Assembly: GCA_948144175.1 (NCBI GenBank) | Contig: CANXME010002010.1 | Location: 1-64,000, forward strand | Reading direction: 5' to 3' | Length of the DNA stretch: 64,000 bases | Source: Closterium sp. NIES-65 | Lineage: Eukaryota > Streptophyta > Zygnematophyceae > Desmidiales > Closteriaceae | Shown here: positions 1 to 64,000 of the stretch, piece after piece | Layout of the letters: the number at the start of each line of letters is the position of its first letter | Position numbering within the stretch: the first letter of the stretch is position 1 | Translations under genes and position numbers: made by a program | Notes under the pieces: model-generated | Told to the model about the DNA's origin: nothing | What the model saw: only the letters and a program-made list of their open reading frames with translations | Databases searched by the model: none

Positions 1-1
1 G

Positions 2-3000
2 GCTCGCACTTATAAGGGGAAGCTGGGCAATCGGGTGCTTTGGGATCTGCACGAGAGCAAGGACGTGTACAGATCTATGTGGCAGCTGCCGGCGCTGGCG
101 TGGCACAGTGGGGGGCAGGCTGGAGAGGGGTCTGCATCCCAGGGGGAGTGCAACGCCGTTGGAGGGGTTGGTGTGAAAGTGTCGGCCAGATCTGGGGAGA
201 CAGATTGGGCAACTGCACACCGACGATTGGGGCATGTGGCAATGCCTTTGCTGAAGCAGCTGGAGAAGGATGGAGCCGTTAAGGGCTTAAAGCTGAACGG
301 ACAACCACCCGATGATAACTGTGAAATTTGCCTCCTTTCAAAGTTCACCCGTTTCCCCTTCCATAGTGTGGCTGGCAGGAGCAAAAAGCCGTTGGAGCTG
401 GTCCACATGGACTTGGTGGGGCCGCTGCCGGTGCAAGGGCACAAGGGGGAGCGGTACTTCTTAACCATAGTGGATGACTGGAGCAGGCTAATGTGGGCGT
501 ATCCGCTGAAGCAGAAAGATCACGCCGCCTCCACGATTCGGGACGATTGGCTGCCGTTCGTGGAGAAGCAAGCGGAGTGTGTGGTGAAGCGGATTAGGAC
601 AGATCGGGGTGGTGAGTTCCTTGGAGCTGAGATGACGGCCTGGCTCAAGAAGCAGGGCATCCAGAGGGAGCTGACCACGGCTTACACCCCACAGTCCAAC
701 GGTGTAGCAGAACGGGCGAACCGGACAATTCTGGAGACAGCTAGGGCGCTGCTCATAGAATCTGGGCTGGGCAACTTGATGTGGCCCCATGCTGTTCGGC
801 ACGCTACGGTCGCTAGAAACAGGGTACTCACAAAGGTTGGGGATGACTTGTGGGTGCCGTTGGAGAGGTGGCTTGGGAGGAAGCCGCCGGTGGACATGCT
901 GAGGGTGTTCGGTTGCATGGCAGTCGCCCACGTTCCCAAGACCTATCGCAGTAAGTTGGGGGCGAGTGCAATCTGGTGTGTGCATTTGGGGCTGGCTGCT
1001 GAGAGCAAGGGATGGCTGTTGTGGGAGCCTTCCAAGGGTGTGTTGTTTGACAGCAGGGATGTGAAGTTTGTTGAGGGCATGATGTATGGGAGCTGGGAGA
1101 AACAGCCGGAGGCCAGGGTGTCCCAGCAGATGGAGCAGATTACCATGCAGCTGGACCTGACTCCTAGTGTGTGGGAGGAGGGAGAGGAGGCAGCTGCAGA
1201 GGGTGGTGATAAAGAGAAGGTGCAGGAGGCACCTGCTGGTGGAGGTGATGGTGTGGAGATTAGCGGTAGCACTAGTGGAGCTGCTGGATCCGAGGTAGGA
1301 GAGCAGCAGCAGGGGAAAACTAAGAAGCCGAAGGGTGTTATTATGAAGGGATGGGAGACACCCGTCTCCAGGCCAGGACGTACCCGTATGGCTACTAAGA
1401 AGCTGACTGCAGGAGCTGATGTAGCGGAGCAGCAGCTTGGGACCGAGGAGGCATTGCTGATTCTACCGCATGGCTATGACCCGGATGAGGAGGATCAACC
1501 TGCGTACTGTTTTCTTGCCCCTGCACCAGAGGAACCAGCTAGCATGGAGGAGGCATTAGCTGGACCAGATAGGGACAAATGGCTAGCTTCCAGGGATGCT
1601 GAGTACCAGAGCCTGCTGGAGAATGGGACTTGGGAACTAGTGGTGCTGCCTGAGGGAAAGAAAGCGGTACAATGCAAGTGGGTGCTAAGGATCAAGACTG
1701 ACGACAAGGGGCAGGTCACCATCTACAAGAGTAGGTTGGTGGCTAAGGGGTTTATGCAGAAGGAGAAGCGGGACTTCAATGAGATCTTTGCTCCCACTGC
1801 CAAACCCCCTACCCTTCGTGTCTTGTTGGCAGATGCAGCCGTTAGTGGGAAGTTCATTATCCAGATGGACATATCAACGGCATTTCTCAACGGGATTCTA
1901 GAGGAGGAGGTGTTCATGACGCAGCCACCTGGGTATGAGGATGGTACGGGCAGGGTGTGCAAGCTGAAAAAGTCCATCTACGGCTTGAAGCAGGCGCCAC
2001 GCTGCTGGTACCAGAAGTTGGCAGCTGTTTTAGAGGAGATGGGATTCAGGACCAGCAGCTGTGATGAGAGCCTCTTTCTCAAGGGGGAGGGGGAGAAGCT
2101 GGTGCTGTTTCTGGTCTATGTGGACGACATTCTTCTCTTTAGCAGCAGCATGAAGGAGATCCAGAAGGTGCAGCAGCAGCTGATGGAGAACTTCAAGTGC
2201 AAGAACCTTGGGGAGGTAAAGTACTACCTCGGGATGCACGTGGAGAGGGATCTGGATCACAGGTGGTTGAAGCTGCACCAGGAGAAGTTCATCAAGGAGC
2301 TTGGGGAGAAGTACGGAATTGAGAATGAGCGCAAGGTTGCAACTCCCCTGCCAGCAGAATTCAAGCTTGTGAAAGCTGCAGAGGATGAAGGGGTTGAAGC
2401 CGAGGAGCAGCAGCAATTTCAGTCCTTGGTGGGCAGCCTCTTGTATGCAGCAGTTCACACGAGACCCGACATCTCTTTCTCAGTTGGGCAGCTGGCTAGG
2501 GTAGTGCAGAATCCATCAGAGGAGCAGGTGGATGCAGCTGAGCGTGTGGTGAAGTATCTGAACTCTCACCCAAGCATTGGAGTTCAATACTCCGCATCTG
2601 CACAGGTGAAGCAGAAAGGGGTTGAGGTGCTGAAAGAGAAGGGGGAGAGGCTTGGAGAAGGCAAGCTTTTTCTCACTTGCTTTACTGATGCTACGTGGGC
2701 CTCTGAGAAGGAGGATTCCTCATCTGTGGGAGGATACATCTGCGTAGTTGGGGGAGGACCGGTTAGTTGGAGGTCAAAGAAGCAGACGGAGACAGCACTC
2801 TCTTCCGTGGAATCAGAGTACATGGCGATGTTCCATGGGGTGAAGGAGGTGATTTGGCTGAGGAGGCTGTTGGAGGAGATTGGCCAGGAGCAAAAGGTTG
2901 CTACGCCGCTGTTTTGTGATAGCAAGGGAGCTCTTGGGATGGCCAGGAACGCTGTGCTTCATGGGCTGAATAAGCACATGCGTATCAAGTGGCACTGGCT

Positions 3001-3139
3001 GCGTAAGGAGGTGAAGAGGGGGACGGTGAATCCGATCTACATCAAGACTCACCAGCAGCCAGCAGACTTCCTCACCAAGAGGCTTGCGGATGAGTCTCAT
3101 TGGCGTTGTGTGCGCATGAGTGGAATGAGCATGAACTAG
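2..3139 (+). CDS. pol: copia polyprotein, C-terminal 1,045 codons: GAG-pre-integrase, integrase, RT, RNase H
   Basis: The frame is open from the left edge to TAG at 3137-3139 with no internal stop. In order: the HHCC zinc region of GAG-pre-integrase (HRRLGH ... CEIC); the integrase core with D in HMDLVGPLP (codon at 410), D in TDRGGEF and E in NGVAERANR, in D-D-35-E spacing; an acidic and Gly-rich linker; RT with KSRLVAKGF, MDISTAFLNG, YGLKQAPRCWY and YVDDILLF (near 2117); and RNase H with TDATWAS, SSVESEYMAM and CDSKGA. Domain order integrase before RT places it in Ty1/copia. The product would make and integrate element cDNA in virus-like particles. The true start is outside the window, since the family uses one gag-pol frame (see element B). 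This is one of two copies here with no lesion in the visible part. Confidence 0.93.
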   Translation, partial: ARTYKGKLGNRVLWDLHESKDVYRSMWQLPALAWHSGGQAGEGSASQGECNAVGGVGVKVSARSGETDWATAHRRLGHVAMPLLKQLEKDGAVKGLKLNGQPPDDNCEICLLSKFTRFPFHSVAGRSKKPLELVHMDLVGPLPVQGHKGERYFLTIVDDWSRLMWAYPLKQKDHAASTIRDDWLPFVEKQAECVVKRIRTDRGGEFLGAEMTAWLKKQGIQRELTTAYTPQSNGVAERANRTILETARALLIESGLGNLMWPHAVRHATVARNRVLTKVGDDLWVPLERWLGRKPPVDMLRVFGCMAVAHVPKTYRSKLGASAIWCVHLGLAAESKGWLLWEPSKGVLFDSRDVKFVEGMMYGSWEKQPEARVSQQMEQITMQLDLTPSVWEEGEEAAAEGGDKEKVQEAPAGGGDGVEISGSTSGAAGSEVGEQQQGKTKKPKGVIMKGWETPVSRPGRTRMATKKLTAGADVAEQQLGTEEALLILPHGYDPDEEDQPAYCFLAPAPEEPASMEEALAGPDRDKWLASRDAEYQSLLENGTWELVVLPEGKKAVQCKWVLRIKTDDKGQVTIYKSRLVAKGFMQKEKRDFNEIFAPTAKPPTLRVLLADAAVSGKFIIQMDISTAFLNGILEEEVFMTQPPGYEDGTGRVCKLKKSIYGLKQAPRCWYQKLAAVLEEMGFRTSSCDESLFLKGEGEKLVLFLVYVDDILLFSSSMKEIQKVQQQLMENFKCKNLGEVKYYLGMHVERDLDHRWLKLHQEKFIKELGEKYGIENERKVATPLPAEFKLVKAAEDEGVEAEEQQQFQSLVGSLLYAAVHTRPDISFSVGQLARVVQNPSEEQVDAAERVVKYLNSHPSIGVQYSASAQVKQKGVEVLKEKGERLGEGKLFLTCFTDATWASEKEDSSSVGGYICVVGGGPVSWRSKKQTETALSSVESEYMAMFHGVKEVIWLRRLLEEIGQEQKVATPLFCDSKGALGMARNAVLHGLNKHMRIKWHWLRKEVKRGTVNPIYIKTHQQPADFLTKRLADESHWRCVRMSGMSMN

Positions 3140-3170
3140 TATGGAATGATGGGGATGCAGCCGGCAGGCT

Positions 3171-3181
3171 GAGGGGGAGTG
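3171..3181 (+). promoter_or_regulatory. polypurine tract of element A
   Basis: GAGGGGGAGTG lies directly before the 3' LTR TGTTGG and is the expected plus-strand DNA primer. The same tract precedes the 3' LTRs at 19,944 (19,933-19,943), 29,921 (29,910-29,920), 32,055 (variant GAGGGAGAGTG) and 46,657, and in reverse next to the C LTR (8,501-8,511). Confidence 0.85.
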
Positions 3182-4274
3182 TGTTGGGTGCAAATTGACA
3201 TTGCACGACATCCTGCCGTCTGTTTGTACGAGTATGCGTGTGCGAATGCATTTGCGTGTGAATGGTATGTTTGTCTGTTTGCTTGCTTTCGCAATTTTCG
3301 CTTGAAGCATTTGCAGGTACTCGCAAAATGTGCGCTTCGGCATAACATTGTACGCGCTATGAACAGTACAAGCAGAAAGGACGAGCTCGCAAAGGAACCC
3401 AAGATGGAAGCTTTGCGGTTCAACTTACTTGATTGCGCAGATTCAGTTCTATCCAACTCGAAATTGTACTGTTTTGTTTGGTTGACTATAGTGTAGCAGG
3501 GCAGGCACTATAGGGGTACAATTTAGGTGAAGGTTGGATGTTGTTTGTCTGTATCTGCATGCTACAGGGCCAGGGGAAACCAGCGGAACCAGCATTTGGC
3601 TGGTTGGGCAAAGACAAAACAGGTTCTGTTTTTAGGACCTGAACCTGGTTGTTGTTTTCCCAGGTTGGAAAAACAGAACCAGAGGTTGTTCACCAACCTA
3701 TCACCTGCTATTTTGTCCAGCCAGGTTGGTTCTGTTGCTTGGAATTATTTGGGATCATCCCTGGTTGTTCCCAGGTTGATTCCCAAGGTCCTTGCTAGCT
3801 AGAGCTATTTATTCCTTCTCTGTTTGTACCTGAATATAGTGAAATTGATTCAAGCGAATTCCTTCCTTGCTGGAATTTCTTTTCTACGCGGTGCGACGGC
3901 GGAATGCTACCCGAGTCAACGCTAGTACGCTAGCACTCCAACGCTAGGCTAACGCTGTCCCAGCCATAACTTCGTAATGGCAGAACTTTTCGCGAGGCAA
4001 CTTGGCTTATTTTAAAGCTCTTAGAGTGAGCTTCGATATAGGAAATTCTCAGCTTAATCCGATCGACGGTCTGCACGATACGCTGCGCGACGTTCAAGGT
4101 ACTCTTGCTGTTTTGACTAAGTCCCTCTTGATCCCTCTCTCTACAAACTCGGACCCGAGGATAGGGGCTGGTCTTGTACCAGGCACCCAAGGACCCTTGG
4201 AGGTGACCCCGAGGAGAGGTTTTAAGTGTGATAAAGTCTTAATAGCTTGAGTTTATTAGGCCCTTACACCAACA
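3182..4274 (+). repeat. 3' LTR of element A (1,093 bp)
   Basis: It begins TGTTGGGTGC right after the polypurine tract and ends CCTTACACCAACA, with TG...CA termini. It matches all other family LTRs in the window. The middle third is rich in CAGGTT/AACCTG repeats, including a hairpin at 3622-3680. No promoter element could be placed with confidence. Confidence 0.93.
3622..3680 (+). repeat. conserved inverted repeat (hairpin) inside the LTR
   Basis: GGTTCTGTTTTT (3622-3633) is exactly complementary to AAAAACAGAACC (3669-3680). Inside it AACCTGG (3642-3648) pairs with CCAGGTT (3660-3666). Together they could fold into a two-step stem of 12 and 7 bp. Similar blocks sit at the same LTR position in most family LTRs here. 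The role is unknown; U3 control element or RNA structure are both possible. Confidence 0.6.
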
Positions 4275-6741
4275 CCCACAGCAGCCATCCCTTGCTCTCA
4301 ATAGCCAGCCCCAAATGCACACGCCAGATTGCACTTGCCCCCAACTTACTTCGGTAGGTCTTGGGGACGTGGGCGACTGCCATGCAACCGAACACCCTTA
4401 GCATGTCCACCGGCGGCTTCCTCCCAAGCGACCTCTCCAACGGCACCCACGAGTCATCCCCAACCTTTGTGAGTACCCTGTTCCTAGCGACGGTAGCGTG
4501 CCGAACAGCATGGGGCCACATGGAGTTGCCCAGCCCAGATTCTATGAGCAGCGCCCTAGCTGTCTCCAGAATTGTCCGGTTCGCCCGTTCTGCTACACCG
4601 TTAGACTGTGGGGTGTAAGCCGTGGTCAGCTCCCTCTGGATGCCCTGCTTCTTGAGCCAGGCCGTCATCTCAGCTCCAAGGAACTCACCACCCCGATCTG
4701 TCCTAATCCGCTTCACCACACACTCCGCTTGCTTCTCCACGAATGGCAGCCAATCTTCCCGTATCGTAGAGGCGGCATGGTCCTTCTGCTTCAGCGGATA
4801 TGCCCACATAAGCCTGCTCCAATCATCCACAATGGTCAGGAAGTACCGCTCCCCCTTGTGTCCCTGAACCGGCAGCGGCCCCACCAAGTCCATGTGGACC
4901 AGCTCCAACGGCTTCTTGCTCCTGCCAGCCACACTATGGAAGGGGAAACGGGTAAAGTTTGAGAGCAAACAGATTTCACAGTTATCATCGGGTGGTTGTC
5001 CGTTCAGCTTCAAGCCCTTAACGGCTCCATCCTTCTCCAGCTGCTTCAGCAAAGGCATTGCCACATGCCCCAAGCGTCGGTGTGCCGTTGCCCAATCCGT
5101 CTCCCCAGATCTGGCCGACACTTTCACACCAACCCCTCCAACGGCGTTGCACTCCCCCTGGGATGCAGACCCCTCTCCAGCCTGCCCCCCACCATGCCAC
5201 GCCAACGCCGGCAGCTGCCACATGGATCTGTACACGTCCGTGCTCTCGTGCAGATCCCAAAGCACCCGATTGCCCAGCTGCCCCTTGTAAGTGCGTGCCC
5301 CATCCGTGCTAGTGCTCACCCCAGCCTTGCCAAACTTACGGAGGGAGATGAGGTTGGCCTTGAGTTCAGGAACGAGAAGAACGTCGTGCAGCACCACCGG
5401 CTTGCCATCCGCCCCCTTAAACGCAGCTCGTCCCGCACCAGCCACCTTCAGCGCGTGTCCAGAGGCGGAGCACACCTCGTTGATCGGTGCAGCGCGTACG
5501 TGGTCCAGCAGGTCCTTGCGTGGCGTCATCGTCCAAGCAGCGCCCGTGTCCAACACCCAATAATCCAGGGGGTGCAGCTCTGCTCCAACCTTGGCAGAGG
5601 CGTCTCCTTGCTCCCCCTTGTCTCCCATATGGAAGAATTGGCCCGCGGTGCGCTCCTTCTTCTTCTCCGCACCGCCGTTGCCCTTTGGGTTGTTGTCGGA
5701 CGAATCAGCGATCATGTTGGCACCATTTTTCTGGTTCCTCCGCGCGCCGCCATCCTGGTGACGATTCTGAGGGGTCCATCCATCGGGTTTCTTATAGCAC
5801 AAAAACCAGGGGTGCCCTTCCTCCTCACAATACCAGCAACTCCCTTTCATTTTGCCACCAGCACCCGACTTGCCCCCACGTCCAGATTTTGCACCGCGAC
5901 CCCAACCGGTACCTCCTTGTTGGTCGTTGGAGTCGTCGTCCTTCTTTGCACCGCGTCCAGCACCACCGAAGTCACGTCCTTTGTCACGTCGGCTCCCTTG
6001 CATCCCGTAGCCGCTGCTGCCGTCGTCTCCACCCCTCAGTTGACGGCGACGGAAGTCCTCCTCTAGAATCTTTGTCCGCACCCACTCGAGTGTCCACGAG
6101 CTCTGGTTCTGCGGCAGGCTCAATCCGCTCGTGAATTGAAGCCACGATTCCGGCAGCAGCGAGAGCATCTTCAGGCACTTGGTCTGCTCCGGGTAGGTGA
6201 TTCCCGCGATCGCCAACTTCGCGTAGAGGTCGCGCAATTTGTCCAGGACAAGTTGCACCGGCTCTCCCTCGCTCAGGCGCAACGCGGACAGCTCCCTCTC
6301 CAGCATCAATGTTGCAACAACGGAGGTCGGGGCGTGCAGCTCCTTCAACACGGTCCACGCCTTCGGACCGCACTCAACCTCCGGCAGCAGGTGCATGACG
6401 TGGTGACGCTGGTTCAGCTCCAAACTCTGCGACATCAAGTAGTAGCCAGCCGAGGCGCGCTCGTCCCAATCTTCCTGAAGGGCGGGGTCACTCGGTCTAG
6501 GCTCCTCCCCAATCATTAGTTTCAGCAAACCGATCTGACGGAAATAAAGTTGCATTTTCCAGGCCCAATCATCATAGCCCTCACCATTGAACTTCTCGAC
6601 GGTGAAGTTTTTCAGCACCTCCTTGATCAGCGAGCCCTGGCTTGTTCGCGCTCCCCTTGGCGCAGAAACACCAGAATCTTGGCTGCCGCTACGTTCTTGG
6701 GCTGAAGATTCACCAGCTACCGCCGAGGTGTTGCCCGCCAT
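4275..6741 (-). CDS. gag-pol: copia gag-protease-integrase, open but 3'-truncated by insertion A
   Basis: ATG at 6741 (MAGNTSAVAGESS) follows the primer site by about 30 nt, and the frame stays open for about 822 codons. The gag core carries GYDDWAWKMQLYF (about residues 55-67). A Gly/Arg-rich stretch (about 235-295) precedes the CCHC knuckle CWYCEEEGHPWFLC, whose first Cys is residue 302. The aspartic protease motif LDTGAAWTM has its Asp at 398. GAG-pre-integrase spans about 490-610. Integrase catalytic residues are D618 (HMDLVGPLP), D682 (TDRGGEF) and E718 (GVAERANR). Nothing separates gag from pol, so a single fused frame is the family's plan. RT and RNase H are cut off at 4275, where the frame runs a few codons into A's LTR and stops. 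Confidence 0.92.
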
Positions 6742-6772
6742 AGCTACCTATAACGAGGATCACTATAACGCA

Positions 6773-6784
6773 GCTCTGATACCA
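6773..6784 (-). promoter_or_regulatory. primer-binding site of element B (tRNA-iMet)
   Basis: TGGTATCAGAGC on the minus strand, 3 nt inside the 5' LTR end, is the standard plant copia primer site complementary to the initiator methionine tRNA 3' end. Confidence 0.9.
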
Positions 6785-6787
6785 GCT

Positions 6788-7876
6788 TGTTGGTGTAAGG
6801 GCCTAATAAACTCAAGCTATTAAGACTTTATCAAACTTAAAACCTCTCCTCGGGGTCACCTCCAAGGGTCCTTGGGTGCCTGGTACAAGACCAGCCCCTA
6901 TCCTCGGGTCCGAGTTTGTAGAGAGAGGGATCAAGAGGGACTTAGTCAAAACAGCAAGAGTACTTTGAACGTCGCGCAGCGTATCATGCAGACCGTCGAC
7001 CGGATTAAGCTGAGAATTTTCTATATCGAAGCTCACTCTAAGAGCTTTAAAATAAGCCAAGTTGCCTCGCGAAAAGTTCTGCCATTACGAAGTTATGGCT
7101 CGGACAGCGTTAGCCTAGCGTTGGAGTGCTAGCATACTAGCGTTGACTCGGGTAGCATTCCGCCGTCGCATCGCGTAGAAACGAAATTCCAGCAAGGAAT
7201 TCGCTTGAATCAATTTGACTATATCCAGGTACAAACAGAGAAGGAATAAATAGTTCTAGCTAGCAAGGACCTTGGGAATGAACCTGAGAACAACCAGGGA
7301 TCATCCCAAATAATTCCAAGCAACAGAACCAACCTGGCTGGACAAAATAGCAGGTGGTAGGTTGGTAAACAACCTCTGGTTCTGTTTTTCCAACCTGGGA
7401 AAACAACAACCAGGTTCAGGTCCTAAAAACAGAACCTGTTTTGTCTTTGCCCAACAAGCCAAATGCTGGTTCCGCTGGTTTCCCCTGGCCCTGTAGCATG
7501 CAGATACAGACAAACAACATCCAACCTTCACCTAAATTGTACCCCTATAGTGCCTGCCCTGCTACACTATAGTAAACCAAACAAAACAGTACAATTTCGA
7601 GTTGGATAGAACTGAATCTGCGCAATCAAGTAAGTTGAACCGCAAAGCTTCCATCTTGGGTTCCTTTGCGAGCTCGTCCTTTCTGCTTGTACTGTTTATA
7701 GCGCGTACAATGTTATGCCGAAGCGCACATTGTGCGAGTACCTGCAAATGCTTCAAGCGAAAATTGCGAAAGCAAACAAACACACGAACATACCATTCAC
7801 ACGCAAATGCATTCGCATACGCATACTCGTACAATCAGACGGCAGGATGTCGTGCAATGTGAATTTGCACCCAACA
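6788..7876 (-). repeat. 5' LTR of element B (1,089 bp)
   Basis: Both termini are intact: plus-strand TGTTGGTGTAAGG at 6788 and TTTGCACCCAACA ending at 7876. It is full length, and flanked on the right by the interrupted LTR of C. Confidence 0.92.
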
Positions 7877-8500
7877 GTTCTAGCTAGCAAGGACCTTGGG
7901 AATCAACCTGGGAACAACCAGGGATGATCCCAAATAATTCCAAGCAACAGAACCAACCTGGCTGGACAAAATAGCAGGTGGTAGGTTGGTAAACAACCTC
8001 TGGTTCTGTTTTTCCAACCTGGGAAAACAACAACCAGGTTCAGGTCCTAAAAACAGAACCTGTTTTGTCTTTGCCCAACCAGCCAAATGCTGGTTCCGCT
8101 GGTTTCCCCTGGCCCTGTAGCATGCAGATACAGACAAACAACATCCAACCTTCACCTAAATTGTACCCCTATAGTGCCTGCCCTGCTACACTATAGTCAA
8201 CCAAACAAAACAGTACAATTTCGAGTTGGATAGAACTGAATCTGCGCAATCAAGTAAGCCAAACCGCAAAGCATCCATCTTGGGTTCCTTTGCGAGCTCG
8301 TCCTTTCTGCTTGTACTGTTCATAGCGCGTACAATGTTGTGCCGAAGCGCACATTGTGCGAGTACCTGCAAATGTTTCAAGCAAAAATTGCGAAAGCAAA
8401 CAAACACACGAACATACCATTCACACGCAAATGCATTCGCACACGCATACTCGTACAAACAGACGGCAGGATGTAGTGCAATGTGAATTTGCATCCAACA
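7877..8500 (-). repeat. 3' LTR of element C, interrupted (624 bp kept)
   Basis: It runs from the LTR start (GCATCCAACA ending at 8500) to an internal point (plus-strand GTTCTAGCTAGC at 7877), where B was inserted. The rest of this LTR should lie to the left of the window. Confidence 0.88.
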
Positions 8501-8542
8501 CACTCTCCCTCAGCCTGCCGGCTGCATTTCCATCATTCCATG

Positions 8543-11500
8543 CTAGTTCATGCTCATTCGACTCATGCGCACACAACGCCAATGAGGCTCATCCGCAAGC
8601 CTCTTGGTGAGGAAGTCTGCTGGCTGCTGGTGAGTCTTGATGTAGATCGGATTCACCGTCCCCCTCTTCACCTCCTTACGCAGCCAGTGCTACTTGATAC
8701 GCATGTGCTTATTGAGCCCATGAAGCACAGCGTTCCTGGCCATTCCAAGAGCCCCCTTGCTATCACAAAACAGCGGCGTAGCAACCTTCTGCTCCTGACC
8801 AATCTCCTCTAACAACCTCCTCAGCCAAATCACCTCTTTCACCCCGTGGAACATTGCCATGAACTCTGACTCCACGGAAGAGAGTGCTGTCTCCGTCTGC
8901 TTCTTTGACCTCCAACTAACCGGTCCTCCCCCGACTACGCAGATGTATCCTCCCACAGATGAGGAATCCTCCTTCTCAGAGGCCCAAGTTGTATCGGTAG
9001 AGCAAGTGAGAAAGAGCTTTCCTTCTCCAAGCCTCTCCCCCTTCTCTTTCAGCACCTCAACCCCTTTCTGCTTCACCTGTGCAGATGCGGAGTATTGAAT
9101 TCCAATGCTTGGGTGAGAGTTCAGATACTTCACCACACGCTCAGCTGCATCCAACTGCTCCTCTGATAGATTCTGCACCACCCTAGCTAGCTGCCCAACC
9201 GAGAAAGAGATGTCAGGCCTCGTGTGAACAGCTGCATACAAGAGGCTGCCCACTAAGGACTTGAATTGCTGCTGCTCCTTAGCTTCAACCCCTTCATCCT
9301 CTGCAGCTTTCACAAGCTTGAATTCTGCTGGCAGGGGAGTTGCAACCTTGTGCTCATTCTCAATCCCATACTTCTCCCCCAGCTCCTTGATGAACTTCTC
9401 CTGGTGCAGTTTCAACCACCTGTGATCTGGATCCCTCTCCACATGCATCCGGAGGTAGTATTTTACCTCCCCAAGGTTCTTGCACTTGAAGTTCTCCATC
9501 AGCTGCTGCTGCACTTTCTGGATCTCCTTCATGCTGCTGCTGAAGAGAAGAATGTCGTCCACGTAGACCAGAAACAACACCAGCTTCTCCCCCTCCCCCT
9601 TGAGAAAGAGGCTCTCATCACAGCTGCTGGTCTTGAATCCCATCTCCTCTAAAACAGCTGCCAGCTTCTGGTACCAGCAGCGTGGCGCCTGCTTCAAGCC
9701 GTAGATGAACTTTTTCAGCTTGCACACCCTGCCCGTACCATCCTCATACCCAGGCGGCTGCGTCATGAACACCTCCTCCTCTAAAATCCCGCTGAGGAAT
9801 GCCGTTGATATGTCCATTTGGAAAATGAACTTCCCACCAACGGCTGCATCTGCCAACAAGACACGAAGGGTAGGGGGTTTGGCAGTGGGAGCAAAGATCT
9901 CATTGAAGTCCCGCTTCTCCTTCTGCATAAACCCCTTAGCCACCAACCTACTCTTGTAGATGGTGACCTGCCCCTTGTCGTCAGTCTTGATCCTTAGCAC
10001 CCACTTGCATTGTACCGCTTTCTTTCCCTCAGGCAGCACCACTAGTTCCCAAGTCCCATTCTCCAGCAGGCTCTGGTACCCAGCATCCCTAGAAGCCAGC
10101 CATTTGTCCCTATCTGGTCCAGCTAATGCCTCCTCCAAGCTAGTTGGTTCCTCTGGTGCAGGGGCAAGAAAACAGTACGCAGGCTCATCCTCCTCATCCG
10201 GGTCATAGCCATGCGGTAGAATCAGCAATGCCTCCTCGGTCCCAAGTTGCTGCTCCGCTACATCAGCTCCTGCAGTCAGCTTCTTAGTAGCGATACGGGT
10301 ACGTCCTGGCCTGGAGACGGGTGTCTCCCATCCCTTCATAACGACACCCTTCGGCTTCTTAGTTTTCCCCTGCTGCTGCTCTCCCCCCTCAGATCCAGCA
10401 GCTCCACTAGTGCTAGTCTCCACATAATTTTCTCCACCAGCAGGTGCCTCATGTACCTTCTTTCCATCACCACCCTCTACAGCTCCCTCTTCTCCCTCCT
10501 CCCACACACTAGGAGTCAGGTCCAGCTGCATGGTGATCTGCTCCATTTGCTGGGACACCCTGGCCTCCGGCTGTTTCTCCCAGCTACCATACATCATGCC
10601 CTCAACAAACTTCACATCCCTGCTGTCAAACAACACACCCTTGGAAGGCTCCCACAGCAGCCATTCCTTGCTCTCAACAGCCAGCCCCAAATGCACACAC
10701 CAGATTGCACTTGCCCCCAACTTACTGCGGTAGGTCTTGGGGACGTGGGCGACTGCCATGCAACCGAACACCCTCAGCATGTCCACCGGCGGCTTCCTCC
10801 CAAGCCACCTCTCCAACGGCACCCACGAGTCATCCCCAACCTTTGTGAGTACCCTGTTCCTAGCGACGGTAGCGTGCCGAACAGCATGGGGCCACATCAA
10901 GTTGCCCATCTATGAGCAGCGCCCTAGCTGTCTCCAGAATTGTCCGGTTCGCCCGTTCTGCTACACCGTTGGACTGTGGGGTGTAAGCCATGGTCAGCTC
11001 CCTCTGGATGCCTTGCTTCTTGAGCCAGGCTGTCATCTCAGCTCCAAGGAACTCACCACCCCGATCTGTCCTAGTCCGCTTCACCACACATTCCGCTTGC
11101 TTCTCCACGAACGGCAGCCAATCGTCCCGAATCGTGGAGGCGGCATGGTCCTTCTGCTTCAGCGGATACGCCCACATTAGCCTGCTCCAGTCATCCACTA
11201 TGGTTAGGAAGTACCGTTCCCCCTTGTGCCCTTGCACCGGCAGCGGCCCCACCAAGTCCATGTGGACCAGCTCCAACGGCTTTTTGCTCCTGCCAGCCAC
11301 ACTATGGAAGGGGAAACGGGTGAACTTTGAAAGGAGGCAAATTTCACAGTTATCATCGGGTGGTTGTCTGTTCAGCTTCGAGCCCTTAACGGCCCCATCC
11401 TTCTCCAGCTGCTTGAGCAAAGGCATTGCCACATGCCCCAAACGTCGGTGTGCAGTTGCCCAATCCGTCTCCCCAGATCTGGCCGACACTTTCACACCAA

Positions 11501-13043
11501 CCCCTCCAACGGCGTTGCACTCTCCAGCCTGCCCCCCACCGTGTCACGCCAGGGCCGGCAGCTGCCACATAGATCTGTACACGTCCTTGCTCTCGTGCAG
11601 ATCCCAAAGCACCCGATTGCCCAGCTTCCTCTTATAAGTGCGAGCCCCATCTGTGTTGGTGTTCACCCCAGCCTTGCCAAGCTTACGGAGGGAGATAAGG
11701 TTGGCCTTCAGGTCGGGGACGAGGAGAACGTCGTACAGCACCACCGGCTTGCCATCCGCTCCCTTAAAAGCAGCTCGTCCCGCACCAGCCACCTTCAACA
11801 TGTGTCCAGAGGCGGAGCATACCTCGTTAATCGGTGCAGCGCGTACGTCGTCCAGCAGGTCCTTGCGCGGCGTCATTGTCCAAGCAGCGCCTGTGTCCAA
11901 CACCCAATAGTCCAGGGGGTGCAGCTCTGCTCCAGCCTTAGCAGATGCGTCTCCTTGCTCCCCCTTGTCTCCCACATGGAAGAATTGGCCCGCGGTGCGC
12001 TCCTTCTTCTTCTCCGCACCGCCGTTGCCCTTCAGGTTGTTGTCGAACGAATCAGCGACCATGTTGGCGCCGTTTTTCTGGTTCCTCCGCGCGCCGCCAT
12101 CCTGGTGACGATTCTGGGGGGTCCATCCATCGGGTTTCTTATAGCACAAAAACCAGGGGTGCCCTTCCTTCTCTCAATACCAGCAACTCCCTTTCATTTT
12201 GCCACCAGCACCCGACTTGCCCCCACGTCCAGATTTCGCACCGCGACCCCAACCGGGACCTCCTTGTTGGTCGTTGGAGTCGCCGTCTTTCTTTGCACCG
12301 CGTCCAGCACCACCGACGCCACGTCCTTTGCTACGTCGGCTCCCTTGCATCCCGTAGCTGCTGCTGCCGTCGTCTCCACCCCTCAGTTGGCGGCGACGGA
12401 AGTCCTCCTCCAGAATCTTAGTCCGCACCCACTCGAGCGTCCACAAGCACTGGATCTGCGGCAGGCTCAATCCGCTCGTGAATTGAAGCCACGATTCCGG
12501 CAGCAGCGAGAGCATCTTCAGGCACTTGGTCTGCTCCAGGTAGGTGATCCCCGTGATCGCCAGCTTCGCGTAGAGATCACGCATCTTGTCCAGGATGGGT
12601 TGTACCGGCTCTCCCTCGCTTAGGCGCAACGCGGACAGCTCCCTCTCCATCATGAGCGTCGCAGCGACGGAGGTAGGAGCGTGCAGCTCCTTCAACACCG
12701 TCCACGCCTTCGTACCGCACTCAACCTCCGGCAAAAGGTGCATGACATGGTGACGCTGGTTCAGCTCCAAACTCTGCGACATCAAATAGTAGCCAGCCGA
12801 GGCGCGCTCGTCCCAATCTTCCTGAAGGGCAGGGTCATTCGGTCTAGGCTCCTCCCCAATCATTAGTTTCAGCAAACCGATCTGACGGAAATAGAGTTGC
12901 ATTTTCCAGGCCCAATCATCATAGCCCTCACCATTGAACTTCTCGACGGTGAAGTTTTTCAGCACCTCCTAGATCAGCGAGCCCTGGCTTGTTCGCGCTC
13001 CCCTTGGCGCAGAAACACCAGAATCTTGGCTTCCGCTACGATC
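8543..13043 (-). pseudogene. gag-pol pseudogene of element C
   Basis: All domains can be followed but the frame is broken repeatedly. Stops occur early in gag at 12,970 (Lys codon to TAG), at the second knuckle Cys near 12,172 (TGT to TGA, CWY then stop) and near 11,544 after LPALA (Trp to TGA). An 8-nt deletion shifts the frame in integrase near 10,907. A stop after HMRIK at 8690 (Trp to TAG) cuts the RNase H end. A 21-nt deletion lies near 11,521. RT still reads YVDDILLF. Diagnostic residues RPND, ECGTKAW and LPQIQ in gag are shared only with element D, where the other copies have RPSD, an ECG/ECS-PKAW form and LPQNQ or LLQNQ. Confidence 0.9.
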
Positions 13044-13428
13044 TTGCCCTACCAGCCAAATGCTGGTTCCGCTGGTTTCCCCTGGCCCTGTAGCATGCAG
13101 ATACAGACAAACAACATCCAACCTTCACCTAAATTGTACCCCTATAGTGCCTGCCCTGCTACACTATAGTCAACCAAACAAAACAGTACAATTTCGAATT
13201 GGATAGAACTGAATCTGCGCAATCAAGTAAGCCGAACCGCAAAGCATCCATCTTGGGTTCCTTTGCGAGCTCGTCCTTTCTGCTTGTACTGTTCATAGCG
13301 CGTACAATGTTGTGACGAAGCGCACATTGTGCGAGTACCTACAAATGCTTCAAGCGAAAATTGCGAAAGCAAACAAACACACGAACATACCATTCACACG
13401 CAAATGCATTCGTGCAACGTGAATTTGC
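13044..13428 (-). repeat. 5' LTR remnant of element C
   Basis: Minus-strand LTR sequence from near the LTR start (CGTGAATTTGC near 13,420) to GGCTGGTAGGGCA, fused to gag at about 13,044 through a short TTG overlap. A further deletion of about 40 nt near 13,411 joins GCATTCG to TGCAACGTG. The last eight LTR bases are replaced by unrelated patchwork. Confidence 0.8.
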
Positions 13429-13572
13429 GTGTGCGGGTTAGAGATCACGCATCTTGTCCAGGATGGGTTAGAACTGAATCTGCGCAATCAAGTAAGCCGA
13501 ACCGCAAAGCATCCATCTTGGGAACAACCAGGGATGATCCCAAATAATTCCAAGCAACAGAACTAACGTGGC
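13429..13572. other. patchwork filler DNA between elements C and D
   Basis: Three short pieces of the copia family are strung together. A gag piece (about 13,440-13,469, minus) contains ATCACGCATCTTGTCC. An LTR piece (13,470-13,520, minus) contains GAACTGAATCTGCGC. Another LTR piece from further inside (13,519-13,571) contains AACAACCAGGGATGATCC. Joints fall at 2-6 nt of shared sequence. This looks like template-switching or end-joining filler; an assembly fault is also possible. Confidence 0.7.
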
Positions 13573-14284
13573 TGTTGGATGCAAATTCACGTTGCACGAC
13601 ATGCTGCCATCTGTTTTGTACGAATATGCGTGTGCGAATGCATTTGCGTGTGAATGGTATGTTCGTGTGTTTGTTTGCTTTCGCAATTTTCGCTTGAAGC
13701 ATTTGTAGGTACTCGCACAATGTGCGCTTCGGCACAACATTGTACGCGCTATCAACAGTGCAAGCAGAACGGATGAGCTCGCAAAGGAACCCAAGATGGA
13801 AGCTTTGCAGTTCGGTCGAATTGATTGCACAGATTCAGTTCTATCGAACTCAAAATTGTACTGTTTTGTTTGGTTAAATATAATTTAGCAGGGCAGGCAC
13901 TATAGGGTGGGGGGTTTGGCAGCTGCAGATGGGCCGCAGGGTGGGGGGTTTGATCTTTTGCACCCACTTGCATTGTACCGCTTTCTTTCCCTCAGGCAGC
14001 ACCACTAGTTCCCAAGTCCCATTCTCCAGCAGGCTTTACGGTTCGGCTTACTTGATTGCGCAGATTCAGTTCAACCAGGGATACTTTACGGTTCGTCTTA
14101 CTTGACTGCGCAGATTCAGTTCTACCCAACTCGAAATTATACTATTTTGTTTGGTTGACTATAGTGTACCAGGGCAGGCACTATAGGGGTACAATTTAGG
14201 TGAAGGTTGGATGTTGTTTGTCTGTATCTGCATGCTACAGGGCCAGGGGAAACCAGCGGAACCAGCATTTGGCTGGTTGGGCAA
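13573..14284 (+). repeat. rearranged 5' LTR of element D
   Basis: TGTTGGATGC starts at 13,573 and normal LTR sequence runs to about 13,907 (ACTATAGGG). Filler (13,908-14,083) follows, then LTR sequence resumes at CTTTACGGTTCG and continues to GGCTGGTTGGGCA. There it jumps into gag (AGATCGTAGCGG), losing the LTR's 3' half, the primer site and the gag start. Confidence 0.8.
13908..14083. other. patchwork insert inside the D 5' LTR
   Basis: Two overlapping GGGTGGGGGGTTTG pieces, related to minus-strand RT sequence, are followed by a minus-strand RT-leader fragment (about 13,959-14,035, containing CACCCACTTGCATTG). Next comes one LTR fragment (14,034-14,072), then AACCAGGGA. The CTTTACGGTTCG..TTACTTGA block then appears a second time as the LTR resumes. 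No gene is encoded. Confidence 0.7.
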
Positions 14285-17200
14285 GATCGTAGCGGCAGCC
14301 AAGATTCTGGTGTTTCTGCGCCAAGGGGAGCGCGAACAAGCCAGGGCTCGCTGATCAAGGAGGTGCTGAAAAACTTCACCGTCGAGAAGTTCAATGGTGA
14401 GGGCTATGATGATTGGGCCTGGAAAATGCAACTTTATTTCCGTCAGATCGGTTTGCTGAAACTAATGATTGGGGAGGAGCCTAGACCGAATGACCCTGCC
14501 CTTCAGGAAGATTGGGACGAGCGCGCCTCGGCTGGCTACTATTTGATATCGCAGAGTTTGGAGCTGAACCAGCGTCACCACGTCATGCACCTTTTGCCGG
14601 AGGTTGAGTGCGGTACGAAGGCGTGGACGGTGTTGAAGGAGCTCCACGCCCCTACCTCCGTCGCTGCGCCGCTCATGATGGAGAGGGAGCTGTCCGCGTT
14701 GCGCCTAAGCGAGGGAGAGCCGGTACAACCCATCCTGGACAAGATGCGTGATCTCTACGCGAAACTGGCGATCGCGGGGATCACCTACCCGGAGGAGACC
14801 AAGTGCCTGAAGATGCTCTCGCTGCTGCCGGAATTGTGGCTTCAATTCACGAGCGGATTGAGCCTGCCGCAGATCCAGAGCTTGTGGACGCTCGAGTGGG
14901 TCCGTACTAAGATTCTGGAGGAGGACTTCCGTTGCCGCCAACTGAGGGGTAGAGACGACGGCAGCAGCGGCTACGGGATGCAAGGGAGCCGATGTGGCAA
15001 AGGACGTGGCTTCGGTGGTGCTGGACGCGGTGCAAAGAAAGACGACGACTCCAACGACCAACAAGGAGGTACCGGTTGGGGTCGCGGTGCGAAATCTGGA
15101 CGTGGGGGCAAGTCGGGTGCTGGTGGCAAAATGAAAGGGAGTTGCTGGTATTGTGAGAAAGAAGGGCACCCCTGGCTTTTGTGCTATAAGAAACCCGATG
15201 GATGGACCCCCCAGAATCGTCACCAGGATGGCGGCGCGCGGAGGAACCAGAAAAACGGCGCCAACTGTTGGTGTAAGGGCCTAATAAACTCAAGCTATTA
15301 AGACTTTATCAAACTTAAAACCTCTCCTCGGGGTCACCTCCAAGGGTCCTTGGGTGCCTGGTACAAGACCAGCCCCTATCCTCGGGTCCGAGTTTGTAGA
15401 GAGAGGGATCAAGAGGGACTTAGTCAAAACAGCAAGAGTACCTTGAACGTCGCGCAGCGTATCGTGCAGACCGTCGACCGGATTAAGCTGAGAATTTCCT
15501 ATATCGAAGCTCACTCTAAGAGCTTTAAAATAAGCCAAGTTGCCTCGCGAAAAGTTCTGCCATTACGAAGTTATGGCTCGGACAGCGTTAGCCTAGCGTT
15601 GGAGTGCTAGCATACTAGCGTTGACTCGGGTAGCATTCCGCCGTCGCATCGCGTAGAAACGAAATTCCAGCAAGGAAGGAATTCGCTTGAATCAATTTCA
15701 CTATATCCAGGTACAAACAGAGAAGGAATAAAAAGTTCTAGGTAGCAAGGACCTTGGGAATGAACCTGAGAACAACCAGGGATCATCCCAAATAATTCCA
15801 AGCAACAGAACCAACCTGGCTGGACAAAATAGCAGGTGGTAGGTTGGTGAACAACCTCTGGTTCTGTTTTTCCAACCTGGGATAACAACAACCAGGTTCA
15901 GGTCCTAAAAACAGAACCTGTTTTGTCTTTGCCCAACCAGCCAAATGCTGGTTCCGCTGGTTTCCCCTGGCCCTGTAGCATGAAGATACAGACAAACAAC
16001 ATCCAACCTTCACCTAAATTGTACCCCTATAGTGCCTGCCTGCTACACTATAGTGAACCAAACAAAACAGTACAATTTCGACTTGGATAGAACTGAATCT
16101 GCGCAATCAAGTAAGCCGAACCACAAAGCTTCCATCTTGGGTTCCTTTGCGAGCTCGTCCTTTCTGCTTGTACTGTTCATAGCGTGTACAATGTCATGCC
16201 GAAGCGCACATTGTGCGAGTACCTGCAAATGCTTCAAGCGAAAATTGCGAAAGCAAACAAACACACGAACATACCATTGACACGCAAATGCATTCGCATA
16301 CGCATACTCGTACAATCAGACGGCAGGATGTCGTGCAATGTGAATTTGCACCCAACACCAACATGGTCGCTGATTCGTCCGACAACAACCCGAAGGGCAA
16401 CGGCGGTGCGGAGAAGAAGAAGGAGCGCACCGCGGGCCAATTCTTCCATGTGGGAGACAAGGGGGAGCAAGGAGACGCATCTGCTAAGGTTGGAGCAGAG
16501 CTGCACCCTCTGGACTATTGGGTGTTGGACACAGGCGCTGCTTGGACAATGACGCCGCGCAAGGACCTGCTGGACGATGTACGCGCTGCACCGATTAACG
16601 GGGTGTGCTCTGCCTCTGGACACATGTTGAAGGTGGCTGGTGCGGGACGAGCTGCATTTAAGGGAGCGGATGGCAAGCCGGTGGTGCTGCACGACGTTCT
16701 TCTCGTCCCAGACCTGAAGGCCAACCTTATCTCCCTCCGTAAGCTTGGCAAGGCTGGGGTGAACACCAACACAGATGGGGCTCGCACTTATAAGGGGAAG
16801 CTGGGCAATCGGGTGCTTTGGGATCTGCACGAGAGCAAGGACGTGTGCAGATCTATGTGGCAGCTGCCGGCGCTGGAGTGGCACGGTGGGGGGCAGGCTG
16901 GAGAAAGGTCTGCATCCCAGGGGGAGTGCAACGCCGTTGGAGGGGTTGGTGTGAAAGTGTGGGCCAGATCTGGGGAGACGGATTGGGCAACGGCACACCG
17001 ACGTTTGGGGCATGTGGCAATGCGTTTGTTGAAGCAGCTGGAGAAGGATGGAGCCGTTAAGGGCTTGAAGCTGAACGGACAACCACCCGATGATAACTGT
17101 GAAATTTGCCTCCTTTCAAATTTCACCCGTTTCCCCTTCCATAGTGTGGCTGGCGGGAGCAAAAAGCCGTTGGAGCTGGTCCACATGGACTTGGTGGGGC

Positions 17201-19901
17201 CGCTGCCGGTGCAAGGGCACAAGGGGGAGCGGTACTTCCTAACCATAGTGGATGACTGGAGCAGGCTAATGTGGGCGTATCCGCTGAAGCAGAAGGACCA
17301 TGCCGCCTCCACGATTCGGGACGATTGGCTGCCGTTCGTGGAGAAGCAAGCGGAGTGTGTGGTGAAGCGGATTAGGACAGATCGGGGTGGTGAGTTCCTT
17401 GGAGCTGAGATGACGGCCTGGCTCAAGAAGCAGGGCATCCAGAGGGAGCTGACCACGGCTTACACCCCAAAGTCCAACGGTGTAGCAGAACGGGCGAACC
17501 GGACAATTCTGGAGACAGCTAGGGCGTTGCTTATAGAATCTGGGCTGGGCAACTTGATGTGGCCCCATGCTGTTCGGCACGCTACCGTCGCTAGGAACAG
17601 GGTACTCACAAAGGTTGGGGATGACTCGTGGGTGCCGTTGGAGAGGTGGCTTGGGAGGAAGCCGCCGGTGGACATGCTGAGGATGTTCGGTTGCATGGCA
17701 GTCACCCACGTCCCCAAGACCTACCGCAATAAGTTGGGGGCGAGTGCAATCTGGTGTGTGCATTTGGGGCTGGCTGTTGAGAGCAAGGGATGGCTGCTGT
17801 GGGAGCCTTCCAAGGGTGTATTGTTTGACAGCAGGGATGTGATGTTTGTTGAGGGCATGATGTATGGGAGCTGGGAGAAACAGCCGGAGGCCAGGGTGTC
17901 CCAGCAAATGGAGCAGATCACCATGCAGCTGGACCTGACTCCTAGTGTGTGGGAGGAGGGAGAAGAGGCAGCTGCAGAGGGTGGTGATGGAAATAAGATA
18001 CAGGAGGCACCTGCTGGTGGAGAAAATGGTGTGGAGACGAGCGGTAGCACTAGTGGAGCTGCTGGATCCGAGGGAGGAGAGCAGCAACAGGGGAAAACTA
18101 AGAAGCCAAAGGGTGTCGTTATGAAGGGATGGGAGACACCCGTCTCCAGGCCAGGACGTACCCGTATGGCTACTAAGAAGCTGACTGCAGGAGCTGATGT
18201 AGCGGAGCAGCAGCTTGGGACCGAGGAGGCATTGCTGATTCTACCGCATGGCTATGACCCGGATAAGGAGGATGAGCCTGCGTACTGTTTTCTTGCCCCT
18301 GCACCAGAGGAACCAGCTAGCATGGAGGAGGCATTAGCTGGACCAGATAGGGACAAATGGCTGGCTTCTAGGGATGCTGAGTACCAGAGCCTGCTGGAGA
18401 ATTGGACTTGGGAACTAGTGGTGCTGCCGGAGGGAAAGAAAGCGGTACAATGCAAGTGAGTGCTAAGGATCAAGACTGACGACAAGGGGCAGGTCACCAT
18501 CTACAAGAGTAGGTTGGTGGCTAAGGGGTTTATGCAGAAGGAGAAGCGGGACTTCAATGAGATCTTTGCTCCCACTGCCAAAACCCCTACCCTTCGTGTC
18601 TTGTTGGTATACGCAGCCGTTGGTGGGAAGTTCAGTATCCAGATGGACATATCAACGGCATTCCTCAACGGGATTTTAGAGGAGGAGGTGTTCATGACGC
18701 AGCCGCCTGGGTATGAGGATGGTACGGGCAGGGTGTGCAAGCTGAAAAAGTCCATCTACGGCTTGAAGCAGGCGCCACGCTGCTGGTACCAGAAGCTGGC
18801 AGCTGTTTTAGAGGAGATGGGATTCAAGACCAGCAGCTGTGATGAGAGCCTCTTTCTCAAGGGGGAGGGGGAGAAGCTGGTGTTGTTTCTGGTCTACGTG
18901 GACGACATTCTTCTCTTCAGCAGCAGCATGAAGGAGATCCAGAAAGTGCAGCAGCAGCTGATGGAGAATTTCAAGTGCAAGAACCTTGGGGAGGTAAAGT
19001 ACTACCTCACGATGCATCTGGAGAGGGATCCAGATCACAGGTGGTTGAAACTGCACCAAGAGACGTCCATCAAGGAGCTGGGGGAGAAGTATGGGATTGA
19101 GAATGAGCGCAAGGTTGCAACTCCCCTGCCAGCAGAATTCAAGCTTGTGAAAGCTGCAGAGGATGAAGGGGTTGAAGCTGAGGAGCAGCAGCAATTCCAG
19201 TCCTTGGTGGGCAGCCTCTTGTATGCAGCTGTTCACACGAGGCCTGACATCTCTTTCTCGGTTGGGCAGCTAGCTAGGGTGGTGCAGAATCTATCAGAGC
19301 AGCAGGTGGATGCAGCTGAGCGTATGGTGAAGTATCTGAACTCTCACCCAAGCATTGGAGTTCAATACTCCGCATCTGCACAGGTGAAGCAGAAAGGGGT
19401 TGAGGTGCTGAAGGAGAAGGGGGAGAGGCTTGGAGAAGGCAAGCTCTTTCTCACTTGCTTTACCGATGCAACTTGGGCCTCTGAAAAGAAAGATTACTCA
19501 TCTGCGTAGTTGGGGGAGGACCGGTTAGTTGGAGGTCAAAGAAGCAGACAGAGACAGCACTCTCTTCCGTGGAGTCAGAGTACATGGCAATGTTCCACGG
19601 GATGAATGAGGTGATTTGGCTGAGGAGGTTGTTAGAGGAGATTGGTCAGGAGCAGAAGGTTGCTACGCCGCTGTTTTGTGATAGCAAGGGGGCTCTAGGA
19701 ATGGCCAGGAACGCTGTGCTTCATGGGCTCAATAAGCACATGCGTATCAAGTGGCACTGGCTGCGTAAGGAGGTGAAGAGGGGGACGGTGAATCCGATCT
19801 ACATCAAGACTCACCAGCAGCCAGCAGACTTCCTCACCAAGAGGCTTGCGGATGAGCCTCATTGGCGTTGTATGCGCATGAGTGGTGTGAGCATGAACTA
19901 G
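14285..19901 (+). pseudogene. gag-pol pseudogene of element D, interrupted by a solo LTR
   Basis: The frame enters from the LTR, lacking its ATG. It covers gag with the knuckle CWYCEKEGHPWLLC up to 15,265, resumes after the solo LTR at 16,358 and continues through protease (LDTGAAWTM) and integrase. Breaks: TGG to TGA at 18,457-18,459 just before RT, and a 16-nt deletion between CATCTG direct repeats near 19,500 that shifts the RNase H frame. The tail (19,569-19,901) is open to the usual MSMN end. Gag shares RPND, ECGTKAW and LPQIQ with element C. Confidence 0.9.
15266..16357 (-). repeat. solo LTR inserted in gag of element D, TSD CCAAC
   Basis: A complete 1,092-bp minus-orientation LTR is flanked by the direct repeat CCAAC (15,261-15,265 and 16,358-16,362). 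The gag sequence reads straight across once one repeat copy is removed. It is a full element reduced to one LTR by LTR-LTR recombination after insertion. Confidence 0.95.
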
Positions 19902-19943
19902 CATGGAATGATGGAAATGCAGCCGGCAGGCTGAGGGGGAGTG

Positions 19944-21032
19944 TGTTGGATGCAAATTCACATTGCACTACATCCTGCCGTCTGTTTGTACGAGTATGCG
20001 TGTGCGAATGCATTTGCATGTGAATGGTATGTTCGTGTGTTTTTTGCGTTCACATTTTTCGCTTGAAGCATTTGCAGGTACTCGCACAATGTGCGCTTCG
20101 GCACAACATTGTACGCGCTATGAAAAATACAAGCAGAAAGTACGAGCTCGCAAAGGAACCCAAGATGGATGCTTTGCGGTTCGGCTAACTTGATTGCGCA
20201 GATTCAGTTCTATCCAACTCGAAATTGTACTGTTTTGTTTGGTTGACTATAATGTAGCAGGGCAGGCACTATAGGGGTACAGTTACGGTGAAGTTGGATG
20301 TTGTTTGTCTGTATCTGCATGCTACAGGGCCAGGGGAAACCAGCGGAACCAGCATTTGGCTGGTTGGGCAAAGACAAAACAGGTTCTGTTTTTAGGACCT
20401 GAACCTGGTTGTTGTTTTCCCAGGTTGGAAAAACAGAACCAGAGGTTGTTTACCAACCTACCACCTGCTATTTTGTCTAACCAGGTTGGTTCTCTTGCTT
20501 GGAGTTATTTGGGATCATCCCTGGTTGTTCCCAGGTTGATTCCCAAGGTCCTTGCTAGCTAGAACTATTTATTCCTTCTCTGGTTGTACCTGAATATAGT
20601 CAAATTGATTCAAGCGAATTCCTTCCTTGCTGGAATTTCCTTTCTACACAGTACGACGGCGGAATGCTACCCGAGTCAACGCTAGTACGCTAGCACTCCA
20701 ACGCTAGGCAAACGCTGTCCGAGCCATAACTTCATAATGGCAGAACTTTTCGCGAGGCAACTTGGTTCATTTTAAAGCTCTGAGCGAGCTTCGATATAGT
20801 AAATTCTCAGCTTAATCCAAACAACGGTCTACACGATACGCTGCGCGACGTTCAAGGTACTCTTGCTGTTTTGACTAAGTCCCTCTTGATCCCTCTCTCT
20901 ACAAACTCGGACCCAAGGATAGGGGCTGGTCTTGTACCAGGCACCGAAGGAACCTTGGAGGTGACCCCGAGGAGAGGTTTTAAGTTTGTTAAAGTCTTAA
21001 TAGCTTGAGTTTATTAGGCCCTTACACTAACA
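19944..21032 (+). repeat. 3' LTR of element D (1,089 bp)
   Basis: It follows the polypurine tract (19,933-19,943), begins TGTTGGATGC and ends CTTACACTAACA, a C-to-T change in the usual ACACCAACA. It directly abuts E's integrase fragment. Confidence 0.92.
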
Positions 21033-21403
21033 GTGAGTACCCAGTTCCTAGCGACGGTAGCGTGCCGAACAGCATGGGGCCACATCAAGTTGCCCAGCCC
21101 AGATTCTATGAGCAGCGCCCTAGCTGTCTCCAGAATTGTCCGGTTCGTCCGTTCTGCTACACCGTTTGACTGTGGGGTGTAAGCCGTGGTTAGCTCTCTC
21201 TGGATGCCCTGCTTCTTGAGCCAGGCCGTCATCTCAGCTCCAAGGAACTCACCACCCCAATCTGTCCTAATCCGCTTCACCACACACTCCGCTTGCTTCT
21301 CCACGAACGACAGCCAATCGTCCCGAATCGTAGAGGCGGCGTGATCTTTCTGCTTCAGCGGATACGCCCACATTAGCCTACTCCAGTCATCCACTATGGT
21401 TAG
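21033..21403 (-). pseudogene. integrase fragment of element E between D and F
   Basis: 371 bp encode, on the minus strand, the catalytic core from TIVDDWSRLMWAYPLKQKD through AERTNRTILE to VARNWVLT with no stop. TDRGGEF is altered to TDWGGEF. Both ends are made by insertions (D at the left, F at the right). Confidence 0.9.
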
Positions 21404-22435
21404 TGTTGGATGCAATTTCACATTGCACTACATCCTGCCATTGTTTGTACGAGTATGCGTGTGCGAATGCATTTACATGTGAATGGTATGTTCGTGTGTT
21501 TGTTTGCTTTCGCAATTTTCGCTTGAAGCATTTGCAGGTGCTCGCACAATGTGCGCTTTGGCACAACATTATACGCGCTATGAACAGTACAAGCAGAAAG
21601 GACGAGCTCGCAAAGTAACCCTAGATGGATGCTTTGCGGTTCATCTTAGTTGATTGCGCAGATTCAGTTCTATCCAACTCGAAATTGTACTGTTTTGTTT
21701 GGTTGACTATAGTGTAGCAGGGCAGGCACTATAGGGGTACAATTTAGGTCAAGCTTGGATGTTGTTTGTCTGTATCTGCATGCTACAGGGCCAGGGGAAA
21801 CCAGCGGAACCAGCATTTGGCTGGTTGGGCAAAGACAAAACAGGTTCTGTTTTTAGGACCTGAACCTGGTTGTTGTTTTCCCAGGTTGGAAAAACAGAAC
21901 CAGAGGTTGTTTACCAACCTACCACCTGCTATTTTGTCCAGCCAGGTTGGTTCTAATGCTTGGAATAATTTGGGATCATCCCTGGTTGTTCCCAGGTTGA
22001 TTCCCAAGGTCCTTGCTAGCTAGAGCTATTTAGTCCTTCTCTGCTTGGACCTGAATATAGTGAAATTGATTCAAGCGAATTTCTTCCTTGCTGGAATTTC
22101 CTTTCTACGCGGTGCGACAGCGGAATGCTACCCGAGTCAACGCTAGTATGCTATAAATTCGTAATGGTTCATTTTAAAGCTCTTGGAGCGAGCTTGATAG
22201 AGTAGATTCTCAGCTTAATCCGATCAACGGTCTGCACGATACGCTGCGCGACGTTCAAGGTACTCTTGTTGTTTTGACTAAGTCCCTCTTGATCCCTCTC
22301 TTTACAAACTCGGACCCGAGGATAGGGGCTGGTCTTGTACCAGGCACCCAAGGACCCTTGGAGGTGACCCTGAGGAGAGGTTTTAAGTTTGATAAAGTCT
22401 TAATAGCTTGAGTTTATTAGGCCCTTACACCAAAA
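21404..22435 (+). repeat. 5' LTR of element F (1,032 bp)
   Basis: It starts TGTTGGATGC. Near 22,151-22,166 about 60 bp are missing in two steps around ATAAATTCGTAATGG. The terminal CCAACA has changed to CCAAAA. Confidence 0.9.
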
Positions 22436-22438
22436 AGC

Positions 22439-22450
22439 TGGTATCAGAGC
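22439..22450 (+). promoter_or_regulatory. primer-binding site of element F (tRNA-iMet)
   Basis: TGGTATCAGAGC, 3 nt after the 5' LTR. Confidence 0.9.
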
Positions 22451-22481
22451 TGCGTTATAGTGATCCTCGTTATAAGTAGCT

Positions 22482-25400
22482 ATGGCGGGCAACACCTCGG
22501 TGGTAGCTGGTGAATCTTCAGCCCAAGATCGTAGCGGCAGCCAAGATTCTGGTGTTTCTGCGCCAAGGGGAGCGCGAACAAGCCAGGGCTCGCTGATCAA
22601 GGAGGTGCTGAAAAACTTCACCGTCGAGAAGTTCAATGGTGAGGGCTATGATGATTGGGCCTGGAAAATGCAACTTTATTTCTGTCAGATCAGTTTGCTG
22701 AAACTAATGATTGGGGAGGAGCCTAGACCAAGTGACCCCGCCCTTCAGGAAGATTGGGACGAGCGCGCCTCGGCTGGCTACTACTTGATGTCGCAGAGTT
22801 TGGAGCTGAACCAGCGTCACCACGTCATGCACCTGCTGCCGGAGGTTGAGTGCGGTCCGAAGGCGTGGACCGTGTTGAAGGAGCTGCACGCCCCTACCTC
22901 CGTCGCTGCGACGCTCATGATGGAGAGGGAGCTGTCCGCGTTACGCCTAAGCGAGGGAGAGCCGGTACAACCCATCCTGGACAAGATGCGTGATCTCTAC
23001 GCGAAGCTGGCGATCGCGGGGATCACCTATCCGGAGCAGACCAAGTGCCTGAAGATGCTCTCGCTGCTGCCGGAATCGTGGCTTCAATTCACGAGTGGAT
23101 TGAGCCTGCTGCAGAACCAGAGCTTCTGGACGCTCGAGTGGGTGCGGACGAAGATTCTGGAGGAGGACTTCCGTCGCCGCAAACTGAGGGGTGGAGACGA
23201 CGGCAGCAGCGGCTACAGGATGCAGGGGAGCCGACGTGGCAAAGGACGTGGCTTCGGTGGTGCTGGACGCGGTGCAAAGAAAGACGACGACTCCAACGAC
23301 CAACAAGGAGGTACCGGTTGGGGTCGCGGTGCAAAATCTGGACGTGGGGGCAAGTCGGGTGCTGGTGGCAAAATGAAAGGGAGTTGCTGGTATTGTGAGA
23401 AGGAAGGGCACCCCTGGTTTTTGTGCTATAAGAAACCCGATTGATGGACCCCCCCAGAATCGTCACGAGGATGGCGGCGCGCGGAGGAACCAGAAAAACG
23501 GCGCCAACATGGTCGCTGATTCGTCCGACAACAACCCGAAGGGCAACGGCGGTGCGGAGAAGAAGAAGGAGCGCACCGCGGGCCAATTCTTCCATGTGGG
23601 AGACAAGGGGGAGCAAGGAGACGCATCTGCTAAGGTTGGAGCAGAGCTGCACCCCCTGGACTATTGGGTGTTGGACACAGGCGCTGCTTGGACAATGACG
23701 CCGCGCAAGGACCTGCTGGACGACGTACGCGCTGCACCGATTAACGAGGTGTGCTCTGCCTCTGGACACATGTTGAAGGTGGCTGGTGCGGGACGAGCTG
23801 CATTTAAGGGAGCGGATGGCAAGCCGGTGGTGCTGCACGACGTTCACCTCGTCCCCGACCTGAAGGCCAACCTTATCTCCCTCCGTAAGCTTGGCAAGGC
23901 TGGGGTGAACACCAACACAGATGGGGCTCGCACTTTTAAGGGGAAGCTGGGCAATCGGGTGCTTTGGGATCTGCACGAGAGCAAGGACGTGTACAGATCT
24001 ATGTGGCAGCTGCCGGCCCTGGCGTGGCACGGTGGGGGGCAGGCTGGAGAGGGGTCTGCATCCCAGGGGGAGTGCAACACTGTTGGAGGGGTTGGTGTGA
24101 AAGTGTCGGCCAGATCTGGGGAGACGGGTTGGGCAACGGCACACCGACGTTTGGGGCATGTGGCAATGCCTTTGCTGAAGCAGCTGGAGAAGGATGGAGC
24201 CGTTAAGGGCTTGAAGCTGAACGGACAACCACCCGATGATAACTGTCAAATTTGCCTCCTTTCAAAGTTCACCCGATTCCCCTTCCATAGTGTGGCTGGC
24301 AGGAGCAAAAAGCCGTTGGAGCTGGTCCACATGGACTTGGTAGGGCACAAGGGGGAGCGGTACTTCCTCACCATAGTGGATGACTGGAGCAGGCTAATGT
24401 GGGCATATCCGCTGAAGCAGAAAGATCACGCCGCCTCCACGATTCAGGACGATTGGCTGCCGTTCGTGGAGAAGCAAGCGGAGTGTGTGGTGAAGCGGAT
24501 TAGGACAGATCGGGGTGGTGAGTTCCTTGGAGCTGAGATGACGGCCTGGCTCAAGAAGCAGGGCATCCAGAGGGAGCTGACCACGGCATATACCCCACAG
24601 TCCAACGGTGTAGCAGAACGGGCGAACCGGACAATTCTGGAGACAGCTAGGGCGCTGCTCATAGAATCTGGGCTGGGCAACTTGATGTGGCCCCATGCTG
24701 TTCGGCACGCTACCGTCGCTAGGAACAGGGTACTCACAAAGGTTGGGGATGACTCGTGGGTGCCGTTGGAGAGGTGGCTTGGGAGGAAGCCGCCGGTGGA
24801 CATACTGAGGGTGTTCGGTTGCATGGCAGTCGCCCACGTCCCCAAGACCTACCGCAGTAAGTTGGGGGCGAGTGCAATCTGGTGTGTGCATTTGGGGCTG
24901 GCTGTTGAGAGCAAGGGATGGCTGCTGTGGGAGCCTTCCAAGGGTGTGTTGTTTGACAGCAGGGATGTGAAGTTTGTTGAGGGCATGATGTATGGTAGCT
25001 GGGAGAAACAGCCGGAGGCCAGGGTGTCCCAGCAAATGGAGCAGATCACCATGCAGCTGGACCTGACTCCTAGTGTGTGGGAGGAGGGAGAAGAGGCAGC
25101 TGCACAGGGTGGTGATAGAGAGAAGGTACAGGAGGCACCTGCTGGTGGAGGTGATGAGGAGGAGACTAGCGGTAGCACTAGTGGAGCTGCTGGATCTGAG
25201 GGAGGAGAGCATCAGCAGGGAAAAACCAAGAAGCAGAAGGGTGTCGTTATGAAGGGATGGGAGACACCCGTCTCCAAGCCAGGACGTACTCGTATGGCTA
25301 CTAAGAAGCTGACTGCAGGAGCTGATATAGCGGAGCAGCAGCTTGGGACCGAGGAGGCATTGCTGATTCTACCGCATGGCTATGACCCGGATAAGGAGGA

Positions 25401-26057
25401 CGAGCATGCATACTGTTTTCTTGCCCCTGCACCAGAGGAACCAGCTAGCATGGAGGAGGCATTAGCTGGACCAGATAGGGACAGATGGCTGGCTTCTAGG
25501 GATGCTGAGTACCAGAGCCTGCTGGAGAATGGGACTTGGGAACTAGTGCTGCTGCCTAAAAGAAAGAAAGCGGTACAATGCAAGTGGGTGCTGAGGATCA
25601 AGACTGACGACAAGGGGCAGGTCACGATCTATAAGAGTAGGTTGGTGGCTAAGGGGTTTATGCAGAAGGAGAAGCGGGACTTCAATGAGATCTTTGCTCC
25701 CACTGCCAAACCCCTACCCTTCGTGTCTTGTTGGCAGATGCAGCCATTAGTGGGAAGTTCATTATGCAGATGGACATATCAACGGCATTCCTCAACGGGA
25801 TTTTAGAGGAGGAGGTGTTCATGACGCAGCCGCCTGGGTATGAGGATGGTACGGGCAGGGTGTGCAAGCTGAAAAAATCCATCTACGGCTTGAAGCAGGC
25901 GCCACGCTGCTGGTACCAGAAGTTGGCAGCTGTTTTAGAGGAGATAGGATTCAGGACCAGCAGCTGTGATGAGAGCCTCTTTCTCAAGGGGGAGGGGGAG
26001 AAGCTGGTGTTGTTTCTGGTCTACGTGGACGACATTCTTCTCTTCAGCAGCAGCATG
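22482..26057 (+). pseudogene. gag-pol pseudogene of element F, 5' part
   Basis: ATG at 22,482 (MAGNTSVVAGESS) opens gag. The frame stops at 23,442 (GAT TGA just after the knuckle), next to a one-base C insertion, and continues in another frame through protease, integrase and the start of RT. An 18-nt in-frame loss near 24,342 removes PLPVQG after the first catalytic Asp. A one-base loss in a C run near 25,711 shifts RT. RT can be read in the new frame to YVDDILLFSSSM, where G is inserted. Confidence 0.9.
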
Positions 26058-27149
26058 TGTTGGGTGCAAATTCACATTGCACGACATCCTGCCGTCTGAT
26101 TGTACGAGTATGCGTATGCGAATGCATTTGCGTGTGAATGGTATGTTCGTGTGTTTGTTTGCTTTCGCAATTTTGCTTGAAGCATTTGTAGGTACTCGCA
26201 CAATGTGCGCTTCGGCATAACATTGTACGCGCTATGAACAGTACAAGCAGAAAGGACAAGCTCGCAAAGGAACCCAAGATGGAAGCTTTGCGGTTCAACT
26301 TACTTGATTGCGCAGATTCAGTTCTATCCAACTCGAAATTGTACTGTTTTGTTTGGTTGACTATAGTGTAGCAGGGCAGGCACTATAGGGGTACAATTTA
26401 GGTGAAGGTTGGATGTTGTTTGTCTGTATCTGCATGCTACAGGGCCAGGGGAAACCAGCGGAACCAGCATTTGGCTGGTTGGGCAAAGACAAAACAGGTT
26501 CTGTTTTTAGGACCTGAACCTGGTTGTTGTTTTCCCACGTTGGAAAAACAGAACCAGAGGTTGTTTGCCAACCTACCACCTGCTATTTTGTCCAGCCAGG
26601 TTGGTTCTGTTGCTTGGAATTATTTGGGATGATCCCTGGTTCTTCTCAGGTTCATTCCCAAGGTCCTTGCTAGCTAGAACTATTTATTCCTTCTCTGTTT
26701 GTACCTGGATATAGTCAAATTGATTCAAGCGAATTCCTTCCTTGCTGGAATTTCGTTTCTACGCGATGCGACGGCGGAATGCTACCCGAGTCAACGCTAG
26801 TATGCTAGCACTCCAACGCTAGGCTAACGCTGTCCGAGCCATAACTTCGTAATGGCAGAACTTTTCGCGAGGCAACTTGGCTTATTTTAAAGCTCTTAGA
26901 GTGTGCTTCGATATAATAAATTCTCAGCTTAATCCGGTCGACGGTCTGCACGATACGCTGCGCGACGTTCAATGTACTCTTGCTGTTTTGACTAAGTCCC
27001 TCTTGATCCCTCTCTCTACAAACTCGGACCCGAGGATAGGGGCTGGTCTTGTACCAGGCACCCAAGGACCCTTGGAGGTGACCCCGAGGAGAGGTTTTAA
27101 GTTTGATCAAGTCTTAATAGCTTGAGTTTATTAGGCCCTTATACCAACA
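26058..27149 (+). repeat. 5' LTR of element G (1,092 bp)
   Basis: It starts TGTTGGGTGC and ends TTATACCAACA. It shares with the 3' LTR the private variants GTCTGATTGTACGAGTATGCGTATGCG (split: GTCTGATTGTACG and TATGCGTATGCG) and GGTTCTTCTCAGG. Confidence 0.95.
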
Positions 27150-27152
27150 AGC

Positions 27153-27164
27153 TGGTATCAGAGC
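27153..27164 (+). promoter_or_regulatory. primer-binding site of element G (tRNA-iMet)
   Basis: TGGTATCAGAGC, 3 nt after the 5' LTR. Confidence 0.9.
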
Positions 27165-27195
27165 TGCGTTATAGTGATCCTCGTTATAGGTAGCT

Positions 27196-29878
27196 ATGGC
27201 GGGCAACATCTCGGCGGTAGCAGGTGAATCTTCAGCCCAAGATCGTAGCGGCAGCCAAGATTCTGGTGTTTCTGCGCCAAGGGGAGCGCGAACAAGCCAC
27301 GGCTCGCTGATCAAGGAGGTGCTGAAAAACTTCACCGTCGAGAAGTTCAATGGTGAGGGCTATGATGATTGGGCCTGGAAAATGCAACTTTATTTCCGTC
27401 AGATCGGTTTGCTGAAACTAATGATTGGGGAGGAGCCTAGACCGAGTGACCCCGCCCTTCAGGAAGATTGGGACGAGCGCGCCTCGGCTGGCTACTACTT
27501 GATGTCGCAGAGTTTGGAGCTGAACCAGCGTCACCACGTCATGCACCTGCTGCCGGAGGTTGAGTGCGGTCCGAAGGCGTGGACCGTGTTGAAGGAGCTG
27601 CACGCCCCGACCTCCGTTGTTGCAACATTGATGCTGGAGAGGGAGCTGTCCGCGTTGCGCCTGAGCGAGGGAGAGCCGGTGCAACCTGTCCTGGACAAAT
27701 TGCGCGAACTCTACGCGAAGTTGGCGATCGCGGGAATCACCTACCCGGAGCAGACCAAGTGCCTGAAGATGCTCTCGCTGCTGCCGGAATCGTGGCTTCA
27801 ATTCACGAGCGGATTGAGCCTGCCGCAGAACCAGAGCTCGTGGACACTCGAGTGGGTGCGGACAAAGATTCTAGAGGAGGACTTCCGTCGCCGTCAACTG
27901 AGGGGTGGAGACGACGGCAGCAGCGGCTACGGGATGCAAGGGAGCCGACGTGGCAAAGGACGTGGCTTCAGTGGTGCTGGACGCGGTGCAAAGAAGGACG
28001 ACGACTCCAACGACCAACAAGGAGGTACCGGTTGGGGTCGCGGTGCGAAATCTGGACGTGGGGGCAAGTCGGGTGCTGGTGGTAAAATGAAAGGGAGTTG
28101 CTGGTATTGTGAGAAGGAAGGGCACCCCTGGTTTTTGTGCTATAAGAAACCCGATGGATGGACCCCCCAGAATCGTCACCAGGATGGCGGCGCGCGGAGG
28201 AACCAGAAAAACGGTGCCAACATGATCGCTGATTCGTCCGACAACAACCCAAAAGGCAACGGCGGTGCGGAGAAGAAGGAGCGCACCGCGGGCCAATTCT
28301 TCCATATGGGAGACAAGGGGGAGCAAGGAGACGCCTCTGCCAAGGTTGGAGCAGAGCTGCACCCCCTGGATTATTGGGTGTTGGACACGGGCGCTGCTTG
28401 GACGATGACGCCACGCAAGGACCTGCTGGACCACGTACGCGCTGCACCGATCAACGAGGTGTGCTCCGCCTCTGGACACGCGCTGAAAGTGGCTGGTGCG
28501 GGACGAGCTGCGTTTAAGGGGGCGGATGGCAAGCCGGTGGTGCTGCACGACGTTCTTCTCGTTCCTGAACTCAAGGCCAACCTCATCTCCCTCCGTAAGC
28601 TTGGCAAGGCTGGGGTGAGCACTAGCACGGATGGGGCACGCACTTACAAGGGGCAGCTGGGCAATCAGGTGCTTTGGGATCTGCACGAGAGCACGGACGT
28701 GTACAGATCCATGTGGCAGCTGCCGGCGTTGGCGTGGCATGGTGGGGGGCAGGCTGGAGAGGGGTCTGCATCCCAGGGGGAGTGCAACGCCGTTGGAGGG
28801 GTTGGTGTGAAAGTGTCGGCCAGATCTGGGGGAGAAGCTGGTGCTGTTTCTGGTCTATGTGGACGACATTCTTCTCTTTAGCAGCAGCATGAAGGAGATC
28901 CAGAAGGTGCAGCAGCAGCTGATGGAGAACTTCAAGTGCAAGAACCTTGGGGAGGTAAAGTACTACCTCGGGATGCACGTAGAGAGGGATCCAGATCACA
29001 GGTGGTTGAAACTGCACCAGGAGAAGTTCATCAAGGAGCTGGGGGAGAAGCAAGGGATTGAGAATGAGCGCAAGGTTGCAACTCCCCTGCCAGCAGAATT
29101 CAAGCTTGTGAAAGCTGCAGAAGATGAAGGGGTTGAAGCCGAGGAGCAGCAGCAATTTCAGTCCTTGGTGGGCAGCCTCTTGTATGCAGCAGTTCACACG
29201 AGGCCCGATATCTCATTCTCGGTTGGGCAGCTGGCTAGGGTGGTGCAGAATCCATCAGAGGAGCAGGTGGATGCAGCTGAGCGTGTGGTGAAGTATCTGA
29301 ACTCTCACCCAAGCATTGGAGTTCAGTACTTCGCATCTGCACAGGTGAAGCAGAAATGGGTTGAGGTGCTGAAAGAGAAGGGAGAGAGGCTTGGAGAAGG
29401 CAAGCTCTTTCTCACTTGCTTTACCGATGCTACGTGGGCCTCTGAGAAGGAAGATTCCTCATCTGTGGGAGGATACATCTGCGTAGTAGGGGGAGGACCT
29501 GTTAGTTGGAGGTCCAAGAAGCAGACGGAGACAGCACTCTCTTCCGTGGAGTCAGAGTACATGGCGATGTTCCATGGGGTGAAGGAGGTGATTTGGCTGA
29601 GGAGGCTATTAGAGGAGATTGGCCAGGAGCAAAAGATTGCTACGCCGCTGTTTTGTGATAGCAAGGGAGCTCTTGGGATGGCCAGGAACGCTGTGCTTCA
29701 TGGGCTGAACAAGCACATGCGTATCAAGTGGCACTGGCTGCGTAAGGAGGTGAAGAGGGGGACGGTGAATCCGATCTACATCAAGACTCACCAGCAGCCA
29801 GCAGACTTCCTCACCAAGAGGCTTGCGGATGAGCCTCATTGGCGTTGTGTGCGCATGAGTGGAATGAGCATGAACTAG
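27196..29878 (+). pseudogene. deleted gag-pol of element G
   Basis: ATG at 27,196 (MAGNISAVAGESS). Gag, the knuckle CWYCEKEGHPWFLC, protease LDTGAAWTM and the start of GAG-pre-integrase are open up to about 28,828. The sequence GCCAGATCTGGGG then jumps into RT (GGAGAAGCTGGTGCTG), removing the whole integrase and the first half of RT. The two parental sequences share GGGGAGA at the joint. The joint is out of frame, so the upstream frame ends at 28,879-28,881. The downstream frame, open from 28,841 to 29,878, carries YVDDILLF, TDATWAS and CDSKGA to the normal MSMN end. It could supply gag and protease only, hence non-autonomous. Confidence 0.92.
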
Positions 29879-29920
29879 TATGGAATGATGGGGATGCAGC
29901 CGGCAGGCTGAGGGGGAGTG

Positions 29921-31020
29921 TGTTGGGTGCAAATTCACATTGCACGACATCCTGCCGTCTGATTGTACGAGTATGCGTATGCGAATGCATTTGCGTGTGA
30001 ATGGTATGTTCGTGTGTTTGTTTGCTTTCGCAATTTTTCTTGAAGCATTTGCAGGTACTCGCACAATGTGCGTTTCGGCATAACATTGTACGCGCTATGA
30101 ACAGTACAAGCAGAAAGGACGAGCTCGCAAAGGAACCCAAGATGGAAGCTTTGCGGTTCAACTTTCTTGATTGCGCAGATTCAGTTCTATTCAACTCGAA
30201 ATTGTACTGTTTTGTTTGGTTGACTATATTGTAGCAGGGCAGGCACTATAGGGGTACAATTTAGGTGAAGGTTGGATGTTGTTTGTCTGTATCTGCATGC
30301 TACAGGGCCAGGGGAAACCAGCGGAACCAGCATTTGGCTGGTTGGGCAAAGACAAAACAGGTTCTGTTTTTAGGACCTGAACCTGGTTGTTGTTTTCCCA
30401 GGTTGGAAAAACAGAACCAGAGGTTGTTTGCCAACCTACCACCTGCTATTTTGTCCAGCCAGGTTGGTTCTGTTGCTTGGAATTATTTGGGATGATCCCT
30501 GGTTCTTCTCAGGTTCATTCCCAAGGTCCTTGCTAGCTAGAACTATTTATTCCTTCTCTGTTTGTACCTGGATATAGTCAAATTGATTCAAGCGAATTCC
30601 TTCCTTGCTGGAATTTCGTTTCTACGCGATGCGACGGCGGAATGCTACCCGAGTCAACGCTAGTATGCTAGCACTCCAACGCTAGGCTAACGCTGTCCGA
30701 GCCATAACTTCGTAATGGCAGAACTTTTCGCGAGGCAACTTGGCTTATTTTAAAGCTCTTAGAGTGAGCTTCGATATAGCAAATTCTCAGCTTAATCCGG
30801 TCGACGGTCTGCACGATACGCTGCGCGACGTTCAAGGTACTCTTGCTGTTTTGACTAAGTCCCTCTTGATCCCTCTCTCTACAAACTCGGACCCGAGGAT
30901 AGGGGCTGGTCTTGTACCAGGCACCCAAGGACCCTTGGAGGTGACCCCGAAGAGAGGTTTTAAGTTTGATAGCGTAGAAGAAGATTGATAGCTTGAGTTT
31001 ATTAGGCCGTTACACCAACA
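29921..31020 (+). repeat. 3' LTR of element G (1,100 bp)
   Basis: It follows its polypurine tract (29,910-29,920). Near its end GATCAAGTCTTAATAGC of the 5' LTR is replaced by GATAGCGTAGAAGAAGATTG, a local substitution of unknown origin. It ends CGTTACACCAACA. Confidence 0.95.
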
Positions 31021-32012
31021 GCATGAAGAAGATCTAGAAAGTGCAGCAGCAGCTGATGGAGAACTTCAAGTGCAAGAACCTTGGGGAGGTAAAATACTAC
31101 CTCGGGATGCATGTGGAGATGGACCCAGATCACAGGTGGTTGAAACTGCACCAGGAGAAGTTCATCAAGGAGCTGGGGGAGAAGTATGGGATTGAGAATG
31201 AGCGCAAGGTTGCAACTCCCCTGCCAGCAGAATTCAAGCTTGTGAAAGCTGCAGAGGATGAAGGGGTTGAAGCCGAGGAGCAGCAGCAATTTCAGTCCTT
31301 GGTAGGCAGCCTCTTGTATGCAGCTGTTCACACGAGGCCTGTCATCTCTTTCTCGGTTGGGCAGCTAGCTAGGGTTGTGCAGAATCCATCAAAGGAGCAC
31401 GTGTATGCAGCTGAGCGTGTGGTGGAGTATCTGAACTCTCACCCAAGCATTGGAGTTCAATACTCCGCATCTGCACAGGTGAAGCAGAAAGGGGTTGAGG
31501 TGCTGAAAGAGAAGGGGGAGAGGCTTGGAGAAGGCAAGCTCTTTCTCCCTTGCTTTACCGATGCAACTTGGGCCTCTGAGAAGGAGGATTCCTCATCTGT
31601 GGGAGGATACATCTGCGTAGTTGGGGGAGGACCGGTTAGTTGGATGTCAAAGAAGCAGATGGAGACAGCACTCTCTTCCGTATAGTCAGAGTACATGGCA
31701 ATGTTCCACAGGGTGAAGGAGGTGATTTGGCTGAGGAGGCTGTTAGAGGAGATTGGTCAGGAGCAGAAGGTTGCTACGCCGCTATTTTGTGATAGCAAGG
31801 GGGCTCTTGGAATGGCCAGGAACGCTGTGCTTCATGGGCTCAATAAGCACATGCGTATCAAGTGGCACTGGCTGCGTAAGGAGGTGAAGAGGGGGACGGT
31901 GAATCCGATCTACATCAAGACTCACCAGCAGCCAGCAGACTTCCTCACCAAGAGGCTTGCGGATGAGCCTCGTTGGCGTTGTGTGCGCATGAGTGGAATG
32001 AGCATGAACTAG
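31021..32012 (+). pseudogene. gag-pol pseudogene of element F, 3' part (RT end and RNase H)
   Basis: The sequence resumes F's RT after the GCATG duplication. A TAG at about 31,035 replaces a Gln codon. The frame then runs from 31,041 to a TAG near 31,685 (SSV then stop, replacing Glu of VESEYMAM) and on to MSMN at 32,012. DISFSVGQL has become VISFSVGQL. Confidence 0.9.
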
Positions 32013-32054
32013 CATGGAATGATTGAAATGCAGCCGGCAGGCTGAGGGAGAGTG

Positions 32055-33147
32055 TGTTGGATGCAAATTCACATTGCACTACATCCTGCCGTTTGTTTGT
32101 ATGAGTATGCGTGTGCGAATGCATTTGCGTGTGAATGGTATGTTCGTGTGTTTGTTTGCTTTCGCAATTTTCGCTTGAAGCATTTGCCGGTACTCGCGCA
32201 TTATGCGCTTTGGCACAACATTGTACGCGCTATGAACAGTACAAGCAGAAAGGACGAGCTCGCAAAGGAACCCAAGATGGAAGCTTTGCGGTTCGGTTGA
32301 ATTGATTGTGCAGATTCAGTTCTATCCAACTCAAAATCGTACTGTTTTGCTTGGTTGACTATAGTGTAGCAGGGCAGGCACTATAGAGGTACAATTTAGG
32401 TGAAGGTTGGATGTTGTTTGTCTGTATCTGCATGCTACAGGGCCAGGGGAAACCAGCGGAACCAGCATTTGGCTGGTTGGGCAAAGACAAAACAGGTTCT
32501 GTTTTTAGGACCTGAACCTGGTTGTTGTTTTCCCAGGTTGGAAAAACAGAACCAGAGGTTGTTTACCAACCTACCACCTGCTATTTTGTCCAGCCAGGTT
32601 GGTTCTGTTGCTTGGAACTATTTGGGATCATCCCTGGTTGTTCCCAGGTTGATTCCCAAGGTCCTTGCTAGCTAGAGCTATTTATTCCTTCTTTGTTTGT
32701 ACCTGAATATAGTGAAATTGATTCAAGCGAATTTCTTCCTTGCTGGAATTTCCTTTCTACGCGGTGCGACGGCGGAATGCTACCCGAGTCAACGCTAGTA
32801 TGCTAGCACTCCAACACTAGGCAAACGCTGTCCGAGCCATAACTTTGTAATGGCAGAAATTTTCGCGAGGCAACTTGGTTCATTTTAAAGCTCTTGGAGC
32901 GAGCTTCGATATAGTAAATTCTCAGCTTAATCCGATCAACAGTCTGCACGATACGCTGCGCGACGTTCAAGGTACTCTTGCTGTTTTGACTAAGTCACTC
33001 TTGATCCCTCTCTCTACAAACTCGGACCTGAGGATAGGGGCTGGTCTTGTACCAGGCACCCAAGGACCCTTGGAGGTGACCCCGAGGAGAGGTTTTAAGT
33101 TTGATAAAGTCTTAAAAGCTTGAGTTTATTAGGCCCTTACACCAACA
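32055..33147 (+). repeat. 3' LTR of element F (1,093 bp)
   Basis: It follows the tract GAGGGAGAGTG, begins TGTTGGATGC and ends TTACACCAACA. It abuts minus-strand integrase of E at 33,148. Confidence 0.94.
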
Positions 33148-35055
33148 GTTAAGAAGTACCGCTCCCCCTTGTGCCCTTGCACCGGCAGCGGCCCCACCAA
33201 GTCCATGTGGACCAGCTCCAACGGCTTTTTGCTCCCGCCAGCCACACTATGGAAGGGGAAACGGGTGAACTTTGAAAGGAGGCAAATTTCACAGTTATCA
33301 TCGGATGGTTGTCCGTTCAGCTTCAAGCTCTTAACGGCTCCATCCTTTTCCAGCTGCTTCAGCAAAGGCATTGCCACATGCCCCAAACGTCGGTGTGCAG
33401 TTGCCCGATCCGTCTCCCCAGATCTGGCCGACACTTTCACACCAACCCCTCCAACGGCGTTGCACTCCCCCTGGGATGCAGACCCCTCTCCAGCCTGCCC
33501 CCCACAGTGCCACGCCAGCGCCGGCAGCTGCCACATAGATCTGTACACGTCCTTGCTTTCGTGCAGATCCCAAAGCACCCGATTGCCCAGCTTCCCCTTA
33601 TAAGTGCGAGCCCCATCTGTGTTGGTGTTCACCCCAGCCTTGCCAAACTTACCGAGGGAGATAAGGTTGGCCTTCAGGTTGGGGACGAGGAGAACGTCGT
33701 GCAGCACCACCGGCTTGCCATCCGCTCCCTTAAATGCAGCTCGTCCCGCACCAGCCATCTTCAACATGTGTCCAGAGGCAGAGCACACCTCATTAATCGG
33801 TGCAGCGCGTACGTCGTCCAGCAGGTCCTTGCGCGGCGTCATTGTCCAAGCAGCGCCTGTGTCCAACACCCAATAGTCCAGGGGGTGCAGCTCTGCTCCA
33901 ACCTTAGCAGATGCGTCTCCTTGCTCCCCCTTGTCTCCCATATGGAAGAATTGGCCCGCGGTGCGCTCCTTCTTCTTCTCCGCACCGCCGTTGCCCTTCG
34001 GGTTGTTGTCGGACGAATCAGCGACCATGTTGGCGCTCTTTTTCTGGTTCCTCCGCGCGCCGCCATCGTGGTGACGATTCTGGGGGGTCCATCCATCGGG
34101 TTTCTTATAGCACAAAAACCAGGAGTGCCCTTCCTTCTCACAATACCAGCAACTCCCTTTCATTTTGCCACCAGCACCCGACTTGCCCCCACGTCCAGAT
34201 TTCGCACCGCGACCCCAACCGGTACCTCCTTGTTGGTCGTTGGAGTCGTCGTCTTTCTTTGCACCGCGTCCAGCACCACCGAAGCCACGTCCTTCGCCAC
34301 GTCGGCTCCCTTGCATCCCGTAGCCGCTGCTGCCGTCGTCTCCACCCCTCAGTTGGCGGCGACGGAAGTCCTCCTCCAGAATCTTAGTCCGCACCCACTC
34401 GAGCGTCCACAAGTCCTGGTTCTGCGGCAGGCTCAATCCGCTCGAAAAATTGAAGCCACGATTCCGGCAGTAGCGAGAGCATCTTCAGGCACTTGTTCTG
34501 CTCCGAGTAGGTGATCCCCGCGATCGCCAGCTTCGCGTAGAGATCACACATCTTATCCAGGATGGGTTGTACCGGCTCTCCCTCGCTTAGGCGCAACGCG
34601 GACAGCTCCCTCTCCATCATGAGCGTCGCAGCGACGGAGGTAGGGGCGTGCAGCTCCTTCAACACAGTCCACGCCTTCGGACTGCACTCAACCTCCGGCA
34701 GCAGGTGCATGACGTGGTGACGCTGGTTCAGCTCCAAACTCTGCGACATCAAATAGTAGCCAGCCGAGGCGTGCTCGTCCCAATCTTCCTGAAGGGCGGG
34801 GTCACTCGGTCTAGGCTCCTCCCCAATCATTAGTTTGAGCAAACCGATCTGACAGAAATAAATTTGCATTTTCCAGGCCCAATCATCATAGCCCTCACCA
34901 TTGAACTTCTCGACGGTGAAGTTTTTCAGCACCTCCTTGATCAGCGAGCCCTGGCTTGTTCGCACTCCCCTTGGCGCAGAAACACCAGAATCTTGGCTGC
35001 CGCTACGATCTTGGGCTGAAGATTGACCAGCTACCGCCAAGGTGTTGCCCGCCCT
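33148..35055 (-). pseudogene. gag-protease-integrase pseudogene of element E, 5' part
   Basis: The start codon is lost (ATG to AGG at 35,053-35,055). Gag reads NFTVEKFNGEGYDDWAWKM and continues to about 34,441, where GAATTG has become GAAAAATTG-like sequence and the frame shifts. The second frame covers the knuckle CWYCEKEGHSWFLC, protease LDTGAAWTM, GAG-pre-integrase and the first integrase Asp (HMDLVGPLP), up to F's insertion point after GERYFLT. Confidence 0.9.
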
Positions 35056-35086
35056 AGCTACCTATAACGAGGATCACTATAACGCA

Positions 35087-35098
35087 GCTCTGATACCA
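35087..35098 (-). promoter_or_regulatory. primer-binding site of element E (tRNA-iMet)
   Basis: TGGTATCAGAGC on the minus strand, 3 nt from the 5' LTR. Confidence 0.9.
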
Positions 35099-35101
35099 GC
35101 T

Positions 35102-36195
35102 TGTTGGTGTAAGGGCCTAATAAACTCAAGCTATTAAGACTTTATCAAACCTAAAACCTCTCCTCGGGGTCACCTCCAAGGGTCCTTGGGTGCCTGGTAC
35201 AAGACCAGCCCCTATCCTCGGGTCCGAGTCTGTAGAGAGAGGGATCAAGAGGGACTTAGTCAAAAAAGCAAGAGTACCTTGAACGTCGCGCAGCGTATCG
35301 TGCAGACCGTTGATCAGGTTAAGCTGAGAATTTTACTATATCGAAGCTCGCTCCAAGAGCTTTAAAATGAACCAAGTTGCCTCGCGAAAAGTTCTGCCAT
35401 TACGAAGTTATGGCTCGGACAGCGTTTGCCTAGCGTTGGAGTGCTAGCGTACTAGCGTTGACTCGGGTAGCATTCCGCCGTCGCACCGCGTAGAAAGGAA
35501 ATTCCAGCAAGGAAGGAATTCGCTTGAATCAATTTCACTATATTCAGGTACAACCAGAGAAGGAATAAATAGTTCTAGCTAGCAAGGACCTTGGGAATCA
35601 ACCTGGGAACAACCAGGGATGATCCCAAATAATTCCAAGCAACAGAACCAACCTGGCTGGACAAAATAGCAGGTGGTAGGTTGGTAAACAACCTCTGGTT
35701 CTGTTTCTCCAACCTGGGAAAACAACAACCAGGTTCAGGTCCTAAAAACAGAACCTGTTTTGTCTTTGCCCAACCAGCCAAATGCTGGTTCCGCTGGTTT
35801 CCCCTGGCCCTGTAGCATGCAGATACAGACAAACAACATCCAACCTTCACCTAAATTGTACCCCTATAGTGCCTGCCCTGCTACACTATAGTGAACCAAA
35901 CAAAACAGTACAATTTCGAGTTGAATAGAACTGAATCTGCGCAATCAAGTAAGCCGAACCGCAAAGCTTCCATCTTGGGTTCCTTTGCGAGCTCGTCCTT
36001 TCTGCTTGTACTGTTCATAGCGCGTACAATGTTGTGCCGAAGCGCACATTGTGCGAGTACCTGCAAATGCTTCAAGCGAAAATTGCGAAAGCAAACAAAC
36101 ACACGAACATACCATTCACACCCAAATGCACTCGCACACGCATACTCACACAAACAAACGGCAGGATGTCGTGCAATGTGAATTTGCACCCAACA
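35102..36195 (-). repeat. 5' LTR of element E (1,094 bp)
   Basis: Both termini are intact (plus-strand TGTTGGTGTAAGG at 35,102; TTTGCACCCAACA ending 36,195). The right flank AGAGC (36,196-36,200) is the only visible side of E's target site. Confidence 0.93.
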
Positions 36196-37282
36196 AGAGC
36201 CTTCTCTATCAAGTAGGCTGCATCTTCCGTATGTTGCCAGTGTAGCTTGACCAGGTTTCTTTTCAGCTGCTGGTTTAATACATCTTTGCGCTTAACAGTC
36301 TCCGCATCAGACTCCTTAAGAAATGAGATTTGGGACCGAAAGTAGCGCTCCTTGGTAAAAAAGATCGCGGGCAGTTCCTGAAACTTTGTTGATGTCGTCA
36401 ATGCTTCTGCTGATAGTTCTGCATTCCAATCTCGCTTTATCAGCATAGGAACAGCGTCAATGATGCAAGAAAACTTGTTTTTAGACGCAAAAGGAATGTG
36501 CAGGACAATGGCGGTACGAAGACGGGATTCTGCTTCCAGCGCCAGATGCATCACGATCTCCTCGTCAGAGTCTTCAATAGAGCCATCATCATCGACGATG
36601 GAGTCAGCCACGGAGAGGCCAGAGCATAGCAGGGACCGCGTTGTTGACAACACCTTTGCTTGGCAGTCGGAGCATTAACCCTCGTGTTTTTTTCATTGCT
36701 CTGGTACACTGAAAAAGCGTCGGGCTGAGCCATGACACCATTGTCAATATGAGGATCTGACAGATGTGGTCGTGTTGCGTGAGCTTTTAGCAGGAGCCAT
36801 TGTGCGATGATGATGGAAAAACAGTCCCGCTGATGGCTGGATGTAAGAAGCCTGAGATGCTTTATATGTCTGATCTCTGAGCATTTCCTTGTTATATATG
36901 CTTTGTATCGATCGACTCGACCACTGCTCTTGCAGTCGGTGATGGAATCTCAAGGTGCAGACCTCGGGGTCATTTGTTGTAATAGCGTATAGTGAAGACT
37001 AGGAAACATATATAGCCTTATGAAAGGGAGATCCATAACTCCGAGCGAGGTAGTCTACACCCGAGGTAGCCTGACAAACAGCAGTGTTAAACGCCCTGTA
37101 ACATGGAGAGCCGCGATCAACAGAAATGATGGGTCTTCCCTTAGAGCGTTTACAGGCGAAACCAATAGTGTGCTCTAGTGTTCGCAATAGACCTCGTAAC
37201 ATAGACATTGATAGCCTCCAAGTTTTGGCGGCCAGCTGGGATGTGCCGTTGTCATTATCATAGCGTTACTAGTAGTCAAGCT
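36196..37282 (-). other. unassigned sequence, possible fragment of an older gene or transposon
   Basis: No copia-family sequence is seen here. A minus-strand frame from 36,653 to 36,196 is open for about 150 codons, starting near LLCSGLSVADSIVDDDGS, and is cut by E's LTR. It contains LHIPFASKNKFSCIIDAVPM and an acidic stretch (DDDGSIEDSDEEI). I do not recognise it with confidence. A second short minus frame (37,208-36,999) contains KGRPIISVDRGSPCYRAFN and is also unrecognised. Bases 37,197-37,240 resemble the leader of the small copia element at 38,693-38,740 (AACATAGACATT-ATAGCCTCCAAGTT shared). Confidence 0.4.
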
Positions 37283-37414
37283 TGAGAAAAGTAGAACGAG
37301 AATGAATAAACTATGAATGAAGTGAGTACATATAGGAAACCCTAATTGGGTTGTACCCCCTATGGGATACCCCATTATAGCCTACACTACAGCATAAGCT
37401 ATAATGTTCTGACA
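37283..37414 (-). repeat. 3' LTR of compact copia element (132 bp)
   Basis: TGAGAAAAGTAG...GTTCTGACA. By eye it differs from its partner at only three positions (GAATAAACT/GAATGAACT, GAATGAAG/GAATAAAG, CCATTATAG/CCACTATAG). The polypurine tract (minus-strand CCTATGGGGGTG) lies at 37,415-37,426. Confidence 0.94.
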
Positions 37415-38170
37415 CACCCCCATAGGCAAAGTGGGGGAGAACAAGGGGTCACAAGACCAGTCAGGCAAAGCAAACACCTGACCCGACGAAGCAACTCTAC
37501 CAGACTCAGTAACGGGAGCAGACGTAGTGGTCAATGTGTACAGGCTCGACCCCGGCTGACGGGTAAACGTAGCCAGGTGCTGGCCTGTGCTAGCCTCTGT
37601 ATAGTGCGTCACCCGCTGACGCGCAGGAGTGAACTCGTGGACACCCGCATCCTGTAGGTCAGCACCACTCACCAGGTTCGTAGAGAACGAGGGGAGGTAG
37701 AGACCAGACAAGGTGCCAGAGGGAGCCGCCGGACACGGGAGGACTGTGGAGAAGCGAGACAGGACAGGACCCCCAGAGGGGTCAGCCAGAGGCACTGCAA
37801 CCGGCTGACTCAGCGGTGTGACTGTGGTGCGGTCCCGAAAGAAGGAGCGAGACGCCCCAGAGTCAAGGGTGAAGGTGAGGGAGGCCGAAGCCGACGTAGT
37901 ACCTGAGAGCGCAGACTCACGAGTACCTGAGGACGCAGACACACTAGCACCTAGAGCAGCAGCGTCGCAAGCACCTAGGGCAGCAGCCTCACGAGTACCT
38001 AGAGCAGCAGTCTCAATGCCCGGATCGGGCGGGAAGCTCCGGTAACAGTCACCCTCATCACTAATAGACACAGCATACATGGCAGAGAGAATAGCATCAA
38101 AGTCAAGATCATAGATGGCAACCCCCGCCCTAGACAGCTCGCCCCAGCGTGGGATCTCTCTGGCCGCCAT
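37382..38170 (-). CDS. protease-containing ORF of the compact copia element
   Basis: 262 codons from ATG at 38,170 (MAAREIPRWGEL), with the stop inside the 3' LTR. After an Ala/Gly-rich tandem part (AALGTREAAALGACDAAALG, about residues 54-75) comes the retropepsin-type motif LTFTLDSGASRSFFRD (about 97-112). Next are the copia-type segment after the protease (LYLPSFSTNLVSGADLQDAG) and a stretch RVTHYTEASTGQHLATFTRQ typical of copia polyproteins before the GAG-pre-integrase HHCC region. The frame ends before that zinc region, so integrase and RT are missing and mobilisation would need another element's enzymes. No gag core is recognisable, and whether the ATG at 38,170 is used is uncertain. Confidence 0.75.
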   Translation of the reverse strand: MAAREIPRWGELSRAGVAIYDLDFDAILSAMYAVSISDEGDCYRSFPPDPGIETAALGTREAAALGACDAAALGASVSASSGTRESALSGTTSASASLTFTLDSGASRSFFRDRTTVTPLSQPVAVPLADPSGGPVLSRFSTVLPCPAAPSGTLSGLYLPSFSTNLVSGADLQDAGVHEFTPARQRVTHYTEASTGQHLATFTRQPGSSLYTLTTTSAPVTESGRVASSGQVFALPDWSCDPLFSPTLPMGVCQNIIAYAVV

Positions 38171-38282
38171 GGTATCGAGCAGGTTCCCTCGTGGGAACTG
38201 TGCCTAGGGCCCACCACATCGATTTTTTTTCCTGCCCGAAGCGCGCTCGGCCTGAGTCGCGCTAAGGGCCCTCTCTCTTGCT

Positions 38283-38693
38283 TTGTCGAGCCGCCCTAGA
38301 GGCTCCGCCGCCCGTCGATTAGGCCCCGCCGCCTCACACTCGCGCGGCCCCGCCGCCTCCCTCGTCGCGGCCCCGCCGCCTCTCTCGACGCGGCCCCGCC
38401 GCCCTTCGTCGCAGACCTGCCGCCCTTCGTCGCGGCCCCGCCACCCCTCGTCGCGGCCCCGCCGCCTCTCTCGTCGCGGCTCTGCCGCCCTTCGTCACGG
38501 CCCCGCCACCCCTCGTCGCGGCCCCGCCGCCTCTCACGTCGCGGCCCTGTCGCCTTTCGTCGCGGCCCCTGCCGCCCTTCGTCGCGGCCCCGCCGCCTCT
38601 GCAGTCGCGGCCTTGCCGCCCTTCGTCGCGGTCCCGCCACCCTCCTTCGCGGCCCCGCGGCCTCTCTCGACGCGGCCCCGCCGCCCTTCTTCT
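38283..38693. repeat. GC-rich minisatellite in the compact copia leader
   Basis: About 410 bp of imperfect tandem units of roughly 21-24 bp built on GTCGCGGCCCCGCCGCC with alternating CCTTC and TCTCT spacers. The unit is mostly a multiple of three, so frames stay open on both strands (Arg/Gly-rich on minus, Pro/Arg/Ser-rich on plus). A minus frame from ATG at 38,748 (MATPALDSHNLEAINVYVKK) runs into it and may be what is left of the gag start. Confidence 0.85.
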
Positions 38694-38774
38694 TAACATA
38701 GACATTAATAGCCTCCAAGTTATGGCTGTCTAGGGCGGGTGTTGCCATCTATGAGCTTGACTTTGATGCTATTC

Positions 38775-38786
38775 GCTCTGATACCA
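38775..38786 (-). promoter_or_regulatory. primer-binding site of compact copia element (tRNA-iMet)
   Basis: TGGTATCAGAGC on the minus strand directly next to the 5' LTR end, with no spacer. Confidence 0.92.
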
Positions 38787-38918
38787 TGAGAAAAGTAGAA
38801 CGAGAATGAATGAACTATGAATAAAGTGAGTACATATAGGAAACCCTAATTGGGTTGTACCCCCTATGGGATACCCCACTATAGCCTACACTACAGCATA
38901 AGCTATAATGTTCTGACA
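38787..38918 (-). repeat. 5' LTR of compact copia element (132 bp)
   Basis: Same termini as the copy at 37,283. It contains GTACATATAGGAAACCC and a TATAATG-like stretch (AAGCTATAATGTT), which in so short an LTR may include promoter or polyadenylation signals. Confidence 0.94.
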
Positions 38919-39227
38919 AAGCTTATGTTTGTCTCACCATGCATATTTATGTTTGATTTACTATGTTATGTGCACTCCTATATATTATTATAGCTATAGC
39001 ACCAAATCAGGTTACGTGTACCGAATTCCAGGCCTTTCGGTTGCCACCGAATTGCCCTCTATCGAATTCGGAAAGGTTCTATTGGGGACGCTTCACAACC
39101 CTCAAAATATTCGCGTAATACCTGGGTTACTGGCCTTGTGCCGAGACTACATAAAGCCTCGTATTGTACCGAGGTGAACCAGTCAATTTATTCTTGCTTT
39201 TCTGAACTCGATCTTTGATCCTCACAT

Positions 39228-39239
39228 TGGTATCAGAAC
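39228..39239 (+). promoter_or_regulatory. probable primer-binding site (tRNA-iMet variant)
   Basis: TGGTATCAGAAC follows the presumed LTR end ACA by one base. It differs from the copia sites by one base (AAC for AGC). Confidence 0.65.
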
Positions 39240-39380
39240 TTGTTTACTCGTAACGTTCTTTCGACCGATACAAAAAACTTTTCAAAAACAGAGGGAGCGA
39301 CCAATGCTAAACACCGATTTCGGGTACGTAAAACTGGTTACGTGTTATTTGAAGTCCCCCACAATTTGGTTTTGGACGCA

Positions 39381-40258
39381 ATGTTGCAAGGGATGGAAGC
39401 TCAAGGCGACAACTTCGTACAAGAAATCGCCACCATTCACATCGACCTGGACCAGACACGGGCGGCACTTCAACGAATTGAAGCGCTCCTCGCAAACCAA
39501 TCGGCAGCCACTACAGCAGCAGCGAATGCAGCAGAGACGGCAGCAGAAGCAGCGGCGACACCAACATTTCACGCAGCAGTGGTACCACGTTTGCAGTTTC
39601 TCGAAGCAACTCGCCAGATGCTCCCCGAAACGTTCGATCCACGCGAGAAGGGATCGGACCTTCGACAATTCATGGCAACCCTCGAAATTTACTTCGAGGA
39701 TATTGGTTGTTCGACCCCGATAATTAACGCGGCAATAATTCAGCTCGCAGCAACACTGATGCGAGGCCCGGCATTGGAATGGGTACACTACAGTACGTGG
39801 TCCGCGGAAAAGGAATGTGGGCGCAGTTTCATACATGTTCGATCGCACGCTTCGAATTTATAAATTCGAGCTACATGGCGTAGTAACAAATTCATCGTCA
39901 CAAACAGTACGGAAATATAGCGCAATACACATAGCATATGGAGCAAACGTTCAACACAATTCCAGACCTGACCGAAGGACTGAAAATGGAGATACGATAA
40001 CAACTGATTGCCGCGAGCTACAGTAGCTACCGCGACATGGTGCATGCAGCAGAATGGTACGACACATAGATGCATGGTCAACCTACAACACGACGCCATG
40101 TGCCGAACAAATGTTTCAGTACGGAGCGATTGGCCACCCCCACGTTCGCCAACCGATGGATATCGACAAACTCGACGCGAAGCCGCGTCCGACAAAATGC
40201 GACCTTTGCGCCGTTGCCGGACATCAAATTTTGTTGTGTTACAGAATGAAAAAAACAC
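39381..40258 (+). pseudogene. gag pseudogene with CCHC knuckle, Ty3/gypsy-like
   Basis: An ATG at 39,381 begins MLQGMEAQGDNFVQEIATIH, a probable coiled segment (about residues 10-40) followed by an Ala-rich run (ATTAAANAAETAAEAAATP). A retrotransposon gag core follows (LPETFDPREKGSDLRQFMAT, then LEIYFEDIGC). The frame breaks near 39,816. In another frame at 40,150-40,250 PMDIDKLDAKPRPTKC leads into CDLCAVAGHQILLC, a perfect CX2CX4HX4C knuckle. The element is cut just after it by LTR H, so protease and pol are absent. Confidence 0.7.
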
Positions 40259-40999
40259 TGTTGGGTGCAAATTCATTTTGCACGACGTCCTGCCATCTGT
40301 TTGTACGGGTATACGTGTGATTGGAATGTCCGTGTGTTTGTTTGCTTTCGCAATTTTCTCTTGAAGCATTTGCAGGTACTCGCACAATGTGCGCTTCGGC
40401 ACAACATTGTACGCGCTATGAACAGTGCAAGCAGAAAGGACGAGCTCGCAAAGGAACCCAAGATGGAAGCTTTGCAGTTCGGTCGAATTGATTGCGCAGA
40501 TTCAGTTCTATCCAACTTGTAATTGTACTGTTTTGTTTGGTTGACTATAGTTTAGCAGGGGAGGCACTATAGGGGTACAATTTAGGTGAAGGTTGGATGT
40601 TGTTTGTCTGTATCTGCATGCTACAAGGCCAGGGGAAACCAGCGGAACCAGCATTTGGCTGGTTGGGCAAAGACAAAACAGGTTCTGTTTTTAGAACCTG
40701 AATCTGGTTGTTGTTTTCCCAAGTTGGAAAAACAGAACCAGAGGTTGTTTTCCAACCTACCACCTGCTGTTTTGTCCAGCCAGGTTGGTTATGTTGCTTG
40801 GAATTATTTGGGATCATCCCTGGTTGTTCCCAGGTTGATTCCCAAGGTCCTTGCTAGATATAACTATTTATTCCTTCTCTGTTTGTACCTGAATATAGTC
40901 AATTTGATTCAAGTGAATTCCTCCCTTCCTGGAATTTCGTTTCTACGCGGTGCGATGGCGAAATGCTACCCGAGTCAACGCTAGTACGCTAGCACTCCA
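40259..40999 (+). repeat. LTR fragment H (5' 741 bp)
   Basis: TGTTGGGTGC starts at 40,259 in the gag pseudogene. The sequence follows the family LTR to CTAGCACTCCA at 40,999, where the 5' LTR of element I begins. Its 3' third is not found after element I, as expected if that flank was lost by recombination through I's 3' LTR. Confidence 0.88.
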
Positions 41000-42036
41000 T
41001 GTTGGGTGCAAATTCACATTGCACGACATCCTGCCGTCTGTTTGTATGAGTATGCGTGTGCGAATGCATTTGGGTGTGAATGGAATGTTCGGTGTGTTTG
41101 TTTGCTTTCGCAATTTTCGCTTGAAGCATTTGCAGGTACTCGCGCATTATGCGCTTTGGCACAACATTGTACGCGCTATGAACAGTACAAGCAGAAAGGA
41201 CGAGCTCGCAAAGGAACCCAAGATGGAAGCGTTGCGGTTCGGTTGAATTGATTGTGCAGATTCAGTTCTATCCAACTCAAAATTGTACTGTTTTGCTTGG
41301 TTGACTATAGTGTAGCAGGGCAGGCACTATAGGGGTACAATTTAGGTGAAGGTTGGATGTTGATTGTCTGTATCTGCATGCTACAGGGCCAGGGGAAACC
41401 AGCGGAACCAGCTTTTGGCTGGTTGGGCAAAGACGAAACAGGTTCTGTTTTTAGGACCTGAACCTGGTTGTTGTTTTCCCAGGTTGGAAAAACAGAACCA
41501 GAGGTTGTTTACCAACCTACCACCTGCTGTTCCCAGGTTCATTCCCAAGGTCCTTGCTAGCTAGAGCTATTTATTCCTTCTCTGTTTGTACCTGAACATA
41601 GTCAATTTGATTCAAGCGAATTCCTCCCTTCCTGGAATTTCGTTTCTACACGGTTCAACGGCGTAATGCTACCCGGGTCAACGCTAGTACGCTAACACTC
41701 CAACACTAGCCAAACGCTGTCCGAGCCATAACTTCGTTATGGCAGAACTTTTCGCGAGGCAACTTAGCTCATTTTAAAGCTCTTGGAGCGAGCTTCGATA
41801 TAGGAAATTCTCAGTTTAATCTGGTCAACGGTCTGCACAATACGCTGAGCGATGTTCAAGGTACTCTTGCTGTTTTGACTAAGTCCCTCTTGATCCCTCT
41901 CTCTACAGACTCGGACCCGAGGATAGAGGCTGGTCTTGTACCAGGCAGCCAAAGACCCTTGGAGGTGACCCCGAGGAGAGGTTTTAAGTTTGATCAAGTC
42001 TTAATAGCTTGAGTTTATTAGGCCCTTACACCAACA
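41000..42036 (+). repeat. 5' LTR of element I (1,037 bp)
   Basis: TGTTGGGTGC...TTACACCAACA. About 65 bp are missing near 41,530, where CCTGCTG is joined to TTCCCAGG, removing one CAGGTT block. Confidence 0.92.
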
Positions 42037-42039
42037 AGC

Positions 42040-42051
42040 TGGTATCAGAGC
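42040..42051 (+). promoter_or_regulatory. primer-binding site of element I (tRNA-iMet)
   Basis: TGGTATCAGAGC, 3 nt after the 5' LTR. Confidence 0.9.
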
Positions 42052-42082
42052 TGCGTTATTGTGATCCTCATTATAGGTAGCT

Positions 42083-45000
42083 ATGGCGGGCAACACCTCG
42101 GCGGTAGCTGGTGAATCTTCACCTCAAGATCGTAGCGGCAGCCAAGATTCTGGTGTTTCTGCGCCAAGGGGGGCGCGAACAAGCCAGGGCTCGCTGATCA
42201 AGGAGGTGCTGAAAAACTTCACCGTCGAGAAGTTCTATGGTGAGGGCTATGATGATTGGGCCTGGAAAATGCAACTTTATTTCGGTCAGATCGGTTTGCT
42301 GAAACTAATGATTGGGGAGGAACCTAGACCGAGTGACCCCGCCCTTCAGGAAGATTGGGACGAGTGCGCCTCGGCTGGCTTCTACTTGATATCGCAGAGT
42401 TTGGAGCTGAACCAGCGTCACCACGTCATGCACCTGCTGCCGGAGGTTGAGTGTGGTCCGAAGGCGTAGACGGTGTTGAAGGAGCTGCACGCCCCTACCT
42501 ACGACGCTCATGATGGAGAGGGAGCTGTCCGCGTTGCGCCTAAGCGAGGGAGAGCCGATACAACCCATCCTGGACAAGATGCGTGATCTCTACGCGAAGC
42601 TGGCGATCGCGGGAATCACCTACCCGGAGCAGACCAAGTGCCTGAAGATGCTCTCGCTGCTGCCGGAATCGTGTCTTCAATTCACAAGCAGATTGAGCCT
42701 GCCGCAGAACCAGAGCCCGTGGACGCTCGAGTGGGTGCAGACGAAGATTCTGGAGGAGGACTTCCGTTACCGCCAATTGAGGGGTGGAGATGACGGCAGC
42801 AGCGGCTACGGGATGCAAGGGAGCCAATGTGGCAAAGGACGTGGCTTCGGTGGTGCTGGACGTGGTGCAAAGAAAGACGACGACTCCAACGACCAACAAG
42901 GAGGTACCGGTTGGGGTCGCGGTGCGAAATCTGGACGTGGGGGCAAGTCGGGTGCTGGTGGCAAAATGAAAGGGAGTTGCTGGTATTGTGAGAAGGAAGG
43001 GCACCCCTGGTTTTTGTGCTATAAGAAACCCGATGGATGGGCCCCCCAGAATCGTCACCAGGATGGCGGCGCGCGGACGAAACAGAAAAACAGCGCCAAC
43101 ATGGTCGCTGATTCGTCCGACAACAACCCGAAGGGCAACGGCGGTGCGGAGAAGAAGAAGGAGCGCACCGCGCCGCGGGCCAATTCTTCCATATGGGAGA
43201 CAAGGGGGAGCAAGGAGACGCATCTGCTAAGGTTGGAGCAGAGCTGCACCCTCTGGACTATTGGGTGTTGGACACAGGGGCTGCTTGGACAATGACGCCG
43301 CGCAAGGACCTGCTGGACGACGTACGCGCTGCACCGATTAACGAGGTGTGCTCTGCCTCTGGACACATGTTGAAGGTGGCTGGTGCGGGACGAGCTGCAT
43401 TTAAGGGAGTGGATGGCAGGCCGGTGATGCTGCATGACGTGCTCCTCGTCCCCGACCTGAAGGCCAACCTTATCTCCCTCCGTAAGCTTGGCAAGGCTGG
43501 GGTGAACACCAACACGGATGGGGCACGCACTTACAAGGAGAAGCTGGGCAATCGGGTGCTTTGGGATCTGCACGAGAGCAAGGACGTGTACAGATCTATG
43601 TAGCAGCTGCCGGCCCTGGCGTGGCACGGTGGGGGGCATGCTAGAAAAGGGTCTGCATCCCAGGGGGAGTGCAACGCCATTGGAGGGGTTGGTGTGAAAG
43701 TGTCGGCCAGATCTGGGGAGACGGATTGGGCAACTGCACACCGACGTTTGGGGCATATGGTAATGCCTTTGCTGAAGCAGCTGGAGAAGGATGGAGCCGT
43801 TAAGGGCTTGAAGCTGAACGGACAACCACCCGATGATAACTGTGAAATTTGCCTCCTTTCAAAGTTCACCCGTTTCCCCTTCCATAGTGTGGCTGGCAGG
43901 AGCAAAAAGCCGTTGGAGCTGGTCCACATGGACTTGGTGGGGCCGCTGCTGGTGCAAGGGCACAAGGGGGAGCGGTACTTCCAAACCATAGTGGATGACT
44001 GGAGCAGGCTAATGTGGGCGTATCCGCTGAAGCAGAAGGACCATGCCGCCTCCACTATTCGAGACGATTGGCTGCCGTTCGTGGAGAAGCAAGCGGAGTG
44101 TGTGGTGAAGCGGATTAGGACAGATCGGGGTGGTGAGTTCCTTGGAGCTGAGATGACGGCCTGGCTCAAGAAGCAGGGCATCCAGAGGGAGCTGATCACG
44201 GCTTACACCCCACAGTCCAACGGTGTAGCAGAACGGGCGAACCGGACAATTCTGGAGACAGCTAGGGCGCTGCTCATAGAATCTGGGATGGGCAACTTGA
44301 TGTGGCCCCATGCTGTTCGGCACGCTACCGTCGCTAGGGACAGGGTACTCACAAAGGTTGGGGATGACTCGTGGGTGCCGTTGGAGAGGTGGCTTGGGAG
44401 GAAGCCGCCGGTGGACATGCTGAGGGTGTTCGGTTGCATCGCAGTCGCCCACGTCCCCAAGACCTACCGCAGTAAGTTGGGGGCGAGTGCAATCTGGTGT
44501 GTGCATTTGGGGCTGGCTGTTGAGAGCAAGGGATGGCATGATGTGAAGTTTGTTGAGGGCATGATGTATGGGAGCTGGGAGAAACAGCCGGAGGCCAGGG
44601 TGTCCCAGCAAATGGAGCAGATCACCATGCAGCTGGACCTGACTCCCAGTGTGTGGGAGGAGGGAGAAGAGGCAGCTGCAGAGGGTGGTGATGGAAAGAA
44701 GGTACAGGAGGCACCTGCTGGTGGAGAAAATAATGTGGAGACTAGCACTAGTGGAGCTGCTGGATCTGAGGGGGGAGAGCAGCAGCAGGGGAAAACTAAG
44801 AAGCCGAAGGGTGTCGTTATGAAGGGATGGGAGACACCCGTCTCCAGGCCAGGACGTACCGTATGGCTACTAAGAAGCTGACTGCAGGAGCTGATGTAGC
44901 GGAGCAGCAGCTTGGGACCGAGGAGGCGTTGCTGATTCTACCGCATGGCTATGACCCGGATGAGGAGGATGAGCCTGCGTACTGTTTTCTTGCCCCTGCA

Positions 45001-46614
45001 CCAGAGGAACCAGCTAGCATGGAAGAGGCATTAGCTGGACCAGATAGGGACAAATGGCTGGCTTCTAGGGATGCTGAGTACCAGAGCCTGCTGGAGAATG
45101 GGACTTGGGAACTAGTGGTGCTGCTTGAGGGAAAGAAAGCAGTACAATGCAAGTGGGTGCTAAGGATCAAGACTGACGACAAGGGGCAGGTCACCATCTA
45201 CAAGAGTAGGTTGGTGGCTAAGGGGTTTATGCAGAAGGAGAAGCGGGACTTCAATGAGATCTTTGCTCCCACTGCCAAACCCCCTACCCTTCGTGTCTTG
45301 TTGGCAGATGCAGCCGTTGGTGGGAAGTTCATTATCCAGATGGACATATCAACGGCATTCCTCAACGGGATTTTAGAGGAGGAGGTGTTCATGACGCAGC
45401 CGCCTGGGTATGAGGATGGTACGGGCAGGGTGTGCAAGCTGAAAAAGTCCATCTACGGCTTGAAGCAGGCGCCACGCTGCTGGTACCAGAAGCTGGCAGC
45501 TGTTTTAGAGGAGATGGGATTCAAGACCAGCAGCTGTGATGAGAGCCTCTTTCTCAAGGGGGAGGGGGAGAAGCTGGTGTTGTTTCTGGTCTACGTGGAC
45601 GACATTCTTCTCTTCAGCAGCAGCATGAAAGAGATCCAGAAAGTGCAGCAGCAGCTGATGGAGAACTTCAAGTGCAAGAACCTTGGGGAGGTAAAATACT
45701 ACCTCGGGATGCATGTGGAGAGGGATCCAGATCACAGGTGGTTGAAACTGCACCAGGAGAAGTTCATCAAGGAGCTGGGGGAGAAGTATGGGATTGAGAA
45801 TGAGCGCAAGGTTGCAACTCCCCTGCCAGCAGAATTCAAGCTTGTGAAAGCTGCAGAGGATGAAGGGGTTGAAGCTGAGGAGCAGCAGCAATTCCAGTCC
45901 TTGGTGGGCAGCCTCTTGTATGCAGCTGTTCACACGAGGCCTGACATCTCTTTCTCGGTTGGGCAGCTAGCTAGGGTGGTGCAGAATCCATCAGAGGAGC
46001 AGGTGGATGCAGCTGAGCATGTGGTGAAGTATCTGAACTCTCATCCAAGCATTGGAGTTCAATACTCCGCATCTGCACACGTGAAACAGAAAGGGGTTGA
46101 GGTGCTGAAAGAGAAGGGAGAGAGGCTTGGAGAAGGCAAGCTTTTTCTCACTTGCTTTACCGATGCAACTGGGGCCTCTGAGAAGGAGGATTACTTTTCT
46201 GTAGGAGGATACATCTGCGTAGTTTGGGGAGGACCGGTTAGTTGGAGGTCAAAGAAGCAGACGGAGACAGCACTCTCTTCCGTGGAGTCAGAGTACATGG
46301 CAATGTTCCACGGGGTGAAGGAGGTGATTTGGCTGAGGAGGTTGTTAGAGGAGATTGGTCAGGAGCAGAAGTTTGCTACGCCGCTGTTTTGTGATAGCAA
46401 GGGGGCTCTTCGAATGGCCAGAAACGCTGTGCTTCATGGGCTCAATAAGCACATGCGTCTCAAGCGGCACTGGCTGCGTAAGGAGGTGAAGAGGGGGACG
46501 GTGAATCCGATCTACATCAAGACTCACCAGCAGCCAGCAGACTTCCTCACCAAGAGGCTTGCGGATGAGCCTCATTGGCGTTGTGTGCGCATGAGTGAAA
46601 TGAGCATGAACTAG
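42083..46614 (+). pseudogene. gag-pol pseudogene of element I
   Basis: ATG at 42,083 (MAGNTSAVAGESS). Lesions in order: TGG to TAG at 42,467; loss of about 8 nt near 42,500; a 5-nt duplication (CGCGC-type) near 43,175; TGG to TAG near 43,601; loss of about 40 nt near 44,537 after GGGATGGC; and a one-base loss near 44,861 (CGTACCGTATGG). The knuckle CWYCEKEGHPWFLC, protease LDTGAAWTM, integrase TDRGGEF and NGVAERANR are each visible in separate frames. The last frame, 44,827-46,614, keeps a complete RT (MDISTAFLNG, YGLKQAPRCWY, YVDDILLF) and RNase H to MSMN. Confidence 0.92.
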
Positions 46615-46656
46615 CATGGAATGATGGAAATGCAGCCGGCAGGCTGAGGGGGAGTG

Positions 46657-47750
46657 TGTTGGATGCAAATTCACATTGCACGACATCCTGCCGTGTGTTT
46701 GTACGAGTATGCGTGTGCAAATCCATTTGCGTGTGAATGGTATGTTCATCTGTTTGTTTGCTTTCGCAATTTTTGCTTGAAGCATTTGCAGGTACTCGCA
46801 CAATATGCGTTTGGGCACAACGTTGTACGCGCTATGAAACAGTACAAGCAGAAAGGACGAGCTCGCAAAGGAACCCAAGATGGAAGCTTTGTGGTTCGGC
46901 TTACTTGATTGCGCAGATTCAGTTCTATCAGACTCGAAATTGTACTGTTTTGTTTGGTTGACTATAGTGTAGCAGGGCAGGCACTATAGGGGTACAATTT
47001 AGGTGAAGTTTGGATGTTGTTTGTTTGTATCTGCATGCTACAGGGCCAGGGGAAACCAGCGGAACCAGCATTTGGCTGGTTGGGCAAAGACAAAACAGGT
47101 TCTGTTTTTAGGACCTGAACCTGGTTGTTGTTTTCCCAGGTTGGAAAAACAGAACCAGAGGTTGTTCACCAACCTACCGCCTGCTATTTTGTCCAGCCAG
47201 GTTGGTTCTGTTGCTTGGAATTATTTGGGATCATCCCTGGTTGTTCCCAGGTTGATTCCCAAGGTCCTTGCTAGCTAGAGCTATTTATTCCTTCTCTGTT
47301 TGTACCTGAATATAGTGAAATTGATTCAAGCGAATTCCTTCCTTGCTGGAATTTCCTTTCTACGCGGTGCGACGGCGGAATGCTACCCGAGTCAACGCTA
47401 GTACGCTAGCACTCCAAAGCTAGGCAAACACTGTCCGAGCCATAACTTCGTAATGGCAGAACTTTTCGCGAGGCAACTTGGTTCATTTTAAAGCTCTTGG
47501 AGCGAGCTTCGATATAGTAAATTCTCAGCTTAATCCGATCAACAGTCTGCACGATACGCTGCGCGACGTTCAAGGTACTCTTCTTATTTTGACTAAGTCT
47601 CTCTTGATCCCTCTCTCTACAAACTCGGATCCGAAGATAGGGGCTGGTCTTGTACCAGGCACCCAAGGACCCTTGGAGGTGACCCTGAGGAGAGGTTTTA
47701 AGTTTGATAAAGTCTTGATAGCTTGAGTTTATTAGGCCCTTACACCAACA
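46657..47750 (+). repeat. LTR shared by element I (3' LTR) and unit J (1,094 bp), probably recombinant
   Basis: Its 5' part follows I's polypurine tract normally. Its 3' part matches the LTR at 52,894-53,981. It ends CCAACA and abuts CTAGTCTCCACACC of minus-strand coding, the identical joint seen at 53,981/53,982. Confidence 0.88.
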
Positions 47751-49863
47751 CTAGTCTCCACACCATTGTTTTCACTAGTAGGTGCCTCCTGCACCTTCTC
47801 TCCATCACCACCCTCTGCAGCTGCCTCCTCTCCCTCCTCCCACACACAAGGAGTCAGGTCCAGCTGCATTGTGATCTGCTCCATCTGTTGGGACACGCTT
47901 CCGGCTGCTTCTCCCAGCTCCCATACATCATGCCCTTAACAAACTTCACATCCCTGCTGTCAAACAACATACTTCTGGATGGTTCCCATAGCAGCAATTC
48001 CTTGCTCTCAACAGCCAGCCCCAAATGCACACACCAGATTGCACTTGCCCCTAACTTACTGCGGTAGGACTTGGGGACGTGGGCAACTGCCATGCACCCG
48101 AACACCCTAACCATGTCCACCGGCGGCTTCCTCCTAAGCCACCTCTCCAACGGCACCCACGAGTCATCCCCAACCTTGGTGAGTACCCTGTTCCTAGCGA
48201 CGGTAGCGTGCCGAATAGCATGGGGCCACATCAAGTTGCCCAGCCCAGATTCTATGAGCAGCGCCCTAGCCGTCTCCAGAATTGCCCGGTTCGCTCATTC
48301 TGCTACACCGTTGGACTATGGGGTGTAAGCCGTCGTCAGCCATCTGGATGCCCTGCTTCTTTAGCAAGGCCGTTATCTCAGCTCTAAGGAACTCACCACC
48401 CCGATCTGTCCTAATCCGCTTCACCACACACTCCGCAGCGAATCTTCGCGTAACGTAGAGGATGCGTGGTCCTTTTGCTTCAGCGGATATGCAAACATAA
48501 GCCTACTCCTATCATCTACTATGTTCAGAAAGTACCGCTCCCCCTTGTGCCCCTGAACCGGCAGCGGCCCCACCGAGTCCATGTGGACCAGCTCCAACGA
48601 CTTCTTGCTCCTGCTAGTCATACTATGGAAGGGGAAACGGGTAAACTTTGAGAGCAAACAGATTTCACAATTCTCATAAGGTGGCTGTCCGTTCAGCTTC
48701 AGACCCTTAACGGCTTCATCTTTCTCCATCTGCTTCAACAAGGGCATTGCCACATTGCCCAAACGTCGGTGTGCCGTTGCCCAATCCGTCTCCCCAGATC
48801 TGGCCGACACTTTCATACCAACCCCTCCAACAGCGTTGCAACCCCCCTGGGATGCAGACCCCTCTCCAGCCTGCCCCCCACCATGCCACGCCAACGTCGG
48901 CAGCTGCCACTGGGATCTGTACACGTCCGTGCTCTCGTGCAGATCCCAAAGCACCCGATTGCCCAGCTGCCCCTTGTACGTGTGTGCCCTATCCGTGCTA
49001 GTTCTTACCCCAGCCTTGCCAAGCTTACGGAGGGAGATGAGGTTGGCCTTGAGGTCAGGAACAAGGAGAACGTCGTGCAGCACCACCGGCTTGCCATCCG
49101 CTCCCTTTAACATAGCTCGTCCCGCACCAGCCACCATCAGCGCCTGTTCAGAGGAGGAGCACACCTCGTTGATCGGTGCAGCGCATACGTGGTCCAGCAG
49201 GTCATTGTGCGGCGTCATCGTCCAAGCAGCGCCCGTGTCCAACACCCTATAATCCAGGGGGTGCAGCTCTGCTCCAACCTTGGCAGAGGCGTCTCCTTGC
49301 TTCCCCTGCTCTCCAATATGGAAGAACTGGCCCGTGGTGCTCTCCTTCGCGTAGAGGTCGCGCATCTTGTCCAGTTGCACCGGCTCTCCCTCGCCCAGGC
49401 ACAACGCGGACAGCTCCCTCTCCAGCATCAACGCTGCAACAACGGAGGTCGGGGCGTGCAACTCCTTCAATACGGTCCACGCCTTCGGACTGCACTCAAC
49501 CTCCGGCTACAAGTGCACGTCGTGGTGAGACTGGTTCAGCTCCGAACTCTGCGACATCAAATAGTAGCCAGCTGAGGAGCGCTCGTCCCAATCTTCCTGC
49601 AGCGTGGGGTCACTCGGTCTAGGCTCCTTCCCAATTATTTGTATCAGCAATCTAATCTGACGGAAATAGAGTTGCATCTTCTAGGCCCAATCATCATAAC
49701 CCTCACTGTTAAACTTCTTGACTGTGAAGTTCTTTGGCACCTCCTTGACCAGCGAGCCCTGGTTTGTTCGCGCTCCCCTTGGTGCTGAAACGTCAGAATC
49801 TTGGCTGCCGCTAATATCTTGGGCTGAAGATTCACCAGCTCCTGTTGAGGTGTTGCCCGTCAT
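47751..49863 (-). pseudogene. truncated gag-protease-integrase pseudogene J
   Basis: Minus strand from ATG at 49,863 (MTGNTSTGAGESS). A TAG replaces Trp at 49,681 after EGYDDWA. Gag then joins the protease leader directly (RDLYAKESTTGQFFHIGE): about 480 nt including the CCHC knuckle are missing, as in K. Protease reads LDTGAAWTM. GAG-pre-integrase and part of integrase follow, with a deletion near 48,436 that removes the segment before the second Asp. The region ends in the linker (VETS) at LTR 46,657-47,750. Confidence 0.88.
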
Positions 49864-49894
49864 TGGTACCTATAACCAGGATCACTATAACGCA

Positions 49895-49906
49895 GCTCTG
49901 ATACCA
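49895..49906 (-). promoter_or_regulatory. primer-binding site of unit J (tRNA-iMet)
   Basis: TGGTATCAGAGC on the minus strand, 3 nt from the LTR at 49,910. Confidence 0.88.
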
Positions 49907-49909
49907 GCT

Positions 49910-50971
49910 TGTTGGTTTAGGGGCCTAATAAGCTCAAGCAATTAAGACTCAATCAAGGGTCATTGGGTGCCTGGTACAAGACCAGCCCCTATCCTCGGGT
50001 CCGAGTTTGTAGAGAGAGGAGTCAAGAATGTCTTAGCCAAAATAACAAGAGTACTTTGAACGTCGCGCAGCGTATCATGCAGACCGTGGATCGGATTAAG
50101 CCAAGAATTTCTTATTTCGAAGCTCGCTCCCAAAGCTTTAAAATGAACCAACTTGCCTCGCGAAAAGTTCTGCCATTACGAAGTTATGGCTCGGATAGCG
50201 TTTGCATAGCGTTGGAGTGCTAGCGTACTAGCGTTGACTCGGGTAGCATTCCGCCGTCGCACCGCGTAGAAACGAAATTCCAGGAAGGGATGAATATGCT
50301 TGAATCAAATGGACTATATCCAGGTATAAACAGAGAAGGAATAAATAGTTCTAGCTAGCAAGGACCTTGGGAATAAACCTGGGAACAACCAGGGATGATC
50401 CCAAATAATTCCAAGCAACAGAACCAACCTGGCTGGACAAAACAGTAGGTGGTAGGTTGGTAAACAACCTCTGGTTCTGTTTTTCCAACCTGGGAAAACA
50501 ACAACCAGGTTCAGGTCCAAAAAAACAGAACCTGTTTTATCTTTGCCCAACCAGCCAAATGCTGGTTCCGCTTGTTTCCCCTGGCCCTGTAGCATGCAGA
50601 TACAGACAAACAACATCCAACCTTCACCTAAATTGTACCCCTATAGTGCCTGCCCTGCTAGACTATAGTCAACCGAACAAAACAGTACAATTTCGAATTG
50701 GATAGAACTGAATCGCGCAATCAATTCAACCGAACCGCAAAGCTTCCGTCTTGGGTTCCTTTGCGAGCTCGTCTTTTCTGCTTGTACTGTTCATAGCACG
50801 TACAATGATGTGCCGAAGCGCACAATGCGCGATTACCTTCAAATGCTTCAAGCGAAAATTGCGAAAGCAAACAAACATACGAACATTCCATTCACATCCG
50901 AATGCATTCGCGCATGCATACTCGTACAAACAGACGGCAGGATGTCGTGCAAAGTGAATATGCACCCAACA
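49910..50971 (-). repeat. 5' LTR of unit J (1,062 bp)
   Basis: Plus-strand TGTTGGTTTAGG...ATGCACCCAACA. It has the same length and variants (CTTGTTTCCCC, CAAAAAAACAG) as the LTR at 56,143, and abuts a diverged plus-strand LTR fragment at 50,972. Confidence 0.9.
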
Positions 50972-51364
50972 TGTTTTTATGACCTGAACCTGGTTGTTTT
51001 TCTAGGTTGAAAAAACAGAACCACAGGTTGTTTACCAACCTACCAGCTGCTGCTTTATCCAGCCAGGTTGGATCTGTTGCTTCGAATTATTTGGGATCAA
51101 CCCTGGTTGTTCCGAGGCTGATTCCCAAGGTACTTGCTAGCTAAAACTCTTTTATTCTGAGATATAGTGAAATTGGTTCAAGCGAATTCCTTCGTTGCTG
51201 AAATTTTGTTTCTACGTGGTTCGATGGTGGAATGATATTGAGTCAACGCTAGTACGCTAGCACTACGGTGTTAGTTCAACGCTGTCCGAGCCAGAACTTC
51301 ATGTTGGCAGAACTTTTCGCGAGGCAACTTGGTTCGTCTTAAAGCTCTTAGAGCGAGCTTCGAT
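50972..51364 (+). repeat. diverged LTR fragment L' (393 bp)
   Basis: It begins TGTTTTTATGACCTGAACC, mid-LTR, and runs to GAGCGAGCTTCGATA. It matches 57,205-57,599 and is cut at a short ATA overlap with the transposase sequence at 51,363. Confidence 0.85.
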
Positions 51365-52893
51365 ACAGAGAGGGTTTGCATACCATGCAGGTGGTGAGAT
51401 GATGTCTTAGCAAGATGCAAACCGAGTATGGACCTGGCGATGCCATCAAGAAGCGGCTGCAGCACGGTGATGACGCAACACTGGAAGAGCATCACCTTCT
51501 CCACGGCAAACATTGCAGACGGGGAGATAGGAAGGAGGGCAAGTAGTGTGTGCCCAGCTTTCCCCCATCGCTTGGCCTGGGAGATGTTGGCCAGCGTCAT
51601 CATGAGCGGCCACGCCTTCTTCCGGCCGTTGTTGCTCATGTGCGTCACATCCGAATATAAGATGATCCCCCCCACAACTTCGGACCAACCGAAGTGTTCC
51701 TACAGTGCACGACAAAGCGGCAATGGACAGACGGTTTAGGGCTCAAGATGCTCTTGACAGATCAGTGCAGCGATGGAGGCATGAGGAAGGATTGGGTTTG
51801 GGGTGGCAACGTGGTCTTTCCTTACCTGAGCATCGTTCCACCACGTTACTGTTTCAACGTGGTATAGCGACGGCCGCCTGCGTCAGGGTCCTCAGCAACA
51901 CGCGCCTTGAGCTTGAAGCCGGGCGCGTTGTTGGGATGTCCAAACATTTTAGCGAATGCCTGGTGTACGGTGGCGAAGGCAGGTAAGAGGAGAGGCATGG
52001 TTAGTGGCGGTGAAGGTGGGTGTACGGTTAATACAAGGATAACTACTTACATGCAAACCCTGTGTGCCTCATCATCATTTCATGGCCTTGAATGCAAAGT
52101 CGGCTTACCTGGGCTGAGTTCTGAAAGAGCAAGCGCAGTGGTGGATGACCGTCAATCTCGAAGGTCGCCACCGACCATCCGCGATTGAGCCCTGCCAAAC
52201 GCTCCATCTCGAACCGCTCCAGATCCTTACAGTTCCGGAGCTCCAAGACCACAAGAGGCGCAAGGCCGGGCTCTATGACTAGCTGAAGCAGGCCGTTGAT
52301 GTCAACCTCGGCCATTCGCATTCCGCCATTCACGCACCGAATGAAATGTAGCAGCTTCAACGCGAGTGGATTGAGGGGCGTAGCATTGCTCTATCCAGAG
52401 ATGATTGTTGGCGGCGCGACATGACTCCCTTCGGGCCGGCTCTCATGATGGTCACTCGTGTCAGCCGCAGGAGCTCCTGGTTGTGGTTGATGTTCATCTT
52501 CAGGAGGCCCCTTGTTCACGTCGTTGGGAGTTTCGTCAACGTGAGCTTCAGGCACGCGTGGAGGACCGCTCACACTGACGGCGTTGGATGTGTTAGACGC
52601 TGTAGGTGAACCGGGGGCGGCTGGAGCGTCCGACAGAATGTCGTGGACGAATAGCAGAACGTGAAGACCGGCGGTCGGTGCAGATCGCGTCGGCCTTGCC
52701 ACGGTGGATAGTCCTTGGCAAGGGGTCCGCCGTGACTTATGACCGCCATAAACTTGGGCGTTGGGGAACCATCTGTTGTAGAACTCGCAGACGACACCTG
52801 GTAAAGAGCCCATGTGTTACGGATCCGTTGTAGAGTCGAGAAATCGCCTATGAAGCTACTAGCCGTGATGAAGCGTGTGAACTCATTAAGTAC
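51363..52893 (-). pseudogene. Plavaka-like (CMC) transposase, N-terminal half, duplicate copy
   Basis: Minus-strand exon-like blocks. About 52,813-52,109 starts MGSLPGVVCEFYNRW, has one TAG at about 52,391, then LLHFIRCVNGGMRMAEVD and RGWSVATFEIDGHPPLRLLF, ending CAG/GTAAGC. Block 51,959-51,826 contains AFAKMFGHPNNAPGFKLKAR; its end reads WWNDAQ only after a one-base frame change, so it is frameshifted. Block 51,699 to about 51,384 contains EHFGWSEVVGGIILYSDVTH and KKAWPLMMTLANI, the SDxT...W-x-L-x-L-x-NI signature of Plavaka transposases. The C-terminal half is missing beyond 51,363. It preserves about 620 nt that the copy at 62,700 has lost. Confidence 0.75.
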
Positions 52894-53981
52894 TGTTGGG
52901 TGCAAACTCACATTGCACGACATCCTGCCGTCTCTTTGTACGAGTATGCGTGTGCGAATGCATTTGCGTGTGAATGGTATGTTCGTGTGTTTGTTTGGTT
53001 TTGCAATTTTCGCTTGAAGCATTTGCAGGTACTCGCACAATGTGCGCTTCGGCACAACATTGTACGCGCTATGAACAGTACAAGCAGAAAGGACGAGCTC
53101 GCAAAGGAACCCAAGATGGAAGCTTCGCGGTTCGGCTTACTTGATTGCATAGATTCAGTTCTATCCAACTCGAAATTGTACTATTTTGTTTGGTTGACTA
53201 TAGTGTAGCAGGGCAGGCACTATAGGGGTACAATTTAGGTGAAGGTTGGATGTTGTTTGTCTGTATCTGCATGCTACAGGGCCAGGGGAAACCAGCGGAA
53301 CCAGCATTTGGCTGGTTGGGCAAAGACAAAACAGGTTCTGTTTTTAGGACCTGAACCTGGTTGTTGTTTTCCCAGGTTGGAAAAACAGAACCAGAGGTTG
53401 TTTACCAACCTACCACCTGCTATTTTGTCCAGACAGGTTAGTTCTGTTGCTTGGAATTATTTGGGATCATCCTTGGTTGTTCCCAGGTTGATTCCCAAGG
53501 TCCTTGCTAGCTAGAACTATTTATTCCTTCTCTGTTTCTACCTGAGTGAAATTGATTCAAGCGAATTCCTTCCTTGCTGGAATTTCCTTTCTACGCGGTG
53601 CGACGGCGGAATGCTACCTGAGTTAACGCCAGTACGCTAGCACTCCAACGCTAGGCAAACGCTATCTGAGCCATAACTTCGTAATGGCAGAACTTTTCGC
53701 GAGGCAACTTGGTTCATTTTAAAGCTCTTGGAGCGAGATTCGATATAGTAAATTCTCAGCTTAATCCGATCAACGGTCTGCACGATACGCTGCGCGACGT
53801 TCAAGGTACTCTTGTTTTTTTGACTAAGTCTCTCTTGATCCCTCTCTCTACAAACTCGGATCCGAAGATAGGGGCTGGTCTTGTACCAGGCACCCAAGGA
53901 CCCTTGGAGGTGACCCTGAGGAGAGGTTTTAAGTTTGATAAAGTCTTAATAGCTTGAGTTTATTAGGCCCTTACACCAACA
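52894..53981 (+). repeat. LTR of unit K inserted in Plavaka-like sequence (1,088 bp)
   Basis: TGTTGGGTGCAAACTCAC...ACACCAACA. The left flank ATTAAGTAC is identical to that of the LTR at 63,607. The right end abuts CTAGTCTCCACACC of the minus-strand coding region, as at 47,750. Confidence 0.9.
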
Positions 53982-56096
53982 CTAGTCTCCACACCATTGT
54001 TTTCACCAGTAGTTGCCTCCTGCACCTGCCTCCATCATCACCCTCTGCAGCTGCCTCCTCTCCCTCCTCCCACACACAAGGAGTCAGGTCCAGCTGCATT
54101 GTGATCTGCTCCATCTGTTGGGACACCCTGGCCTCCGGCTGCTTCTCCCAGCTCCCATACATCATGCCCTTAACAAACTTCACATCCCTGCTGTCAAACA
54201 ACATACTCTTGGATGGTTCCCATAGCAGCCATTCCTTGATCTCAGCAGCCAGCCCCAAATGCACACACCAGATTGCACTTGCCCCCAACTTACTGCGTTA
54301 AAATTTGGGGACGTGGGCAACTGCCATGCAACCGAACACCCTAACCATGTCCACTTGCGGCTTCCTCCTAAGCCACCTCTCCAGCGGCACCCACGAGTCA
54401 TCCCCAACCTTAGTGAGTACCCTGTTCCTAGCGACGGTAACGTGCCGAATAGCATGGGGCCACATCAAGTTGCCCAGCCCAGATTCTATGAGCAGCGCCC
54501 TAGCCGTCTCCAGAATTGCCCGGTTCGCTCATTCTGCTACACCGTTGGACTATGGGGTGTAAGCCGTCGTCAGCCATCTGGATGCCCTGCTTCTTTAGCA
54601 AGGCCGTTATCTCAGCTCAAAGGAACTCACCACCCCGATCTGTTCTAATCCGCTTCACCACACACTCCGCAGCCAATCTTCGCGTAACGTAGAGGATGCG
54701 TGGTCCTTTTGCTTCAGCGGATATGCAAACATAAGCCTATTCCAATCATCTACTATGTTCAGAAAGTACCGCTCCCCCTTGTGCCCCTGAACCGGCAGCG
54801 GCCCCACCAAGTCCATGTGGACCAGCTCCAAGGGCTTCTTGCTCCTGCCAGTCGTACTATTGAAGGGGAAACGGGTAAACTTTGAGAGCAAACAGATTTC
54901 ACAATTCTCATAAGGTGGCTGTCCGTTCAGCTTCAAACCCTTAAGGCTTCATCTTTCTCCAACTGCTTCAACAAGGGCATTGACTTATGCCCCAAACGTC
55001 GGTGTGCCGTTGCCCAATCCGTCTCCCCAGATATGGCCGACACTTTCACACCAACCCCTCCAACGGCGTTGCAATCCCCCTGGGATGCAGACCCCTCTCC
55101 AGCCTGACCCCCACCATGCCACGCCAACGTCGGCAGCTGCCACAGGGATCTGTACACGTCCGTGCTCTCGTGCAGATCCCAAAGCACCCGATTGCCCAGC
55201 TGCCCCTTGTACGTGTGTGCCCTATCCGTGCTAGTGCTTATCTCAGCCTTGCCAAGCTTACGGAGGGAGATGAGGTTGGCCTTTAGGTCAGGAACAAGGA
55301 GAACGTCGTGCAGCACCACCGGCTTGCCATCCGCTCCCTTTAACGTAGCTCGTCCCGCACCAGCCACCATCAGCGCCTGGCTAGAGGAGGAGCACACCTC
55401 GTTGATCGGTGCAGCGCATACGTGGTCCAGCAGGTCATTGCGCGGCGTCATCGTCCAAGCAGCGCCCGTGTCCAACACCCTATAATCCAGGGGGTGCAGC
55501 TCTGCTCGAACCTTGGCAGAGGCGTCTCCTTGCTTCCCCTGCTCTCCAATATGGAAGAACTGGCCCGTGGTGCTCTCCTTCGCGTAGAGGTCGCGCATCT
55601 TGTCCAGTTGCACCGGCTCTCCCTCGCTCAGGCACAACGCGGACAGCTCCCTCTCCAGCATCAACGTTGAAACAACGGAGGTCGGGGCGTGCAGCTCCTT
55701 CAACACGGTCCACGCCTTCTGACTGCACTCAACCTCCGGCTGCAAGTGCACGTCGTGGTGAGACTGGTTCAGCTCCGAACTCTGCGACATCAAATAGTAG
55801 CCAGCTGAGGAGCGCTCGTCCCAATCTTCCTGCAGCGTGGGGTCACTCGGTCTAGGCTCCTCCCCAATTATTTGTATCAGCAATCCAATCTGACGGAAAT
55901 AAAGTTGCATCTTCCAGGCACAATCATCATAACCCTCACTGTTGAACTTCTTGACGGTGAAGTTCTTTAGCACCTCCTTGACCAGCGAGCCCTGGTTTGT
56001 TCGCACTCCCCTTGGTGCTGAAACGTCAGAATCTTGGCTGCCGCTAAGATCTTGGGCTGAAGATTCACCAGCTCCTGTTGAGGTGTTGCCCGTCAT
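53982..56096 (-). pseudogene. truncated gag-protease-integrase pseudogene K
   Basis: Minus strand from ATG at 56,096 (MTGNTSTGAGESS), open for 387 codons. Gag (EGYDDCAWKMQLYF) is joined directly to the protease leader (RDLYAKESTTGQFFHIGE), so the CCHC knuckle is absent. Protease reads LDTGAAWTM. GAG-pre-integrase is broken at 54,951 by loss of one base (CCTTAAGG). The next frame (54,936-54,655) has CEICLLSKFTRFPF and HMDLVGPLP. Integrase is further damaged by the deletion near 54,669 shared with J. Everything beyond the linker is missing. Shared deletions make J and K copies of one parent. Confidence 0.9.
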
Positions 56097-56127
56097 TGCT
56101 ACCTATAACGAGTATCACTATAACGCA

Positions 56128-56139
56128 GCTCTGATACCA
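56128..56139 (-). promoter_or_regulatory. primer-binding site of unit K (tRNA-iMet)
   Basis: TGGTATCAGAGC on the minus strand, 3 nt from the LTR at 56,143. Confidence 0.9.
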
Positions 56140-56142
56140 GCT

Positions 56143-57204
56143 TGTTGGTTTAAGGGCCTAATAAGCTCAAGCAATTAAGACTCAGTCAAGGGTCCTTGGG
56201 TGCCTGGTACAAGACCAGCCCCTATCCTCGGGTCCGAGTTTGCAGAGAGAGGAGTCAAGAATGTCTTAGCCAAAATAACAAGAGTACTTTGAACGTCGCG
56301 CAGCGTATCATGCAGACCGTGGATCGGATTAAGCCAAGAATTTCTTATTTCGAAGATCGCTCCCAAAGCTATAAAATGAACCAAGTTGCCTCGCGAAAAG
56401 TTCTGCCATTACGAAGTTATGGCTCGGATAGCGTTTGCCTAGCCTTGGAGTGCTAGCGTACTAGCGTTGACTCGGGTAGCATTCCGCCGTCGCACCGCGT
56501 AGAAACGAAATTCCAGGAAGGGATGAATATGCTTGAATCAAATTGACTATATCCAGGTATAAACAGAGAAGGAATAAATAGTTCTAGCTAGCAAGGACCT
56601 TGGGAATAAACCTGGGAACAACCAGGGATGATCCCAAATAATTCCAAGCAACAGAACCAACCTGGCTGGACAAATCAGTAGGTGGTAGGTTGGTAAACAA
56701 CCTCTGGTTCTGTTTTTCCAACCTGGGAAAACAACAACCAGGTTCAGGTCCAAAAAAATATAACCTGTTTGATCTTTGCCCAACCAGCCAAATGCTGGTT
56801 CCGCTTGTTTCCCCTGGCCCTGTAGCATGCAGATACAGACAAACAACATCCAACCTTCACCTAAATTGTACCCCTATAGTGCCTGCCCTGCTACACTATA
56901 GTCAACCGAACAAAACAGTACAATTTCGAGTTGGATAGAACTGAATCGCGCAATCAATTGAACCGAACCGCAAAGCTTCCGTCTTGGGTTCCTTTGCGAG
57001 CTCGTCTTTTCTGCTTGTACTGTTCATAGCGCGTACAATGATGTGCCGAAGCGCACAATGCGCGAGTACCTTCAAATGCTTCAAGCAAAAATTGCGAAAG
57101 CAAACAAACACACGAACATTCCATTCACATCCTAATGCATTCGCACATGCATACTCGTACAAACAGACGGCAGGATGTCGTGCAAAGTGAATTTGCACCC
57201 AACA
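56143..57204 (-). repeat. 5' LTR of unit K (1,062 bp)
   Basis: Plus-strand TGTTGGTTTAAGG...TTTGCACCCAACA. It is inserted in the LTR of element L, whose sequence continues at 57,205 with TGTTTTTATGACCCG. Confidence 0.92.
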
Positions 57205-57769
57205 TGTTTTTATGACCCGAACCTGGTTGTTTTTCTAGGTTGAAAAAACAGAACCACAGGTTGTTTACCAGCCTACCAGCTACTGCTTTATCCAGCCAGG
57301 TTGGATTTGTTGCTTAGAATTATTTGGGATCATCCCTGGTTGTTCCGAGGTTGATTCCCAAGGTAGTTGCTAGCTAAAACTCTTTTTTTCCGGGATATAG
57401 TGAAATTGATTCAAGCGAATTCCTTCGTTGCTGAAATTATGTTTCTACGTGGTTCGATGGTGGAATGATATTGAGTCAGCGCTAGTACGCTAGCACTACG
57501 GTGTTAGTTCAACGCTGTCCGAGCCATAACTTCGTGATGGCAGAACTTTTCGCGAGGCAACTTGGTTGATCTTAAAGCTCTTAGAGGGAGCTTCGATAGA
57601 GCAAATTCTCAGCTTAATCGGATTGACGATCTGCACGGGATGCTGCGCAACGTACAAGGTACTTTTGTTATTTGGCTAGGTTATTCTTGACTCCTCTCTC
57701 TACCAACTCAGACTCGAGGATAGGGGCTGGTCTTTATAAGCTGAGTTTACTAGGTCCTTCACACCAACA
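57205..57769 (+). repeat. LTR 3' half of element L (565 bp)
   Basis: It begins mid-LTR at K's insertion point and ends CACACCAACA. A block of about 60 bp is missing around 57,735 (GGTCTTTATAAGC). Confidence 0.87.
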
Positions 57770-57796
57770 AGCCATAGTGATCATCGTTATAGGTAG

Positions 57797-59867
57797 GTAT
57801 AGCGTGCAATACCTTGGCGGGAGCTGGTGAATCTTCAGCCCAAGATCATAGCGGCAGCCAAGATTCCGGTGTTTTGGCGCCAAGGGAGCGCGAACAAGCC
57901 AGGGCTTGCTGATCAAGGAGGTGCTGAAGAATTCCACTGTCGAGAAGTTCGATAGTGAGGGCTATGCTGATTGGGCCTGGAAATTTCAATTTTCTTTTTG
58001 TCATATCGGTCGCTTGAAATGAATGATTGGGTTGGAGCCTAGACCAAGTAACCCCGCGCTGCAGGAAGATTGGGACAAGCGTTCCTCGGCTGGCTACTAC
58101 TAGATGTTGTAGAGTTCGGAGCTGAACCAGCGTCACCATGTTATGCACCTTCATCCAGAGGTTGATTGCAGTCCAAAGGCGTGGACCGTAGTGAAGGAGC
58201 TGCACGCCCCGACCTCCGTCACCGTGACACTCATGATGGAGAGGGAGCTGTCCGCGTTGCGCCTGAGCGAAGGAGAGCCAGTGCAACCTGTTTTGGAAAA
58301 ATGCACGACCTCTACGTGAAGGTGGCGACTGCAGGAATCACCTATTCGGAGCAGACCAAGTGTTTGAAGATGCTATGACTTCTGCTGGAATCATGGTTCA
58401 ATTTACAAGCGGATTGAGCCTGCCGCAGAACCAGAACTTGTGGACGCTTGAGTAGGTTCGGACGAAGATTCTGGAAGAGGACTTCCGTCGCCACCAACTG
58501 AGGGGTGGAGACGATGGCAGCAGTGGCTACGGAATGCAAGGGAGCCGACGTGGCAGAGGACATGGGTTCGGTGGTGCTGGACGTGGTTCAAAGAAGGACG
58601 ACGACTCCAACGACCAACAAGGAGGTACTGGTAGGGGTTGTAGTGCAAAATCTGGACGCAGGGGAAAATCGGGTGCTGGTGGCAAAATGAAAGGGAATTT
58701 CTGGTATTCTGAGGAGGGGCACCACTGGTTTTTGTGCTATAAGAAACCCGATGGATGGACCCCCCAGAATGGTCACTAGGATGGCGGCGCGCGAGGAACC
58801 AGAAAAACGGCACGAACATGGTTGTCGACTGGTCTGACAACAGTACGAAGAGCAACGGCGGTGCGGAGAAAAAGGAGTGCACCTCGGGCTAGTTCTTCCA
58901 TATTGGAGAGCAAGGGGAGCAAGAAGACGCCTCTGTCAAGGTTCGAGCCCAGCTGCACCCCCTGGACTATTGGGTATTGGACACGGCTGCCGCTGGACGA
59001 TGACGCCGCACAAGGACCTGCTGGAAGACATACGCACTGCACCAATCAATGAAGTGTGCTCCATCTCCGGTCACGTGTTGAAGGTGGCTGGTGCGGGACG
59101 AGCTGTGTTTAAGGGAGCAAATGGCAGGCCAGTGGTGGTGCACGACATTATCCTTTTTTTGGATCTCAAGGCCAACCTCATCTCCTTCCGTAAGCTTGCC
59201 AAGGCTGGGGTGAGCACTAGCACTGATGGGGCTCACACGTACAAGGGGCAGCTGGGAAATCGGGTGCTTTGGGATCTGCACGAGAGCAAGGTCGTGTACA
59301 AATCCATATGACAGCTGCCGCCGTTGGCGTGGCATGGTGGGGGGCAGGCTGGAGAGGGGTTTGCATCCCAGGGGGAGTGCAACACCGTTGCAGGGGTTGG
59401 TGTGAAAGTGTCGGCCAGATCTGGGCCGATGCTGTGGGCATGTGGCAATGCTCTTGTTAAAGCAGTTGGAGAAGGATGGAGCCGTTAAGGGTCTGAAGCT
59501 GAACGCCAGCCACTTGATGACAACTGTGAAATCTGCTTGCTATCCAAATTCACCCATTTTCCCTTCCATGGTGTGGCTGGTAGGAGCAAAAAGCCTTTGG
59601 AGATGGTTCACATGGACTTAGTAGGGTCGCTGCCGATGTGGGGGCACAAGGGGGAGAAATATTTCCTAACCATTGTGGATGATTGGAGCAGATTCATATG
59701 GGCGTATCTGCTGAAGCAAAAGGACCACGCCGCCTTCACGATACGGGAAGTTTGGCTGTCATTCGTTGAGAAGCAAGCGGAGTGTGTGGTGAAACGGATT
59801 AGGACAGATCGGGGTGGTGAGTTCCTTCGATCTGTGATGACGGCCTGGCTCAAGAAGCAGGGCATCC
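57797..59867 (+). pseudogene. decayed gag-pol pseudogene of element L
   Basis: The start codon has become ATA. Recognisable pieces in several frames are a Gly/Arg stretch (GMQGSRRGRGHGFGGAGRGS, read as NGMQ/GMQ...), a knuckle altered to FWYSEEGHHWFLC (first and second Cys lost), LKANLISFRKLAKAGVSTST, and integrase LSKFTHFPFHGVAGRSKKPL with HMDLVGSLP and TDRGGEFLRS. Stops are frequent. The sequence leaves the family after GGCATCCAGA near 59,867. Confidence 0.88.
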
Positions 59868-59880
59868 AGATGCAGAATTC

Positions 59881-60169
59881 CACTACTACATCACAAAAAA
59901 CCTTGGTTTTTGAAGGGGGTTCGAAGGGGGGTACAGTTCAGGTATTTTGGTTGGCGAAGTTCCGAAGCCAAAGCGCGACCAATCACGGAATGAAATCGGA
60001 CCGCGTTTGTTTGTCGAAGTCTGGATCGAATCCGCGACTCCGGTATATTGCCGTTTATTTGAAGGGTGCCAAATTTGTTGTGATTTTGTAATAGGTTTTT
60101 TAAGCTTTGACATCTCTAAAATGTGTCTGCTTGAATATATGCTAGCCATTTTATTACAAGATAAACGCA
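59881..60169. repeat. terminal and subterminal region of the CACTA-type transposon
   Basis: CACTACTACA starts the element. Short repeats of GGGGGTTCGAAGGGGGG-type sequence and an AAAAACC/GGTTTTT inverted pair (about 59,895-59,913) follow within 60 bp. No gene is seen apart from the transposase 3' end at 60,170. Confidence 0.6.
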
Positions 60170-63100
60170 TCACATTGGATACTTATTAAGGAGATAGGTA
60201 CTGTCCAGGTGGAATGCCTTCACCATATGGACGTGGCGGAGCAGCGCTTCAATCAGAATCACGGAGTACGCGTACATTCCTGTCGTCCACTTGAGCCGAA
60301 GGCATCTTGTTGCTGTATCCTCTCCGCTTGCATTCCAATATCTAACGTAATCCAGCTCCTCCCTCTCTCCACATATTTTTGTATGGAACAACAGAAGCAA
60401 CCTTGCATACCACTCCTCTCTCCGACCATACCTTACACCCTCCACTTCAACAGAGTACCATGGCCTCTCAAAATATTCAGGGGTCGCTCAAATGAAGTGA
60501 GAAACTCTTGAGAAGCTGGCGTCGTCTGCTGCAGGGATTGCCAGTGATACATAGGCCTGCATAGCAGTTGATGTTAGTCATGTATGATACGAGGCAGCCA
60601 CATGATGGTTGATTGCATAAACTTGCAACTACTTACTCGAATCTTGGTGACGCATCCTGCATAACGCATAAGCGCATCCTTGAGGGCAGCTTGGGCACGA
60701 GGGTGTTGCTTGGTCCAGTTCCTTGCAAACCAGTTGGTGGAGGTGGGTTCTTGTGGTAACTCCACAGGGAGGAAGTATGACTTCTTGATGAGCGTCCGTG
60801 TGTTGGTCTCAATCGCCTGCCAACATATGCTATTGATATTATTACATTCTGCATTCATATCCATGCAATTCAAGCACTAAACAGATTTACCTGCCGCATG
60901 GCGGTGTCCCGGCCACCAGGATCATCCACCGGCACCACATCCGGAATGCGCCTAGCATGGAACTTCATGATCTGCCCATCTACATTGCGCTTGTTGGACC
61001 GACGGTAGATCCTCTTTACCAACGGTCCGTGCAAGTGCTCGAACATGTTGGTCCTGAATTCAGTCACATGACCCGCGCGACGTATGGAGTCAACGTAGTG
61101 CGACATGAGATGTGTTTTCACAAGGCACCAAGAGGATGGCTGCTTTGGAAACGCAGCCTGCAACTGCTCAACGAGCCTGATGGGAGTGGGAGATGGCAAC
61201 ACATGCAATCACAGAGTCTACTTATTCATATGGTTTTCCTATTCCTGATCCTTTCATACCAAAGTTTAGCACCAAACATCCTCACAAGATTGCCTACTAC
61301 AAGAGCACATTTACAGTAGCCAAGCATTCATCCCATGCACGGGGGTTTACATGCGTGGTATTATTACCGAGAGGTCATCTTCTTCAGCTCCCGGAGGGAC
61401 CGCTCAGTGTGCCCCTGAGGTTGGGAGCACAGGATGTACCAGCCAAGATAGGCACGAACGGCATCCATCTGGGGCTGGCGAAGCAGGCCTGCAAAAACAA
61501 ACACCATGACCTGCAAAGAATGTGGATAGCAGCAAAGGGGAGGGTGAGCACAGATGGTGTGAGGAGTTGGGACAAACAATGGCAGCATGAGCAGACTGCT
61601 TGAGGGTTTAGGCTAGGACAAGCAATAGGGAATGGAGGGTTCATACCTGCATGACGGCCCTGTGCTCATAGGCCGTGACACATGCTCCGGTCTCGAAGTA
61701 GGCGCTCTCCGGCAGGGGCATGTGATTCAGGCGCGTGCGGTCGCGAATGAGAGACAGGCGCCTGCCCATACACATCAGTTCAGCGGTGGCAAAAGGGCAG
61801 AAACATGTCAGTAATAGGACAGAACTTATGGTTTGAGTAAATGTGACGAAGAGCAACGAATCCAATCCCCAAAACACTGACCTGTCCATCTGCTTCACAC
61901 GCCGCTTCTTCATCTTGCGCACGACAGCCACAATGTGGCTCATAATGCCCAGGTCCGCCTGGTGCATGATGTCAGGCATCACCACGAGGTAGGGATTACC
62001 CCACGCGGTCCCTGGGACATCCCACTTCCAGAGCACGCACTGGAAATGGGGATGTGGTGGGGAATGGAGGAGAGATGTACGTGAGAGTGGATAGCTAACC
62101 TAAACCACAAGTGGGGTGAGTTCAATGGGGCAGAGCACATCTGGCAGTTCATGACGGGGTGAGCGAGAGCATAGACTACTCATGGGCCGGGGAAACAGGT
62201 CACTGACCTCAACAGGGTAGGTAGAGTAGGCCTTGCATGGGTCAGCCTGGCTAGTTGTCGTCCCAGCCGCCTCGTTAACGATCCATTGCTGCTGTTCAGG
62301 CGTGCGCGGCGTGTTCCGTGCCTTGACAGCACTCAGATGCTCCTGTTGTAGCACGGGGGTGAGGGATGGGATAGAAAAGGTAAGGGTGGTAGCTATGTGG
62401 GTTCTATCAGGCGACCCACAAACGAGAATGTATTTGAATGCGTGCAGATGGCATGTGACCTCACATTTGCAGCATAGCAGATGCTGCACGGCATCCGCGA
62501 TCCGTGCGAGAGTGTGCAACTGATCTTGCCGCTCTCGGGGTAGTCACACACCCAGGCGTACAGCAGGGGCCGCACGGTTTGCCAATCACCGAAAGGGTCC
62601 CTGAGACGGAACCTGCTGCAAGGAACAGGTAGAGGGGCAACAGAAATTCGGGTTACCGCTTTTAGGGAGGAACGGCGAGGGGCAAAGGGCCATGCTACAT
62701 ACAGAGAGGGTTTGCATACCATGCAGGTAGTGAGATGATGTCTTAGCAAGATGCAAACCGAGTACGGACCTGGCGATGCCATCAAGAAGCGGCTGCAGCA
62801 CGGTGATGATGCAACACTGGAAGAGCATCACCTTCTCCACGGCAGACATTGCAGACGGGGGGATAGGAAGGAGGGCAAGTAGTGCGTGCCCGGCTTTCCC
62901 CCATCGCTTGGCCTGGGAGATGTTGGCCAGCGTCATCATGAGCAGTCACGCCTTCTTCCGGCCGTTGTTGCTCATGTGCGTCACATCCGAATATAAGATG
63001 ATCCCCCCCACAACTTCGGACCAACCGAAGTGTTCCTACAGTGCACGACAAAGCGGCAACGGACACACGGTTTAGGGCTCAAGATGCTCTTGACAGATCA

Positions 63101-63526
63101 GTGTAGCGATGGAGGCATGAGGAAGGATTGGGTTTGGGGTGGCAACGTGGTCTTTCCTTACCTGAGCATCGTGTCAGCCGCAGGAGCTCCTGGTTGTGGT
63201 TGATGTTCATCTTCAGGAGGCCCCTTGTTCACGTCGTTGGGAGTTTCGTCAACGTGAGCTTCAGGCACGCGTGGAGGACCGCTCACACTGACGGCGTTGG
63301 ATGCGCTAGACGCTGTAGGTGAACCGGGGGCGGCTGGAGCGTCCGACAGAATGTCGTGGACGAATAGCAGAGCGTGAAGACCGGCGGTCGGTGCAGATTG
63401 CGTCGGCCTTGCCACGGCGGATAGTCCTTGGCAAGGGGTCCGCCGTGACTTATGACCGCCATAAACTTGGGCGTTGGGGAACCATCTGTTGTAGAACTCG
63501 TAGACGACGCCTGGTAAAGAGCCCAT
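60170..63526 (-). pseudogene. intron-split Plavaka-like transposase gene
   Basis: Nine minus-strand blocks with GT/AG borders: 63,035-62,720; 62,614-62,465; 62,342-62,208; 62,039-61,882; 61,761-61,647; 61,510-61,368; 61,176-60,891; 60,816-60,637; 60,556-60,170. Blocks 2-9 join in phase. Family features in order: ILYSDVTHMSNNGRKKAWPL, LYAWVCDYPESGKISC, VVMPDIMHQADLGIMSHIV, MVFVFAGLLRQPQMDAVRAY, WCLVKTHLMSHYVDSIRRAG with FRTNMFEHLHGPLVK, and a C-terminal LKWTTGMYAYSVILIEALLR followed by HVHMVKAFHLDS. This matches the KTH...HY..IR / E.LH / R..N and RRVHL blocks of Plavaka transposases. Breaks: one TGA in block 9 (after SRVSHFI), no phase-consistent join from block 1 to 2, and the N-terminal deletion. 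Upstream (63,526-63,162) starts MGSLPGVVYEFYNRW. The family is best known from fungi; identification is from memory of motifs. Confidence 0.75.
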
Positions 63527-63606
63527 GTGTTACGGATCCGTTGTAGAGTCGAGAAATCGCCTATGAAGCTACTAGCCGTGATCAAGCGTGTGAACTCATT
63601 AAGTAC

Positions 63607-64000
63607 TGTTGGGTGCAAACTCACATTGCACGACATCCTGCCGTCTCTATGTACGAATATGCGTGTGTGAATGCATTTGCGTGTGAATGGTATGTTCGTG
63701 TGTTTGTTTGCTTTTGCAATTTTCGCTTGAAGCATTTGCAGGTACTCGCACAATCTGCGCTTCGGCACAACATTGTACGCGCTATGAACAGTACAAGCAG
63801 AAAGGACGAGCTCGCAAAGGAACCCAAGATGGAAGCTTTGCGGTTCGGCTTACTTGATTGCGCAAATTCAGTTCTATCCAACTCGAAATTGTACTGTTTT
63901 GTTTGGTTGACTATAGTGTAGCAGGGCAGGCACTATAGGGGTACAATTTAGGTGAAGGTTGGATGTTGTTTGTCTGTATCTGCATGCTACAGGGCCAGGG
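63607..64000 (+). repeat. LTR start of the third repeat copy (runs off the window)
   Basis: TGTTGGGTGCAAACTCAC begins after ATTAAGTAC, the same insertion point and first 40 bases as the LTR at 52,894 apart from single differences (CTCTATGTACGAATATG). The sequence continues to the window edge. Confidence 0.9.

Follow-up and report, generated by a model that had tools for sequence, protein, structure and literature searches.

Is the spliced reading frame near the end of a stretch of Closterium sp. NIES-65 DNA a Plavaka transposase, and if so, did the element come to this alga from fungi or does it belong to the streptophyte lineage? The window, i.e. the whole stretch that was analysed (64,000 nucleotides of contig CANXME010002010.1), had been described in an earlier note, made from the sequence alone, as carrying an intron-rich Plavaka-like transposase that might represent either an undescribed streptophyte lineage or a transfer. 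We conclude that it very probably contains one dead copy from a large family of DNA transposons about 12 kb in length, which belongs to the Plavaka superfamily and resides in a Closterium-like streptophyte alga.

The spliced transposase gene and its introns

The gene is located on the minus strand between positions 63526 and 60170 of the window, exactly the span that had been proposed. Its parts are as follows.

63162..63526, minus strand: exon A remnant, ATG at 63526, N-terminal zinc-finger segment with both CxxC cysteines replaced by Tyr
62770..63035, minus strand: exon B, first putative catalytic Asp at 62987-62985, in-frame TGA at 62948-62946
62465..62615, minus strand: exon C, second putative catalytic Asp at 62545-62543, C(2)C at 62488-62477
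62208..62342, minus strand: exon D
61882..62039, minus strand: exon E, carrying the DIMHQ block
61647..61761, minus strand: exon F
61368..61510, minus strand: exon G, followed by the G-H intron, which has the same codon and phase in all six loci compared
60891..61176, minus strand: exon H, H(3)H at 61112-61098, putative catalytic Glu at 61040-61038
60637..60816, minus strand: exon I
60170..60556, minus strand: exon J, with a premature in-frame TGA at 60490-60488 and ending in the stop at 60172-60170

Exons B to J (63035-60170) are nine consecutive blocks that form a single frame of 607 codons. The eight introns between them, from B-C to I-J, measure 154, 122, 168, 120, 136, 191, 74 and 80 nt, and all have GT..AG borders. 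Seven of them must be removed to maintain the frame, owing to their length or to stops, the exception being the stop-free E-F intron (120 nt). The acceptor of exon C is a NAGNAG site, with the exon starting at either 62615 or 62612. The earlier claim that exon-like blocks keep one reading frame across GT/AG borders thus holds for B to J, but exon A is not in frame with exon B, and two TGA codons interrupt the frame.

Splicing in silico and a Pfam search of the product supported the assignment to Plavaka: PF18759 was recovered with 72.6 bits (cut-off 26.3; E 4.4e-20), and no second family, EnSpm and KDZ included, appeared at E values up to 10. The match covers positions 111-323 of the 325-position profile, the first part of the domain falling in a deleted stretch. 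The six motif blocks named in the earlier note are all found on the minus strand.

The catalytic D and E residues were chosen by order and conservation after the accessible text of PMC12730594. D17, D113, C132/C135, H345/H349 and E369 map to 62987-62985, 62545-62543, 62488-62477, 61112-61098 and 61040-61038, respectively; the window copy therefore has D, D and E as well as the C(2)C and H(3-4)H pairs between the second D and E. Across an alignment of 30 rows, D, D and E are unsubstituted wherever the residue is aligned, several rows being gapped. C(2)C is absent in one fungal row and the second H in two Closterium rows, in one of which (L001) it is missing because the reading ran into an intron. 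The protein would adopt an RNase H fold, act catalytically and bind DNA through its zinc finger. When solved structures were searched by sequence, just weak matches to C2H2-type zinc-finger chains came up, all with E > 0.6, and a single-protein query of viral contigs gave no match.

That the gene has many introns, as had been noted, is borne out by conservation, and in vivo splicing would be expected. Contig C708 of the same genome harbours another copy of the window family. When the window exon borders are projected onto C708 by DNA alignment, GT is found at 8/8 donors and AG at 7/8 acceptors, whereas at the eighth acceptor (B-C) the AG lies 3 nt upstream. Exons B-J of the two copies are 90% identical (1640/1818, three gap columns), compared with 64% for the introns (648/1019, 108 gap columns). 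The exon differences are distributed over codon positions 1, 2 and 3 as 38/24/116 (606 positions each), and the NG86 method yields dN 0.048 and dS 0.329 (dN/dS about 0.15). In C708 these exons are open, without a stop. This pattern indicates that purifying selection acts on the transposase protein.

Intron positions were compared across six loci (the window, C708 and four loci of other Closterium families) by spliced alignment, using the C708 protein as query and the numbering of a 606-codon model. As this query was made by projecting the window borders, the alignment is no independent prediction for C708. All of the loci (6/6) have a phase 2 intron after codon 322. Introns at or adjoining codons 183 and 477 are each shared with two other families, and the one at or adjoining codon 417 has an exact counterpart in one other locus and an ambiguous one in another. 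In contrast, the introns at codons 89, 138, 236 and 274 occur solely in the window family when it is compared with the four others, which would be compatible with gain there as well as with loss elsewhere. Among the four loci of the other families, two show additional predicted introns (437, 461) and two a predicted frameshift; one stops at codon 460.

Two further observations concern gene structure. A related Plavaka locus (C729:733444-734964; query 9-497, 41% identity) reads in a single frame without a stop and therefore seems to be devoid of the introns seen in the other families. Exon J (query 474-605) has at least 32 matches from loci with a 236-aa open frame, e.g. C1642:5462705-5463358, and 31/32 among the matches listed are stop-free. 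At several of these loci exon I is the sole other exon among the matches listed. A likely explanation is a deletion derivative, reduced to the final two exons with the intron between them, that has multiplied.

Lesions of the window copy and the nested copia element

The copy in the window is dead, as the whole protein can no longer be made. Its history involves three further features.

51363..52893, minus strand: second copy of this Plavaka gene, truncated and 97-98% identical in the aligned parts, with the same copia junction
63602..63606, no strand: copia target duplication AGTAC (5 bp), second copy at contig 70366-70370
63607..64000, plus strand: start of a copia element (full length contig 63607-70365) in the 5' leader of the transposon

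An alignment with C708 and with the fragment at 51363-52893 revealed that about 0.6 kb is absent at ~63170 of the window copy. By comparison with C708, this deletion took away the last part of exon A together with an intron and almost the whole exon after it, and broke the frame; it is the reason why exon A is out of frame with exon B. The exon A remnant, which aligns with P0001 and P0002 of Closterium at their N-terminal ends, would now abut the last bases and the donor site of the lost exon. A first splice model, which joined A to B via a GTAAGG donor, suffered from a phase mismatch and was discarded, since the second copy and C708 show a deletion instead. The fragment retains 619 bp (51837-52455) that are lost from the main copy. 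In addition to the TGA codons in exons B and J, both cysteines of the zinc-finger CxxC are changed to Tyr in the window copy, and the fragment has one of the two changes.

The nested copia element has LTRs of about 1.09 kb each, which are 96% identical to each other. Since the fragment shares the copia junction, both Plavaka copies were presumably duplicated after the copia element had landed. The setting among copia elements that the earlier note described is evident: the window (1-64000) is packed with one copia family (~1.09-kb LTRs), many of its members being nested or locally duplicated, e.g. at 49345-50971 and 55578-57204. Two predicted proteins, P0029 and P0031 (Closterium NIES-53, NIES-54), carry PF18759 alongside the copia reverse transcriptase PF07727; they look like annotation that fuses nested transposons, as found in the window.

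Element ends, target duplications and probable mode of transposition

59889..64000, minus strand: in-window part of the Plavaka element, terminus CATCACAAAAAACC at 59889 on the 3' side of the gene, with the copia element nested inside

The other terminus, at contig 78318 (L022:8318), lies beyond the window and matches the end at 59889. The element begins with CATCAC at 59889, ends with GTGATG at contig 78318 and is flanked by TA on both sides, a 2-bp target duplication. It spans 18,430 bp, or about 11,670 bp without the copia element. On the left, homology to copia reaches as far as 59870, leaving 18 bp to the terminus, so that the flank does not restore the original target, a point against this reading.

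End queries that reached ~100 bp past each terminus were searched across the whole genome. For the left end (59889), 40 of 242 candidates were scored, and homology in the 39 others begins at the terminus or no more than 4 bp away in 37 cases and 13 bp outside it in 2; for the right end (78318), 40 of 309 candidates were scored, and in 39/39 others homology breaks off at the terminus or no more than 4 bp from it. Among the scored ends, 21 pairs are in the correct orientation and lie within 40 kb of each other, the window pair being one of them. Eight pairs measure 11,141-12,554 bp, and the remaining ones are longer, up to 34,320 bp. Ten further pairs were read, nine of which have identical 2-bp flanks (CC, CC, TG, CT, TA, CA, CA, CC, CA). 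Two of these, C1652 and C773 (both CC, with identical flanks), probably go back to one event. Two observations count against: C1689 has unequal 2-bp flanks, and C1052 has CATAAA at one end, the other nine copies fitting at both ends. The ends are 93-97% identical, which suggests recent amplification or movement. A second Closterium family, represented by a 12.1-kb element in C2024, has the ends CATCGGAAAAA..TTTTTTCCGATG and duplications (CT, CC, AG) in 3/3 copies for which both ends were available; for a fourth copy (C1738) just one was.

With these features the family can be placed within its superfamily. According to the accessible text of PMC12730594, PlavakaB elements have 5'-CATCA..TGATG-3' ends and a 2- or 3-bp target duplication, and EnSpm elements CAC..GTG ends and a 3-bp duplication. 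In its ends and duplications the window family agrees with PlavakaB. The same text states that Plavaka transposases resemble those of EnSpm and that the group shares CA..TG ends, and an ordinary EnSpm/CACTA, ESTA or KDZ transposon could be misread as Plavaka on such grounds. We consider this very unlikely, since Pfam gives Plavaka alone and the CATCAC ends with 2-bp duplications differ from the EnSpm pattern; among the ten copies only C1652 and C773, with their identical flanks, match over 3 bp. The duplications CC, TG, CT, CA and TA all occur, and that they are not always TA argues against ESTA. An assignment to EnSpm or KDZ would call for the respective domain, and neither was seen in the Pfam search.

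The purifying selection on the protein could also be taken to mean a host gene that was tamed from a transposon and is no longer mobile. Such selection is equally expected in a transposing family, however, and the abundance of copies with exact ends (40 scored out of 242 first-look candidates for one end and 40 out of 309 for the other), the target duplications and the broken copy in the window make domestication highly improbable. The preferred reading therefore remains a mobile family with a dead member in the window. Whole members would encode one transposase of roughly 870-900 aa, judged by predicted relatives, which most likely binds the CATCAC..GTGATG ends. It would then excise the element, insert it elsewhere and leave a 2-bp target duplication, a presumed cut-and-paste route. 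Because such an element moves as DNA, its introns would travel along, and the host would remove them from the transcript.

Beside the transposase gene, other parts of these elements deserve mention. In the 5' part of the window element a 178-bp tandem repeat (L022:1079-2005, contig 71079-72005) occurs in 5.2 copies that are 95% alike, and the C708 copy has related tandem repeats; these repeats may be transposase binding sites. No TET/JBP domain was detected among three ORFs of the element's 5' region at E up to 0.1. In the C2024 element (L025/L026) an ORF downstream of the transposase matches HTH_ABP1_N, a centromere-protein-type DNA-binding domain (23.5 bits, cut-off 22.5), and is a possible accessory gene; copy C2232 has no alignment over this stretch.

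Relatives, phylogeny and comparison with known Plavaka elements

A protein search (database of 5.77 billion; 7996 candidates sharing most words scored) returned 33 matches, 33/33 of which are named Closterium. P0001 and P0002 of Closterium sp. Yama58-4 are 86 and 89% identical over the whole query. At every one of the eight window junctions one or both of these predicted proteins agree, yet neither does so throughout. Together with other Closterium GenBank proteins they represent the same family, with PF18759 precomputed and names that give no description as transposon; gene models of this type are longer than the window's and free of its lesions.

The earlier note had named fungal contamination as an outcome that would overturn its reading. 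Nothing speaks for it beyond the usual host of Plavaka. The contig measures 3.4 Mb, in the window the gene has copia elements as neighbours, the first protein search led to Closterium throughout, and the family occurs on dozens of contigs of a genome of 874 Mb in 2400 contigs. Contamination is therefore scarcely conceivable.

With a profile of seven Closterium proteins, 22 matches were obtained: 12 from Closterium, one from Klebsormidium nitens, seven from basidiomycetes and two without organism label. A query with part of the Klebsormidium protein recovered, apart from that protein, matches from a liverwort, Calypogeia fissa, and a moss, Ceratodon purpureus, only. As these searches need shared exact words, they are no measure of the family's spread. 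The proteins of K. nitens (KFL_005040060, P0038), C. fissa (P0055) and C. purpureus (M758_UG213700, P0056) score above the Plavaka cut-off in 3/3 cases, have the first D and the E aligned, and are 28-31% identical to P0001; in the moss model a gap falls on the second D. P0056 bears a UG locus tag and lies on a 112-Mb contig, which suggests the U sex chromosome.

For the phylogenetic analysis 30 chosen rows were aligned, and after removal of P0054 and P0022 the first tree comprised 28 rows and 747 columns, without outgroup. The fungal side, a small sample, consists of seven basidiomycete proteins plus P0052, which we placed there. Twenty streptophyte rows, those of Closterium together with the Klebsormidium, liverwort and moss sequences, are separated from the eight fungal-type rows by a long branch with 100/100 support; a second tree (25 rows, 578 columns) again separates 17 streptophyte from eight fungal-type rows with 100/100. 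Klebsormidium, liverwort and moss group together, likewise with 100/100. The first tree also hinted at deep Closterium paralogy predating the Klebsormidium/bryophyte split. Since Closterium as a single clade withstood an AU test (p 0.367) and came out on one side, with 54/59 support, under stricter column selection, we make no such claim.

From this perspective, the transfer of the element from a fungus to the alga, which the earlier note had raised, is improbable. It is true that Plavaka is best known from fungi, and that the window element has the ends given for fungal PlavakaB in the accessible text of PMC12730594. Yet fungal and green members fall on opposite sides of the tree, Klebsormidium, moss and liverwort are on the streptophyte side, and P0001 is only 17-22% identical to the eight fungal-type proteins, less than to those three. 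Closterium itself holds families that are just 27-50% identical to P0001. For the sampled fungi, the streptophyte/fungal-type split thus does not support a recent transfer. The alternative offered in the same note, an undescribed streptophyte lineage, accords with the separate branch. Tentatively, and at somewhat less than even odds, we propose that Plavaka has long resided in streptophytes, passed down since the ancestor that Klebsormidium, Closterium and bryophytes share, and is no fungal speciality; one Closterium family may then have gained extra introns in its mobile gene and reached hundreds of copies.

In the Plavaka literature searched, which excludes Repbase and most subscription papers, and as far as its text is accessible, we found no report from a streptophyte; judged by title or abstract, it deals with fungi, Amoebidium and Auxenochlorella. 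The literature found for PF18759 concerns fungi, as judged by titles; no report was found joining Plavaka with Ceratodon, or Closterium with EnSpm; and the word Plavaka is absent from the main text of PMC10407611, which presents six Closterium assemblies (438-975 Mb). The statement that Plavaka is described mainly from fungi needs qualification: fungi are where it is best known, but the accessible texts of PMC12633428 and PMC11244446 already report it from the green alga Auxenochlorella and from Amoebidium, respectively.

Mechanism and superfamily are already known; what is new is the streptophyte branch, absent from the Plavaka literature searched, and the four introns unseen in the four other families compared. 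Branch and introns are the parts that merit a specialist's time. Plavaka turns from a mainly fungal superfamily into one that is spread over streptophyte algae and bryophytes, which opens both its age and the routes of its spread to testing. The Closterium families, which vary in intron number and share some positions, offer a natural series for studying intron gain and loss in genes that move as DNA. With exact ends, target duplications and gene structure at hand, transposase models can be removed from Closterium gene catalogues.

Compared with fungal PlavakaB, as characterized in the accessible text of PMC12730594, the window family is alike in the Plavaka domain, C(2)C, H(3)H, the CATCA..TGATG ends and the 2-bp duplication. 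It differs in its streptophyte host, its position apart from the fungal sequences sampled, its many introns and its length of about 12 kb. The EnSpm-Plavaka of Auxenochlorella, going by the accessible text of PMC12633428, is likewise a Plavaka element of a green alga; this host, however, is not a streptophyte.
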